55,771 nt of DNA from Candidatus Calditenuaceae archaeon (GTDB lineage Archaea > Thermoproteota > Nitrososphaeria_A > Caldarchaeales > Calditenuaceae). The notes beneath the pieces are model-generated. The model did no database searches. It saw only the letters and a list, made by a program, of their open reading frames with translations, and was not told the origin of the DNA. The stretch covers positions 1 through 55,771 of the forward strand of contig JANXEE010000030.1 of the NCBI GenBank assembly GCA_025058225.1. Direction: 5' to 3'. Position numbers and translations under genes: made by a program. Below are positions 1 to 55,771 of the stretch, piece after piece (position 1 is the stretch's first letter; the number at the start of each line of letters is the position of its first letter).

Positions 1-17
1 CTTCGAAACGCCACAAC

Positions 18-1446
18 GAACCTCACGAAGAGGATTGAAAGAGGATCTTTTCGACTCCCGACCGGGTCTGTTCACTCGGGAACCTCACGAAGAGGATTGA
101 AAGCTGCTCGAGCACCTCAAGGAGCTGAATGTCCCAGCCGAGGGGAACCTCACGAAGAGGATTGAAAGAGTGTCGCTTGATAGTAAATGTAATCTGCTGA
201 CAAAAGTTCTGCGAACCTCACGAAGAGGATTGAAAGTACTCCCTTCACGCGCGCGCGTGCGAAATATGCAAACGCTGAACCTCACGAAGAGGATTGAAAG
301 TTCACGATCTTTGCGTCAACGTCACGACCGACGATAAAGGTGAACCTCACGAAGAGGATTGAAAGCGTCACGCGCGCTGAAGAGGTACTCCGCATTCTCG
401 ACCAGCTGAACCTCACGAAGAGGATTGAAAGTCTCGTTCAATCGGTACTTTGGTGTGAAGCGGGAGGCGAACCTCACGAAGAGGATTGAAAGCGCGGGCA
501 TATTCTCGTCTTTCGTGTGCGGACGAGAATTGCGAACCTCACGAAGAGGATTGAAAGTGACGCAGCAAAAGTATCATGAGACGCATGTCAGCCTCGGAAC
601 CTCACGAAGAGGATTGAAAGTTTGGACGGCTCACGACCGGATACTCGAGAGAACGGCCCAGGGAACCTCACGAAGAGGATTGAAAGGCTCTTCTGCCCCT
701 CCCGCCGGTCGGCCACGGGAGGCGAACCTCACGAAGAGGATTGAAAGCTCGACCTTGGGCCCCTCTTCAACCCGCTCCTCCGTGGCGAACCTCACGAAGA
801 GGATTGAAAGCACGTGAGAAGATTAGCGCCACGGGCCGGCGCATGAGACGAACCTCACGAAGAGGATTGAAAGTAGCGATGCTGCTTGGCCAGACAGTGG
901 CACTTTATTAGCGACGAACCTCACGAAGAGGATTGAAAGTGCTGACCGAGGAGGGCGAGGACGAAGACGAGGCTGCAGGGAACCTCACGAAGAGGATTGA
1001 AAGTGATTACTACAGCATGCAGAAGCTGCTGATGCGATCTGAACCTCACGAAGAGGATTGAAAGGAACGAGCGGCGCTCCGTGAGGACTTGTTCATTGCT
1101 ACGAACCTCACGAAGAGGATTGAAAGGTGGCCACGGTCGACGCCGCGGCCGTGGTCAAGGCTGAGGAACCTCACGAAGAGGATTGAAAGTCTGATTAGCG
1201 TTAATGTTGACGAGACGACCGCGTGGGGAACCTCACGAAGAGGATTGAAAGCGAGGACGAGCTCCCGGAGGCCGTGAGGACCGAGGGCGGCGAACCTCAC
1301 GAAGAGGATTGAAAGGGGGCCTCCGCGGCGACCCGCCCACGCTCACGGTCACCTCGCGAACCTCACGAAGAGGATTGAAAGGCTGATGACCACCAAGCCT
1401 ACGCCTTTCAACACGCGCGCCGGAACCTCACGAAGAGGATTGAAAG
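18..1446 (+). CRISPR. CRISPR array, 23 copies of GAACCTCACGAAGAGGATTGAAAG with 22 spacers of 37-44 bp
   Basis: Repeat starts read directly at 18, 80, 145, 213, 277, 342, 408, 469, 534, 597, 663, 724, 787, 850, 916, 980, 1041, 1103, 1166, 1228, 1292, 1358, 1423; repeats appear identical. ATTGAAAG 3' end implies + strand transcription with the leader to the left, outside the window. CCTC-acgaa-GAGG hairpin in the repeat. No cas genes in the window. Confidence 0.99.
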
Positions 1447-2479
1447 ACGACAAAATAGAGCCACGTGTTCTCCAACGACAACGCAACCGTCAAAAGCCAA
1501 CGCTTCCTCTCAGACACGCTCCCACCCCCTCTGTCTGCCATACTTACGGACGAACGTGCAACGACAATTGGGATGAACCGTCCACTCTCGAGCCTGAGAC
1601 TCCCCCACCTCTTTTATTAAACGCTTCAGGCGAGCTATACTAACCCCAGCGGCGCTCCTCTTCGCCACTTCAGTACACTTTTCGCACGCATCAGGCGGCG
1701 CCACCCACACGAACTTCGCTACCTGTGTCTCGGTCTCATAAGCCCATTCGCGCATTTTATTGAAAATATTGGCCAGCTCCGTGCGCACTATCCGCTCTGC
1801 GTTCGAGTACGGCAGACCGAACTTCTCCGAGACGCCGCTTACCAACTTCGTTAGGCTCAAAGACTTTTGGGTGTAAACTTGGTACCAAAGCCAATCGTTG
1901 AGACGGCGCGACTCCTCTTTAGTAAGCCCCTCATATTCCGGCCATTCCTCGTGCCCCACTATCCCAGCTAAAGCTCGCTTCTTCCTATAGCGCTTGGCCC
2001 CAAGATGCCAGCCGGCTTTCGCCACCTCAAAATCGCCCAGATCTCGACCATAGACCTCTAAATAGAGAGGTAGGAGGCCGTCCGCCTTTTCAGTCTCGCC
2101 CGTCTCAAGCTCGGCCTCTTTCAGCAGCTCTCTCAAAGCCTCACGATCCTCGTCCGTTTCAATTCGGCCCTCGTGTATCGTGAGATCGCCCTCTTCTTTA
2201 ACAGCCATCCAAAAGTAGGCGGCCTTGTTGAGGTCGGTCGTCCGTTCCAGAGCCGATGTAAACAAAACTATCTTTCGCTTGGTCACGTCTCCCACCTCAC
2301 AATCCCGTACTTCTCAAGAAAATTAAGTGCCCTATTCAAAAATAGGCTTCTGCTCCACCCGCCGAAAGCGCCAGCAACCACATACTATCCTGAGGGCCGG
2401 AGACGCCAAAATCAGAGAGAGACGACAGACGGCTCCTCGCCACCCACCCACTTCTGCTCCGAAATCTCCGCCAAGCGCA
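1447..2479. mobile_element. Virus-derived DNA segment bounded on both sides by CRISPR repeats
   Basis: Encodes a Mu F/gp7-like minor head protein on the minus strand; flanking partial ORFs are truncated at both repeats; codon usage and composition differ from the neighbouring host genes. Confidence 0.75.
1510..2295 (-). CDS. Phage head morphogenesis / minor capsid protein, Mu F-SPP1 gp7 family
   Basis: 261 aa; C-terminal signature RIVRTELANIFNKMREWAYE...PPDACEKCTEVAKR...VHPNCRCTFV, typical of the gp7/MuF C-terminal domain; GTG start overlaps the stop of an upstream small ORF. Confidence 0.8.
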   Translation of the reverse strand: MGDVTKRKIVLFTSALERTTDLNKAAYFWMAVKEEGDLTIHEGRIETDEDREALRELLKEAELETGETEKADGLLPLYLEVYGRDLGDFEVAKAGWHLGAKRYRKKRALAGIVGHEEWPEYEGLTKEESRRLNDWLWYQVYTQKSLSLTKLVSGVSEKFGLPYSNAERIVRTELANIFNKMREWAYETETQVAKFVWVAPPDACEKCTEVAKRSAAGVSIARLKRLIKEVGESQAREWTVHPNCRCTFVRKYGRQRGWERV

Positions 2480-2503
2480 GAACCTCACGAAGAGGATTGA
2501 AAG
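2480..2503 (+). CRISPR. Detached 24th CRISPR repeat, perfect copy
   Basis: gaacctcacgaagaggattgaaag at 2480-2503, 1,033 bp after repeat 23. Confidence 0.97.
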
Positions 2504-2703
2504 AGCGTAGTCTATCGCTGTAACCTCTCGGAGCTACCCTCACGTCAGACAGCGGAACCCCGCCCGACGCCCGATTCGCACGGGGTCTTGACTGGTCAGA
2601 CCCTCCTCCCCGACCCTCGGCTGGGGCGATCCGGAGGGTGAGGGCCGAAAACGCATCGGTCTGATCCGGATGCCCTGGAAACCCTATTATCCGCTCGGAG
2701 CAT

Positions 2704-3963
2704 GTGAACGCCGTGAAGCCGGAGGCCGTCGTAGTCGGAGGTGGCTTCGTCGGGCTCCACGCTGCCTACAGGCTCCACTCTTTAGGCCTGAGGGTAAGAG
2801 TCTACACGGGCGGCGAGATCAGGAGGGCCGCGTCGTGGGGCAACGCCGGGATCATACATCAGGGGAGCATAACGGCCGTTCCGGAGGTGATGGGCCTGAG
2901 GAAGCTCCTCTCCCTCACCCTCAGGCGGGGTTCTTACGTCTCGATAAGGCCGTCGTTCGTGTTCAGAGAGCTGCTTCCCGGAGGGTGGCTCTGGAGGTAC
3001 GTCAACGAGGTGAAGAGAGGGGCCCTCGCGGAGAACGCCGCCCTCCTCCAGCAGGTCCTCACCGAGAGCAAGAGGCTCTGGATCGAGGTGATCAAGGAGC
3101 TCAACCTCGAGGCAGACCTCAACGAGAACGGATCGATCGAGGTCTTCACGGTCCAGAAGAACTTCGAGTTCGAGTCGGAGTTCAGGTCGAAGGAATCCGA
3201 GGAACTCGGCTACACGGTCAAGACCCTCCGCGGCGACGAGTGCAGGTCCCTTGTTCCAGAGCTCTCACGCGAAGTCGTGGGAGGTCTCCTCTATCCGGAC
3301 GACGTCCACATCAACCCCTCGAAGACCATCACGTCGTTCATCAGGGCTCTGAGGGGCATGGGCGTTGAGGTCCTCGAGGATCGCGTGACTCTCACGCATT
3401 CAGACGGGTCTGTCACCGCTGCCGACTCAGAGGGCCGCATGACCCCGGATCACCTGATAGTCTGTTCTGGCGCGTGGACCAGAGAGCTCATGAGGAGCGT
3501 AGGGATTGACCTCCCGGTCGTCGCGGGGAGGGGATATCTCGCGGTCACGGAGGCCATACGTGAGAGGTTCGGACGTCCGATCATCTACGCAGACAACAGG
3601 GTCATCATAGGTCAGACCGCGTCAGGTGAGGTGAGGCTCACGAGCGTCTTCGAGCTCGCGTCACCCGATGCCGAACCCGATACCTCGAAGTTCGAACGGA
3701 TCAGGGGATGGGCCTCCGAAGCGCTGCCGCTGGTTCGCGGCCTGAAGTTCGTCGACACGTGGGTCGGTCCGAGGCCCTGCACTCCGGACGGCGCACCGAT
3801 CGTCGGCACGATAAGGGGCCTGCGGAACGTGGTGATCGCGACCGGAGGTTGCAGGTTGGGCGCGACGCTCAGCTCCTCGATGGGGCTGATGGTGGCTGAG
3901 GTCGTGAGCGGGAAGGAGAGGGCCCTGGTCTCGAGGCTGAGCCCGGAGAGGTTCAGGTCCTGA
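2704..3963 (+). CDS. FAD-dependent oxidoreductase, D-amino acid dehydrogenase (DadA)-like
   Basis: N-terminal VVVGGGFVGLHAAYRLHSLGLRVRVYTG dinucleotide fold; C-terminal GPRPCTPDGAPIVG and ATGGCRLGATLS motifs. Confidence 0.8.
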   Translation: MNAVKPEAVVVGGGFVGLHAAYRLHSLGLRVRVYTGGEIRRAASWGNAGIIHQGSITAVPEVMGLRKLLSLTLRRGSYVSIRPSFVFRELLPGGWLWRYVNEVKRGALAENAALLQQVLTESKRLWIEVIKELNLEADLNENGSIEVFTVQKNFEFESEFRSKESEELGYTVKTLRGDECRSLVPELSREVVGGLLYPDDVHINPSKTITSFIRALRGMGVEVLEDRVTLTHSDGSVTAADSEGRMTPDHLIVCSGAWTRELMRSVGIDLPVVAGRGYLAVTEAIRERFGRPIIYADNRVIIGQTASGEVRLTSVFELASPDAEPDTSKFERIRGWASEALPLVRGLKFVDTWVGPRPCTPDGAPIVGTIRGLRNVVIATGGCRLGATLSSSMGLMVAEVVSGKERALVSRLSPERFRS

Positions 3964-4219
3964 ACTGCGACCTGGCGCAGATCACCCGCTCAGCGAGATG
4001 TATCGCGGAGAGCACGTCGTCGACGGTAGCGAGCAGCGAGTCCGTCCCTCTGGAGCACTCGACCAGCACCAGCAGCTGCTTTCCCTCCTGCCTCATCTCA
4101 ACTCTGAGACCTCGGGGGAGCGGCTCGTTGTCGGGGGCGATGGCCTTGAGCACCCTCTCCGCCTCGAGCTCGTCGCAGAACTCGATCCTCAGCTCCGCAA
4201 CTGAAGGCCCCTCGCTCAT
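3953..4219 (-). CDS. pcc1: KEOPS complex subunit Pcc1-like
   Basis: 88 aa; ERVLKAIAPDNEPLPRGLRVEMRQEGKQLLVLVECSRGTDSLLATVDDVLSAIHLAERV pattern; Kae1 and Bud32 nearby. Confidence 0.75.
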   Translation of the reverse strand: MSEGPSVAELRIEFCDELEAERVLKAIAPDNEPLPRGLRVEMRQEGKQLLVLVECSRGTDSLLATVDDVLSAIHLAERVICARSQFRT

Positions 4220-5670
4220 AGCAGTTTGAGCTGCCTCCCCTGACCGACCCTCCTGACCTGCTCGCCGACGATCCTGTCGACCTCCCTGAGGAACGGCTCC
4301 GCCGAATCGACCGTGAGCTCCGCGCCCGCCGCCATCTTGTGCCCTCCTCCCCTTCCTCCGACCCTCTCCGCGGCGCTCCTCATAACATCGCCTAGGTCGA
4401 GGCCCAGATCGACGAGCTCGTTCGACGCCCTCGCGGAGACCTTCACTCTGGTGCCATCCTGGGCCACGGCCACCAGCGGCTTATCAGGGGGTAGCAGGTT
4501 CGATGACGAGAGTATCGAGGCGATCGAGCTCACCTGACGCGGGTCTATCTCCGTCCCTCCTCTCAGGACGACGACGTTGGGGAAGGACCTGTCGACGAAC
4601 CTCTCCGAGAGCACCATCGACATGACCCTGCTGATGGACCTCCTGTACTCCTCGAGTATCGAGACAGCCTCCTCCAGCACCGCACCCCTGACCCCCATCG
4701 CGATGCCTATGCCGACCCAGGCCCTGCCTCCTTTTCCGCAGGCGTTGAGGAGCGTCGCGAACTCCCTCGCGTCCCTCAGCGGAGATCCGGGATCCTCCCT
4801 GAGCAGCTCGTAGACGTGGCCCGTCAGCTCTCCCAGCAGCTTCGACGGCGCCCCTGCTCTCATGAGGTGCGACGCGATGGCCTCGAGAAGCCTCGCCTTC
4901 TCCTCAGGCTTCAGGTCCGCGAGCGTCTTCCAGGACTCCCCGACCCTCACCTCTATGCCAGCCGAGAGGACCAAGTTGAGGGACGCGGTCTCGTCGCCGG
5001 AGAGGCCCGGGAGGAACGGTGAGTTGGTGCTGGCGATCGTCTCGTGGACAGGCTTGAAGCTCCTGCCGTAGAGTATGAGGTCCTCGGTTACCGACATAAG
5101 ACCAGCGGCGACCGCCTCGTTGACAAGGAGCTCGTTCAGGCCGATCAAACGTCTTCCGTGGTCCTTGTCCTGGAGGTCTCCCAGCGCACCCACGACCGCA
5201 ACCGGTGCGTAGTCTGATGCCTCATCGCTGATCCCCTTCGCGACCAGGTAAGCCACTCCTGAGGCGCTGACCATGGTCGATCCGTCGATCCCGAAGAGGT
5301 GCGGGTTGACGTGAACGACGTGCTCCGCCGGCCTCACGTCGATCGGTTTGTGGTGGTCCAGCACGAAGATCGGCCTCCTCACCTTCTCGCTGATCGCGTT
5401 CAGGTAGCCGCTTCCCATGTCCACAAGCACGATGACGTCGAACTCCTCCCTCGATTCGTCCTCGAGCAGCTCCTCGATCCTCTGGATGCTGATCGCGGTG
5501 AAGGGACAGTCCATCTTAGCGGCCGTCCCTGAGATTATGCCCAGCGCCGAGAGAGCGTCGGCGTCGTTGTGCCCGACCACGAGGACGTTGCTCCCCTCCC
5601 TGAGGTGGCTCCTCAGCTTGACTCCGACCTCCGCGCAGGCCCTCACGAACTCCTCGAAACCCTCCCGCAA
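4216..5670 (-). CDS. DHH/DHHA1 phosphoesterase, archaeal RecJ-like
   Basis: GHNDADALSALG, LVDMGSG, LDHHKP and C-terminal GGRGGGHKMAAGA motifs. Confidence 0.85.
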   Translation of the reverse strand: MREGFEEFVRACAEVGVKLRSHLREGSNVLVVGHNDADALSALGIISGTAAKMDCPFTAISIQRIEELLEDESREEFDVIVLVDMGSGYLNAISEKVRRPIFVLDHHKPIDVRPAEHVVHVNPHLFGIDGSTMVSASGVAYLVAKGISDEASDYAPVAVVGALGDLQDKDHGRRLIGLNELLVNEAVAAGLMSVTEDLILYGRSFKPVHETIASTNSPFLPGLSGDETASLNLVLSAGIEVRVGESWKTLADLKPEEKARLLEAIASHLMRAGAPSKLLGELTGHVYELLREDPGSPLRDAREFATLLNACGKGGRAWVGIGIAMGVRGAVLEEAVSILEEYRRSISRVMSMVLSERFVDRSFPNVVVLRGGTEIDPRQVSSIASILSSSNLLPPDKPLVAVAQDGTRVKVSARASNELVDLGLDLGDVMRSAAERVGGRGGGHKMAAGAELTVDSAEPFLREVDRIVGEQVRRVGQGRQLKLL

Positions 5671-5819
5671 GCCGCGCTTCGAGTCGGCGGGTCGGCTATT
5701 AATCCGTCTCTGGACCCTTCAGCGTCCTCTGACCTCCGGCGGCTCCGGGTGAATTACAGGGATCGGGCCGTGTAGTGCGTGAGCGATGAACCTTTACATA
5801 AGAACAGCCTGTCAAACAG

Positions 5820-6632
5820 TTGAGGATAACCCGGTGTGGGAGGGTGATTTACCCGACGAAGACGGTCGAGTGGACCGAGGTGGTTGAGTGGTGCCGGAAG
5901 CTCGCGAGGAGCGTCGAGGACTCCGGGTGGCGCCCTGACGTGATCATCGCGATCGGGAGGGGAGGTCTGGTCGTCTCGAGGATCCTGGGCGACCTGCTGC
6001 AGGTCGATAGGGTACTGCCGTTGCTGGTGAAGTGGCATGAGCTGAACAGGAGGGAAGGTGAGACGTATCTCGCGGAGCTGATCCGCGCGTACGCCAGAGC
6101 TCACGAAAGCGGCTGCTCCCCGGACACGGAGATAACCGAGTACGTCAAGACCAGCCTCAGGGTGAGGATAGACTTCGAGCAGAACGCCGACCTCAGCGGG
6201 ATGAGGGCCCTGCTGGTGGAGGAGATATCCGCGACCGGAGTGCACCTCGGGATAGCCAAGGAGATGGTCAAGAACAGATGGAGGGCCGATGAAGTAAGGA
6301 CCGCGGCCCTGGTCTGGAAGGCACCGTCGGTGATGGGCCCCGACGTGGTGAGGGTCGACTACTACGTGGTCAAACCGGCCAAGTTCGTCTGGTTCCAGTT
6401 CCCTTGGTCGAGGCTCGGCGACTACGTTCAGTTCCTGAGGGTCATGCTCTCACACGAATCGCACACGGGCGGAAAGAGGACGTGGCCGGAAGAGGAGGTC
6501 CTTCGGGAGTTCAAGAGGTGGTACGGAGAGAAGGTCGACCTCACGTATTTCGCTGAGGCGCTGAGAGTCCTCGAGGAGAGGGGCGAAGTTAAACTCGAGC
6601 GCCCTTCCTTCTCCGTGAAGGTCCAAGGGTGA
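5820..6632 (+). CDS. Phosphoribosyltransferase-domain protein
   Basis: PDVIIAIGRGGLVVSRILGDLL and ALLVEEISATGVHL (PRPP-loop-like) motifs. Confidence 0.7.
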   Translation: MRITRCGRVIYPTKTVEWTEVVEWCRKLARSVEDSGWRPDVIIAIGRGGLVVSRILGDLLQVDRVLPLLVKWHELNRREGETYLAELIRAYARAHESGCSPDTEITEYVKTSLRVRIDFEQNADLSGMRALLVEEISATGVHLGIAKEMVKNRWRADEVRTAALVWKAPSVMGPDVVRVDYYVVKPAKFVWFQFPWSRLGDYVQFLRVMLSHESHTGGKRTWPEEEVLREFKRWYGEKVDLTYFAEALRVLEERGEVKLERPSFSVKVQG

Positions 6633-6767
6633 GTGTGCCCGTTTACGTCCGAGCGGCCCCTTTTCGAACCTGAAACGCCGTCCGTTTACCGGGACGGATT
6701 CAGAGCTGCCCGGAGGGCCGGAACCGGACGCACCGGACAAATACACGCGCGAGCTCTTCGGGTCGGA

Positions 6768-7772
6768 GTGAAAGAGGGGAAGCTGGTCTGCCTGGGTATA
6801 GAGTCGACCGCTCACACCCTGGGAATCGGAGTGGTTGACTCGTCGGGACGGGTGCTTGCCAATGAGCTGGCGACCTACAGACCCACCGACTCCGGCATTC
6901 ACCCCAGAGAGGCCGCTCAGCACCACGCCCACGCAGCGCCTGAGGTACTGAGGAGAGCCCTCGTGAAGTCGGTCTCCTCCGCGGACGAGATAGACGTGGT
7001 CGCGTTCGCATCAGGTCCGGGGCTCGGACCCTGCCTGAGGACCGGTGCCACACTCGCAAGGGCCATCGCGCTGAAGCTGGGGAGGCCGCTGGCGTCAGTC
7101 AACCACGGAGTCGCCCACATAGAGATCGGGAAGCTCGCGACGGGCTTCAGGGACCCGGTGGTCCTCTACGTGGCCGGCGGAAACACGCTGGTGACGACCT
7201 TCAGCGAGGGCCGCTACAGGATACTGGGCGAGACGCTCGACATAGCGGCGGGGAACTGTCTGGACGCGTTCGGGATAGAGGCCGGAATAGGTCCGATGCC
7301 TGCACCTGAGATCTGGGCCGCCAAGGGTCAGAAGTACATTCCGATGCCGATGAGGGTGAAGGGGATGGACGTCTCCTTCTCCGGGGCCCTGACCCGTGCC
7401 TCGACTCTGCTGAGGGAGGGTGCGAGGGTTGAGGACGTCGCGCTCTCGCTGACCGAGGCGGTCTACTCGATGCTGACGGAGGTCCTGGAGAGGGCGGTCG
7501 CGATGACGGGTAAGAAGGAGGTCATGGTGGTCGGAGGACTGGCGAGGAGCAGGAGGCTCACCGAGATGGTCAGGGATATGGTGAAGCTTCACGGAGCCGA
7601 GCACAGGGGGATACCGGACGAGCTGCTCGGTGACAACGGCGCGATGATCGCGTGGACCGGTCTGCTGATGTTCCGGGCGGGACAGGTCGTCAGCGTCGAG
7701 GAGAGCCACGTGAGGCCCAGGTACAGGATCGACGAGGTCGAAGTGACATGGTTGGGCCCTTCGAGGAGCTGA
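6768..7772 (+). CDS. kae1: KEOPS subunit Kae1 (tRNA t6A threonylcarbamoyladenosine biosynthesis)
   Basis: LGIESTAHTLGIGVVDSSG, HHAHA, NHGVAHIEIG, YVAGGNT, VVGGLARSRRL; GTG start at 6768 chosen by homology. Confidence 0.93.
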   Translation: MKEGKLVCLGIESTAHTLGIGVVDSSGRVLANELATYRPTDSGIHPREAAQHHAHAAPEVLRRALVKSVSSADEIDVVAFASGPGLGPCLRTGATLARAIALKLGRPLASVNHGVAHIEIGKLATGFRDPVVLYVAGGNTLVTTFSEGRYRILGETLDIAAGNCLDAFGIEAGIGPMPAPEIWAAKGQKYIPMPMRVKGMDVSFSGALTRASTLLREGARVEDVALSLTEAVYSMLTEVLERAVAMTGKKEVMVVGGLARSRRLTEMVRDMVKLHGAEHRGIPDELLGDNGAMIAWTGLLMFRAGQVVSVEESHVRPRYRIDEVEVTWLGPSRS

Positions 7773-8410
7773 GGGTCATCTACGTCGGCGCCGAGGCGGT
7801 CGTGAAGCTCGTCGAGTGGAGGGGGCTCAAGCTGGTCGCGAAGGTCCGGGTCCCGAAGCCCTACAGGAGGCCGGAAGTGGACCAGCAGGTCAGGTCTGAG
7901 AGGACCATCAGGGAGGCGAGGGCGATGATCAGGGCGAAGCGAGCCGGCGTTCCGTGCCCTGCGGTCATACACCTTGAGCTCTCAACCTCAACCATCTACA
8001 TGCAGTACGTCGAGGGGGAGAGTCTGAGGGCCGTGCTGGCGTCGGGCGCAGAAGACTTCTCAGAGATCGCGAACGGGCTCGGCACAGCGATGGCCCTTCT
8101 GCACTCCACAGGCCTCTATCACGGCGACCTCGTACCTGCGAACGTCATCGTCCAGGAAGGGATGACTTACTTGATCGACTTCGGGCTGGCGGGGAGGTCC
8201 GACGACGTCGAGGAGCACGCGATCGACTACCACCTGCTGGAGAGAAGCCTCACGGCCGGGTTCCCTTTAATCGCGTCCAAGTTCATGGAGAAGGTGAGGG
8301 AGGGCTACGGCTCGGTCCTGGGCGATGCTGCAGTGTCGGGGCTGTTGAGGCGCGTCGAGGAGATCAGGGCGAGGGGCCGGTACGTGGAGAGGGGAGAGCA
8401 TCAGGTATAA
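7748..8410 (+). CDS. bud32: KEOPS kinase Bud32 (PRPK)
   Basis: ATG 7748 overlaps kae1 end; GAEAVVKL...KVRVPKPYR, LYHGDLVPANVIV, LIDFGLAG. Confidence 0.93.
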   Translation: MVGPFEELRVIYVGAEAVVKLVEWRGLKLVAKVRVPKPYRRPEVDQQVRSERTIREARAMIRAKRAGVPCPAVIHLELSTSTIYMQYVEGESLRAVLASGAEDFSEIANGLGTAMALLHSTGLYHGDLVPANVIVQEGMTYLIDFGLAGRSDDVEEHAIDYHLLERSLTAGFPLIASKFMEKVREGYGSVLGDAAVSGLLRRVEEIRARGRYVERGEHQV

Positions 8411-8511
8411 CGAACACGTCCCGTAACTCGAACGTCCGGGTCGAAGAGGAGTTAACCCGCGACTCCGGTGGCCGGGAAGCCCTTTATTTCCCGAGATATC
8501 GGGATCCGTCG

Positions 8512-8991
8512 ATGTCGCAGCCGTTCAGGAGGGCCCTCAGGACGATAACCTACGGCCTCTACGTGCTCACCGTGAGGTCCGGTGACGAAGTCTCCGCGTC
8601 AACGATCAACTTCCTCACGCAGACCAGCCTCGATCCGCCGCTGGTCGTGGTGGCCCTGAAACGCGACAGCCGCACCCAGCAGCTCGCCGACAGGGCAGGT
8701 TCCTTCGCGCTCAACGTCCTCGCCTCGGACCAGAAGCAGGTAGCCGCGGACTTCTTCAAACCGACCCGCGTCGAGGGTGACTCGCTCAACGGCCACAGGA
8801 CCAAGCCGTCGAGGAGGTTCAACCATCCGGTGCTCGAGGAGGCGGCCGCGTGGTTCGAGTGCAGGGTGGTCCAGAAGGTCGACATCGGAGACCACGTACC
8901 TTACCTGGCCGAGGCTGTCGACGGCGAGGTCGTGAGGGAGGTCCCCAGGTATCTGGTGATGTGGGACACGGGCTGGTATTACGGCGGATGA
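8512..8991 (+). CDS. Flavin reductase-like, FMN-binding domain protein
   Basis: FRRALRTITYGLYVLTVRSGDEVSASTINFLTQTSLDPPLVVVALK; FALNVL. Confidence 0.85.
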   Translation: MSQPFRRALRTITYGLYVLTVRSGDEVSASTINFLTQTSLDPPLVVVALKRDSRTQQLADRAGSFALNVLASDQKQVAADFFKPTRVEGDSLNGHRTKPSRRFNHPVLEEAAAWFECRVVQKVDIGDHVPYLAEAVDGEVVREVPRYLVMWDTGWYYGG

Positions 8992-9172
8992 GCGGTCTGG
9001 GTCTTCGGCTCTGTCGGGAACGGATCGTCAGCTAATGACCCCATTTACATCACCGTTGTCACAGTTAGTTCGCAAGGGACCTTCAGAGCGCCCCTCCTCG
9101 CGCCTCAACTCGAAAATCTCGATGGCTTAGGACGGAAAACTCGTGCCCCGGGCTCAGGAGCGGAACTCCGGT

Positions 9173-9559
9173 TCAAGACGACCTCTTCAGCAGCCCGAGC
9201 CCGTCCCTGATCACGACGCCGACCGTCAGGGCCTCTTCCGCCAGCGGCGTCCCCAGCCTCACCTGCCTCCCGAACTCCTCGGGCGTCAGGGGAATGACCT
9301 CGAGGGCCGGGCCCGCCTTTACCGCCTCGGAGAGCTGGTCGAACCTCCTGAGCGGGTTCCGGTCGAAGTTCGGCGAGACGACGAGCAGGTCCACGTCGCT
9401 CCAAGCGTTGAAGTCGCCCCTCGCGTAGGATCCGACGACCACCGCCGTGACCGGGCCCAGGACCTCCTCCGCGAGCTCGACGAACCTCCGGGCCGACTCG
9501 AGGGCGGCAGCCTTCATCCGGCGCCTCTCCTCAGCGACCTCCACCTCTCCTCCACCCAC
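9173..9559 (-). CDS. MNT minimal nucleotidyltransferase (antitoxin-like)
   Basis: VVVGSYARGDFNAWSDVDLLVV; overlaps the HEPN gene. Confidence 0.85.
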   Translation of the reverse strand: MGGGEVEVAEERRRMKAAALESARRFVELAEEVLGPVTAVVVGSYARGDFNAWSDVDLLVVSPNFDRNPLRRFDQLSEAVKAGPALEVIPLTPEEFGRQVRLGTPLAEEALTVGVVIRDGLGLLKRSS

Positions 9560-9927
9560 TTCAGGACCCTCTCAGCCCTCTCTAAGCCCTCGCGCCCCTC
9601 GCTCTCGGAAAAGTATTCCTCGGGGACCCCCGAATGCCAGACGTCGGGATAACGGGTGACCGTGTAGTACTTGTCGAGCCTCCTGCAGTCCTCCAGAACG
9701 TCTTCGTCGTCACCTACCAGCCTCATGACCTCCTCGCACAGTCTCTTCAGGCTGTGGCCGTACGCCGGGCGCCCGAGCCCCCAGAGGATGGCCTTCAGGG
9801 CCTTCTCCGCGGCCTGATGGGCCTTAAAGCAGGCCCAGTTGTACTCTCCTCCCGCCAGGTCCTTAGCCGCGGAGTCCAGAGTCGCCCTAGAGCTCGCCAT
9901 CCACCTCGCGTACTCCTCGTCGTCCAA
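9514..9927 (-). CDS. HEPN domain protein, partner of MNT
   Basis: AAKDLAGGEYNWACFKAHQAAEKALKAIL ... GHSLKRLCEE ... LDKYYTVTRYPD. Confidence 0.88.
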   Translation of the reverse strand: MDDEEYARWMASSRATLDSAAKDLAGGEYNWACFKAHQAAEKALKAILWGLGRPAYGHSLKRLCEEVMRLVGDDEDVLEDCRRLDKYYTVTRYPDVWHSGVPEEYFSESEGREGLERAERVLKWVEERWRSLRRGAG

Positions 9928-10282
9928 CTCCCAGCGACGTATCCCGGCGGGACACCCTGATAAACGCAGGGCCCGCGGAAATTCCGGAGGGCCGTTGCTC
10001 TCGCAACGTCATTCGCTCGGCAGCCAGAGACGATTCAGGGGCCGATGGTGACCAGCTGGAGGCTGCGTCACCCACGAGGGCACGCATCGACCCGGACGGG
10101 AGCTCGCGCGCGTGACGACGGTCGCTCAGACCCCACGGAGCCTCTTCACGCTCCCCAGTTACCGCGATACGGGCTCAACGGCCCCTCAGACGGCATCCTC
10201 CTGACTCACCGGGTCTGCACGTACAATCCGACGGCGTTTAACCTTATTACAGGCCCGCGGCGAATCCCGACCGAAGAGGACT

Positions 10283-11326
10283 TTGGCCGAGAACAGGACG
10301 CTGAAGCTAGGGTACTGGCTCGCGACCGAGCAGTACGACCCTAGGCAGCTGCTGGAGCTCGCGACTCACGCCACGATCGCCGGCTTCGACGTCCTAGTCC
10401 TCAGCGACCACTTCCACCCCTGGAGGGACACAGGAGGCCAGTCGCCGCACCCGTGGATCGTCATGACCGCGATCGCGGAGCGCTTCAGGGACGTCGAGGT
10501 CGGGACCGCGGTGACGACGCCGCTCTTCAGGTACCACCCGGCGATAGTCGCGCAGGCCTTCGCGACCCTCGACTACCTCTATCCCAACAGGATCTCCCTG
10601 ACCGTGGGGACGGGGCACGCGATGAACGAGGTCCCGCTGGGCTTCAGGTGGCCTGGGTACAAGGAGAAGGTCGAGAGGCTCAGGGAGGCCATCGAGGTGA
10701 TCAAGCTCCTCTGGGAGGGCGACTTCGTCACCTACGAGGGCAAGTACTACCAGCTCAACACCGCGAAGCTCTACACCAAGCCCAAGGGCAAGATCAAGCT
10801 CTTCGTCGCGACCTCGAACGAGGGCGTGGCCAAAATAGCCGGGATGCTCAGCGACGGCATCCTCACCAACCCCAGGGGCATGGAGAACTTCAACTCGATC
10901 ATCAGCGCGCTCGAGGAGGGTGCGAGGTCTGTGGGAAGGGATCCCCTGACGCTCTCGAAGTGCCTGGAGTTCAAGGTCTCCTTCGACCTGGACTACGACA
11001 GGGCCCTGAGGGGCGCGATGTTCTGGGGGTCGACCGCGATTCCGAGGGAGAAGAGGGAGAAGATCTGGGACCCGAGGGTTCTCGAGGCGATGGTGGGGAA
11101 GGAAGAGGAGGAGAAGATCAAGAGGACCTGGCTGATCACCAGCGACCCCGACGACATCTACAAGGCCCTCGGAGAGTTCATGAAGCTCGGTTTCGACAGG
11201 GTCTACATGCACAGCTCCTCCCCCGACGAGGGGAAGTTCCTGAACATGCTGGGCCGCGAGATCCTTCCGTGGCTGAGGGAGTACTACAGAAGCCTCAGGG
11301 TACCGCTCCGTGTAGCACCCGAGTGA
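10283..11326 (+). CDS. LLM-class (probably F420-dependent) oxidoreductase
   Basis: KLGYWLATEQYDP...VLSDHFHPWRDTGGQSPHPWIVMTAIAERFRDVEVGTAVTTP bacterial luciferase/F420-dependent dehydrogenase signature. Confidence 0.88.
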   Translation: MAENRTLKLGYWLATEQYDPRQLLELATHATIAGFDVLVLSDHFHPWRDTGGQSPHPWIVMTAIAERFRDVEVGTAVTTPLFRYHPAIVAQAFATLDYLYPNRISLTVGTGHAMNEVPLGFRWPGYKEKVERLREAIEVIKLLWEGDFVTYEGKYYQLNTAKLYTKPKGKIKLFVATSNEGVAKIAGMLSDGILTNPRGMENFNSIISALEEGARSVGRDPLTLSKCLEFKVSFDLDYDRALRGAMFWGSTAIPREKREKIWDPRVLEAMVGKEEEEKIKRTWLITSDPDDIYKALGEFMKLGFDRVYMHSSSPDEGKFLNMLGREILPWLREYYRSLRVPLRVAPE

Positions 11327-11715
11327 GAATCGACTTGCTCAAATTCTATTATCGGAAAGGCTGTAAAACATGCGTGAAGGTAAGGGAGCAGCTGAGGCGT
11401 CGTAGGGTAGAGACTTATCCGATTGAGCTGACCGAGAACGTGCCCTCAGCAGAGGTCATTCAGCAGTTAATCGGGAGGTACGGGCTGGAGAGAGTCGTGA
11501 GGAGGAGGGCTCCGAAGGAACTCAGGGAGAGTATCCTGAAGTCTACGATCGCAGAGGCCGTGAGGTTGCTATCGGAGACCCCGGAAGCCCTCGAGAGGCC
11601 GATACTCGTGGGAGAGCATGGTGCGTTCTTCGCGTGGGACGAGGGGATGGCGAAGCTGCACGGGCTGAGCCTGTTGAGCCCTAGGGCCACCCGACGCAAT
11701 CGGACCGGCAGATGA
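11323..11715 (+). CDS. ArsC/Spx-like thioredoxin-fold protein
   Basis: LLKFYYRKGCKTCVKVREQLRRRRVETYPIEL ... RPILVGEHGAFFAWDE; GTG 11323 overlaps the previous stop. Confidence 0.6.
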   Translation: MRIDLLKFYYRKGCKTCVKVREQLRRRRVETYPIELTENVPSAEVIQQLIGRYGLERVVRRRAPKELRESILKSTIAEAVRLLSETPEALERPILVGEHGAFFAWDEGMAKLHGLSLLSPRATRRNRTGR

Positions 11716-11765
11716 GGGTGCCACACCAACGTCAATACTTAGCCGGACGGATCGCGCACGGTTAC

Positions 11766-12617
11766 TCAGTCCAGATCCTCGAGCTGCGCCATCGGATAGC
11801 TGCCCAGGACCTTGATGAAGAGCGTGTGGTTTGCGAGCTCCGCAAGCGCCTCCTTTACCCGCTCCTCCTCGACGCTGCCCTCCAGATCGACGAAGAAGTG
11901 GTACTGCCAGGGCCTTGCACGTGTGGGACGCGACTCGATCTTAGTGAGGTTGATCCCCCTCTCCGCGAGGGGTCCGAGGGCTCCGTAGAGCGCTCCAGGT
12001 TTGTGGCTGACTGAGAAGATTACGGTCGTCTTCATCCTCTGAGCTGCCTGAGGTGGGCCCCTCCCTACCACGAGGAACCTCGTGTAGTTCCTGCCGTAGT
12101 CCTCGATGCCCCTCGCCAGGACCTTGAGGCCGTAGATCCTCGCGGCCCTCTCGCTGGCTATCGCGGCACACGCGGGGTCACCGCTCTCCCTGACGTACCT
12201 CACCGCACCGGCGGTGTCGTAGAAGCTGATCGGCTCGTAACCTGTCATCGCTATCCAGCTCCTGCACTGACCGAGGGCCTGGGGATGAGAGTAGACTTTC
12301 CTTACGGTGGAGAGGTCCGAGTTCGGAAGCCCGATGAGGCAGTGAACGACCCTGACGTAGACCTCACCGATCACCTTCAACCCCGTCGAGAGGAGAAGGT
12401 CGTAGGCCTCGCCGACACTGCCCTCGATGCTGTTCTCAACCGGGATCACGCCGGCGTCGGCCCTTTGGGACTCAACCGCGTTGAACACTGCCGGCAACGT
12501 CCTCTGGGGCAGCGGCTCGAACTCCTCACCGAAGAACTTTGAAGCGGCCTCGTCGCTATAGGAGCCCAGCTCTCCCTGAAAGGCAACCCTTCTCCGACCA
12601 GAACTCTGAGAAGTCAC
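11766..12617 (-). CDS. pheA: Prephenate dehydratase
   Basis: VAFQGELGSYSDEAASKFFG, GVIPVENSIEGSVGEAYDLL, NYTRFLVVG, ACT domain KPGALYGALGPLAERGINLTKIESRPT. Confidence 0.93.
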   Translation of the reverse strand: MTSQSSGRRRVAFQGELGSYSDEAASKFFGEEFEPLPQRTLPAVFNAVESQRADAGVIPVENSIEGSVGEAYDLLLSTGLKVIGEVYVRVVHCLIGLPNSDLSTVRKVYSHPQALGQCRSWIAMTGYEPISFYDTAGAVRYVRESGDPACAAIASERAARIYGLKVLARGIEDYGRNYTRFLVVGRGPPQAAQRMKTTVIFSVSHKPGALYGALGPLAERGINLTKIESRPTRARPWQYHFFVDLEGSVEEERVKEALAELANHTLFIKVLGSYPMAQLEDLD

Positions 12618-13543
12618 CTCTTGACCTCCTTCAGCTTCTCCGTCAGAACAGGAAGGAATTGGTAGAGGTCCGCGATCACCGAGTAGTCGGCCTCCTTGTG
12701 TATGGGAGCGTTTGGGTCGCTGTTGACGGCCACTATGACCCTCGACCTCCTGATGCCCACGATGTGCTGCATCTGCCCCGATATCCCCACGGCGACGTAG
12801 AGCTTGGGGCTGACCCACTTCCCCGAGAGGCCGATGTGCCTGTCCTCGGGCATCCATTTGAGGTCGCCGGCTATGGGCCTGCTGCAACCTATCTCTGCGC
12901 CGAGGGCCTTCGCGAGCTCCTCCGCCAGCTTCAGGTCTTCCTTCCTCTTGAAGCCCCTTCCCACCGAGACGACGACCTCTGCCTTCGAAAGGTCCACAGC
13001 GCTCCTCTCGACCTGCCTGACCTCTTTGACGACCCCGTTCGTTGGACCTTCGGCCTTCAGTTCGATGACCTTCGGCTCTACCTGTGAAGACGACTCGGAG
13101 GGTTCGACTCTGCCGGACATGAGGGTTGCGAAGACCGGTGACCCGGAGGCCTCAAGCGTGGCGACGTATCCGCCGCCCAGCACCAGCCTGGATGCCCTGA
13201 CGACTCCGCCCTCGAACGTGAGCTCCAAGCAGTCGGTGACCATCGGCGCCCCGAGGGAGTGTGAGGCCCTCGCGAAGGCCTCCCTGCTGTTCTTCGTGGA
13301 GAGTCCGAGAACCAGCTCCGGCCTCACGTCCTCACAGACCTTCCTGATGGCATGTCCCGCGGCTCTGGGATCCCTGAGCCCTTCCCTTACGACGAACGCC
13401 ACCGTCGCTCCGAACTTCCCCAGCGTCCCAGCGTCCGTTTCAGGACCGGTTAGCGCCGTCACGTGGCCGTACTGCCTGGCCGCAGTCAGCAGCTCCGGAA
13501 CCTCCTCGACGCCGAAGGCCACCGCGACCACCCTGGCCGACAA
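12614..13543 (-). CDS. etfA: Electron transfer flavoprotein alpha subunit (FixB/EtfA)
   Basis: C-terminal GLSGKWVSPKLYVAVGISGQMQHIVGIRRSRVIVAVNSDPNAPIHKEADYSVIADLYQFLPVL. Confidence 0.93.
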   Translation of the reverse strand: MSARVVAVAFGVEEVPELLTAARQYGHVTALTGPETDAGTLGKFGATVAFVVREGLRDPRAAGHAIRKVCEDVRPELVLGLSTKNSREAFARASHSLGAPMVTDCLELTFEGGVVRASRLVLGGGYVATLEASGSPVFATLMSGRVEPSESSSQVEPKVIELKAEGPTNGVVKEVRQVERSAVDLSKAEVVVSVGRGFKRKEDLKLAEELAKALGAEIGCSRPIAGDLKWMPEDRHIGLSGKWVSPKLYVAVGISGQMQHIVGIRRSRVIVAVNSDPNAPIHKEADYSVIADLYQFLPVLTEKLKEVKR

Positions 13544-13682
13544 GCCATCACCCTGCGTACGGTAACGCTATACCCAGAGTTATAACGATGCCGTCCACAG
13601 AACAGATGCCGGGAAGTCGTCGTGTCAGGGCGGAGTTAACAATTTTTAAAACCTCGGCACACCTATTCACAGGACCGGTACC

Positions 13683-14270
13683 TTGAGGAAGGGGGAGGAT
13701 AGGGCCCCGACACAGGTGACGTTCAGGGGAATAGTCGGCAACATCACGCTGAGCAGAGTGGGGGAGCTGCCGGCGGTCAAGATATCGGTGGTCACCCCGC
13801 AGGGGAAGTCGTCCGAGTTCCACGTCCTCAACCCACCCGACTGGCTGGGTGTCGGCATCTCGGTCGAGGGGGAGTTCCACGAGGCGGTGACGACCAGGGG
13901 CGTCCGGAACGTCGTCGATAACATCAGGAGGGCCTCGGAGCAGGGAGAGATCGAGCTCGCCGAGGTAACGGTGATGAACGTTACCTTCTCTACCACCTCG
14001 GCCATCGTCGAGGGAGTCACACCAGATCAGCGGACCTTCAGCAAGACCATCGACGACAGGGAGCTGATCTCCGAGCTCAAAAGGGGGGTCAAGAAGGTCT
14101 ATGGTGCCTTTCAGGTGACGGGGCAGGTCAGGAGGCTCGTGGCGCTTCTGCCGTACGGAAGGGTGAGGTTCGCCCAGAGGGTGAAGCAGCTCTTCTCGAT
14201 GATCGAGGGTTTTGAAACTCGAGGGTCGCCTGAGGAGCTGATCAGGGACAAGTCCGGTTCTGAGGGCTGA
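13683..14270 (+). CDS. Uncharacterised protein, possible OB-fold region
   Basis: 195-aa ORF with GC-rich host-like codon usage; VTFRGIVGNITLSRVGELPAVKISVVT... strand pattern. Confidence 0.6.
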   Translation: MRKGEDRAPTQVTFRGIVGNITLSRVGELPAVKISVVTPQGKSSEFHVLNPPDWLGVGISVEGEFHEAVTTRGVRNVVDNIRRASEQGEIELAEVTVMNVTFSTTSAIVEGVTPDQRTFSKTIDDRELISELKRGVKKVYGAFQVTGQVRRLVALLPYGRVRFAQRVKQLFSMIEGFETRGSPEELIRDKSGSEG

Positions 14271-14304
14271 AGGTTTTGAGGAGGCTCAACTGGTCCCTGA
14301 GGAG

Positions 14305-14628
14305 TTGACTTGGAAGAGGCTCTGCGACCTCACCACGCTGAGACGAAAAGGCGTGATACGCGTCGACACGGACGATGGCGAGTACTTGGTGGCCCTGATC
14401 GGAGAAAGGGTCTACGTCGCGGACGCGTGGTGCACGCACCAGAAGTCTGACCTCAGCCTCGGGATAACGGAGGGGACCAGGATCAAATGCCCGCTCCATC
14501 AGGCGGTCTTCGAGCTGACAGACGGATCGGTGGTCGAGGGGCCCAGCGGCGAGCCGCCGGACTCGATTCGGCCTCTCAGGACCTACCGCGCCAAAACAGA
14601 GGGCGATGACGTTTACGCCGATCTGTAG
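14305..14628 (+). CDS. Rieske-type [2Fe-2S] ferredoxin
   Basis: CTHQKSDLSLG...KCPLHQAVFELTDG (C-x-H, C-x2-H). Confidence 0.9.
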   Translation: MTWKRLCDLTTLRRKGVIRVDTDDGEYLVALIGERVYVADAWCTHQKSDLSLGITEGTRIKCPLHQAVFELTDGSVVEGPSGEPPDSIRPLRTYRAKTEGDDVYADL

Positions 14629-16262
14629 TCGGTCTTGGTGCTGGCGCTGAGAGTCAAACCCCTTAGCCTCTCTTGGGCCCTCTTCAGCGATGCCTCCATC
14701 AAACCTACGAAGGCCTCTTCAGGACGCTCGGCGGTGGAGGAGAACTCCGGATGGTACTGCACCGCTAGGAAGAACGGGTGATCCACTATCTCTATCACCT
14801 CTATCCTCGTCCCGTCAGGGGTGAACCCCGAGAAGACCATCCCCGAGGACCTCAGGGCGTCCCAGTACTCGGTGTTGACTTCGTATCTGTGCCTGTGCCT
14901 CCTCCTGATACTCCTGGAGCCGTAAAGCCTGTGGGCGAGCGTCCCCTCGATCAAGATGACCTCCGACTCTCCGAGCCTCATCGTTCCACCCAAAGCCTTG
15001 AGACCCCTCTGCTCAGGTAGCAGGTCTATCACGGGGTGCGGGGTGTTGGGGTCGATCTCGGTGGAGTTGGCGCCCTCGAGTCCGAGGACGTTCCTCGCGA
15101 ACTCCGCAACTGCCAGCTGCATCCCGAAGCAGATCCCCAGCATCGGGATGCCCCTCGTCCTAGCGTAGTTGATGGCCATGATCTTCCCCTCTGTACCCCT
15201 CTTGCCGAATCCGGGCGCAATGATTATGCCGTCGAACGTCGATAACTTCTCGAGCTGTAACGGATTCTCCTCGAACTCCTCCGTCTCGACGAACTCTATC
15301 TGTGGTCTGGCTCCGAGCGCGACGGCCGCGTGCCATATCGCCTCCTTGATGCTGATGTAGGAGTCCTCAAGTTTCGTGTACTTGCCGCAGAGGGCTATCC
15401 GTACGGGTGTGCTGGCTCTGTCGTAGAGCTCGATCACCCTTTTCCAGCCCGACCAATTCGGTGAGTTGGGGAGTCCCAACTTCTTTGCGATGTAGTCACC
15501 CAGTCCCTGTTCCTCCAGCACCAGCGGCAACCTGTAGACCGGCTGAACGTTGTAGGAGCAGAAGACCGCCTCGATCGGGAGGGTGCCGAAGAGCGCGAGC
15601 TTCCTCCTGACGTCTGTCGATATCATCGTGGGGCTCCTCGCGACCATCACGTCGGGCTGTATCCCGATCCTCCTCAGCTCCTGGAGGGAGTGCTGGAAGG
15701 CCTTAGTCTTCAGCTCCCTCGTGGACTCGTGATAGATCACCAGCGCCACGTGCACGAAGAGCGTCTCCTCCTCCAGCTTCATCTGCCTCGCGGCCTCGTA
15801 GAACGGCAGCCCCTCGATGTCCCCGACGGTTCCACCGATCTCCACTATGACCACATCGGAGCCCCTTCTGTCGGCCACGGCCCTGATCCTCTGCTTGATC
15901 TCGTCGGTGACGTGCGGTATTATCTGGACGCACTGCCCCAAGTAGTCGCCCCGACGCTCCCTCGAGATGACCTCTGAATACACCTGACCCGTGGTGAGGT
16001 TGTTAAGTCTGCTCGTCGGAATACCTAAGAACCTCTCATACCAACCGAGGTCCAGGTCCGCCTCGCTGCCGTCGCTGGTGACGTAGACCTCCCCGTGAAC
16101 GTACGGGTTCATCGTCCCAGCATCAACGTTGACGTAGGGATCGATCTTGAGGAAGTCAACTTTCACCCCTCTCACCGAAAGCATCTTACCGATCGACGAA
16201 GCTATCGTCCCCTTTCCGACGGAGCTGATGACGCCGCCCGTTACGAAGACGTACTTCGGCAC
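14613..16262 (-). CDS. pyrG: CTP synthase
   Basis: KYVFVTGGVISSVGKGTIASSIGKML...; glutaminase GICFGMQ. Confidence 0.97.
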   Translation of the reverse strand: MPKYVFVTGGVISSVGKGTIASSIGKMLSVRGVKVDFLKIDPYVNVDAGTMNPYVHGEVYVTSDGSEADLDLGWYERFLGIPTSRLNNLTTGQVYSEVISRERRGDYLGQCVQIIPHVTDEIKQRIRAVADRRGSDVVIVEIGGTVGDIEGLPFYEAARQMKLEEETLFVHVALVIYHESTRELKTKAFQHSLQELRRIGIQPDVMVARSPTMISTDVRRKLALFGTLPIEAVFCSYNVQPVYRLPLVLEEQGLGDYIAKKLGLPNSPNWSGWKRVIELYDRASTPVRIALCGKYTKLEDSYISIKEAIWHAAVALGARPQIEFVETEEFEENPLQLEKLSTFDGIIIAPGFGKRGTEGKIMAINYARTRGIPMLGICFGMQLAVAEFARNVLGLEGANSTEIDPNTPHPVIDLLPEQRGLKALGGTMRLGESEVILIEGTLAHRLYGSRSIRRRHRHRYEVNTEYWDALRSSGMVFSGFTPDGTRIEVIEIVDHPFFLAVQYHPEFSSTAERPEEAFVGLMEASLKRAQERLRGLTLSASTKTDYRSA

Positions 16263-16393
16263 GTTTTACATTACATTCGCGAGTATTAAGACTTCGTGGA
16301 CGGTAACGGATCACGACATCTTCAAGGCCTCACCCGAATCAGACCGCTGAGACCCGGCTATACCGGCACTGCATGGACGGCCTCGTCAACCGT

Positions 16394-17683
16394 TCAGGGA
16401 TAGAGTCTCGTCGGAGTCCTGGGGAAGAGGGAGGCCATTCGCACGTGGGGCAGGTCCAGGATCCACTTCAGCACCCGCTCGACACCCATCCCGAAGCCTG
16501 CATGGGGCACAGAGCCGTATTTCCTCAGGTCGACGTACCAACCGTAGTCCTCCGGGTTCAGTCCCGAGTTACGGATCCTGCTGAGAAGCTCCTCATGGTC
16601 GTCTATCCGGACACCCGCTCCTACTATCTCGCCGTTACCTCTCGGTGCCAGGAGGTCTGTGCTCAGGGTCACTCTTGGGTCTTCGGGATCGGACTTGTGG
16701 TAGAAGGCCTTAGCCTCCTTCGGGTAGTGGGTGATGAAGAGAGGCCTGTCGAACTGGGAGCTGATGATCCTCTCCTCGTCCGCACCAAGGTCCGACCCCC
16801 ACTCGACCTCCCTTCCGGCCCTCCTGAGGACCTCCAGGGCCTCAGAGTACCTGACCCTGTAGAACTCACCCTCGACCTCTTCAGTCCTGATGCGCCTCCT
16901 GAGGAGATCCAGTTCCCTCCTCGAGAGCTCCTCTGTCCTGAGAACGACGAACCTCACCAAGTCCTCGATCGTCCTCATGAGCCCCTCCAGGTCGCAGAAG
17001 GCCATCTCGCCCTCGACGTGCCAGAACTCGGTCAGGTGCCTCGGCGTTCTACTGAGCTCGGCCCTGAAGCTGGGCTGGACGCTGTAGACCTTCCCCAACC
17101 CGAATATCGCAGCCTCCTGATAGAACTGGACGCTCTGGGTCAGGTAGGCCTTCCTGCCGAGGTAGTTCACCTCGAAGAGCGTCGCCCCGCCCTCAACCGC
17201 GGCCGTGATGATGGTCGGACAATCGACCTCGACGAACTCCCTACTCCTGAAGAACTCGTGAACCGACCAGACTAAGTTGGACCTTATCCTCATCAGCGCC
17301 GACATCCTGGGGCTCCGGATGTGAAGGTGTCTGTGGTCGTAGAGGGCCTTTGAACCCATGCCCTTCCTTATCGGGAAGTCCTCGGTAGACGGCGATATCG
17401 CCTCGGCCTTCGAACACCTCACCTCGATGCCTCCCGGTGCCCTAGGGTCCCTGACCACGGTGCCGAATATCCTGACCGACGACTCCCTGCTGAGCGACCT
17501 CAGGACCTGAAGGCTGTCATGATCTGTGAGCCCAGCTCTCGCCGCCACCTGTACGACGCCCGTCCAGTCCCTCAGGTCGACGAAGACGAGCTTCCCGTGC
17601 TCCCTCTTGTTCCAGATCCAGCCCCAGAGCTCTACTGGTTCTCCCTCCAGCGCCGATGCTAAGTCCCTGACCGTCCTCCTCAA
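16394..17683 (-). CDS. aspS: Aspartyl/asparaginyl-tRNA synthetase, class II
   Basis: WIWNKREHGKLVFVDLRDWTGVVQV, motif 2 FRAELSRTPRHLTEFWHVEGEMAF, motif 3 HAGFGMGVERVLKWIL. Confidence 0.92.
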   Translation of the reverse strand: MRRTVRDLASALEGEPVELWGWIWNKREHGKLVFVDLRDWTGVVQVAARAGLTDHDSLQVLRSLSRESSVRIFGTVVRDPRAPGGIEVRCSKAEAISPSTEDFPIRKGMGSKALYDHRHLHIRSPRMSALMRIRSNLVWSVHEFFRSREFVEVDCPTIITAAVEGGATLFEVNYLGRKAYLTQSVQFYQEAAIFGLGKVYSVQPSFRAELSRTPRHLTEFWHVEGEMAFCDLEGLMRTIEDLVRFVVLRTEELSRRELDLLRRRIRTEEVEGEFYRVRYSEALEVLRRAGREVEWGSDLGADEERIISSQFDRPLFITHYPKEAKAFYHKSDPEDPRVTLSTDLLAPRGNGEIVGAGVRIDDHEELLSRIRNSGLNPEDYGWYVDLRKYGSVPHAGFGMGVERVLKWILDLPHVRMASLFPRTPTRLYP

Positions 17684-17790
17684 GCCAAGCGACCCATAAG
17701 CTGCCGCTAAATGAAAATACGCCGGCGCAGACCCATCGAGTCGGGGCTAAGGTTTACGTCCCGGCCTCCCGCTACCCCTGACGTCGACAA

Positions 17791-19092
17791 TTGAGCGAAC
17801 TGAGGGTCTCAGAGATGGAACCCGGCAGGGAGGAAGTTCTCGCAGGGGAGCTGAGGAGAACCACCTCGACTGTGGACGCAGAGCTTCTAGAGAGGGCTCG
17901 GCAGATAATAGAGGAGGTAAGGGCTAGGGGCGACGAAGCTCTGGTGGAGCTCGCTTACCGATACGACCGCGTTCAGCTAACGCCTTCAGAACTCACATCG
18001 TACAGGGAAGAGATGAGGGACGCGGCTGAGGGTGTGGACTCGGAACTCCTCCGAAGTCTGAGGACCCTCTCGGGGCGCGTGGCTAGGTTAGAGAGGATGA
18101 GGCTCAGAAGGTTGAGATTCTCGGTGCGTTATCCTGAGGGGACCGTCATCAGATCGGAGGTGAGGCCGTTGGACTCGGTAGGCTGTTACGCTCCCGGCGG
18201 GAGGGCTGTGTATCTCAGCACGATCGTCATGATGGGCGTCCCGGCCTCGGTCGCTGGCGTCAGGAGGAAGGTACTCGCCACCCCTCCTCAACCCGATGAG
18301 CGCAGAAGGAGGGAAGTACTGGCTGCGGCTCACGTTGCCGGCTTCGACACGGTACTGTGGTCAGGCGGTGCGCAGGCGGTCGCGGCCCTCGCCTACGGAA
18401 CCCGCTCCGTCGAACGGGTCAGGAAGGTCATCGGACCCGGTAACAGGTACGTCGTGGCAGCGAAGCTGCTGCTGCAATCCGAAGTGTCGATAGACTTCGC
18501 CGCAGGGCCGACGGAGCTCGTCGTGCTCTTCGACTCGAACTCCGACCTCAATTCAGTAGCGCTTGACCTGCTGGCACAGGCTGAGCACTCGCCGGATACG
18601 CTGGTCCTAGCCATCACCACGGACCGATCGGCAGCCGACGAACTCATCGAAAGGTTGCGGGAGCTTACGCGGGAATTGCCGGAGGACAGCGCCGTAAGGG
18701 TGAGCCTCGAGAGGACCGGACCCGTCTTGATATCCCAGAGCTGGAGGTCAGCGATGAAATTTGTCAACGCCCTGTCGCCAGAACACCTCTCGATCGCCTC
18801 CAACGGACTCAGAGCTCTCGTTAAGGACCTCGTGAACGCCGGCGTGGTCACGATGGGCCGGGGGATGGTGAGCGTAGTGGTCGACTACTTCGCAGGGGCC
18901 TCGCACGTCCTCCCGACTGGTGGATGGGCCGCCTCGAAGTGTACCCTGTCTGTGCTGGACTTCGTCAGAACAGTCAACGTCGTGACCGGCAACGCGAACG
19001 TCGTGAGACGGGCTTCGAGAGAAGTGGGTGTGCTGGCCCTCGCTGAAGGTCTGAAGTTCCATTCTGCAGCGATGAGCTCCGGTAACCGGTGA
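17791..19092 (+). CDS. hisD: Histidinol dehydrogenase
   Basis: VDSVGCYAPGGRAVYLSTIVMMGVPASVAGV...; IGPGNRYVVAAK; SIDFAAGPTELVVL. Confidence 0.94.
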   Translation: MSELRVSEMEPGREEVLAGELRRTTSTVDAELLERARQIIEEVRARGDEALVELAYRYDRVQLTPSELTSYREEMRDAAEGVDSELLRSLRTLSGRVARLERMRLRRLRFSVRYPEGTVIRSEVRPLDSVGCYAPGGRAVYLSTIVMMGVPASVAGVRRKVLATPPQPDERRRREVLAAAHVAGFDTVLWSGGAQAVAALAYGTRSVERVRKVIGPGNRYVVAAKLLLQSEVSIDFAAGPTELVVLFDSNSDLNSVALDLLAQAEHSPDTLVLAITTDRSAADELIERLRELTRELPEDSAVRVSLERTGPVLISQSWRSAMKFVNALSPEHLSIASNGLRALVKDLVNAGVVTMGRGMVSVVVDYFAGASHVLPTGGWAASKCTLSVLDFVRTVNVVTGNANVVRRASREVGVLALAEGLKFHSAAMSSGNR

Positions 19093-19162
19093 CCGAACAC
19101 TTCAAAATTTACAGAATCGTAAATCGCAGAGTAGATGATGGAACTCCTTTATACTCGACCAG

Positions 19163-19183
19163 ATACATTTTCTGATAATGTAT
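19163..19183. promoter_or_regulatory. Candidate operator: perfect 7-bp inverted repeat ATACATT-N7-AATGTAT
   Basis: Read directly in the AT-rich intergenic region upstream of the copper operon. Confidence 0.4.
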
Positions 19184-19243
19184 AAAATTGTATGCAACTC
19201 TGGATTGTCAAGGTATTTTAGGTAATATGATAAAACTCAGGCT

Positions 19244-20296
19244 ATGAAGCAGAGCAGCAGGCTGGTTCTGGGGTTCCTGATCTTCGTGGCACTGGGAGTG
19301 GTGCTGGGTGTGCTGGTGGCGCCGTACGTCTCGCCCGTCTTCAGACAGCTCCAGCAGCTGGTGGGTGTGCCTGCCATCGCGCAGACAGGACAGGTGAGAG
19401 AGTACTACATCGAGATCAAGGGGGCGAACATCGAGATCTCGCCGGGAGTGACCTGGAAGGCATGGACCTACAACGGAACGGTTCCTGGGCCTACGCTGAT
19501 GGCAAGGGTGGGAGACCTCATAAGAGTCAAGGCCGTCAACAGATTGGACCTCACCCACAGCCTCCACCCGCACATGCCGTACTATGAGCTCCAGCACGAC
19601 GGCAGTCAGATCAACATCGTTACCGGTGTCGGGAAGGGCTCGATGATACCTCCAGGAGGAGAGTGGACCTACGAGTGGCCCGCGACGAAGCCGGGGATCT
19701 GGTACTACCACTGCCACTCCGGCGGCCCGCTCCTCGGGGGAGGCCACAGGATCGTGGACCACATGTTGATGGGCCTCTACGGGGCCATAATCGTTTACGA
19801 CTTCGACGAGCCGCCCGCTAGGGAGTTCGTGATCTTCATGTCTGAGCTACCGTCGGTGCAGGGAGCCATCGTCGGCGAGGGACCGAGGCCCTTCTACATC
19901 ATGAACGGAATGGGACTTCCAGGAGGAGAGCCGGAGCTCGAGCTGGTCCTCGTCGGCCAGAGCAAGATCTTCCCGCAGCTGAAGGGCCTGGAGGGAGTCG
20001 TCAAGCTCTTCAACGAGTCGTTCCCGGTCTTCAGGGCGAAGGTCGGCGAGAAGATCAGGTTCCACATCATCAACATCGGCGACATCTACCACAGCTTCCA
20101 CCTCCACGTCGGTGACCTCAAGTCGAAGTGGGTGCTGGGAGGAAGGTCCTGGCCGGGCCAGGTCGTGCCGCTCGTTCCAGGAGCCGCTGACACGATCGAG
20201 GTGACCTACACCAAGCCCGGAGTATTCCTCTTCCACTGCCACGTCGTCTCCCACGCCGACGCTGGAATGATCGGCATCCTCATAATAGAGGAGTGA
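19244..20296 (+). CDS. Two-domain multicopper oxidase, membrane-anchored
   Basis: Four H-x-H motifs (LHPH, YYHCH, FHLH, FHCH) plus domain-2 type-1 Cu ligands HCHVVSHADAGM; N-terminal TM/signal anchor. Confidence 0.9.
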   Translation: MKQSSRLVLGFLIFVALGVVLGVLVAPYVSPVFRQLQQLVGVPAIAQTGQVREYYIEIKGANIEISPGVTWKAWTYNGTVPGPTLMARVGDLIRVKAVNRLDLTHSLHPHMPYYELQHDGSQINIVTGVGKGSMIPPGGEWTYEWPATKPGIWYYHCHSGGPLLGGGHRIVDHMLMGLYGAIIVYDFDEPPAREFVIFMSELPSVQGAIVGEGPRPFYIMNGMGLPGGEPELELVLVGQSKIFPQLKGLEGVVKLFNESFPVFRAKVGEKIRFHIINIGDIYHSFHLHVGDLKSKWVLGGRSWPGQVVPLVPGAADTIEVTYTKPGVFLFHCHVVSHADAGMIGILIIEE

Positions 20297-20310
20297 CAGG
20301 TTAGGTCGGC

Positions 20311-20775
20311 ATGAAAAGGACCTCCGCGATAGCTGTTCTGATACTTCTGGCGGTCCTCGGTGCAGCGGCCTACGTCTTGCTGGTCACGCGGCTAGAGGCC
20401 CCTCAACCTGCCCAGACGCCTACGACGCCCACAACTCCGACACCTACACCTACTCCCAGGACCACTCCTAGACAGGAGACTCCCACACCGACGCCGGGAA
20501 GGGTGATCGTGAAGAACCCGAAGGGGTCCGGGACAAATCCCAACCTCACCTTCGACCCTCAGACCGTTAAGGTCAAGATAAACGTCAACAATACGGTCGT
20601 CTGGGTCAACGAGGACGACGTCGTGCACGCGGTCGTTGCTCGGGACGGCTCCTTCAACTACCCGTCGATAAGCCCCGGAGGCTCAGCCTCCTTCACGTTC
20701 AACAGGGCCGGAAGGTTCGACTACTACTGCAACCTGCACCCGTGGATGACCGGGACGGTAGTCGTAGTACCATGA
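20311..20775 (+). CDS. Plastocyanin/amicyanin-type blue copper protein with Thr/Pro-rich linker
   Basis: Signal anchor, PTTPTTPTPTPTPRTTP linker, VVWVNEDDVVHAV...FDYYCNLHPWMTGTVVV. Confidence 0.92.
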   Translation: MKRTSAIAVLILLAVLGAAAYVLLVTRLEAPQPAQTPTTPTTPTPTPTPRTTPRQETPTPTPGRVIVKNPKGSGTNPNLTFDPQTVKVKINVNNTVVWVNEDDVVHAVVARDGSFNYPSISPGGSASFTFNRAGRFDYYCNLHPWMTGTVVVVP

Positions 20776-21782
20776 ACCCCATCGATTCAGGCCGGAGGAG
20801 GGTCCTGATCGCCGCTGGCTCGGCGGCCATAGCGCTCGGCGCCGCGCTCCTCATGGGAAGGGAAATCCTCGAACCGAGTGGACCACAGCTGAGGATAGGC
20901 TCGGACAGGTGCGAGTACTGCGGGATGGTCATCAACGACAGCAGGTTCGCCGCCCTCATGCTGGCCGACGGAAGGTGGAGGAAGTTCGATGACATCGGCT
21001 GCATGCTCACATACCTACTGGTGGGGACCGGTAAGGTCGAGGGCGAAGGCGTTCTGAAGGGCCTCAGGCTCAACAGGATTGAAGTCGTATACGTTTACGA
21101 CCTCGAGACCAGAGAGCAGGTCAGCTCGGCAGGTGCTTGGTACGTCATCGGGTCACCAGTCAGGACACCGATGCTCTCGGGCCTGATCGCCTTCAAGGAC
21201 ATCAGCAAGGCATCAGACTTCGCGTTGAAGAGGGGTGGTAAGGTCGTGTCGTGGGAGGCGCTGCTGGAGGAGCACCTCTCCAAGCTCAAGGGCGAGGCCG
21301 TCGGTTCCGGAATGGGAATACACGACCACGCGTCACACACGGGTGAACTCCACTACCTCCACAGGGTGCTGGTCACGATCGAGGGGAGGAAGCTGACCCT
21401 CGGAGAGGTCCTGGCCAGGGGTAAGCCTGTCATCATGCTGTTCTTCGCGACCTGGTGCCCCACCTGCAGCACCAACGTCAGAAACCTCGCTCAGGTCTAC
21501 CCGAAGTACAAGGGCGCGATAACGGTGCTGGTGAAGAGCTTCGACCCGGGCGACACCGAGCAGGACATAGCCCAGTTCAAGATCAGACACTCGCTGCCGG
21601 ACGACTGGACCTTCATCACCACCAACCTGCAGTTCATGCAGGACCTCAGGGTGGTCTCGCAGGAGACGATCTTCGGGTTCGACGTGAAGGGTAGGATGGT
21701 CTACGAGAAGCGGTTCGGTGTCTTCCCGCCACAGGACTTGGAATCGGCCGTCAAGAAGATCATAGAGGCGTCCCACGGTTGA
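20772..21782 (+). CDS. NosL-like copper chaperone fused to a TlpA/thioredoxin-like domain
   Basis: RIGSDRCEYCGMVINDSRFAALMLADGRWRKFDDIGCML (NosL) ... FFATWCPTCSTNVRNLAQVYPKYKGAITVLVKSFDPGD; ATG 20772 overlaps the plastocyanin stop. Confidence 0.88.
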   Translation: MNPIDSGRRRVLIAAGSAAIALGAALLMGREILEPSGPQLRIGSDRCEYCGMVINDSRFAALMLADGRWRKFDDIGCMLTYLLVGTGKVEGEGVLKGLRLNRIEVVYVYDLETREQVSSAGAWYVIGSPVRTPMLSGLIAFKDISKASDFALKRGGKVVSWEALLEEHLSKLKGEAVGSGMGIHDHASHTGELHYLHRVLVTIEGRKLTLGEVLARGKPVIMLFFATWCPTCSTNVRNLAQVYPKYKGAITVLVKSFDPGDTEQDIAQFKIRHSLPDDWTFITTNLQFMQDLRVVSQETIFGFDVKGRMVYEKRFGVFPPQDLESAVKKIIEASHG

Positions 21783-22417
21783 ACGTTGACGCTGTGACGG
21801 TCACCCTGGTGTTCTTAGCGGGTCTTTCGACGGTCCTCTCACCGTGCGGTTACTCCCTACTGCCGGCGCTGGCCCTGTACGGCCTCACGTCCGACCCGAG
21901 GCCCTCGAGGATAGCTTGGAGGGTGGTTCTGCTGACGACTGGCGCATTGCTGACCCTGTCCGCCCTCACAGCCATCTCCCTGACCTTCAGGGAGGTCCTG
22001 AGGTCTCTGATGCCGAACCTGACCCTCGCCGCAGGGGTTCTGTGCATCGCGCTGGGAGCGCTCGGCGTCGTGCCGCGTATGGGCCTTCGGGGGACCGGGT
22101 TGAGGGGTCCTGAGCCCATCGCGGTGGTGCTCGCAGGTTCGGCCTACTCACTCGGCGCAGCGGGCTGCGCGGTCCCCACGTTCGTCGTGCTGCTCACCTA
22201 TGCGCTGGTGCTGGGCGCCGACGGCGCTGCGGTCTTGGTACTGGCCTACACGGCGGGCGTCGCGGCGCCGCTGACGGCCCTCGTCGCAGCCTCCTCGCTG
22301 CTGGGAGCAGGCATCACCAGAAGGGTCGGCGCGCTTACCAGGTACACGGGTTATATCTCGAGGGTAGTCCTGACCGTTTCGGCCCTCTACCTGATCTACC
22401 TCTGGTACATCGGATGA
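21779..22417 (+). CDS. ccdA: CcdA/DsbD-type transmembrane thiol-disulfide transporter
   Basis: FLAGLSTVLSPCGYSLLPALALYG and SLGAAGCAVPTFVVLLTYAL; six hydrophobic helices. Confidence 0.88.
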   Translation: MNVDAVTVTLVFLAGLSTVLSPCGYSLLPALALYGLTSDPRPSRIAWRVVLLTTGALLTLSALTAISLTFREVLRSLMPNLTLAAGVLCIALGALGVVPRMGLRGTGLRGPEPIAVVLAGSAYSLGAAGCAVPTFVVLLTYALVLGADGAAVLVLAYTAGVAAPLTALVAASSLLGAGITRRVGALTRYTGYISRVVLTVSALYLIYLWYIG

Positions 22418-22488
22418 CTACGACGCGCGTCCCCGCGAACGCCGGGTAGATTTTTGTTCACGAGCCAACCCTTCAGTGGGAAAAGGAC

Positions 22489-23673
22489 GTGAAGTACGCG
22501 GAGGTATCGGGTGCGTTGGTAGCGCTCCGCTCGCTGGAGAGGCTGAAAAGGGTCGATGCGATGGTCTTCGACTGCGACGGCGTCCTGATCGACGTGAGGG
22601 GCTCCTATGACAGGGCGATAGTGGAGTCGGTGAGGACGCTGCTGGAGCGCTCCATGGGCGTCGAAGTCCCGGAGTCATCTCTCGACATCTCGGTCGTGTA
22701 CAGGCTCAGGAACACCGGAGGCTTCAACAACGACGTCGACGCGGCCTGGGTGATGCTGCTCTGGCTCTTCTCGGGGTCTGAGGTGAAGTTGGCGAGGGAG
22801 CTTGGAGAGGTGCTGGAGTCGGCGCTGAGCCGTACGGAGGACCCCGTGGAGCTCCTGAGGACCGTTGAGACCGAGGTGAGGAGGCACAGGTCTCACGCGA
22901 GGAGGCTCGCTAGGTTCAACCCCATACCCATCGAGGACGCGATAAAGTCGGTCACCGGAGACAGGCGTATGCACGTGAGCAAGGAGATGCTGGAAGAGGT
23001 CCTCGAGAGCGAGGCCCGCGACAAGGGAATAGGCGAGGAGTACGAGCTCTTCAAGCGCTTCATCGGCACCGGCAGGGTCTACGGCAAGGACCTGCTCGAG
23101 ACGGTCTTCGACGACCTCTACTTCGGTCCAACGGTGGTTCGGGAAGTCTTCGGCAGGGGACCCTACTTCGAGCTGGGAGAGGGCCTCTTCCTGAACGAGG
23201 CCCCGCTCGTAGACAGAGCGACGCTCCTCAAGCTCAAGGAACGGTTGGGCATCAAGGGTCTCGGGATCGTTACAGGTCGGGAGCGCTACACTACGGTCCG
23301 CGTGCTCAGCGCGGTCATGGACTTCTTTCAGGACAACGCCTGCGTCTTCCTCTCCGACGAGTCCCGCAGCGGCCTAGGCGAGGTCGTCTCCAAGCCCAGC
23401 CCCTACGGCCTCATCAAGTCGACCTCGGCACTCGGCGACGTAGGCGAGGTCCTCTACATCGGCAATTCGGCCGAGGACTTCTACATGTGCAAGTACGCCG
23501 AGTCCTATGGGATTGGCCCGCTCTTCGCGGGCGTCGTTGGGCTCTCTGAGGACCCTGAATCAGCAGCGAGGGAGTTCATCGAACTCGGCGCGGACATCGT
23601 GGTCGACGACGTCGAGGGCCTCGTGAGGCTCATGGAGGCGGTCAGGGCCCCCTCGTCCGGCAACCCATCCTGA
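22489..23673 (+). CDS. HAD-superfamily hydrolase, hisB-associated type
   Basis: VDAMVFDCDGVLIDVRGSYDRAIVES; YIGNSAEDF; directly upstream of hisB. Confidence 0.8.
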   Translation: MKYAEVSGALVALRSLERLKRVDAMVFDCDGVLIDVRGSYDRAIVESVRTLLERSMGVEVPESSLDISVVYRLRNTGGFNNDVDAAWVMLLWLFSGSEVKLARELGEVLESALSRTEDPVELLRTVETEVRRHRSHARRLARFNPIPIEDAIKSVTGDRRMHVSKEMLEEVLESEARDKGIGEEYELFKRFIGTGRVYGKDLLETVFDDLYFGPTVVREVFGRGPYFELGEGLFLNEAPLVDRATLLKLKERLGIKGLGIVTGRERYTTVRVLSAVMDFFQDNACVFLSDESRSGLGEVVSKPSPYGLIKSTSALGDVGEVLYIGNSAEDFYMCKYAESYGIGPLFAGVVGLSEDPESAAREFIELGADIVVDDVEGLVRLMEAVRAPSSGNPS

Positions 23674-23727
23674 GGCCTCTGCGGTGCGCCCGGGTCAACG
23701 GCCGGTGTCTATCCGTTGAACCTATAA

Positions 23728-24336
23728 GTGCCGGGTCGAAGCTCCGTTGGGTCAACCTTGGGGAGGTTCGGCAGTAGCTCCAGGCGAACGTCGGAGACCG
23801 AAGTCGAGATATCGATCGAGCTCGACGGCGAGGGTCGCTTCGAGGGCAACACGGGACTGAAGTTCCTCGACCACATGCTCGCGCAGTTGGCTTTCCACAG
23901 CCTCTCGGACCTGAAGGTCTCGGCCAAATGGGACTTAGCTCACCACGGCGTCGAGGACACGGCGATAGCGCTCGGTAAGGCGATCGGCGAAGCGCTCGGT
24001 GAGCGTGAGGGGATCAACAGGTTCGGTCACGCACTCGTCCCCATGGACGAGAGCCTCGTCAGCGTAGCGGTCGATCTCGTGAGGAGGGCATACGTCGATG
24101 TCGACTTGAAGCTCACCGGCACGAGGGTGGAGGACGTCGCGACGGAGGACGTCGTGCACTTCCTCGAATCGATGGTCATGAACGTCCCTGCCGTGGCACA
24201 CATCGAGGTCCTGAGGGGGCTCAACGATCACCACAAGGTCGAGGCGGCCTTCAAGGCACTCGCGCTGGCGCTCAGGCAGGCGTGGACTCTGAACCCGAGG
24301 TACGCTTCAGGCAGGTCGACTAAGGGAAGGGTCTGA
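23728..24336 (+). CDS. hisB: Imidazoleglycerol-phosphate dehydratase
   Basis: RRTSETEVEISIELDGEG, FLDHMLAQLAFHS, HHGVEDTAIALGKA, NDHHKVEAAFKALA. Confidence 0.95.
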   Translation: MPGRSSVGSTLGRFGSSSRRTSETEVEISIELDGEGRFEGNTGLKFLDHMLAQLAFHSLSDLKVSAKWDLAHHGVEDTAIALGKAIGEALGEREGINRFGHALVPMDESLVSVAVDLVRRAYVDVDLKLTGTRVEDVATEDVVHFLESMVMNVPAVAHIEVLRGLNDHHKVEAAFKALALALRQAWTLNPRYASGRSTKGRV

Positions 24337-24444
24337 GACCTGCAGTAAAGCCGACGGGCTGACGGAGAGGTCATCGCAGAGATAGGGCCTTACAAGGGTC
24401 ATCGATTCTGCACGTTCTCCACGAACCAGGACCTCGAAAAGACG

Positions 24445-25665
24445 TCACTCACTCGATCGACCCTCCGCCCTACCGAACCTTAACGCTGGAGAGACGCACC
24501 ACGCCAGAACCCCTCCGACGACCGCGATCACACCGACGACGTAGTAGGCGGGGATGAAACTGCCCGTCACGTCCCTTATCCACCCGATTATCCACGGTGA
24601 GAGGCCGCCCATCTGTCCGATGAAGTTGTTCAAACCGTAGGCCGTCCCTAGGACAGGTGCCGGCACCATCACGGCTATGATCGCGTACATCGGTGACCAC
24701 AGCCCCCATTGCCAGAAGCCCGCGCCTAAGATGAGTAGCATGAGCACCCACACCGGTGCTTTCACGCTCAGCGCGTATCCGAAGAGCGACCAGAAGAGAC
24801 CGTGAAGAACGATGGCCGCTCCAAGCCACGACTTCCTTCCGAAACCTCTGCGCGCCAGCGAGTCTGAGACGATGCCGCTGAACATGAGGCCTATGGGGCT
24901 GGCGAACCCGAAGAGCGACGAAAACACGGACGCCCATCCGGTCTCAAGGCCCTCCTCCCTTAACACCGTGGGAAGCCACAGGACCGCCCAGAGGGAGAAG
25001 ATCGAGCAGAAGGCAGCACCGTTCAGCAGCCACAGGTCCCTGCTCCTGAAGACCGCCCTGATCGACGCTCCGGATATCTTGGGTAGGGAAGCTGACCTCG
25101 GAGGCTCGGTGACAAGCCTCGATAACAGGGCGCTCGCGGCGAGCGGCGGCAGGGCCACCAGCATCAGGGTCGTTCGCCATCCGAAGGAGTTGATCAGGAC
25201 ACCGCCTAACAGTATGCCGAGCCCCATGCCTATTCCGAGACCGGAGAAGGAGATTCCCTGGCCAAGTCCCATCTTCTCCCTCGGCGTGTAAGCCGCGACC
25301 ACGGGCCGGTCGTTCCCGAAGTAGGTCCCCATGGCCAGTCCCTTGAAGAACCTCGAAGCGGCCAGCAGCTGAAACGAGGGCGAGAGCGCGGTCGCGAAGG
25401 TCGCTGCCCCCCACAGTATCGGGCCTAGAACGAGAACCCTTTTCCTGCCGTATCGATCGCCTATTAGTCCTGCAGGGAGCTGCATCGTGAAGTACCCTAT
25501 CAACAGTACGGTCATGAGCCCCAGACCGGCGACCTCATACGAAGTCCCAAATTCCCTCATGATGTCCGGAATGCCGGGAGCCACTATGATCCTGCAGACG
25601 TAGTTCGTAATCCATCCGATGAGCATCACCAGCCAAAGGACCACGTAGTACGGCAACACAGGCAC
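24445..25665 (-). CDS. MFS transporter
   Basis: 12 hydrophobic segments; [16 protein letters not shown] motif. Confidence 0.9.
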
Positions 25666-25832
25666 AACCTCAGCGAGTCGAGGCTCTATTGACCTTTGCT
25701 CTTTGCCTCAGAACCTCCAGCGGGTCGCGTTCCTCCAGAGGCCGTCACGACCACCCGGCCCCTGTCTGGTCTCACGCCTCGCCGATCACAATAAGCATAT
25801 CACGCCGAGGGAACACGCCAGCTCGAGGTGAA

Positions 25833-26868
25833 GTGAACGTCCTGAGGTACGGAGACCCTTTCAGGCCGCAGGCGAGGGAGATGGTGACGCTGACCGAGGC
25901 CGAGACGGATCCGCGCTACGGGAAGCCGCCGGAACTCAGAACGCTGGAGGAGAGGCTTGAGTTCGGGTACGTGGCGATCGACAAACACGCAGGCCCGACC
26001 AGTCACGACATCGTCAACTCTGTCAGGAGGGTCCTGGGAGTTGAGAGGGCTGGACACGGTGGGACCCTGGAGGCCGGAGGGAGGCCGGGGAGATCCCGCC
26101 GTGACGGGCGTGCTGCCGGTGATGCTGGGGAGGGCCACGAGGCTCACTCAGGCGATTGCCGGTCAACCTAAGGAGTACGTCTGCCTGATGAGACTTCATG
26201 ACGAGGTCCGGCACGAGGAGTTGTTCGACGCGCTGAGGGAGTTCGTTGGGGAGATCTACCAGACCCCACCGATAAGGTCCAGGGTCGCGAGGAGGCCCAG
26301 GATCAGGGTCGTCTACGAGCTGGAGGTCCTCGAGCTGGAGGGGAGGGACGTGCTCTTCAGGGCCCTCGTCAGCGGCGGCACCTACCTGAGGAAGCTCTGC
26401 CACGACCTCGGTCTGCTGCTCGGCGTTGGAGCCCACATGGTGGAGCTCAGGAGGACACGGAGCGGCCCGGTAACGGAGGACAGGACCGTCAGCCTTCTGG
26501 AACTCTTCGCGGCGGTGAAGGCCCACAGGGAGGGCGATACCCGCTGGCTCGAGGGGTTCGTGAGAAACCCGGAAGAGTTGGTGGCCTACCTCCCCAGGGT
26601 AGAGGTCCTGGACACGGCGGTCGACGCGGTCTGCCACGGAGCACCTCTCGCGGTCGCAGGGATAGCCAGGCTGAGTCGTCAGATAGAGCCGGGGGACCTT
26701 GTGGCAGTTCACACACTGAAGGGCGAGCTGATAGCGCTCGGTAGGGCTGAGAAGTCGGCGCTCGACGTCGAGGAGGGTGGCGTCTTCGTCAGGACTGACG
26801 TTGTACTGATGGATCGCGGCACCTATCCTTCTTATTGGAAGGGGAAGTGGAGGTCCCAAGCGACTTGA
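25833..26868 (+). CDS. cbf5: H/ACA RNP tRNA/rRNA pseudouridine synthase Cbf5, join(25833..26070,26093..26868), interrupted by a 22-nt intron
   Basis: Exon 1 ends GHGGTL-G|, exon 2 begins |AT-CCC...; spliced [28 protein letters not shown]; spliced length 1,014 nt = 338 codons; KEYVCLM..., C-terminal PUA region. Confidence 0.92.
26071..26092 (+). other. Predicted 22-nt archaeal pre-mRNA intron with canonical bulge-helix-bulge
   Basis: Intron aggccggagggaggccggggag. Outer helix 26055-26064/26094-26103, central 4-bp helix 26065-26068/26087-26090, 3-nt bulges 26069-26071 and 26091-26093, inner GGCC/GGCC stem. Confidence 0.9.
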
Positions 26869-27530
26869 TCGACCTCGGCGGGAAGCGGTGCGTCGTGGCG
26901 GTCTTCGAAGGGACAGACGGCTCCGGGAAGACCTCGCTCCTCAGGCTCACAGCTCGCGTTCTGCGCTCGAGGAGGAAGAAGGTCGTGACCTACAAGACGC
27001 CCAGCAGGACCGAGACCGGGACGTTCGCCATCAGCTACGGCAATCGGAGGACGGTATCGCCGCTGACCAGGATGCTCCTGTTCTTGGCGAATACCGTTGA
27101 GGACTCTAGGGTGATGATGAGGGCCGTCGGGAGAGCGAGAGCTGACTATCTCCTCATCGACAGGTACTACCTCTGCTCCGTTGTCTTCGGGCTTGCGTAC
27201 CTCCGATACAGCGGCGTAATCGTCGAGACGAAAGCCTCGGACCTCATGAGGTTGGTGGAGGAGCTGGGGAAGGGTGTGCTCGTGACACCCGACGTCTACG
27301 TGATCGTCGACGTTGAAGAGCGTGAGAGGTTGAGGAGGCTCGCGAGGGGAACGAAGGGGTTCCTCGAGGAAGTCACGGAGTTCCAAGAGCTCGTCAGGGA
27401 AGGGTACAGGGAGTTCGCCGCCAACTCAAGAGCTGAAGTGATCTGGGTCGACAACGCACCCAACTCGCTGACGTCTAACGTCGAGAGGGTCGCTGAGCTC
27501 CTGCTTCAGCTACCTCCGTCATCGGGCTAG
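26847..27530 (+). CDS. tmk: Thymidylate kinase-like P-loop kinase
   Basis: VVAVFEGTDGSGKTSLLRLTARVL; LLIDRYYLCSVVFGLAY. Confidence 0.8.
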   Translation: MEVPSDLIDLGGKRCVVAVFEGTDGSGKTSLLRLTARVLRSRRKKVVTYKTPSRTETGTFAISYGNRRTVSPLTRMLLFLANTVEDSRVMMRAVGRARADYLLIDRYYLCSVVFGLAYLRYSGVIVETKASDLMRLVEELGKGVLVTPDVYVIVDVEERERLRRLARGTKGFLEEVTEFQELVREGYREFAANSRAEVIWVDNAPNSLTSNVERVAELLLQLPPSSG

Positions 27531-27754
27531 CGTCGATGAGGGGATTCGAACTGCATTTGCACCTTCCCATCGCAGTACCCCTGTGGCACATCAGCTCACA
27601 GACTGACCCAACTGGTCTCATGGACCATCCCCGAAGAAGGACGAGTTGACACGTTCAGTCGATGGTGGAGGCCCTCCACTACCCGCGGACACGCCCAGGG
27701 AGCGGGCTGGTGGTTGCTTCTCCTCAACAGTTTCACGATCCACGTCTCCGAAAC

Positions 27755-27826
27755 AGCCCCGGGAGGGATTCGAACCCTCGACCACCGGCTTACAAGGCCG
27801 GCGCTCTACCGCTGAGCTACCGGGGC
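27755..27826 (-). tRNA. tRNA-Thr (anticodon TGT)
   Basis: Minus strand GCCCCGGTAGCTCAGCGGTAGAGCGCCGGCCTTGTAAGCCGGTGGTCGAGGGTTCGAATCCCTCCCGGGGCT folds as a full cloverleaf; loop CTTGTAA. Confidence 0.95.
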
Positions 27827-27866
27827 CCCACGCTAGCGCGTCTGAGCCCTATTTCTACGTCGCCAC

Positions 27867-28190
27867 GTGGAAAGGCGTAAATGCTTCGGAACCCGACTCG
27901 GCACGGAGTTGCGGCTGAACCTCGCCGAGCTGAAGAGGGCCGTCTGGGAGGTGTTCTTCGGAGCCTTCCTCTTCGCGCTCTACCAGCAGGTGATCCACAC
28001 CAAGGTGAAGTACGAGGACACATTCTACGCCCTCCTGTTCGCGGAGTTCCTTGGGTTCCCCATGACCAGCAACTACTACACCATCAGGCTGCTGCCCTAT
28101 GTCGCGATGGAGCTCGAGAGGTACAGGAAGAAGCTGCTGAGAGAGGTGGACCTGCTGGAGCTGCTCCACGAGGGGCCCGGTGCCCACTAG
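27867..28190 (+). CDS. Small conserved-looking protein with hydrophobic segment, unknown
   Basis: 107-aa ORF, LNLAELKRAVWEVFFGAFLFALYQQVIHTKVKYEDTFYALLFAEFLGFP. Confidence 0.6.
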   Translation: MERRKCFGTRLGTELRLNLAELKRAVWEVFFGAFLFALYQQVIHTKVKYEDTFYALLFAEFLGFPMTSNYYTIRLLPYVAMELERYRKKLLREVDLLELLHEGPGAH

Positions 28191-28237
28191 TCGTCGATTC
28201 ACGAATCGTAAATACGCAGCGACGTGTCTGACGTCGC

Positions 28238-29560
28238 GTGGAGAGGACCGATCGCTACTGGGTCAGGGACACAGACCTTGCCTCTGACGGGATGAAGAGG
28301 ATCGCGTGGGCAGAACAGCGGATGCCGGTCGTCGGAGCCATCAGGAGGAGGTTCGAAAGGGAGAGGCCGCTGAAGGGGGTGCGGGTCGCGGCGTGCCTCC
28401 ACGTCACCAAGGAGACTGCTGCGCTGGTTAGGACTTTGGTTTCCGGCGGGGCTGAGGTCTCCCTCTGTGCCTCGAACCCCCTCAGCACTCAGGACGACGT
28501 GGCCGCGGCGTTAGTCGAGGAAGGGGTCTCCGTGTACGCATACAGGGGCATGAGCGAGTCCGAGTACTACGAATGCATAGGTAGGGCCCTCTCGATAAGG
28601 CCGGAGATCACCGTTGACGATGGTGCTGACCTGACCGTCACGGTTCACAAGCTGGCCCACCGCGTCCAGAGCCCCGAGCTGAGTCACGTTCTAACCGGGA
28701 TGGGTGATGTGCAGCTCGCTCCCGAGGACATCAGGGGCGGAACCGAGGAGACGACGACCGGTGTCACGAGGTTAAGGGCGCTGGAGAGGGAAGGGAGACT
28801 CCTCTACCCGATAATCGCGGTCAACGACAGCCCCACCAAGTCGCTCTTCGACAACCCGCTCGGAACTGGTCAGTCCACGATCGACGCCATCATGAGGTCG
28901 ACGGGGGTGCTCCTCGCGGGTAAGAGGTTCGTGGTGTTCGGTTACGGCAGAGTCGGTTCCGGCATAGCGGCCAGGGCTAGGGGTATGGGAGCGGAGGTGA
29001 TCGTCGTCGAGGTGAACCCTGTGAGGGCGCTGATGGCCGCGATGGAAGGGTACAGGGTGATGGGTTCAAAGGACGCCGCGAAGACAGGCGACATCTTCGT
29101 GACGGCCACCGGTAACATCGGCGTGATCAGGAGGGAGCACATGGAGCTGATGAAGGACGGAGCCATTCTCGCCAACGCCGGTCACTACGACGTCGAGGTC
29201 TCGCTCGGAGACCTCAGGTCTCTCGCTGAGAGTGTGGAGGAGATATCCCCCAGCGTGGAGAGGTTCAGGACTAAAGACGGTCGCAACATCTATCTGCTCG
29301 CGAAGGGCAGGCTCGTTAACCTCGTGGCCGCTGAGGGGCACCCCTCAGAGGTGATGGACCTCAGCTTCTCCCTTCAGGCGCTTTCCGTTGAGCTGCTCGC
29401 GAGGGAGAGAGAACGACTTCCGTCGAGGGTGTTGGACGTGCCTCCGGAGGTGGATCGCGCGGTTGCCGAGCTGAAGCTGGATTCGATGGGCATAACGATA
29501 GACGAGATGACGGAGGAGCAACTGAGGTACGTCAACGAGTGGAAGCTCGGCACGTCATGA
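28238..29560 (+). CDS. ahcY: S-adenosylhomocysteine hydrolase
   Basis: ACLHVTKETAALVRTL, VNDSPTKSLFDN, VVFGYGRVGSGIAARARGMGA, EGHPSEVMDLSFSLQALS. Confidence 0.95.
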   Translation: MERTDRYWVRDTDLASDGMKRIAWAEQRMPVVGAIRRRFERERPLKGVRVAACLHVTKETAALVRTLVSGGAEVSLCASNPLSTQDDVAAALVEEGVSVYAYRGMSESEYYECIGRALSIRPEITVDDGADLTVTVHKLAHRVQSPELSHVLTGMGDVQLAPEDIRGGTEETTTGVTRLRALEREGRLLYPIIAVNDSPTKSLFDNPLGTGQSTIDAIMRSTGVLLAGKRFVVFGYGRVGSGIAARARGMGAEVIVVEVNPVRALMAAMEGYRVMGSKDAAKTGDIFVTATGNIGVIRREHMELMKDGAILANAGHYDVEVSLGDLRSLAESVEEISPSVERFRTKDGRNIYLLAKGRLVNLVAAEGHPSEVMDLSFSLQALSVELLARERERLPSRVLDVPPEVDRAVAELKLDSMGITIDEMTEEQLRYVNEWKLGTS

Positions 29561-29575
29561 GTCCAACAGCTCTAC

Positions 29576-30304
29576 TCAGGTCTTCTTCCTCCTCCCGGTT
29601 CTCTTAGCTGCGATGAGTCCGATCTTCTGGCCGGGTGGTGCGGTCCTCTTGACAGGCTCCGGCCTGCTCAGCTTCCCTCCCGAACCGCCTCCGAACGGGT
29701 GCTTGACCGGCTGCATCGCGACGCCCCTGACTCTGGGCCACGTCCCGAGCCTGTGCCTCGCCCGCATCCAGTGGAACTTCTTACCTGCCTTGAGGAAGGG
29801 CTTATCGGGCCTGCCCGATCCTGCGACGACGCCGACGATCGCGAAGCACCTGCTGTCCAGCTCCTTCATCTTCTTCGAGGGCAACCTGACTATCGATCTA
29901 TCGCCTGCGTGCGATACCACTTCAGCGTAAGAGCCAGAACCCCGGACGAGCTTGCCGCCGTCACCGGGCCTGAGCTCAACGCACGAGACCGATTGCCCCT
30001 CCGGAACCGTTCCTATCGGGACGATGTTCCCAGTGGTGGGTTTAGCCCTCAGACCGGCCTCGATGACCTGACCGACGTGAAGGCCCATCACCGCTGGCAC
30101 AAAGAAGGTCTGACCGTTCAACTCTATCTCCGCAACCGGATAACCTCTCCCGGCGTCGTGGTGCAGCTCGACGACCCTGCCCCTGACGACGTCAGCACCG
30201 GTGAAGAGATGGCTCGGATAGCCTAGGGCGAATCTCCTCTGGATGCTGGCCACGTACACCGGCGACCCCAGTCCTATCCGCTGGGCCCTGGTCCGCTTGG
30301 GCAA
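29576..30304 (-). CDS. rpl2: Ribosomal protein L2
   Basis: RVRGVAMQPVKHPFGGGSGGKLSRPEPVKRTAPPGQKIGLIAAKRTGRRK. Confidence 0.97.
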   Translation of the reverse strand: MPKRTRAQRIGLGSPVYVASIQRRFALGYPSHLFTGADVVRGRVVELHHDAGRGYPVAEIELNGQTFFVPAVMGLHVGQVIEAGLRAKPTTGNIVPIGTVPEGQSVSCVELRPGDGGKLVRGSGSYAEVVSHAGDRSIVRLPSKKMKELDSRCFAIVGVVAGSGRPDKPFLKAGKKFHWMRARHRLGTWPRVRGVAMQPVKHPFGGGSGGKLSRPEPVKRTAPPGQKIGLIAAKRTGRRKKT

Positions 30305-30565
30305 CTAGATCACCCCCAACCTAGTCGCGATCTCCGACGCCTTGTACTCGGGCTTCAACCTCACGAAGGCCTTCTTCTCGCCGTAGGGCGTGATCAACGT
30401 GTTGACCCTCTCCACCTTGACCCCGTAGAGCCGCTCGACGGCCCTCTTCACGTCGGACTTGCTGGACTCGATTCTGACTATGAACGTCAGCTTGTTCTCC
30501 CTCTCGATGAGGTAGACGGCGTCCTGTGTCGTCACGACGGAGATTATCACGTCGTCAGGGTTCAT
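30305..30565 (-). CDS. rpl23: Ribosomal protein L23
   Basis: [62 protein letters not shown]. Confidence 0.95.
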
Positions 30566-31382
30566 GCCTCCCGAACCTCCTCTCGAGCTCCGAGAGCGCT
30601 GAGACCGTGAAGACCGTCAGCCTGCCCGGATGTCCTCCGGGTGCGAGGTGAAGGACGCTCAGGTCCTTCGCGAGTACCACGGCCGTTCCCGGAACGTTTC
30701 GGGCAGCCCTCATCACCCCAGCGTCCTTGGCGACGACCACCAGCGGCCCTGCCCTTCCCTTGTAGGACCTCCCCCTCCTCTTGCCCTTCCCGGCCCTGAC
30801 CTTCCTCCTCGAGGCCCTCTCGAGCTCCTCGTTCAACCCCAGGTTTAGCATCAGCCTCCTGAAGTCCGCGCTCTTGGTGATCGACTCGAGACTGTCCTCC
30901 ACCACGATCGGTAGGTCCAGTCCTTCGGGAACCCTGTGGCCCCTCCTCCTCACGCTCTCGGTGTCGGCGGAGAACGCGAGCGCAGCGACCGTCGCGGCCC
31001 TCCTCTCCTTCTCGTTCAGCTCCTTTCGCAGGACCTTCTCGGGCACAGGCGGGTGCGTGGGTCTTCCACCGACCGCTGACGGAACCCAGCCTCCTGCCCT
31101 GCTCTTTCCGGTACCAGACGTCATTATCCTAGAGATCCTCGCGATCCCGAGGCCGACGCCGAGCGACCTGGCGGAGTACTTGGCCGCCGACCCCTTCCAC
31201 GATCCCTTGGGTTGGAGCGAGTGGGTCCTGAGATGAACGAAGGCCCTCCTCACCAGATCCTCCCTGCGGTCCGCGAAGAAGAACCAGGGGAGCACGACCT
31301 CACCCGCTTTCTCACCGTTGACCGAGTAAAGGGGCACCTTCCTGACACCCTCCCTCACGAGGGCCCTCTGGACGACCGTCAC
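30555..31382 (-). CDS. rpl4: Ribosomal protein L4
   Basis: [34 protein letters not shown]; position between L3 and L23. Confidence 0.95.
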
Positions 31383-32389
31383 GCTGCGGTCACCTCCAGA
31401 AGCTGGTCTCTGAAGAGGAAGGACGTTAGCTTGGGCGCTCCGAGCCTGTATGAGGGTGGCTTGGCCGGCTCCCTCAGCACGATCGGCCTCTTCGGAGGCC
31501 CCATCACCGACCCCAGCAACACGACGGCCGGCGACCTCAACACGGTGAAGTGCGGGAACCCGCCCCTCGGGGTCAGGTGTGAACCGTCGGGCAGCACAGC
31601 CATTATCCTCTTGTTGTACTCGGTCCTCTCGTGGAAGCCGTACTGGCCTGCCCTGGGCACGAACCTCGTGACGTAGGTGGGTTTCCTGCCGCCTATCGCG
31701 CCGACGGCCCTCCTCGTCTTCCGCTGCTTCCTCGGGAGCACCTTGATGCCGTGCCTTGCGACGACGCCGGTGAAGCCGTGGCCCTTCGTGACGCCCAGCA
31801 CATCGACGAACTGACCAGCCGAGAAGACAGACTCGACGCCTACCTTCTGGCCCATGAGGTCCTTCAGGAACCCATACGACTCCTCCGGTGACCCTGAAAC
31901 TCCCACCTCAAGGACGAAGGGCCTCTTCTGTTCGAGACCGGCCTCCTTCGGGACCGAGGCCACTATTGCCCTCACCTCTGCGGCCCTCGGGAGGGCCCTC
32001 TCGAACTCCGTCACGTCCCCGGCACCCGACCTTATGCCCCTCAGTCGGTCCAGGAAGGGCGGCAGCTCCCTCGCGAAGACCCTCTGCGCCTCCTGAGGCT
32101 CGCCGCTGGAGTCCTGCACGAGGACCTTGGCCCCTATGACGTAGTTCGGCGGTACCACCACGACGGTCGCCTGACATGCAACCTCCGTGCCCTTGGTCAT
32201 GGAACCCGGTACATCGTCGACGTACCTGACCGTCAGCGACCCTGCCTTGTAGCCGATGAACCCCAGGAGCTTCGGTTTGTCAGACCACCTCGGCCAGTAG
32301 CCCACCGTGGGGATCAGACCCTCAGCCCTCCTCCTCGGCGAGTAGGCCAGCGATCCGTGTCTGGGAGCCGACCACTTCCTGTGACCCAT
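31379..32389 (-). CDS. rpl3: Ribosomal protein L3
   Basis: MGHRKWSAPRHGSLAYSPRRRA; VTKGHGFTGVVARHGIK. Confidence 0.96.
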   Translation of the reverse strand: MGHRKWSAPRHGSLAYSPRRRAEGLIPTVGYWPRWSDKPKLLGFIGYKAGSLTVRYVDDVPGSMTKGTEVACQATVVVVPPNYVIGAKVLVQDSSGEPQEAQRVFARELPPFLDRLRGIRSGAGDVTEFERALPRAAEVRAIVASVPKEAGLEQKRPFVLEVGVSGSPEESYGFLKDLMGQKVGVESVFSAGQFVDVLGVTKGHGFTGVVARHGIKVLPRKQRKTRRAVGAIGGRKPTYVTRFVPRAGQYGFHERTEYNKRIMAVLPDGSHLTPRGGFPHFTVLRSPAVVLLGSVMGPPKRPIVLREPAKPPSYRLGAPKLTSFLFRDQLLEVTAA

Positions 32390-32529
32390 GCGCCGTTCCC
32401 CGTGAGTTACCCGTCGCCTTTTCTTAAACCCGCTCTTCTGGAGACCTCAGACCGCACGTCGGCGGCTTCCTAGGCGGCTGCACGGTCCTTCAGCCGTTAT
32501 ACGCCGAAACCAATATCCCTTACCTGATT

Positions 32530-33033
32530 GTGAATGTTACGGTGACCCAAGCGGTATCGTTCGAGAGGCTCTACTTCACGGACAGGATGAAGAGGGTGCT
32601 GTTCGTGGAGCTGATCGCCTCGACGTCGGTGGTCGTGGTGCTGATGGCCGCGATTAACCGCTTGTCGTTGGAGGGTGCCGTGCTGGGCGCAGCGATCGTA
32701 ACGGCCCTCGCACTGACTTGGTCCCGGTGGGAGACCAAGAGAAGGACCAGGAGGCTGACGCTGGCGACCGTGGTCAGGACGTTCTTCTCGTACCGACGCG
32801 AGCAAAGGCCGCCGACCCTTCCCCTCGGACCGATCCTCTACCCCTACGTCGCACCGGTGAGGGGCTACCTAGTCGAAGCTGCGACGAAGGAGGGTCTAAT
32901 CAGGTACATGGACCACGAACCCCGATCCGAAGGTGAGAGGCTGCTCCTGCTTCTCGACGGCAGAGGCAGGGTGCTGGCGACCTCAAGGGTCAGCGCCGGC
33001 GTCAGGTTGGACCTCCTTTTGAGACTGAGATAG
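32530..33033 (+). CDS. Uncharacterised membrane protein, two TM helices
   Basis: 167-aa ORF with two hydrophobic stretches; convergent overlap with hisA. Confidence 0.6.
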   Translation: MNVTVTQAVSFERLYFTDRMKRVLFVELIASTSVVVVLMAAINRLSLEGAVLGAAIVTALALTWSRWETKRRTRRLTLATVVRTFFSYRREQRPPTLPLGPILYPYVAPVRGYLVEAATKEGLIRYMDHEPRSEGERLLLLLDGRGRVLATSRVSAGVRLDLLLRLR

Positions 33034-33751
33034 CACGCCCGGCCGAGATGAGGCTCACCGGGTGTACCAGGTTCTCGTACAGGACCCTTCCCAGGACCAC
33101 CCCCTTCACGCCGACAGAGGAGAGCGCCCTGACGTGCTCGACGGTGGAGACTCCGCCGCTGACGTAGGTCATATTGAGTTGCTCGGGTCCCAGCTTGCTC
33201 AGCGTCTCGAGGTCCGGGCCCGAGAGCGTTCCGTCCCTGAAGACGGAGGTCGCGAGGACGTTCCTGATCGAGAGGTTCGCCACGAACTCGTAACTCTTGA
33301 GCAGCTCCATCCCTGCAGATGAGCTCCACCCCCTTATCAGGACGCGGCCCAGACGGTCGTAGTCGAGGGCGGCAACGAACCTTTCCGGGGAGTGTTCCGC
33401 GATCAGCGCTGCAACGACGTCAGGCTCCGTGAAGACCAGCGTCCCCAGCACCACCCTCTCGGCGCCGATCGAGAGGACCTCTTCAACGGATTTCCTGTCC
33501 CTCATCCCACCTCCGACCTGGACCCTGACGCCCCTGACCTCCTGAATGAGCCTCTTGATCAGCTCGATGTTGTTGCCCCTGTCCATCGCCCTGTCGAGGT
33601 CGACCAGGTGAATGCCGTCGAAGCCGTAGCCCGCCAGCCTCCTAGCCACCTGCAGCGGGTTTGTCGAGTAAACGATCGCGTTGCTGATCTCGCCCCTCAC
33701 CAGCCTCACGACGTGTCCCCCCAGAATGTCGATAGACGCCCAGACCTCCAT
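33002..33751 (-). CDS. hisA: Phosphoribosylformimino-5-aminoimidazole carboxamide ribotide isomerase
   Basis: IDILGGHVVRLVRGE, IHLVDLDRAMDRGNN, VQVGGGMRDRKSVEEVLSIGAERVVLGT, YVSGGVST. Confidence 0.92.
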   Translation of the reverse strand: MEVWASIDILGGHVVRLVRGEISNAIVYSTNPLQVARRLAGYGFDGIHLVDLDRAMDRGNNIELIKRLIQEVRGVRVQVGGGMRDRKSVEEVLSIGAERVVLGTLVFTEPDVVAALIAEHSPERFVAALDYDRLGRVLIRGWSSSAGMELLKSYEFVANLSIRNVLATSVFRDGTLSGPDLETLSKLGPEQLNMTYVSGGVSTVEHVRALSSVGVKGVVLGRVLYENLVHPVSLISAGRAISVSKGGPT

Positions 33752-33805
33752 TCGCCTGCATCTTGAATCTCCAGTTAATAGTGATCATTCGGGGATTCCT
33801 GCGGG

Positions 33806-34528
33806 ATGGGCCCGAGGGACCTGAAGGCCTGCATACGCGAGATGGTCTGGAGGACGATGGAGGAGAGAGGGGTGACCTCTTTTCCCGTGCCCGTAAGAGG
33901 GAGAATACCGAACTTCAAGGGAGCGGAACGGGCCGCCGCGCTTCTGACCGCAGATCCGGAGTTCGACAGGGCAAGAGTCGTCAAGGTGAACCCCGACTCG
34001 CCTCAGTTCGCAGTCAGGAAGGAGGTCCTCAGAAGTGGGAAGACGCTGGTGATGCCGACTCCGAGGTTGAGGGGAGGTTTCCTGCTGATCGATCCCCGAA
34101 CCTTGCCCAAAGGCGAGCTTGAGCGCGCGGCCACGATAAGGGGTGCCTTCATCTACGGTAAGCCCGTACACCCCAAGGAGCTCCCGAAGGTCGACCTCAT
34201 AGTCTTGGGATCGGTCGCCGTCACTGAGGAGGGGTGGAGGGTCGGGAAGGGCGAGGGATACGCTGAGCTGGAATACGCGATCCTCAGGACGTTCGGCAAG
34301 GTGGATGAAGGCGTCAAAGTCTACACCACGGTCCACGAGCTCCAGATAGTGGACTTCGTTCCCGTCGAGCCCTTCGATGTCCCCGTCGACGCGGTCTTCA
34401 CCGAGAGGAGGGTGATACGATGCCTTCCCAAACCTAAACCCGATCGGGTCTACTGGGAGCTGCTGGAGGAGGAGAAGCTCTCGGAGATACCGCTGCTCAG
34501 GGAGCTCCGCGACGTGAGCCCTCGCTAG
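33806..34528 (+). CDS. 5-formyltetrahydrofolate cyclo-ligase family protein
   Basis: VPVRGRIPNFKGAERAA...LVMPTPRLRGGF, GSVAVTEEGWRVGKGEGYAELEYAIL, TVHELQIVD. Confidence 0.8.
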   Translation: MGPRDLKACIREMVWRTMEERGVTSFPVPVRGRIPNFKGAERAAALLTADPEFDRARVVKVNPDSPQFAVRKEVLRSGKTLVMPTPRLRGGFLLIDPRTLPKGELERAATIRGAFIYGKPVHPKELPKVDLIVLGSVAVTEEGWRVGKGEGYAELEYAILRTFGKVDEGVKVYTTVHELQIVDFVPVEPFDVPVDAVFTERRVIRCLPKPKPDRVYWELLEEEKLSEIPLLRELRDVSPR

Positions 34529-34535
34529 CTACGCC

Positions 34536-35087
34536 TTACCTTCGCACCGAGTTGACCGTCATGAGGGGTCCTCCTTGCTCTGACCTGTCTATCAGGTGAC
34601 CGATGCTCAACGACACCGGGAGCGGGACCGTGAAGAAAGCGATCAGCTCCAGCGGCCTCTCGAGCAACAGGAACCCGTTCAGCCTGTCGATCACAACGAC
34701 CCAGCTCTGGTCACCGAAGGTCGTGGACATCACGTAGAAGCCCATGAGCTGCCATAGCCCGAATATCATCGCGGAGCCTAGAAGCGGGGCTGCTGCGGAG
34801 CCGACACGGCCCGAACAGACTCCCGCCACAACACCGGCTAAAAGAAGTGACAGGAGGGGGTAGACTCCGTGACCCGTCGATATCACGAAACCATATCTTT
34901 CCACGGTGATGCCCTCGCCGGCGAGGGCCGACAGAGGTGCGAGGTGGAAGGTCAGAGACCTGTAGACCTCAGCCACAAGGGCCTGCTGCAGGTTCGCGAA
35001 CGGATAGGACGTGCTCCCCGAGAGAAGGCTTCCCAGACCTACGACCGTGAAGACGAACCCTAATACCCCCCTCAGGATGCCGCTCAC
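34536..35087 (-). CDS. Uncharacterised multi-pass membrane protein
   Basis: Four hydrophobic helices; GTG start 35087, since the upstream part of ORF 34536..35849 is antisense to alaX. Confidence 0.6.
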   Translation of the reverse strand: MSGILRGVLGFVFTVVGLGSLLSGSTSYPFANLQQALVAEVYRSLTFHLAPLSALAGEGITVERYGFVISTGHGVYPLLSLLLAGVVAGVCSGRVGSAAAPLLGSAMIFGLWQLMGFYVMSTTFGDQSWVVVIDRLNGFLLLERPLELIAFFTVPLPVSLSIGHLIDRSEQGGPLMTVNSVRR

Positions 35088-35225
35088 GAGAGACCGCGTG
35101 CCGGTCCGCTCATTAAGCCGTGACAGGACAGTGGCCTGCGATATTCGCGGGGAATTCCGACGGTGAGGCCCTTGAAGTCCCTCCGCCAGAGACAAGTTTA
35201 TCCGTGATCCGTCACGTTTCGGTTC

Positions 35226-35945
35226 GTGAGACAGGGGCGCACGGAGCTCCTCTATCTCTATGACAGTTACCTCAGAGAGTTCGACGCTAACGTCGTCGAG
35301 GTCGTTGAGGGTGGAGTCGTATTGGATGCGACCGCCTTCCACCCCACAGGAGGAGGACTGGTCTTCGACGTAGGAGAGCTCCGGCACGACAGAGGCACGG
35401 CGTACGTGAAGGAGGTGAAGTTCATCGACGACGGTGTGGTTCACGTCTGCGACGGTGAGCTGCCCCAGAGAGGCTTGCAGGTTCACGGGGTAATAGATTG
35501 GGACCGGCGCTACAGGGTCATGAGGGCCCACACGGCGCTCCACGCCCTCTCGTCTGTGGTCGCGAGGGAGACCGGCGCGCTGGTGACAGGGAATCAGGTC
35601 GGACACGAGGGCTGCAGGGTCGACTTCGCGCTGGAGGGCCTGGACAGGGACCTGCTGAGGAGGCTCGTGGACCTGACTAACTCCGTTCTCAAAGAGGGAA
35701 GGGAGGTGAGGGTGAGGTGGATGAGCAGGGAGGAGGCCCTGAAGATACCCGGCATCACCAAGCTCGCCGACAGGCTCCCACCCGAGGTACCGGTGCTGCG
35801 TCTCGTCGAGATAGAGGGCGTAGACCTTCAGGCCGATGGTGGCCCACACGTCGCGAACACGCGCGAATGCGGCGAGATAGAGGTGCTCGGGTTCGAGAGC
35901 AAGGGGAGGAGGAACAAACGGCTCTACTTCAGGGTCGTCCCCTGA
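35226..35945 (+). CDS. alaX: AlaX-type alanyl-tRNA editing protein
   Basis: DATAFHPTGGGLVFDVG, MRAHTALHALSSV, ADGGPHVANTRECGEIEV. Confidence 0.92.
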   Translation: MRQGRTELLYLYDSYLREFDANVVEVVEGGVVLDATAFHPTGGGLVFDVGELRHDRGTAYVKEVKFIDDGVVHVCDGELPQRGLQVHGVIDWDRRYRVMRAHTALHALSSVVARETGALVTGNQVGHEGCRVDFALEGLDRDLLRRLVDLTNSVLKEGREVRVRWMSREEALKIPGITKLADRLPPEVPVLRLVEIEGVDLQADGGPHVANTRECGEIEVLGFESKGRRNKRLYFRVVP

Positions 35946-36771
35946 CGCCGTGCCTGCTCAGCACCAGCCTCGCGAGCCTGTAGTGGGCCTCATCGACCAT
36001 GTTACCTTCGAGCATCGTCGATGATCTCCCCTCGGACCTAGCTGCCTCCATCACGCTCACAACCCTCCTCGCCCACTCGATCTCCTCACCCGTCGGCGAG
36101 AAGGCCTCGTTTATCACCGGCACCTGAGACGGATGAACCGCCAGCTTCCCGTCGAACCCGAGCGCCTTCGCTTCCATCGACTCCTCTCTCAGGCCCTGAA
36201 GGTCGGACACCTTCGCGTAGGGCGTGTCGATCGCCAGGAGGCCGTAGGCCTTGGCAGCGATCGCGATGAGCGACTTCACCACCGTCAGATGACCGCGCGA
36301 CGGAAAGATCGTTTCCATGCTGATCGAATAGTCATACACCCCGAAGGCAAGGCCCTCGATTGACCTCCAGGACCTGGCAATCCCTTCGAGGTTGAGAACA
36401 CCTCTCGCGCTCTCGATCAGCGCTATGACACTGACCTCCGCACCGACCTCCTCTACCACCCTCCTCAACGACTCAACGGTGTATGCGTCGTTGCATTTGG
36501 GAAAAACGATCGCGTCACAACCAGCCTCCAGTGAGGACGTCACGTCGTCCTTGAAGTGGGCCGTGTCCGCAGCGTTCACCCTCACCATCACGCGAGCGTC
36601 CGAGTTGGACTTCAGGTGCCTCACGGCGCTCCTGAGGGCTCTCCTGGCCTCTCCTTTCCTCTCCTCGGGCACGGAGTCCTCCAGATCCAGGATTACCGCG
36701 TCCGCTCCCACGGTGGGTGCCTTGACCACGTACCTCTCCACGTTTGCAGGCACGAAGAGCAGGCTCCTCAC
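35929..36771 (-). CDS. HpcH/HpaI aldolase, citrate lyase beta (CitE)-like
   Basis: RSLLFVPANVERYVVKAPTVGADAVILDLEDSVPEERK; KLAVHPSQVPVINEAFSPT. Confidence 0.93.
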   Translation of the reverse strand: MRSLLFVPANVERYVVKAPTVGADAVILDLEDSVPEERKGEARRALRSAVRHLKSNSDARVMVRVNAADTAHFKDDVTSSLEAGCDAIVFPKCNDAYTVESLRRVVEEVGAEVSVIALIESARGVLNLEGIARSWRSIEGLAFGVYDYSISMETIFPSRGHLTVVKSLIAIAAKAYGLLAIDTPYAKVSDLQGLREESMEAKALGFDGKLAVHPSQVPVINEAFSPTGEEIEWARRVVSVMEAARSEGRSSTMLEGNMVDEAHYRLARLVLSRHGVRGRP

Positions 36772-36826
36772 GACGTTCTAGGTTCAGCATCACCAATTTA
36801 TTCCATCCGCTCTGTCCCCAGACGAG

Positions 36827-37627
36827 ATGGTGAGGGTGTCGTCCTCGCTGGTGAAAGAGAAGGTGAAGGGGTGGCCCAAGCTGGAGGAGGCCTTGGGCAT
36901 GCTTGAGGACGACGACGAGGTCCAGGACATGCTGTTCCTCTGCAACGAGATGGTGGTCAGCAGGCTCTACTACAACGACCACGGGCCAACTCACGCCAGG
37001 ATAGTGGCCGGCTCTGCGCTGGAGATCGCCGACGTTCTGAATGGCGCCGGGGTTAAGTTCTCGACGGTAGGTCGGGACGACCTTACGGAAGAGGACGCGA
37101 GGCTCATCACAATGATAGGGGCCTATCTCCACGACATCGGCAACTTGGTCCACAGGGTGGACCATCACATCACGGGAGTTTACCTCGCGGACAGGCTGTT
37201 GAGGGAGATGCTCCCGAAGATCTATGGAAGGGGAAGGGTAGAGAGAAGGGTCCGTCAGGAGGTGCTTCACTGCGTCCTCTCCCACGACGAGTCCGTGCAG
37301 TCCCTCACCGTCGAATCTGGGATCGTGAAGGTCGCTGACGGTACGGACATGTCCGGTGGAAGGGCAAGGGTACCCTACAGACACGGTAAGTCCGACATAC
37401 ACGCCCTCTCCGCGCTGGCGATAACCTCGGTGGAACTGAGCAGGGGGAGTCAGAGGCCTCTGCAGATCGACGTCAACATGGTCAACGAGGCGGGCGTCTT
37501 TCAGGTCGAGGAGGTGCTTGCCAAGAAGATCGCCACATCAGGCATAGAGGACCTGATATCAGTCAGGTTGTTGAAGTCCGGGCAGCCCTTCAAGGTTGTC
37601 ACCGATTTCAGGAGACGGTCAGTTTAG
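36827..37627 (+). CDS. HD-domain metal-dependent phosphohydrolase
   Basis: DHGPTHARIVAGSA, MIGAYLHDIGNLVHRVDHHITGV. Confidence 0.9.
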   Translation: MVRVSSSLVKEKVKGWPKLEEALGMLEDDDEVQDMLFLCNEMVVSRLYYNDHGPTHARIVAGSALEIADVLNGAGVKFSTVGRDDLTEEDARLITMIGAYLHDIGNLVHRVDHHITGVYLADRLLREMLPKIYGRGRVERRVRQEVLHCVLSHDESVQSLTVESGIVKVADGTDMSGGRARVPYRHGKSDIHALSALAITSVELSRGSQRPLQIDVNMVNEAGVFQVEEVLAKKIATSGIEDLISVRLLKSGQPFKVVTDFRRRSV

Positions 37628-37711
37628 CGCGATCCGCATCAGAGGCTGAACCTAACCCGGTTAACGAACGTTCATAGAGCGGCCGGCCGTATTATACATG
37701 GGTGATGATCG

Positions 37712-39016
37712 GTGTTGAGCCTCTCAGAGTTGAGGGACCTCTACGTCTCAAGGGGTATAGCGACCCTTCACCCCCTCACCGTAGTTAGGGGCAAGAACGC
37801 GAGGCTCTACGCCGACGACGGCACCGAATACATCGACTTCACCAGCGGCATAGGAGTGGTCAACCTAGGTCACTGTGACGATGAGCTCATCGCCGTGGCC
37901 GAAGAGCAACTGAGGAGACTGTGGCACGTCTGCTTCGCCGTCGCGCAGTACGAACCGTACGTCAGGTTGGCCGAGAGGCTCTCCGAGATAGCACCAACCG
38001 GTTCGAGGAACAAGGCAGCCCTCTTCAACAGCGGCGCAGAGGCCGTGGAGAACGCGGTAAAGGTCGCGAAGCTCTCCACCGGGAGGCCCTTCGTGATCTC
38101 GTTCCTCAACTCGTTTCACGGCCGGACCTACCTCGCCCTCACCGCGACCGGGAAGTACCAGCCCTACAAGTTCGGTCTGGAGCCCTTCATGCCGAACGTC
38201 CTTCACGCTCCTTATCCCTACTGTTACCGCTGCCCTTTCAGCGCCTCCTATCCTGATTGCGGACTGACGTGCCTCGATTACCTGAAGAGGTGGGTCTTCG
38301 GGGCCCAAGTCTCACCGGAGAGGGTCGCGGCGGTCCTCTTGGAACCTGTTCAGGGTGAAGGAGGTTTCGTCGTGCCACCGTTGGACTACGTGAGAGAGCT
38401 CAGATCGTTCCTGGACCAGCACGGCGTCCTGCTGATCGACGACGAGATTCAAGCCGGAATCGGAAGGACAGGTAAGGTCTTCGCGATAGAACACTTCGGT
38501 GTCGAGCCTGACGTTATCACGCTCGGCAAGGCCCTCGCCAACGGTCTGCCGATCTCCGCAGTGGTCGGGAGGTCCATGCTGATGGACGCGGTCCACCCCA
38601 TGGGTTTGGGAACGACCTTCGGCGGAAACCCGATCGCTGCGGCCGTCGCATGTAAGGTGCTCGATGCCATCGGAGAAAGGAGGCTCCTCGAGAGGGCTGT
38701 GAGGATCGGAGAGATCGTGGCTGCACGTTTTGATCTTTTGGCTGAGCGCTTCGAGATCGTCGGCGACGTGAGGGGTCTCGGGGCGATGAGGGCGGTGGAG
38801 TTCGTCCGCAACAGGAGAACCAAGGAGCCGGCGGCCAGCGTGACGGAGGCCGTCATCGAGACAGCTCGGAGGAAGGGCCTCATACTGCTGAAGGGTGGAC
38901 TCTACGGCAACGTGATCAGGCTTCATCCCCCTCTGACCATCGAAGAGGGGCTGCTTGAAGAGGGGCTGAACCGGCTTGAGGAGTCGATCGACGAGGTTCA
39001 ACGCCAAGCCAGGTAA
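37712..39016 (+). CDS. Class-III aminotransferase (4-aminobutyrate/acetylornithine-type)
   Basis: YIDFTSGIGVVNLGH, NSGAEAVENAVKVAK, LIDDEIQAGIGRTGKVFAIEHFGVEPDVITLGKALANGLPISAVVG. Confidence 0.93.
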   Translation: MLSLSELRDLYVSRGIATLHPLTVVRGKNARLYADDGTEYIDFTSGIGVVNLGHCDDELIAVAEEQLRRLWHVCFAVAQYEPYVRLAERLSEIAPTGSRNKAALFNSGAEAVENAVKVAKLSTGRPFVISFLNSFHGRTYLALTATGKYQPYKFGLEPFMPNVLHAPYPYCYRCPFSASYPDCGLTCLDYLKRWVFGAQVSPERVAAVLLEPVQGEGGFVVPPLDYVRELRSFLDQHGVLLIDDEIQAGIGRTGKVFAIEHFGVEPDVITLGKALANGLPISAVVGRSMLMDAVHPMGLGTTFGGNPIAAAVACKVLDAIGERRLLERAVRIGEIVAARFDLLAERFEIVGDVRGLGAMRAVEFVRNRRTKEPAASVTEAVIETARRKGLILLKGGLYGNVIRLHPPLTIEEGLLEEGLNRLEESIDEVQRQAR

Positions 39017-39072
39017 TATCTCGGAGCGTACAACCTGTAAACTAAAAATTCACGAGGTGGGTTGAGGGTCGC

Positions 39073-39288
39073 TTGACGGCGGTAGATCCCGTTCAGGAGC
39101 TCAGGCACTTGGTCAAAGGGCTAGCGGAGTGCGCGTCGATGTACGGCGGCATAGCGATCAAGGTGAAGGACCCCGCTCGGTTCCCCTGGAACGAGGTCTT
39201 CATGAAGCTCCTCTCCATGGGCCATGAGGTGTGGCTTGAGCTAGAGGAGGGCCTCATCGTGATATACTCCAGGCCACCGACCGAGTGA
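39073..39288 (+). CDS. Small uncharacterised protein
   Basis: 71-aa ORF with host-like codon usage. Confidence 0.5.
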   Translation: MTAVDPVQELRHLVKGLAECASMYGGIAIKVKDPARFPWNEVFMKLLSMGHEVWLELEEGLIVIYSRPPTE

Positions 39289-39324
39289 TGGGACGATTCG
39301 TCCTCAGCCCTTAAATGAGGCGCT

Positions 39325-40530
39325 GTGGAGGTGACAGACATGAGGGCGATGGCCAACGCCGCGGTTGCCCTGGGCGTCATCGCGCTGTTACTGATAGGTC
39401 TGGTCGTCCTTCAGGTGGAGAACGTCGGAACGTCCCTGGAGTCGGTAAGGTTCAGACTGGAGTCGCTCGAGTCAAACATCAGCGCAGCACGGCTCGGCCT
39501 CACGCGGACGGTCACCGTCACCACGACCCTTTCTCCAGCCGGAACGCGTGAGGTGCCCTTACAGACTCCTTCTCAGCTGAACATAACGGAGCTGTTCGAG
39601 CGCGTCAAGCACTCCGTCGTGGTGGTCAGGGTCTACGGGCGATTCACGTCCAGCATAGGGTCTGGGTTCGTATACGATGAGCAGGGTCACATAATAACTA
39701 ATCAGCATGTCGTATCGGACGCAGTCTCAGTTTACGTGGATTTCCTTGACCGGACGACGCTACCTGCGCGGGTCGTCGGATTCGACATCGACACGGACCT
39801 AGCGGTCATCAAGATCAGCCCACCTCCCGACATGAAGCTCGCTCCTCTGTCTCTCGGTGACTCAAAATCCCTCAGAATAGGGGACTCCGTGATAGCCATC
39901 GGCAACCCCTTCGGGCTTCAGGGTTCGGTGACGGTCGGTATAGTCAGCCAGAAGGGAAGGCTCCTCCCCTCAGGGAGAGGCTACCTGATACCCGGTGTGC
40001 TCCAGATAGACGCAACGATCAACCCCGGCAACTCTGGAGGCCCTCTGCTCAACACCAGGGGTGAGGTGGTAGGTGTCACGACGGCCATCGAGACCACCAC
40101 GGGCACCTTCGCTGGAGTGGGTTACGCGATACCGTCCTCGATCGTGAAGCGGGTCGTGCCCGAGCTGATCGCTAAGGGCCGCTTCTCCCACAGTTACCTC
40201 GGGATCTCGGGGAGGGAGATCAACTCGATGGTGGCCCAGCAGCTGGGTCTGCCGTTCAAGATGGGGCTGCTGATCGAGACGGTTTCGCCGAACAGTCCTG
40301 CGAGCGCCGCGGGGCTGAGAGGAGGAAGCCGTAACGTGAACATCGCCGGCGAGTCTTATTCAATTGGCGGCGACTTGATAGTGGCGATCGGGGGCCAACC
40401 CATCGCTTCCCTGGACGACCTGCTCAATTATTTGATCGAGAACACCTCTCCCGGCGACAGGGTAACGCTCACGGTTTACCGGGACGGCCAGGTCAGGAAC
40501 GTCGACGTCGTTCTCGGAGTCAGGCCTTGA
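39325..40530 (+). CDS. HtrA/DegP-like serine protease with PDZ domain
   Basis: N-terminal TM; GSGFVYDEQGHIITNQHVV, DTDLAVIKI, NPGNSGGPLLN triad; C-terminal PDZ. Confidence 0.94.
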   Translation: MEVTDMRAMANAAVALGVIALLLIGLVVLQVENVGTSLESVRFRLESLESNISAARLGLTRTVTVTTTLSPAGTREVPLQTPSQLNITELFERVKHSVVVVRVYGRFTSSIGSGFVYDEQGHIITNQHVVSDAVSVYVDFLDRTTLPARVVGFDIDTDLAVIKISPPPDMKLAPLSLGDSKSLRIGDSVIAIGNPFGLQGSVTVGIVSQKGRLLPSGRGYLIPGVLQIDATINPGNSGGPLLNTRGEVVGVTTAIETTTGTFAGVGYAIPSSIVKRVVPELIAKGRFSHSYLGISGREINSMVAQQLGLPFKMGLLIETVSPNSPASAAGLRGGSRNVNIAGESYSIGGDLIVAIGGQPIASLDDLLNYLIENTSPGDRVTLTVYRDGQVRNVDVVLGVRP

Positions 40531-40569
40531 GACGGCTTTATATTGCGAGCGCTTTATCGGAGATGAGAG

Positions 40570-41052
40570 ATGTCCGCTGAGTTCAGGATAAGGAGGGCAG
40601 TTCAGAACGATCTGGAGTCCCTTGTAGAGCTGCTCGTCAGGAACAAGAGGCTCAATGAAGAGTTCGACCCGATGCTCACGGTCTCCAGCGAGATCCGCAC
40701 CGCCGCGCGCAAGTACCTCTCCGAGGCCCTCTCCGACGCCAAGTCGTTGGTGTTGGTGGCTGACGACCAGAAGGGCAAACTGCTGGCATTTCTCAAGGCC
40801 GACCTCGTCGACAGGGTGTTCTACAATCCCGAGAGGGAGGGCGTGATAAGGGAGTTCTACGTCCTTCCCGAATACAGGAGGAAGGGCCTCGGGAAGCTGA
40901 TGATCGACACGGCCTTCAAGGAGCTCGTCAACATGGGCGCGGGCGTCATAACTGCCGAGTTCCCATCGCAACACAAGATCGCCGTCACGTTCTACGAGAA
41001 CGTCGGCTTCAGACCCCTCTTCAGCAAGTACGCCAGAGAGCCTTCGCGTTGA
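40570..41052 (+). CDS. GNAT-family acetyltransferase
   Basis: IREFYVLPEYRRKGLGKLMIDTAFKELV; VTFYENVGFRP. Confidence 0.9.
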   Translation: MSAEFRIRRAVQNDLESLVELLVRNKRLNEEFDPMLTVSSEIRTAARKYLSEALSDAKSLVLVADDQKGKLLAFLKADLVDRVFYNPEREGVIREFYVLPEYRRKGLGKLMIDTAFKELVNMGAGVITAEFPSQHKIAVTFYENVGFRPLFSKYAREPSR

Positions 41053-41063
41053 GAAGAAGCGGG

Positions 41064-41137
41064 TGCGGCCGCCGGGATTTGAACCCGGGATCTGCGGGCC
41101 GGGGCCCCGCCGTCCTTCCAGGCTAGACGACGGCCGC
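41064..41137 (-). tRNA. tRNA-Gly, apparent anticodon CCC, atypical anticodon loop
   Basis: Minus strand GCGGCCGTCGTCTAGCCTGGAAGGACGGCGGGGCCCCGGCCCGCAGATCCCGGGTTCAAATCCCGGCGGCCGCA; all four stems pair; anticodon stem GCGGG/CCCGC, loop GCCCCGG. Confidence 0.85.
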
Positions 41138-41239
41138 CGATAGTGATTGTCGACAAGCCTGAATATTAATTGCTGTGAGGACTTGGCGTCGAAAACGAGC
41201 ACGACTCGAACGACCTTTTCCTCGAATTCATTGAAGCAC

Positions 41240-41250
41240 ATTTTTAAATA
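41240..41250 (+). promoter_or_regulatory. Candidate TATA box (TTTTTAAATAT) for the CBS-domain gene
   Basis: About 30 bp upstream of an in-frame TTG at 41280, which may be the true start instead of ATG 41253. Confidence 0.35.
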
Positions 41251-41252
41251 TA

Positions 41253-41666
41253 ATGGGGTGCAGATCTATTCGAACGGGATTGCAGCTCAGGGACCTGATA
41301 AAGAGGAAGCCTATAGTCGTGGACGGTGGTTCGACGATCCGCGATGTAATCAAGATAATGGCCGTGGAGAACATCGGGTTCCTGATAGTGAAGGAAGGTG
41401 AGGAGGTCGTCGGGGTCCTCTCCGAGCGCGACGTCATCAAGGTGCTCGCAGAGGAGGAGGACTTGGGGAAGAAGGTCGGAAGTTTCTGCAGGAGGGACAT
41501 AATCACGCTCAGGGACAGCAGCACTCTGGAGGAGGCGGCGCAGGTCATGGGCAAGCGGAGGATAAGGCACCTCGTTGTGGTGGACGCGATGGGAGGGGTC
41601 GTGGGCGTGGTGTCGGTAAGAGATTTGCTGGAGGAGCTCTTCTCTCCCGGACCTACCGGTGAATGA
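41253..41666 (+). CDS. CBS-domain pair protein
   Basis: TIRDVIKIMAVENIGFLIVKEGEEVVGVLSERDVIKVLA...ASTLEEAAQVMGKRRIRHLVVVD-type tandem CBS. Confidence 0.92.
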   Translation: MGCRSIRTGLQLRDLIKRKPIVVDGGSTIRDVIKIMAVENIGFLIVKEGEEVVGVLSERDVIKVLAEEEDLGKKVGSFCRRDIITLRDSSTLEEAAQVMGKRRIRHLVVVDAMGGVVGVVSVRDLLEELFSPGPTGE

Positions 41667-41828
41667 CCCTTTCAGGCGGAGCTGACTGAGCCCACCCTTT
41701 GCGAGGGTTGGAGGAAGGGTACGTCCCTACATGCGAAGGTCGCCGCGTCGTCACGATGTCTCGCAGCCCCACCGTGTTCTCGTCGTCTGCTGAACTGCTT
41801 ATATTCAACGCGAGGCCTCGGGCCTTGA

Positions 41829-42191
41829 ATGAAGTACCGACTCATGGACATCCTCGCCTGCCCGATGTGCAAGCACTTCCCCCTGAGGCTAGGGGTGTTC
41901 TCTGTAGAGGAGCGCTACAACCCCAAGGAGGTGAGGAGGTGCGAGATGTTCTGTGGCTATCACGGTCAGCTGGTTGAGGAGCTGGGTCATGAACCCGACT
42001 GCAGGTCCTGCTGGAGGTATGAGGTGATCGACGGGCTCCTCACATGTCCGAAGTGCGGGCGGTGGTTTCCGATATTCGACGAGATACCGATAATGCTGCC
42101 CGACGGGCTGAGGGACAGAAAGCTTGAGGCCGAGTTCGTCAGGAGGTGGCGCGATAGGCTGCCGAAGGAGATCGTGGAGAGCGTGGGATGA
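41829..42191 (+). CDS. Trm112-like zinc-ribbon protein
   Basis: LMDILACPMCKHFPLRL...GLLTCPKCGRWFPIFDEIPIMLPD. Confidence 0.8.
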   Translation: MKYRLMDILACPMCKHFPLRLGVFSVEERYNPKEVRRCEMFCGYHGQLVEELGHEPDCRSCWRYEVIDGLLTCPKCGRWFPIFDEIPIMLPDGLRDRKLEAEFVRRWRDRLPKEIVESVG

Positions 42192-43093
42192 GCAGCTGCG
42201 ACGTGTTGGTGATAGGTTCTGACCTAGCGGCGTCGGTTCTGGCACACCTCCTCTCCGTTAAGGGGTACCGCGTCGTGATCCTCGAACAGGGACGTAGGCT
42301 CGGAGGCCCTCATCCGTACCTGACGCTCCTCGAGAGCACTCTTAGGCCCGTGAGGCTGCCATTCGGGAAGGCGATCGGCCGGTTCGTGAGGATGAAACTT
42401 CACGTGCGGCTCGGCGAGAAGTCTCTGATGCATGGCGGCGGCGACAGGTTGGCTCCGCTAGATGTCAGGAGGGCCTGCGAGTCCTTGATCACCGATGGAA
42501 CGTCAGTCTTCTTCAACGCGAGATACAAACTCGACAGGTCCACCGACGGCGAGGTGCGGTTCAGCGTCGAGTCCATAGACGGAAAGCTTGAGGGGACTGC
42601 ATCCGTGGTGGTGAGATCTGTTCCGATGAAGCCCGTTAGGTTCGCGGAGGTCGAGTTGGTCTGCGGTAATGAGCTGCTCGAGGGAGCTCTTCGGGTTTCA
42701 GGCTCAGGAGTAGCGGTCACGGTACCCCTCTCAGATCGATCTTACCTCCACGTTGGGACTCATAGGTCCGGACAGCAAACGCTCGCCAGATCGACGCTTT
42801 CGATGGACTCCTCCAGCGATGACGTCCTCACATTTCCGATCGGAGAGGCCGCAGGTGAAGTGATGCCGCCTTGGTCCGGTGACTACGCGATAGAGTCTGC
42901 TGTGGTCGCCTCTAGGGTCGTCGAGGCCTCGACCTCTGGAGACGGGGGCTCCGGCGAGGCTGTGTTGTTGGAGCACAGAATGAGGTCGGAGATGAGGCTC
43001 GGAGTGCTCAGGAGGATAACGAGCGGGGGCGCGTGGGACCTAGACCTCAACGAACTCCTCGAAGCCCTCTCGCCGCAGGCCATTCAGCTGTAG
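42188..43093 (+). CDS. Rossmann-fold FAD-protein family member resembling Rab GDI/REP N-terminus
   Basis: CDVLVIGSDLAASVLAHLLSVKGYRVVILEQGRRLGGPHPYLTL. Confidence 0.55.
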   Translation: MSSCDVLVIGSDLAASVLAHLLSVKGYRVVILEQGRRLGGPHPYLTLLESTLRPVRLPFGKAIGRFVRMKLHVRLGEKSLMHGGGDRLAPLDVRRACESLITDGTSVFFNARYKLDRSTDGEVRFSVESIDGKLEGTASVVVRSVPMKPVRFAEVELVCGNELLEGALRVSGSGVAVTVPLSDRSYLHVGTHRSGQQTLARSTLSMDSSSDDVLTFPIGEAAGEVMPPWSGDYAIESAVVASRVVEASTSGDGGSGEAVLLEHRMRSEMRLGVLRRITSGGAWDLDLNELLEALSPQAIQL

Positions 43094-43248
43094 ACCCTGA
43101 AGCCCATGAGTGGTGCGACCTCGTTTATGCAGCGCCTGCAGAGGTAAAGCCTGTACTTCCTGATCACGCCGACGGTCGTTCCGCACCTCTTGCACTTCGC
43201 CACGCCCTTCCCGAACTTCCTCGCCTTCGGTGGCTTCAGCTTCGCCAT
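43084..43248 (-). CDS. rps14: Ribosomal protein S14 (zinc-binding archaeal form)
   Basis: Hand translation MAKLKPPKARKFGKGVAKCKRCGTTVGVIRKYRLYLCRRCINEVAPLMGFRVYS*; absent from the ORF track because of length. Confidence 0.9.
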   Translation of the reverse strand: MAKLKPPKARKFGKGVAKCKRCGTTVGVIRKYRLYLCRRCINEVAPLMGFRVYS

Positions 43249-43377
43249 CGCAATCTCACCGCTGCTCTGCTGTTATTAACGGTGAGCCCCTCATGAGCGC
43301 TCAGGGAAGAGGTGAGTGAGGTTAAAGAGAGGGCAAGAGACCGAGACAGAAGAGGACTGGGCGGTGAAGGCCGACAG

Positions 43378-44223
43378 TTGAAGAAGGTGGAGCTGCTGTT
43401 CGACTATCCTAGGCTGGAGGAGAGGCTGATCATCGAGAGGTTGAAGGGCAGGGGTATGGATGTGGCCCTCACCAACGTCAACGACGCTCCCTTCGTCGTC
43501 GGCGAGAGCCCCGCAGAGGTCTCCATCGTGAGGCCTGTGGCGATGTTCAAGGCGATGTACTCGGCTGCCGTGAGGGAGTCTTCTGGAACCTACACCGTCA
43601 ACAGCTCGGTGACGCTGTTCACCTGCGGCGACAAGGTCCTCTGCTTGAGCGCTGTCAGGAAGAAGGGCATAAGGGTCCCCAGAACCGTCGTGGCCCTCGA
43701 CAGGAGATCCGCGGAGATCACTTACAAGGCGATGCAGAAGCCGTTCGTTGATAAGCCACCCATCGGGAGCTGGGGAAGGCTCGTGGCCCTGATAACCGAT
43801 CCGATAAGTTGGCGGACTGTCCTCGAGCACAGGTCCATGCTCTCAAGCGCACAGCTGAAGGTCCACCTGATGCAGCAGTACGTCGACCACGGCGGCAGGG
43901 ACGTCAGGACCATCGTGGTGGGCGAGCAGGTCTTGGGTGCGATGGAGAGGATAGGGCCCTCCGACGACTGGAGGACGAACGTCGCGCTGGGTGGCAAGAC
44001 CGTCTCCAGGAAGCTCGACGAGGAGCTGATCGAGACCTCCCTCAGATGCGCTGAGATCGTGAGGGGAGACTTCATCGCAGTCGACTTACTTCAGGACAGA
44101 TCTGGGGGGTACTACGTCAACGAGCTCAACGGCGTCCCCGAGTTCAAGGGCTTCATGGAGGCCACCGGGATCGATGTGGCCGATTCGCTCGCCTCACACA
44201 TCAGCTCGCTGCTCAAGCGTTGA
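43378..44223 (+). CDS. lysX: LysX/RimK-type ATP-grasp ligase
   Basis: KPPIGSWGRLVALI, QQYVDHGGRDVRTIVVG, VDLLQDRSGGYYVNELNGVPEFKGFMEATGIDVA; start approximate. Confidence 0.82.
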   Translation: MKKVELLFDYPRLEERLIIERLKGRGMDVALTNVNDAPFVVGESPAEVSIVRPVAMFKAMYSAAVRESSGTYTVNSSVTLFTCGDKVLCLSAVRKKGIRVPRTVVALDRRSAEITYKAMQKPFVDKPPIGSWGRLVALITDPISWRTVLEHRSMLSSAQLKVHLMQQYVDHGGRDVRTIVVGEQVLGAMERIGPSDDWRTNVALGGKTVSRKLDEELIETSLRCAEIVRGDFIAVDLLQDRSGGYYVNELNGVPEFKGFMEATGIDVADSLASHISSLLKR

Positions 44224-44293
44224 TGGTCACAGCCCGAGAACCGCTATCGAATCACGCTAACGTTTTTAGCACCCGTCTCTTGAACCGAATGAC

Positions 44294-44593
44294 TTGTCGT
44301 CAAGAGCACCGAGGACCGAGGTGATCATCGTCGGACGGAAACCGCTCCTCAGGTACGTCCTCGCGACCATAACGTCGCTCAACAGGGGAAGCGAGGAAGT
44401 GGTCGTCAGGGGGAGGGGGAGAAGCGTCTCGAAGTGCGTGGACGTCGTGATGACGCTGAAGAGGTCCTTCTTCAGAGACCTGGAGATAAGGGGGATATCA
44501 GTGGGTACCGATGAGGTCAGAATAGGCGAGCGGACGATCAACCTCAGCTACATCGAGGTGAGGGTAGGGAGGCGAAAGGGCGTGAGGGGGTGA
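44294..44593 (+). CDS. alba: Alba-family nucleic-acid-binding protein
   Basis: EVIIVGRKPLLRYVLATITSLNRGSEEVVVRGRGRSVSKCVDVVMTLKRSF. Confidence 0.85.
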   Translation: MSSRAPRTEVIIVGRKPLLRYVLATITSLNRGSEEVVVRGRGRSVSKCVDVVMTLKRSFFRDLEIRGISVGTDEVRIGERTINLSYIEVRVGRRKGVRG

Positions 44594-44895
44594 CTGTCCC
44601 CGCTCACACTTCAGCACCCGATCGGTCTGGGTCTCTCGTTCGATATCGATGCAGATTGATGACCGCGACCTCCACAGTTTGGCCACGGCGCTGACTGGGT
44701 CCGTATGGCCGTGATCCCGACCTCGGTCGACGGCCCCGAGTTGACGCCTTGAGCATCGGTTCCTCTTATAAAAGACCCGTTCTTTGTAGAGGACCGTTGT
44801 TCGGGGAACTCCAAGTAGAGATTAAACGCCTGAGAGGTACGCGTATGGAAGAGCCTGAACATCTTAAATAGGCAGGTCTTTCCCGATGGTCCGGG

Positions 44896-46134
44896 GTGGG
44901 AGAGCTAAACGCTGCAGTTTCCCTGGTCTGCAGGGAGTGCGGCAAGGACCACGGACACGTCCTGGCCTATACGTGCGACGAGTGTCTGGGAGCGCTGGAG
45001 GTATCAATAGACCTCAGGGATCTTGAGGTCTCAAGGTCCAAGATCGAGCAGAGGAACAGGGACATGAGGAGGTACAGGGAGTTCCTGCCGATCCTCCGCG
45101 ACGAGAACATCGTCAGCATAGGCACAGGATACACGCCGCTCATCAGGGTCGACTCGCTGGCAAGGGCGATAGGCGTCAGAAGGCTCTACGTGAAGAACGA
45201 TACCGTGAACCCGACGTTCAGCTTCAAGGACAGGCCTTCGAGCGTTGCGGTCTCCAAGGCGAAGGAGTTCGGGCTCGGTGTGGTGGGATGCGCCTCGACG
45301 GGGAACCTCGCGGGGGCGACCGCTGCCCACGCAGCCGCGGCAGGTCTCCGATCGGTCGTCATGATGCCCTCCTTCGTCGAGGACGCAAAGGTCGTTCAGG
45401 CATCGGTTTACGGCGCAACGGTTGTCCTGATTGACGGGACCTACGACGACGTCAACAGGTTGGCGGCCCTCGTCGCGGACAGGTTCAACGTCGGTGTGGT
45501 GAACGTCAACCTCAGGCCCTACTACGTCGAGGGTTCCAAGACGATGGGGCTCGAGATAGTCGAGCAGTTAGGATGGAGGACGCCAGACAGAGTCGTTGTC
45601 CCCTCGGCCAGTGGAGCCCTCCTCTCGGCCATATACAAGGGTATAAGGGAGGCGGAGGTCGCGGGCCTCATAGGTGACGCAGACGTGGCCATGACCTGCG
45701 CTCAGCCGGCGGGTTGCTCGCCGATAACGACCTCCTACAGGAAGGGCCTCGACAGGGTGGTGCCGGTCCACTCGCCCCAGACGGTCGTCAGGAGCCTCGC
45801 GATCGGCGATCCCGGTGACGGTCTGCAGGCCTTGAGGGTGATCAGGAGCAGCGGAGGGACTGCGGGTGCCGTCAGCGATGTCGAGGCCCTTGAGGCTGTA
45901 AACCTCTTGGCAAGGGAGACGGGCATCTTCGCGGAGCCCGGAGGTGCTATCTCGGTGGCTGTCCTGAAGAAGCTGGTTGAGGAGGGTGATGTCGGAAGAG
46001 ACGAGGAGGTGGTGTGCTGCGTCACCGGTGCTGGCTTCAAGACGCTCGACGTCATCCCCAAGGGCGAGGGCCACATCAGGGTCTTGCCGAGCTTTTCGGC
46101 CCTCTCGAAGGAGCTCTCGAAGGTGTTCTCCTGA
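44896..46134 (+). CDS. thrC: Threonine synthase
   Basis: VKNDTVNPTFSFKDRPSSVAVSKAKE (PLP Lys), ASTGNLAGATAAHAAAAGL. Confidence 0.94.
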   Translation: MGELNAAVSLVCRECGKDHGHVLAYTCDECLGALEVSIDLRDLEVSRSKIEQRNRDMRRYREFLPILRDENIVSIGTGYTPLIRVDSLARAIGVRRLYVKNDTVNPTFSFKDRPSSVAVSKAKEFGLGVVGCASTGNLAGATAAHAAAAGLRSVVMMPSFVEDAKVVQASVYGATVVLIDGTYDDVNRLAALVADRFNVGVVNVNLRPYYVEGSKTMGLEIVEQLGWRTPDRVVVPSASGALLSAIYKGIREAEVAGLIGDADVAMTCAQPAGCSPITTSYRKGLDRVVPVHSPQTVVRSLAIGDPGDGLQALRVIRSSGGTAGAVSDVEALEAVNLLARETGIFAEPGGAISVAVLKKLVEEGDVGRDEEVVCCVTGAGFKTLDVIPKGEGHIRVLPSFSALSKELSKVFS

Positions 46135-46173
46135 GAAGACGCTTTAATCCGGCGCAATCGTGTCACCTCTGGA

Positions 46174-46446
46174 ATGAGGGTGAGGACGCTCTACTTCGCA
46201 AGGCTCAGGGAGCTGACGGGCAGGGAGTCGGAGGAGCTCGAGGTACCCGAGAGCGCGGTTTGCATAGACGTGGTCAGGGAGTTGATCAGGGCGCACGGAG
46301 CGCGGCTGGCGGCTTACGTGCTCGACGAGAACGGTGAACTCAGGAGGAGCTTCGCTCTGGCGATAAACGGTCGCAAGGTGGGTCCCAACGAACCGGTCCG
46401 TGAAGGCGACACAGTAGTCATAATCCCTCCGATATCGGGCGGCTGA
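46174..46446 (+). CDS. MoaD/ThiS-family sulfur carrier protein
   Basis: VRTLYFARLRELTGRESEELEVPESA...VVIIPPISGG (C-terminal GG). Confidence 0.93.
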   Translation: MRVRTLYFARLRELTGRESEELEVPESAVCIDVVRELIRAHGARLAAYVLDENGELRRSFALAINGRKVGPNEPVREGDTVVIIPPISGG

Positions 46447-46767
46447 TCAGCGTCTGAGCTTCCTGAGCGCATCGATGTCCATCGAGCCGGTCGTTCTGTA
46501 AACGTGTACCAGCAGTATCACAGCGACTGCGATGACCGCTGCACCCACTCCCAGCGACACCATCACGAAACCGAGCCCCATCGGGTCAACCCCCGAGGTC
46601 CCGGCGGTAGCGAAGACGACGACGTTGAGGTGGGCCCCGTTTATCATCAGCTCGATCGCGATTATCTGTTTGATGATGCTACGCTTAGATGCCAGCGTGT
46701 ACACACCGAGCGCGAAGAAGAGCGCCGCGAAGAGCGTGTAAATCGATACCGGGTACATGGACGTCAC
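46447..46767 (-). CDS. nuoK: NADH dehydrogenase-like subunit NuoK
   Basis: KRSIIKQIIAIELMINGAHLNVVVFA; three TM helices. Confidence 0.9.
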   Translation of the reverse strand: MTSMYPVSIYTLFAALFFALGVYTLASKRSIIKQIIAIELMINGAHLNVVVFATAGTSGVDPMGLGFVMVSLGVGAAVIAVAVILLVHVYRTTGSMDIDALRKLRR

Positions 46768-47030
46768 CTCTTGGTCAGAACCACGATGAGCCCCGTTACA
46801 CCGGCTGCGAGGGCCAGTATTATCAGGAAAATCCCGACCAAGGGGAAGGAGAGACCTGTCCAGAAGATCCCGCTGAGCTCCCTCCCGACAAGACCTGGGT
46901 CGTCGGGGATGAGCCTCTCGGTGCCTGATGACCAGTACTTCCTGAAGGGCGGTGAGGAGGCCAAGCTGATGAACACCAACGCCGCGAATATCACGGAAGA
47001 TGCCGTGCCGATGGCCTGCCTCCAGTTCAT
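46764..47030 (-). CDS. NuoJ-like subunit, C-terminal half
   Basis: MNWRQAIGTASSV...DPGLVGRELSGIFWTGLSFPLVGIFLIILALAAGVTGLIVVLTKR. Confidence 0.78.
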   Translation of the reverse strand: MNWRQAIGTASSVIFAALVFISLASSPPFRKYWSSGTERLIPDDPGLVGRELSGIFWTGLSFPLVGIFLIILALAAGVTGLIVVLTKR

Positions 47031-47278
47031 GCCGTCTCGTCCCTCCTCTTCGTGAACATCAGGACGACCATGAGTAACGCCACCGCGCCCCCCGAATATG
47101 CCAGTATCTGGAAGAGCCCGACCAGATGTGCTCCCATGAGGATGAAGAGCAACCCTAGGGCGACCGTGAAGACGAGGAACCAGAGCGCGGTCCTCACGAG
47201 GCTTCGGGTCTCGATGGACATGATGGCGGAGAGCGTCGCGATCATCAGCAGCACAGCCTCCAGCAGTACAGCCTCCAT
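47027..47278 (-). CDS. NuoJ-like subunit, N-terminal half
   Basis: IMSIETRSLVRTALWFLVFTVALGLLFILMGAHLVGLFQILAYSGGAVALLMVVLMFTKR. Confidence 0.85.
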   Translation of the reverse strand: MEAVLLEAVLLMIATLSAIMSIETRSLVRTALWFLVFTVALGLLFILMGAHLVGLFQILAYSGGAVALLMVVLMFTKRRDETA

Positions 47279-47357
47279 CGCCGATTTCCACCCTTTGCTA
47301 CAATATAGGTCATTTTGTTACGGCCCACGGTGAAACCCATTAGCGTGCAGGACCGTC

Positions 47358-47879
47358 TTGAGGTGGATGAAGAGGTTCAACTTGATTGCCACGACGCTCA
47401 GAGGTCAGGAACCGTTGGGCGTCTCGAGCCTGGTGGGGGTGCTGGCGGAGCTCGGTGACCCTGAAGCTCAGGTCGAGATATCGAGGATCCAGGGAGTGCT
47501 GACCGCGAGCACAGAGCTGGACCCGTTCGAGGTCGTCGAGAGGACCAGGGAGATCGCGCAGAGGGAGCCGTGGAAGGTGAGCGGGCTGATGAGGCTGATA
47601 CCGGTCGAGAGGGCCGTCGAGACGAAGTTAGGGGCGATCGTGGAGGCCGTCGAGGAGCTGAAGGGCAGGATACCCCCGGACGCGACGTACAAGGTCGTCG
47701 TGGAGAAGAGGCACACGCAGCTCTCGAGCAGAGAGCTGATAGAGGCCGTCGCTTCTAGGGTGGAGAGGAGGGTGGACCTCGAGAACCCCTCGTGGATCGT
47801 GCTGATCGAGGTGCTCGGGGGCCTGACCGGCGTCTCGGTCCTCAGGCCGTCTCAGGTCCTGAGCCTGACGAAGCTCTGA
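47358..47879 (+). CDS. THUMP-domain (Tan1-like) protein
   Basis: Internal VVVEKRHTQLSSRELIEAVASRVERRVDLENPSWIVLIEVLGG. Confidence 0.8.
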   Translation: MRWMKRFNLIATTLRGQEPLGVSSLVGVLAELGDPEAQVEISRIQGVLTASTELDPFEVVERTREIAQREPWKVSGLMRLIPVERAVETKLGAIVEAVEELKGRIPPDATYKVVVEKRHTQLSSRELIEAVASRVERRVDLENPSWIVLIEVLGGLTGVSVLRPSQVLSLTKL

Positions 47880-48066
47880 AGCTGGCCCGCGAGTTCCAAC
47901 GGCGATCACCCGGGAAGGCCGCACGCGGAGGACGAAGTTCACGAACTCAGAGCTCCAGCGACACGTCAACCGTCGAGGCCGTCGACGGGGAGAACGCTTC
48001 TCCCTCGGGTGACCTTCGACTAGCTCAAGGCCCGCCGGCCGAATCTCTCCGCCCTCGACGAAGGCC

Positions 48067-48237
48067 TCAGTCCGTAGGGACAGTGGGTTTGCCCCCACCG
48101 TCGGACTCGAACCAGAGGCCGCCGCAGTTCGGGCACTTCTTCGCCCCGGTCAGAGGGTCGACGGTGACTATGACCCGCGCCCCGCAGTAGGGGCAGGGCT
48201 CCGTCCGGAGATAGGACAGAACGACCAATACTCCCAC
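48067..48237 (-). CDS. Small zinc-ribbon protein
   Basis: Hand translation VGVLVVLSYLRTEPCPYCGARVIVTVDPLTGAKKCPNCGGLWFESDGGGKPTVPTD* with two CxxC pairs; not in the ORF track in this frame. Confidence 0.6.
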   Translation of the reverse strand: MGVLVVLSYLRTEPCPYCGARVIVTVDPLTGAKKCPNCGGLWFESDGGGKPTVPTD

Positions 48238-48299
48238 CCGCGCCTCTGCGACGTGCAGGACTCAACAATAGGCTTTCCCGGGGCCGGTCAGCGGGAGAG

Positions 48300-48536
48300 T
48301 CACTTGATCTTCTCGGCCTCGCGCTCCGAGTCTAAGAGTATCAGGACGTCTCCGACCCTCACGGGCCCTTTCACGTTCCGCGTGAGGACCCTGCCCGTGT
48401 CCTTGCCCTCGAGGATCCTGACCCGCACCTGTGTCACGTCGCCGTAGACTCCGGTCCGTCCGACGACCTGCTCAACGACCGCGGGTACAGGCTCCTCGAC
48501 CTTAGCGGCAGCAGTTCCCTTCTCCTTCTGGCTCAA
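48300..48536 (-). CDS. rps28e: Ribosomal protein S28e
   Basis: [51 protein letters not shown]. Confidence 0.95.
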
Positions 48537-48922
48537 GCTTTGCCCCTCACCTCACCGATCTTCTTGATGATCTCCTCGAGGTAACTTCTGCCCTCGCCGG
48601 GCTCAATAACGGCGACCGCGCTCGCCGGAACATCGAGACCCACGGCTCCACCGAGGTCCCTCTTGCTGGGAACGTAAACATAGGGCACACGCTTCTCGTC
48701 GCAGAGGATGGGGAGGAACGCGACGATCTCTGGCGGGTCGACGTCCTCAGCTATCACGACGAGCTTCGCGAGGCCCCTCTCGACGGCCCTCGTGACCTCG
48801 TTGATGCCCTTCTTCAGCTTCCCGGAGCTCCTCACCAGCTTCACCACCTCGAGCGTCGCGCTCGCCAGCTCCTTCGGCGTCTGGAACTTGACGTAGAACG
48901 CCTGACTCGGCACACCTATCAC
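48533..48922 (-). CDS. rpl7ae: Ribosomal protein L7Ae
   Basis: [60 protein letters not shown]. Confidence 0.97.
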
Positions 48923-49028
48923 CTCATCGCCGGACTGTTAATAGCAATTCGGATTGATATAAACCGGTATCTGCACTCTCACCGGACTGTTCCTTTCCTC
49001 TTTAATAGTTGAGGGTGGTCGTTACGTC

Positions 49029-50096
49029 GTGCGCGTTGAATTGGAGAAGCTCGCCCAGTTCGCGCCGCTAGTGACGGCCCTAAGCTGGGGGCTGAGCCTC
49101 GCGCTTCATCACCCGTTCGTCGGTTGGTCGATCTACAGCGACGTCGTCAGCTTCTGGGTGAGGGAGGAGCACCTGCAAGAGGGAAGGATTCCGTGCATCG
49201 AGTATTTCTTCGAGTACCCACCATCGGCCTGTTATCTGACGTACGCAGCTAGGTTAGTGGGCGGTAAGGACCTCATCGGATACTACCTGGCCTTCTCGCT
49301 GCTGAGCCTTCCAGCCTTTCTAGCGATCGGCTACGCGCTTCAGAGGATGTCGAGGGAGGTGAACCCGCTCGCCTTCGTCTTCGCGTTCTCACCTAGTCTA
49401 GCCGTTTACGGGATATACAACTTCGATCACTTCCTCGCCGCGCTGCTGGGCCTCTCAATAATCGCCTTGATCTCGGGGAGGTGGAAGCTGGCGAGCCTGC
49501 TTCTCGGCCTCTCGGTCTCGGTGAAGCTGATGACGGTGCTTCTGCTGCCGCTCTACCTGCTGGAGGGGAAGGGGCGAAGACTCGAGGTCTTCACGTGGTT
49601 CGTGGTGGGCGCTGGCATACCCACACTCCCGGTCCTGCTGCTCAACCCCCCGTGGTTTCTGGAGTTCGTACGGTATCTCGGAGGTTGGGGGCTTGAGAAC
49701 GCTTGGTACATCTGGATCTTTCAAGATCCCTTCTCACCCACGGCAAAGGTCTTCGGTGTCATGCTGCTGGTCCCGTTGCTGTTGCGAAGCTACACTGCAG
49801 CGCTTCCGATAGGGCCCAGATCGTTTCTGACAGTTTCCAGTTGGTTGCTGACTACATATATTTTCACACCCCAGATGTTGCTTTGGCTGATACCGCTCAT
49901 GCCGTTCTCCATCGTTACGATTTACCTTTGGCCCATTATGGACATCGCTAACGTGTATATTATACTTACGTGGTTTACAACAAATAATCCTACACACCCA
50001 TGGACCTTGCCTCAGACCATGTCGCTAATAAGGGCCGTTGCTCTCGCATTTACGTACTTTTTTGCCCTGAAAACACGATTCAAAAATCTCTCTTGA
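49029..50096 (+). CDS. Multi-pass membrane glycosyltransferase-like protein (GT87-like)
   Basis: Many TM helices; SDVVSFW...GRIPCIEYFFEYPPSACYLTYAAR. Confidence 0.65.
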   Translation: MRVELEKLAQFAPLVTALSWGLSLALHHPFVGWSIYSDVVSFWVREEHLQEGRIPCIEYFFEYPPSACYLTYAARLVGGKDLIGYYLAFSLLSLPAFLAIGYALQRMSREVNPLAFVFAFSPSLAVYGIYNFDHFLAALLGLSIIALISGRWKLASLLLGLSVSVKLMTVLLLPLYLLEGKGRRLEVFTWFVVGAGIPTLPVLLLNPPWFLEFVRYLGGWGLENAWYIWIFQDPFSPTAKVFGVMLLVPLLLRSYTAALPIGPRSFLTVSSWLLTTYIFTPQMLLWLIPLMPFSIVTIYLWPIMDIANVYIILTWFTTNNPTHPWTLPQTMSLIRAVALAFTYFFALKTRFKNLS

Positions 50097-50149
50097 CTTA
50101 AATTTCGCCGAACTTTGTACAAGGAAAAGCTGACGATTCATCGATCAAC

Positions 50150-50788
50150 TTACAATTTGTTCGAGATCTTCTTACACAGTACCACGAGGATGCAACCAAA
50201 ATTTGTCGTACGATGCTCTACGATCATAAAGTACTTCTTTAACATCGATAACAGTTGATCAGCAGAATTAAATTTGTATAGATGAGCTTCTCGCCATATG
50301 GCTCCATAAGTCCTTGTCCAGATCCACCAGATAATACGGAACAGGGGGGTTTCAAGAGGAACGACGACTAGTAGTAGCCCCTCGTCATTCAATAGTCGAG
50401 CTACATTCTGTAATACCTTTTCGGGGTTCTGTACGTGTTCTAGGCTCTCTATGAGTAGAATTGTGTTGAATCTCCGATTATCTAAAATCTCATCAAGATT
50501 TTCCTCTATGTTATGATGATAAACCTTGTTAAGTCGTTTTTTAGCGAATTCGAGCATTTTTGTGTCAATATCGACACCGTGAATTTCTAAATGATCGCCA
50601 AGTATTAGACGTGACCTAACACCATCACCACACCCCAAGTCAAGCACAGGTTCACGAACGTTGTGCTCTTTCAAGACACTTCTGGTAACCTTGATGATGT
50701 TACTGTGCCAGTATTCGCTGGGAAAACGGGTGGTGGAAATCTCGTAGTAACTTTTATAGGAATTCCTTGCCATTACCTCCATCACCAC
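50150..50788 (-). CDS. Class I SAM-dependent methyltransferase
   Basis: VLDLGCGDGVRSRLILGDHLEIHGVDIDTKMLEFAKKR; TILLIESLEHVQNPEKVLQNVARLL. Confidence 0.9.
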   Translation of the reverse strand: MVMEVMARNSYKSYYEISTTRFPSEYWHSNIIKVTRSVLKEHNVREPVLDLGCGDGVRSRLILGDHLEIHGVDIDTKMLEFAKKRLNKVYHHNIEENLDEILDNRRFNTILLIESLEHVQNPEKVLQNVARLLNDEGLLLVVVPLETPLFRIIWWIWTRTYGAIWREAHLYKFNSADQLLSMLKKYFMIVEHRTTNFGCILVVLCKKISNKL

Positions 50789-50837
50789 GAGATGTCATGC
50801 TATAGGTTTTTGCGTCCACGATAGGCGGTACCACAGT

Positions 50838-52223
50838 TCACCGGTAGGGCATCACGCCCCACCTCATCATCGGGACGAAGTTCAGCATCAACAACGAAAC
50901 GTGGAATATTCCCCTGAGGTAGTCGTCGATCCTGAGGTTCTCGTTCGGTGCGTGGTACTTGGAGTCCCGCCTGCTGACCCCTGCCAGCACGCAAGGCTGG
51001 CCTAGAACCTCTGTGAAGAGATACATGGGTCCCGAGCCCTGCATCGAGGGAAGGACGACCGGTTCCTTCTCGAAGGCGACCTTGGCAGTCCGAGTGACCG
51101 CCTCGGCGAACGGCGATTCCGGCGCGGTCCTGGCCGCAGGGTAAGAGCCCCCGAGCTGTCTTACCTCTATGTCGCCATAGCCCCCGGCCCTCAGCGCCCT
51201 CCTAACCGACTCGATGACCTTCTCGGGCCTCATCCGTGGAACGAGTCGAACGTCGACCTTCGCGAAGGCCTCGGAGGGCAGAACGGTCTTCGAGCCCTTA
51301 CCGGTGTACCCTGAGTGAATCCCGCAGACGTTTACCACGGGCATCATGGTTAACCTCTTCAGCGCCTCCCTGACGTCACCTCTGACCGTCGGGATGAGCT
51401 CGCCCGCGCCCTCCTCTATCTCCCTGAAGTCGTAGTCGGACTCCTCGATCAGCTTCAGGAACTTCGGGTCTAGGTCGATGTCCTCGTTGAACTCCGCCAG
51501 CTTCGGGGAACCGGCGACGTCGGCTATCAGGCTCAGGGCACCCATCAGCCTCCAAGCTGGGTTAACCGAGACCGCTCCCCATGAAGAGTGGAGGTCTCCT
51601 CCCCGACGCCTCGCGACCAGTTCCAAGTAGACGAGGCCCTTCACGCCCAGCGCGATCACCGGCCTGTCCCTGTCATCGATGTAGCTCATCTCCCACAGAC
51701 ACGCGTCCGCCTCCAGCAGGTAGCCGTGACTCCTCACGAGGTTCGGTAGGTTCGGGCTTCCGATCTCCTCCTCACCCTCCGCGAGGAACTTGACGTTCAC
51801 CGGGAGCTCTCCCGCGACCTCCCTGACCGCCTCCACGGCGCAGAGCCTAGCGACGAGGTTGCCTTTGTTGTCGGCTGCACCCCTCGCGAAGACGCGGCCC
51901 GTCCTTACGGACGGTGAAAACGGAGGGCTCTCCCAGAGCTCCAGGGGATCGGGGGGCTGGACATCGTAGTGGTTGTAGAAGAGAACGGTCCCGTGCCTTT
52001 CCTCTCTGACCTCGCCGAAGACGGCCGGGTAGCCACCGGTGCTGAGCGTCTCGGTCCTCAGGCCCACCTCGTCCATGAGCTCCCTTGTGACAGAGGAAGC
52101 CTCTTCGATCCCCTCACCGGTCGCGGAGACCCCGCTCTTCTCGAGGAGCCTCTTGAGCCTGCTGACGTAAACCTCTTCGTCCTCTTTTATCCTTCTCCAT
52201 AATCTCTCAACCAGTTCATGCAC
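50838..52223 (-). CDS. M20-family dipeptidase
   Basis: TVLFYNHYDVQPPDPLELWESPPFSPSVRTGRVFARGAADNKGNL, FLAEGEEEIGS. Confidence 0.94.
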   Translation of the reverse strand: MHELVERLWRRIKEDEEVYVSRLKRLLEKSGVSATGEGIEEASSVTRELMDEVGLRTETLSTGGYPAVFGEVREERHGTVLFYNHYDVQPPDPLELWESPPFSPSVRTGRVFARGAADNKGNLVARLCAVEAVREVAGELPVNVKFLAEGEEEIGSPNLPNLVRSHGYLLEADACLWEMSYIDDRDRPVIALGVKGLVYLELVARRRGGDLHSSWGAVSVNPAWRLMGALSLIADVAGSPKLAEFNEDIDLDPKFLKLIEESDYDFREIEEGAGELIPTVRGDVREALKRLTMMPVVNVCGIHSGYTGKGSKTVLPSEAFAKVDVRLVPRMRPEKVIESVRRALRAGGYGDIEVRQLGGSYPAARTAPESPFAEAVTRTAKVAFEKEPVVLPSMQGSGPMYLFTEVLGQPCVLAGVSRRDSKYHAPNENLRIDDYLRGIFHVSLLMLNFVPMMRWGVMPYR

Positions 52224-52625
52224 GGATGACAGAGGTTCACGCGAGAGATAAGGGTTGTTAATGTCTGAGACGGTCTACAAAAGCGACCATACCCGGCAAG
52301 CAAAAACCCAGACGCCTCTTTACCTGTGACCCACGGTTTTGTCTATAACACGCCCTTCAACAGAAGACGCGGCGCGATTGCCGGTGTATTGTGTGATCGC
52401 CAACGTCGTCGTATGAAAGAGTCTGGTGAGATGCCGTCGCGTAGTTACTCTGCGCCTTAGCCTCCGGATCGTTCTGCTTCGAGAGCTTGTGATCACCGTT
52501 AGTGGACTCATCGGAAGAGCCCCAATTTACCAGCTCCGAACGTCTGGAGCTGAGCCTCGTATGCTGAGTAAGCACGTGAGCTATTTTAATGCCAACGGTA
52601 ACGAACGAAGTTAGGTGAAACAGTC

Positions 52626-54167
52626 ATGGCCTCCACAGTCCAAATATCCTCCACCGTGGATCATCTGCCGGGGGAGTCGAATCATAACGGAGGCCTCAGG
52701 GTTGTGGTCGTGGGGGCGGGGTTCGGCGGGCTCGCCGCTGCGGCGCTCCTAGCCAAGGACGGTCATGAGGTCACGGTTATCGAGAGGAACGATCAGGTGG
52801 GTGGTAGAGCGGGATCGTTCAGCAGAGACGGTTTCAACTTCGACACAGGCCCGACATGGTATCTCATGCCCGAAGTATTCGATGCGTTTTTCGAGCAGTT
52901 CGGCAGGCGAACTGAGGACTTCTACCGACTCCAGAGACTCAACCCCAGCTACCGGGTCTTCTTCGATGACGGTGGCGTCGTGGACATCAGCTCTGACCTC
53001 GAGGAAGTATACAGGCTGTTCGACGACCTGGAGAGGAACGGCGGGGCGAAGTTACGAGAATTCCTGAGGAAGAGCAAGGAGCTTTACGACAGCATCAGAA
53101 AGACCCTCTACCTCGATCTAGACTCCCCTTTCAGCGTCTTCAACCGGGAGGTGCTCTCGCAGGGCATAAAGGTCAACATCTTCGAATCTGTCGACAGTTA
53201 CGTCAGGAGACATTTCGAGAGCGATAAAGCCCGCAAGCTGCTGCTCTACTCGATAGGGTTCATCGGCACACCGCCCTCAAAGGCACCGTCGTTTTACGCC
53301 ATCCTCAACTACGTGAAGCTCGTCCAAGGAGTGTACTATCCGGAAGGTGGTATCAGGCGCGTCGTTGGAGCGGTCTACCGTCTCGCGCGAGAGCACGGCG
53401 TCGAGTTCCTTTTTGGCCGCGAAGTCAACAGGCTGGAAGTCTCCAACGGAAAGATTCGAAGGATACACGCGGATGGATTATCCCTCGAGCCCGATGTGGT
53501 CGTAATGAACGCTGATTACGCCCACGTCGAGACGAAACTCCTCGAGCCGCAGTACCGGACTTACGACTCTAACTACTGGAGGACAAGGACTTTCACTCCC
53601 TCGGCTCTGATAGCTTTTATCGGGCTCAACGGTAAACTAGAGTCTCTGGTCAATCACAACGTCGTTTTAGAGCGTGACTGGAGCGAGAACTTCTCTCAAA
53701 TTTTTAATCCTAAAATGATCAGATGGCCGGAATACACTTCCTATTACGTTCATGTACCGTCGAAGAATGACAGCTCCGCCGCACCAGCGGAGGGGGAGGC
53801 GGTCTTCCTTCTCATACCGATACCCACGGGGCTTGAGGACAATGACGCAGAACGCGAACGGCTGTACACCAATGTCCTTAGAGACCTAGAGAGGAAGACG
53901 GGAGAGGAGATCGAGGAGAGGGTCGTTCTGAAAAGGCTCTTCAGCATAAGGGACTTCGTCAATCGCTTCAACTCCTTCAGAGGGTCAGCTCTGGGCCTAG
54001 CACACACGCTGAGACAGACTGCTTTCTGGAGGCCCAGACACAGGAGCAGCAAGGTCAAGAACCTCTACTATACAGGCCAGTACACCCATCCTGGAATCGG
54101 TCTTCCTATGGTCCTGATATCTGCTGAAATCGTCCGTAGAAAGATCGCGAAGGAGGTGGTGAAGTAG
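52626..54167 (+). CDS. crtI: Phytoene desaturase-type carotenoid oxidoreductase
   Basis: VVVGAGFGGLAAAALLAKDGHEVTVIERNDQVGGRAGSFSRDGFNFDTGPTWYLMPE; YTGQYTHPGIGLPMVLISAEIV. Confidence 0.95.
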   Translation: MASTVQISSTVDHLPGESNHNGGLRVVVVGAGFGGLAAAALLAKDGHEVTVIERNDQVGGRAGSFSRDGFNFDTGPTWYLMPEVFDAFFEQFGRRTEDFYRLQRLNPSYRVFFDDGGVVDISSDLEEVYRLFDDLERNGGAKLREFLRKSKELYDSIRKTLYLDLDSPFSVFNREVLSQGIKVNIFESVDSYVRRHFESDKARKLLLYSIGFIGTPPSKAPSFYAILNYVKLVQGVYYPEGGIRRVVGAVYRLAREHGVEFLFGREVNRLEVSNGKIRRIHADGLSLEPDVVVMNADYAHVETKLLEPQYRTYDSNYWRTRTFTPSALIAFIGLNGKLESLVNHNVVLERDWSENFSQIFNPKMIRWPEYTSYYVHVPSKNDSSAAPAEGEAVFLLIPIPTGLEDNDAERERLYTNVLRDLERKTGEEIEERVVLKRLFSIRDFVNRFNSFRGSALGLAHTLRQTAFWRPRHRSSKVKNLYYTGQYTHPGIGLPMVLISAEIVRRKIAKEVVK

Positions 54168-55052
54168 ATGATACCCCGTGAGGACGTACAAGTTGACCCC
54201 GCGATCTTCAAGCTGTTCAAACGCGGTAGCATGACTTACTTCAACAGCACGCTCTTCTTTCCCAACGAGGTCAGAAGGGACGTCTTCAGGCTCTACGCCT
54301 TCTTGAGGAAGGCCGACAACTTCGTCGATAGCGTTCCCCAGGACGCCGAGGGTTTCTACGCCTTCAGGCGCGAGTACGAGAGGGCCGCGCGGGGTCACGA
54401 TACCTCCGACGTGGTGATCAGGGAGTTCATCGCCCTCTCACGTGAGCGAGACTTCGACGAGCGCTGGATCGAGGCGTTTCTCGATTCCATGGAGGCAGAC
54501 CTCTACAAGAGGGTCTACAACACAATAGACGAGTTACTCGTATACGTATACGGCTCTGCGGAGGTCGTGGGACTTTTCATGGCTAGAATTTTGGGGCTGA
54601 GTGAGGAGTCATTCATCTACGCACGGTTTCTCGGAAGGGCCATGCAGTACATCAACTTCATCAGGGACATTCAGGAGGACCTAGAACTGGGAAGGCAGTA
54701 CCTTCCGATGGAGGAGATGAGGAGGTACGGCATCAGCAGTCTAGAACCGACAGAGGCCCTCGAAAAGCGTGATGGGTTCACGCGATTCATACGCGACCAG
54801 ATTAGAAGGTACTTGATCTGGCAGAAGTTCGCGGAGGAGGGCTATAGTTACATTCCTTACAGATACCTTATCCCGATAAAAACGGCTGCCGACATGTATA
54901 AACTGACCGCTAGAATAATTTACAGTAATCCGACTATAGTATACGTAAGAAAGGTGAAACCCAAAAAGACCCAGATATTCTCTAGGGCCTACACGAATCT
55001 AGTCTGCGCAATACGATACGTGGTTCCTGGGGGTAACCTAGCTTGCGGCTGA
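54168..55052 (+). CDS. crtB: Phytoene synthase
   Basis: LRKADNFVDSVP, YVYGSAEVVGLFMARILG, ARFLGRAMQYINFIRDIQEDLELGRQYLP. Confidence 0.95.
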   Translation: MIPREDVQVDPAIFKLFKRGSMTYFNSTLFFPNEVRRDVFRLYAFLRKADNFVDSVPQDAEGFYAFRREYERAARGHDTSDVVIREFIALSRERDFDERWIEAFLDSMEADLYKRVYNTIDELLVYVYGSAEVVGLFMARILGLSEESFIYARFLGRAMQYINFIRDIQEDLELGRQYLPMEEMRRYGISSLEPTEALEKRDGFTRFIRDQIRRYLIWQKFAEEGYSYIPYRYLIPIKTAADMYKLTARIIYSNPTIVYVRKVKPKKTQIFSRAYTNLVCAIRYVVPGGNLACG

Positions 55053-55063
55053 CCGAAGCCGTA

Positions 55064-55771
55064 ATGGAGCTTCTGAAGGTATCGCGTTTCAGGTTCTGGA
55101 TTTACGCTGCAGGGCCCTATGTCATCGGATACACACTCGGCGCGTCGGGCTTCAACGACTTCCTCAGACCCGAGTATTACATTTACCTGATCTACTTCTT
55201 TCTGCCAGCGAACGTTCTGATATACGGCATAAACGATTACTTCGACGTCCAGACCGATCTTTTGAACCCCAAGAAGGACGAGAGGGAGATCAGGGCGGTG
55301 GGGGCCTTGAGGACCAGGCTGAAGTGGATGCTTGTGGCAGTGATCGCCTTGAGTCTAGCCTTGATGGTGTTTCAGGACAACTTGGCAAGGCTGTTCTTCG
55401 GCGGTTTCCTCTTCCTAACGGTCTTCTACAGCGCTCCCCCTCTCCGGTTCAAGAGCAAGCCCTTCATAGACTTCGCCTCGAACTACCTTTACATCATGCC
55501 CGGAGTGTTCGGACACTACATTGCCTCGGGCAGAGTTCCTGAGCCAGCTATACTGGTCGCGGCGTTCCTTCACATAGCCGCGATGCACGTCTTCTCAGCG
55601 ATACCGGACATCGAGTTCGATAAGAGATCAGGCATAATCACGACGCCCGTACTCATAGGGAAGGGCCCGGCTCTGGTTCTGGTTGCCTTCTTCTGGGCAG
55701 GGCTCGCGTACTTCGCGATCACCCTCACGGGCTTTCACCCGCTGAGCTTCCTCTCGGTGATCTACGTGCTG
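55064..55771 (+). CDS. UbiA-family prenyltransferase, lycopene elongase-like, truncated by window edge
   Basis: Hand translation ...ANVLIYGINDYFDVQTDLLNPKKDERE...FSAIPDIEFDKRSGIITTPVLIGKG; open through window end, so absent from the ORF track. Confidence 0.85.
   Translation, partial: MELLKVSRFRFWIYAAGPYVIGYTLGASGFNDFLRPEYYIYLIYFFLPANVLIYGINDYFDVQTDLLNPKKDEREIRAVGALRTRLKWMLVAVIALSLALMVFQDNLARLFFGGFLFLTVFYSAPPLRFKSKPFIDFASNYLYIMPGVFGHYIASGRVPEPAILVAAFLHIAAMHVFSAIPDIEFDKRSGIITTPVLIGKGPALVLVAFFWAGLAYFAITLTGFHPLSFLSVIYVL

Follow-up and report, generated by a model that had tools for sequence, protein, structure and literature searches.

The cbf5 gene of a Calditenuaceae archaeon from a hot spring is interrupted, at positions 26071-26092 of the window (the whole stretch of 55,771 nt that was analysed), by 22 nt that almost certainly represent an archaeal pre-mRNA intron of the bulge-helix-bulge (BHB) type, agreeing in both position and phase with the intron known from cbf5, which EndA would cut and whose exons RtcB would join. 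The host belongs to the Caldarchaeales, the former Aigarchaeota; it would not count as a crenarchaeon under the older usage, and the accessible published surveys do not include this lineage. Its nearest named records are a Candidatus Calditenuaceae archaeon (90% identity) and Candidatus Calditenuis fumarioli, with Terraquivivens, HR02, Pelearchaeum and Caldarchaeum coming next. The Calditenuaceae intron lies outside the published range and is new here. Furthermore, the cbf5 intron is distributed much more broadly among archaea, the Asgard included, than the accessible literature describes. The window intron itself is to be expected once its family is known, and its kind is not new.

The split gene and its spliced product

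Within the window cbf5 runs from 25881 to 26868 on the forward strand in two reading frames with the break at 26071, the sequence and coordinates of the break being as an earlier note on this DNA had stated; the ATG start of exon 1 is placed by the length of homologues. When the 22 nt are taken out a single continuous Cbf5 of 321 aa results, with the junction GHGGTL-D-PAVTG and the DKCLD, TruB_N, TruB_C_2 and PUA domains all encoded by the spliced ORF (25881-26070 plus 26093-26868), and the claim that excision restores both the frame and the catalytic Asp is upheld. The comparison with homologues that had been proposed gives an end-to-end alignment with Pyrococcus Cbf5 (2hvy_A, E 1.7e-92), with 'GHGGTLDP' lying across the junction. 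The intron splits the catalytic Asp codon, GAT, after the first letter (G|AT), again as claimed, and the unspliced frame stops at 26171 to give a product of 96 aa.

A break of this kind in the ORF of one genome would look the same were it an assembly or sequencing error or the mark of a decayed pseudogene, and the data come from a metagenome-assembled genome (MAG). We regard this explanation as having a negligible chance of being right, as inserts of differing sequence occur at the same site in independent genomes, two relatives of the same genus having inserts of 22 and 20 nt there, and as the single cbf5 is under purifying selection (dN 0.055, dS 0.76 for the spliced gene against its nearest relative, G003). 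A second intact copy, which the earlier note held would speak against an intron, was not found in the assembly, which has one PF01509 match in a MAG that is 73% complete.

A number of observations concern the surroundings of the gene. A thymidylate kinase-like gene (26835-27530, +) overlaps the 3' end of cbf5, and a tRNA-Thr at 27754-27827 is supported by Rfam, unlike a tRNA-Gly(CCC) called by ARAGORN at 41062-41137 (-), which is below the Rfam gathering score and is possibly a false call. In the Cbf5 of some Caldarchaeales (L043, L045, L017, L019) Gln, Ile or Leu takes the place of the His in the GHGGTL(D) that precedes the catalytic Asp.

Folding, covariation and proposed splicing

The 3-4-3 BHB with a 10-bp outer helix, a GGCC/GGCC stem and a 7-nt loop that the earlier note had drawn is present in every pair (Table 1), with one G-U pair in the outer helix and one in the central helix, and the predicted structure places the cuts between residues 2 and 3 of each bulge. 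The exact BHB has an energy of -30.5 kcal/mol and the unconstrained minimum fold one of -32.3, that is 1.8 kcal/mol lower, the latter keeping the outer helix and the 3' bulge and pairing CCCUGG with CCGGGG; the two are regarded as energetically near-equal. In the folding check that had been suggested the 71-nt region was more stable than every one of 200 dinucleotide shuffles (z -3.55). When the insert is shuffled, 0.02% of draws have a complete central helix together with an inner stem of at least 4 bp; when the exons are recoded with synonymous codons, the outer helix reaches 10/10 pairs in 0.19%. The inner stem is weakened to ~3 bp in G003.

Table 1. Features of the interrupted cbf5 gene and of its predicted BHB (window coordinates)
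Feature	Position	Strand	Basis
cbf5 exon 1	25881-26070	+	codons 1-63 plus G of Asp codon; DKCLD, start of TruB_N; spliced translation
Outer BHB helix, 5' strand CACGGTGGGA (exon 1)	26055-26064	+	10/10 pairs with 26094-26103
Central 4-bp helix, 5' strand CCCT (exon 1)	26065-26068	+	pairs with 26087-26090
5' bulge GG^A	26069-26071	+	sequence; predicted cut after 26070
22-nt intron AGGCCGGAGGGAGGCCGGGGAG	26071-26092	+	excision restores frame and Asp codon
Inner stem GGCC/GGCC, 7-nt loop GGAGGGA	26072-26086	+	4/4 pairs
Central helix, 3' strand GGGG (intron)	26087-26090	+	pairing with CCCT
3' bulge AG^A	26091-26093	+	sequence; predicted cut after 26092
cbf5 exon 2	26093-26868	+	AT of Asp codon through stop
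Outer BHB helix, 3' strand TCCCGCCGTG (exon 2)	26094-26103	+	pairing with exon 1 strand

Covariation was followed in 111 distinct cbf5 introns (loci L002-L274), and the base pairs that the BHB forms with the intron show compensatory change. Exon 1 and intron form standard pairs at the four positions of the central helix in 108, 109, 110 and 111 of the 111; the pair between the Thr wobble base and the intron is C-G in 89, U-A in 10, A-U in 8 and U-G in 2, a total of 109, whereas none of 2000 shuffles, which ignore relatedness, exceeded 93. Most of the A-U cases are Asgard introns, thus the same helix is kept there with different letters. The split codon begins with G in 116/116 intron-bearing records and the third bulge base is A in all tabulated introns.

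The choice of codons in the exons is biased at the BHB only where an intron exists. Comparing intron-bearing with intronless genes, Thr is ACC in 91/111 against 28/125, Gly is GGG in 87/111 against 17/125, Pro is CCC/CCT in 97/111 against 54/125 and Leu is CTA/TTA in 100/111 against 25/125, the fractions in the rest of the same genes being 0.23 for ACC, 0.22 for GGG, 0.50 for CCC/CCT and 0.32 for CTA/TTA. At the adjacent Gly codon GGG is not in excess over the rest of the gene. Among the Caldarchaeales the paired Gly codon is GGG in all 25 genes with the intron and GGA in all 12 without it.

It might also be supposed that ribosomes cross the 22 nt by programmed frameshifting or bypassing, the two frames do overlap, and intron-bearing genes have previously been mistaken for cases of frameshifting (Yokobori et al., PMC2738675). 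This is nevertheless extremely improbable: the homologous inserts are of 13-41 nt and fall in all three length classes, those divisible by three (3n) containing stops, what is conserved is the BHB, with compensatory changes, and after a frameshift the inserted residues would stay in the protein and the Asp codon would not be rebuilt. Frameshifting, assembly error and pseudogene were all rejected.

For the intron as a spliced element, the genome encodes the machinery that would be needed. It contains two PF01974 genes, an alpha-like EndA with the catalytic His and a beta-like one without it, and a single gene for the RtcB ligase. The alpha-like protein has 187 aa and a Tyr/His/Lys region, its best structural match is 3p1z_B (1e-47), and it has a His where the sequence of 3ajv_B has an Ala; a Lys is present in the segment that we take to be the Crenarchaea-specific loop. 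The subunit type, a check the earlier note had called for, fits a heteromeric enzyme, and the two subunits are consistent with an (alpha-beta)2 assembly. We infer the cutting, the ligation and any regulatory effect from sequence: the cbf5 pre-mRNA would fold into a 3-nt bulge, 4-bp helix and 3-nt bulge, the heterotetrameric (alpha-beta)2 endonuclease would cleave each bulge behind its second nucleotide, and ligation of the exons by RtcB would restore the GAT of the catalytic Asp. From unspliced mRNA only the inactive 96-aa fragment would be made, and it is therefore proposed that splicing gates the production of Cbf5.

Distribution and origin of the intron

A cbf5 pre-mRNA intron is known in the Desulfurococcales and Sulfolobales (Watanabe 2002; Yoshinari 2006; Yokobori 2009, PMC2738675), and the earlier note was right in recalling the work of Watanabe and Yokobori as establishing BHB introns in crenarchaeal cbf5, the position and phase being the same here (PMC2738675). 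Splicing has been demonstrated for several of these introns, and the gain of the intron was placed in the ancestor of the Desulfurococcales and Sulfolobales (PMC2738675); a 2020 paper still gives that in the cbf5 mRNA of crenarchaeota as the one additional BHB intron reported in archaea (PMC7714728). The impression of the earlier note that 22 nt would be very short was mistaken, as published cbf5 introns are of 16-44 nt and several, including that of Sulfolobus solfataricus, are of exactly 22 (PMC2738675 Table 1). The window intron thus falls within the published lengths, and the comparison with known introns and close relatives that the note had proposed gives the same nucleotide and an ordinary length. 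In gene, site, phase, structure and size the window intron matches those of the Desulfurococcales and Sulfolobales, whereas its host, a member of the Caldarchaeales ('Aigarchaeota'), is beyond their published range; furthermore its BHB is a canonical 3-4-3, whereas in 2009 the newly studied cases were for the most part termed unconventional (PMC2738675). With the BHB introns of archaeal tRNA and rRNA it shares the motif and presumably the endonuclease and ligase, but the substrate here is an mRNA, the exons are codons under protein constraint and a homing endonuclease ORF is absent.

In the family all 10 other genomes with a cbf5 match have an insert of 13-22 nt at the same nucleotide, and in close relatives with a complete gene the inserts vary in length and sequence and in all cases keep the identical nucleotide. 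Other carriers in the Caldarchaeales are Terraquivivens, Pelearchaeum, Caldarchaeum and a further family, f2 (13-23 nt, 13 nt in both f2 genomes); Wolframiiraptor and its nearest genera have cbf5 without the intron. In an even sample of 200 Thermoproteota genomes, 195 of them scorable, the intron is found in 92 genomes and in 30 of 41 families, including records labelled Bathyarchaeota (L104, L115, L131, L132, L134, L141) and Methanomethylicota (L084). Among the family codes in which no sampled genome has the intron are those that we take to be Nitrosopumilaceae, Thermoproteaceae, Pyrodictiaceae and Ignicoccaceae; Thermoproteales, Pyrodictiaceae and Ignicoccus are likewise published as lacking it.

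In the Asgard phylum, taken as the phylum of a genome labelled Hodarchaeota, 14 of the 74 genomes with a cbf5 match have an insert of 17-41 nt at the same G|A(T/C), several of them on long contigs (G226, 1.11 Mb; G246, 443 kb). In a control phylum, that of L086, 0/77 genomes are split at the intron site. The open-licence literature yielded no report of a cbf5 intron for Aigarchaeota, Thaumarchaeota, Bathyarchaeota or Asgard.

Several single genomes deserve mention. The Asgard-phylum MAG G273 has two cbf5 genes (L252, L254), of which one lacks the intron and the other has an intron of 17 nt, the latter gene being on a 4-kb contig and joining a long Thermoproteota branch in the tree; this copy may be contamination. 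In a few control-phylum genomes splits or extra residues lie away from the intron site or have no assigned place (G330, G363, G372; G371, G352 and others with 10-11 additional aa without stops). Inteins with Intein_splicing and LAGLIDADG domains are inserted after ...TY(I/V)RKLC in two Cbf5 genes, L275 (1503-3866, -) of G044 and L256 (941-3460, +) of G271, from the Asgard phylum; G044 combines intein and BHB intron in one gene, and G267, G268 and G240 resemble the intein-bearing genes.

How the intron came to the Caldarchaeales was considered with a quick Cbf5 tree, in which deep archaeal branches are not separated and the outgroup is split, and which is read for local groupings only. It unites the Caldarchaeales (SH-aLRT 97), with the Calditenuaceae inside (99), apart from a clade (99) of families taken for Sulfolobales in the broad sense. 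That an intron-bearing cbf5 was recently acquired by lateral transfer from Sulfolobales or Desulfurococcales, the groups from which the intron was previously known (PMC2738675), is very unlikely, and transfer from Sulfolobales was rejected on this grouping with the Caldarchaeales. Presence and absence of the intron change 16 times on the tree, at least five of these being forced on well-supported branches, and it is a rooted species tree that would separate gains from losses. These changes, and intron lengths and interiors that differ strongly between groups, would suit a real intron inserted independently at a hot spot, with separate origins in the Caldarchaeales and in the Desulfurococcales/Sulfolobales; we hold such an origin to be less likely than not, given that the nucleotide position and phase are identical and that AG^A / AA^A bulges and the register of the central helix are common to all groups. 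The site and bulges are the same as in the crenarchaeal intron, but the distribution is patchy. We suggest tentatively, as a possibility, that the intron at the catalytic Asp goes back to the common ancestor of Thermoproteota and Asgard or close to it, was often lost, and has been held under selection against translation through it.

Intron length and the unspliced message

The lengths of the introns carry a further signature. Those of 3n length are depleted, making up 18 of the 111 distinct introns (binomial p 7e-5). Read in the unspliced frame each of these 18 has a stop, where shuffling predicts 7.0; in the two remaining frames 7 and 5 of them do. Taking one intron per family code, the chance is ~1.5e-5 over 12 families. 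No stop-free 3n introns were found to have been overlooked, in that across the two phyla surveyed 0/162 unflagged cbf5 matches in a single stretch have an in-frame excess of at least 3 residues, and a sampling artefact is ruled out on this count. As every 3n intron contains a stop and 3n lengths are depleted, selection against translation of the unspliced message into a full-length inactive protein is suggested as the simplest reading of these sequences. Among short eukaryotic spliceosomal introns, such as those reported from Paramecium, there are likewise some in which 3n lengths are depleted or contain stops, the statistical signature being alike (3n rare, always with a stop) and the splicing chemistry unrelated; this is a resemblance only. 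We know of no nonsense-mediated decay in archaea. The 2009 survey comments in its text on lengths that keep the frame, and no mention of the stops was found there (PMC2738675).

The breadth of the distribution and the 3n/stop signature are the points of specialist interest, and the signature of selection on the unspliced mRNA is testable. Gene callers unaware of the intron will give truncated cbf5 in many archaeal genomes. An intron at the same nucleotide in Caldarchaeales, in genomes labelled Bathyarchaeota and in some Asgard would mean either that it arose earlier, at the root of much of the archaeal tree, or that insertion has struck a single codon repeatedly. Were the suggested ancestral origin true, an intron in a protein-coding gene would have been kept at one nucleotide since before the phyla split, and splicing would act as a control or quality gate for Cbf5.
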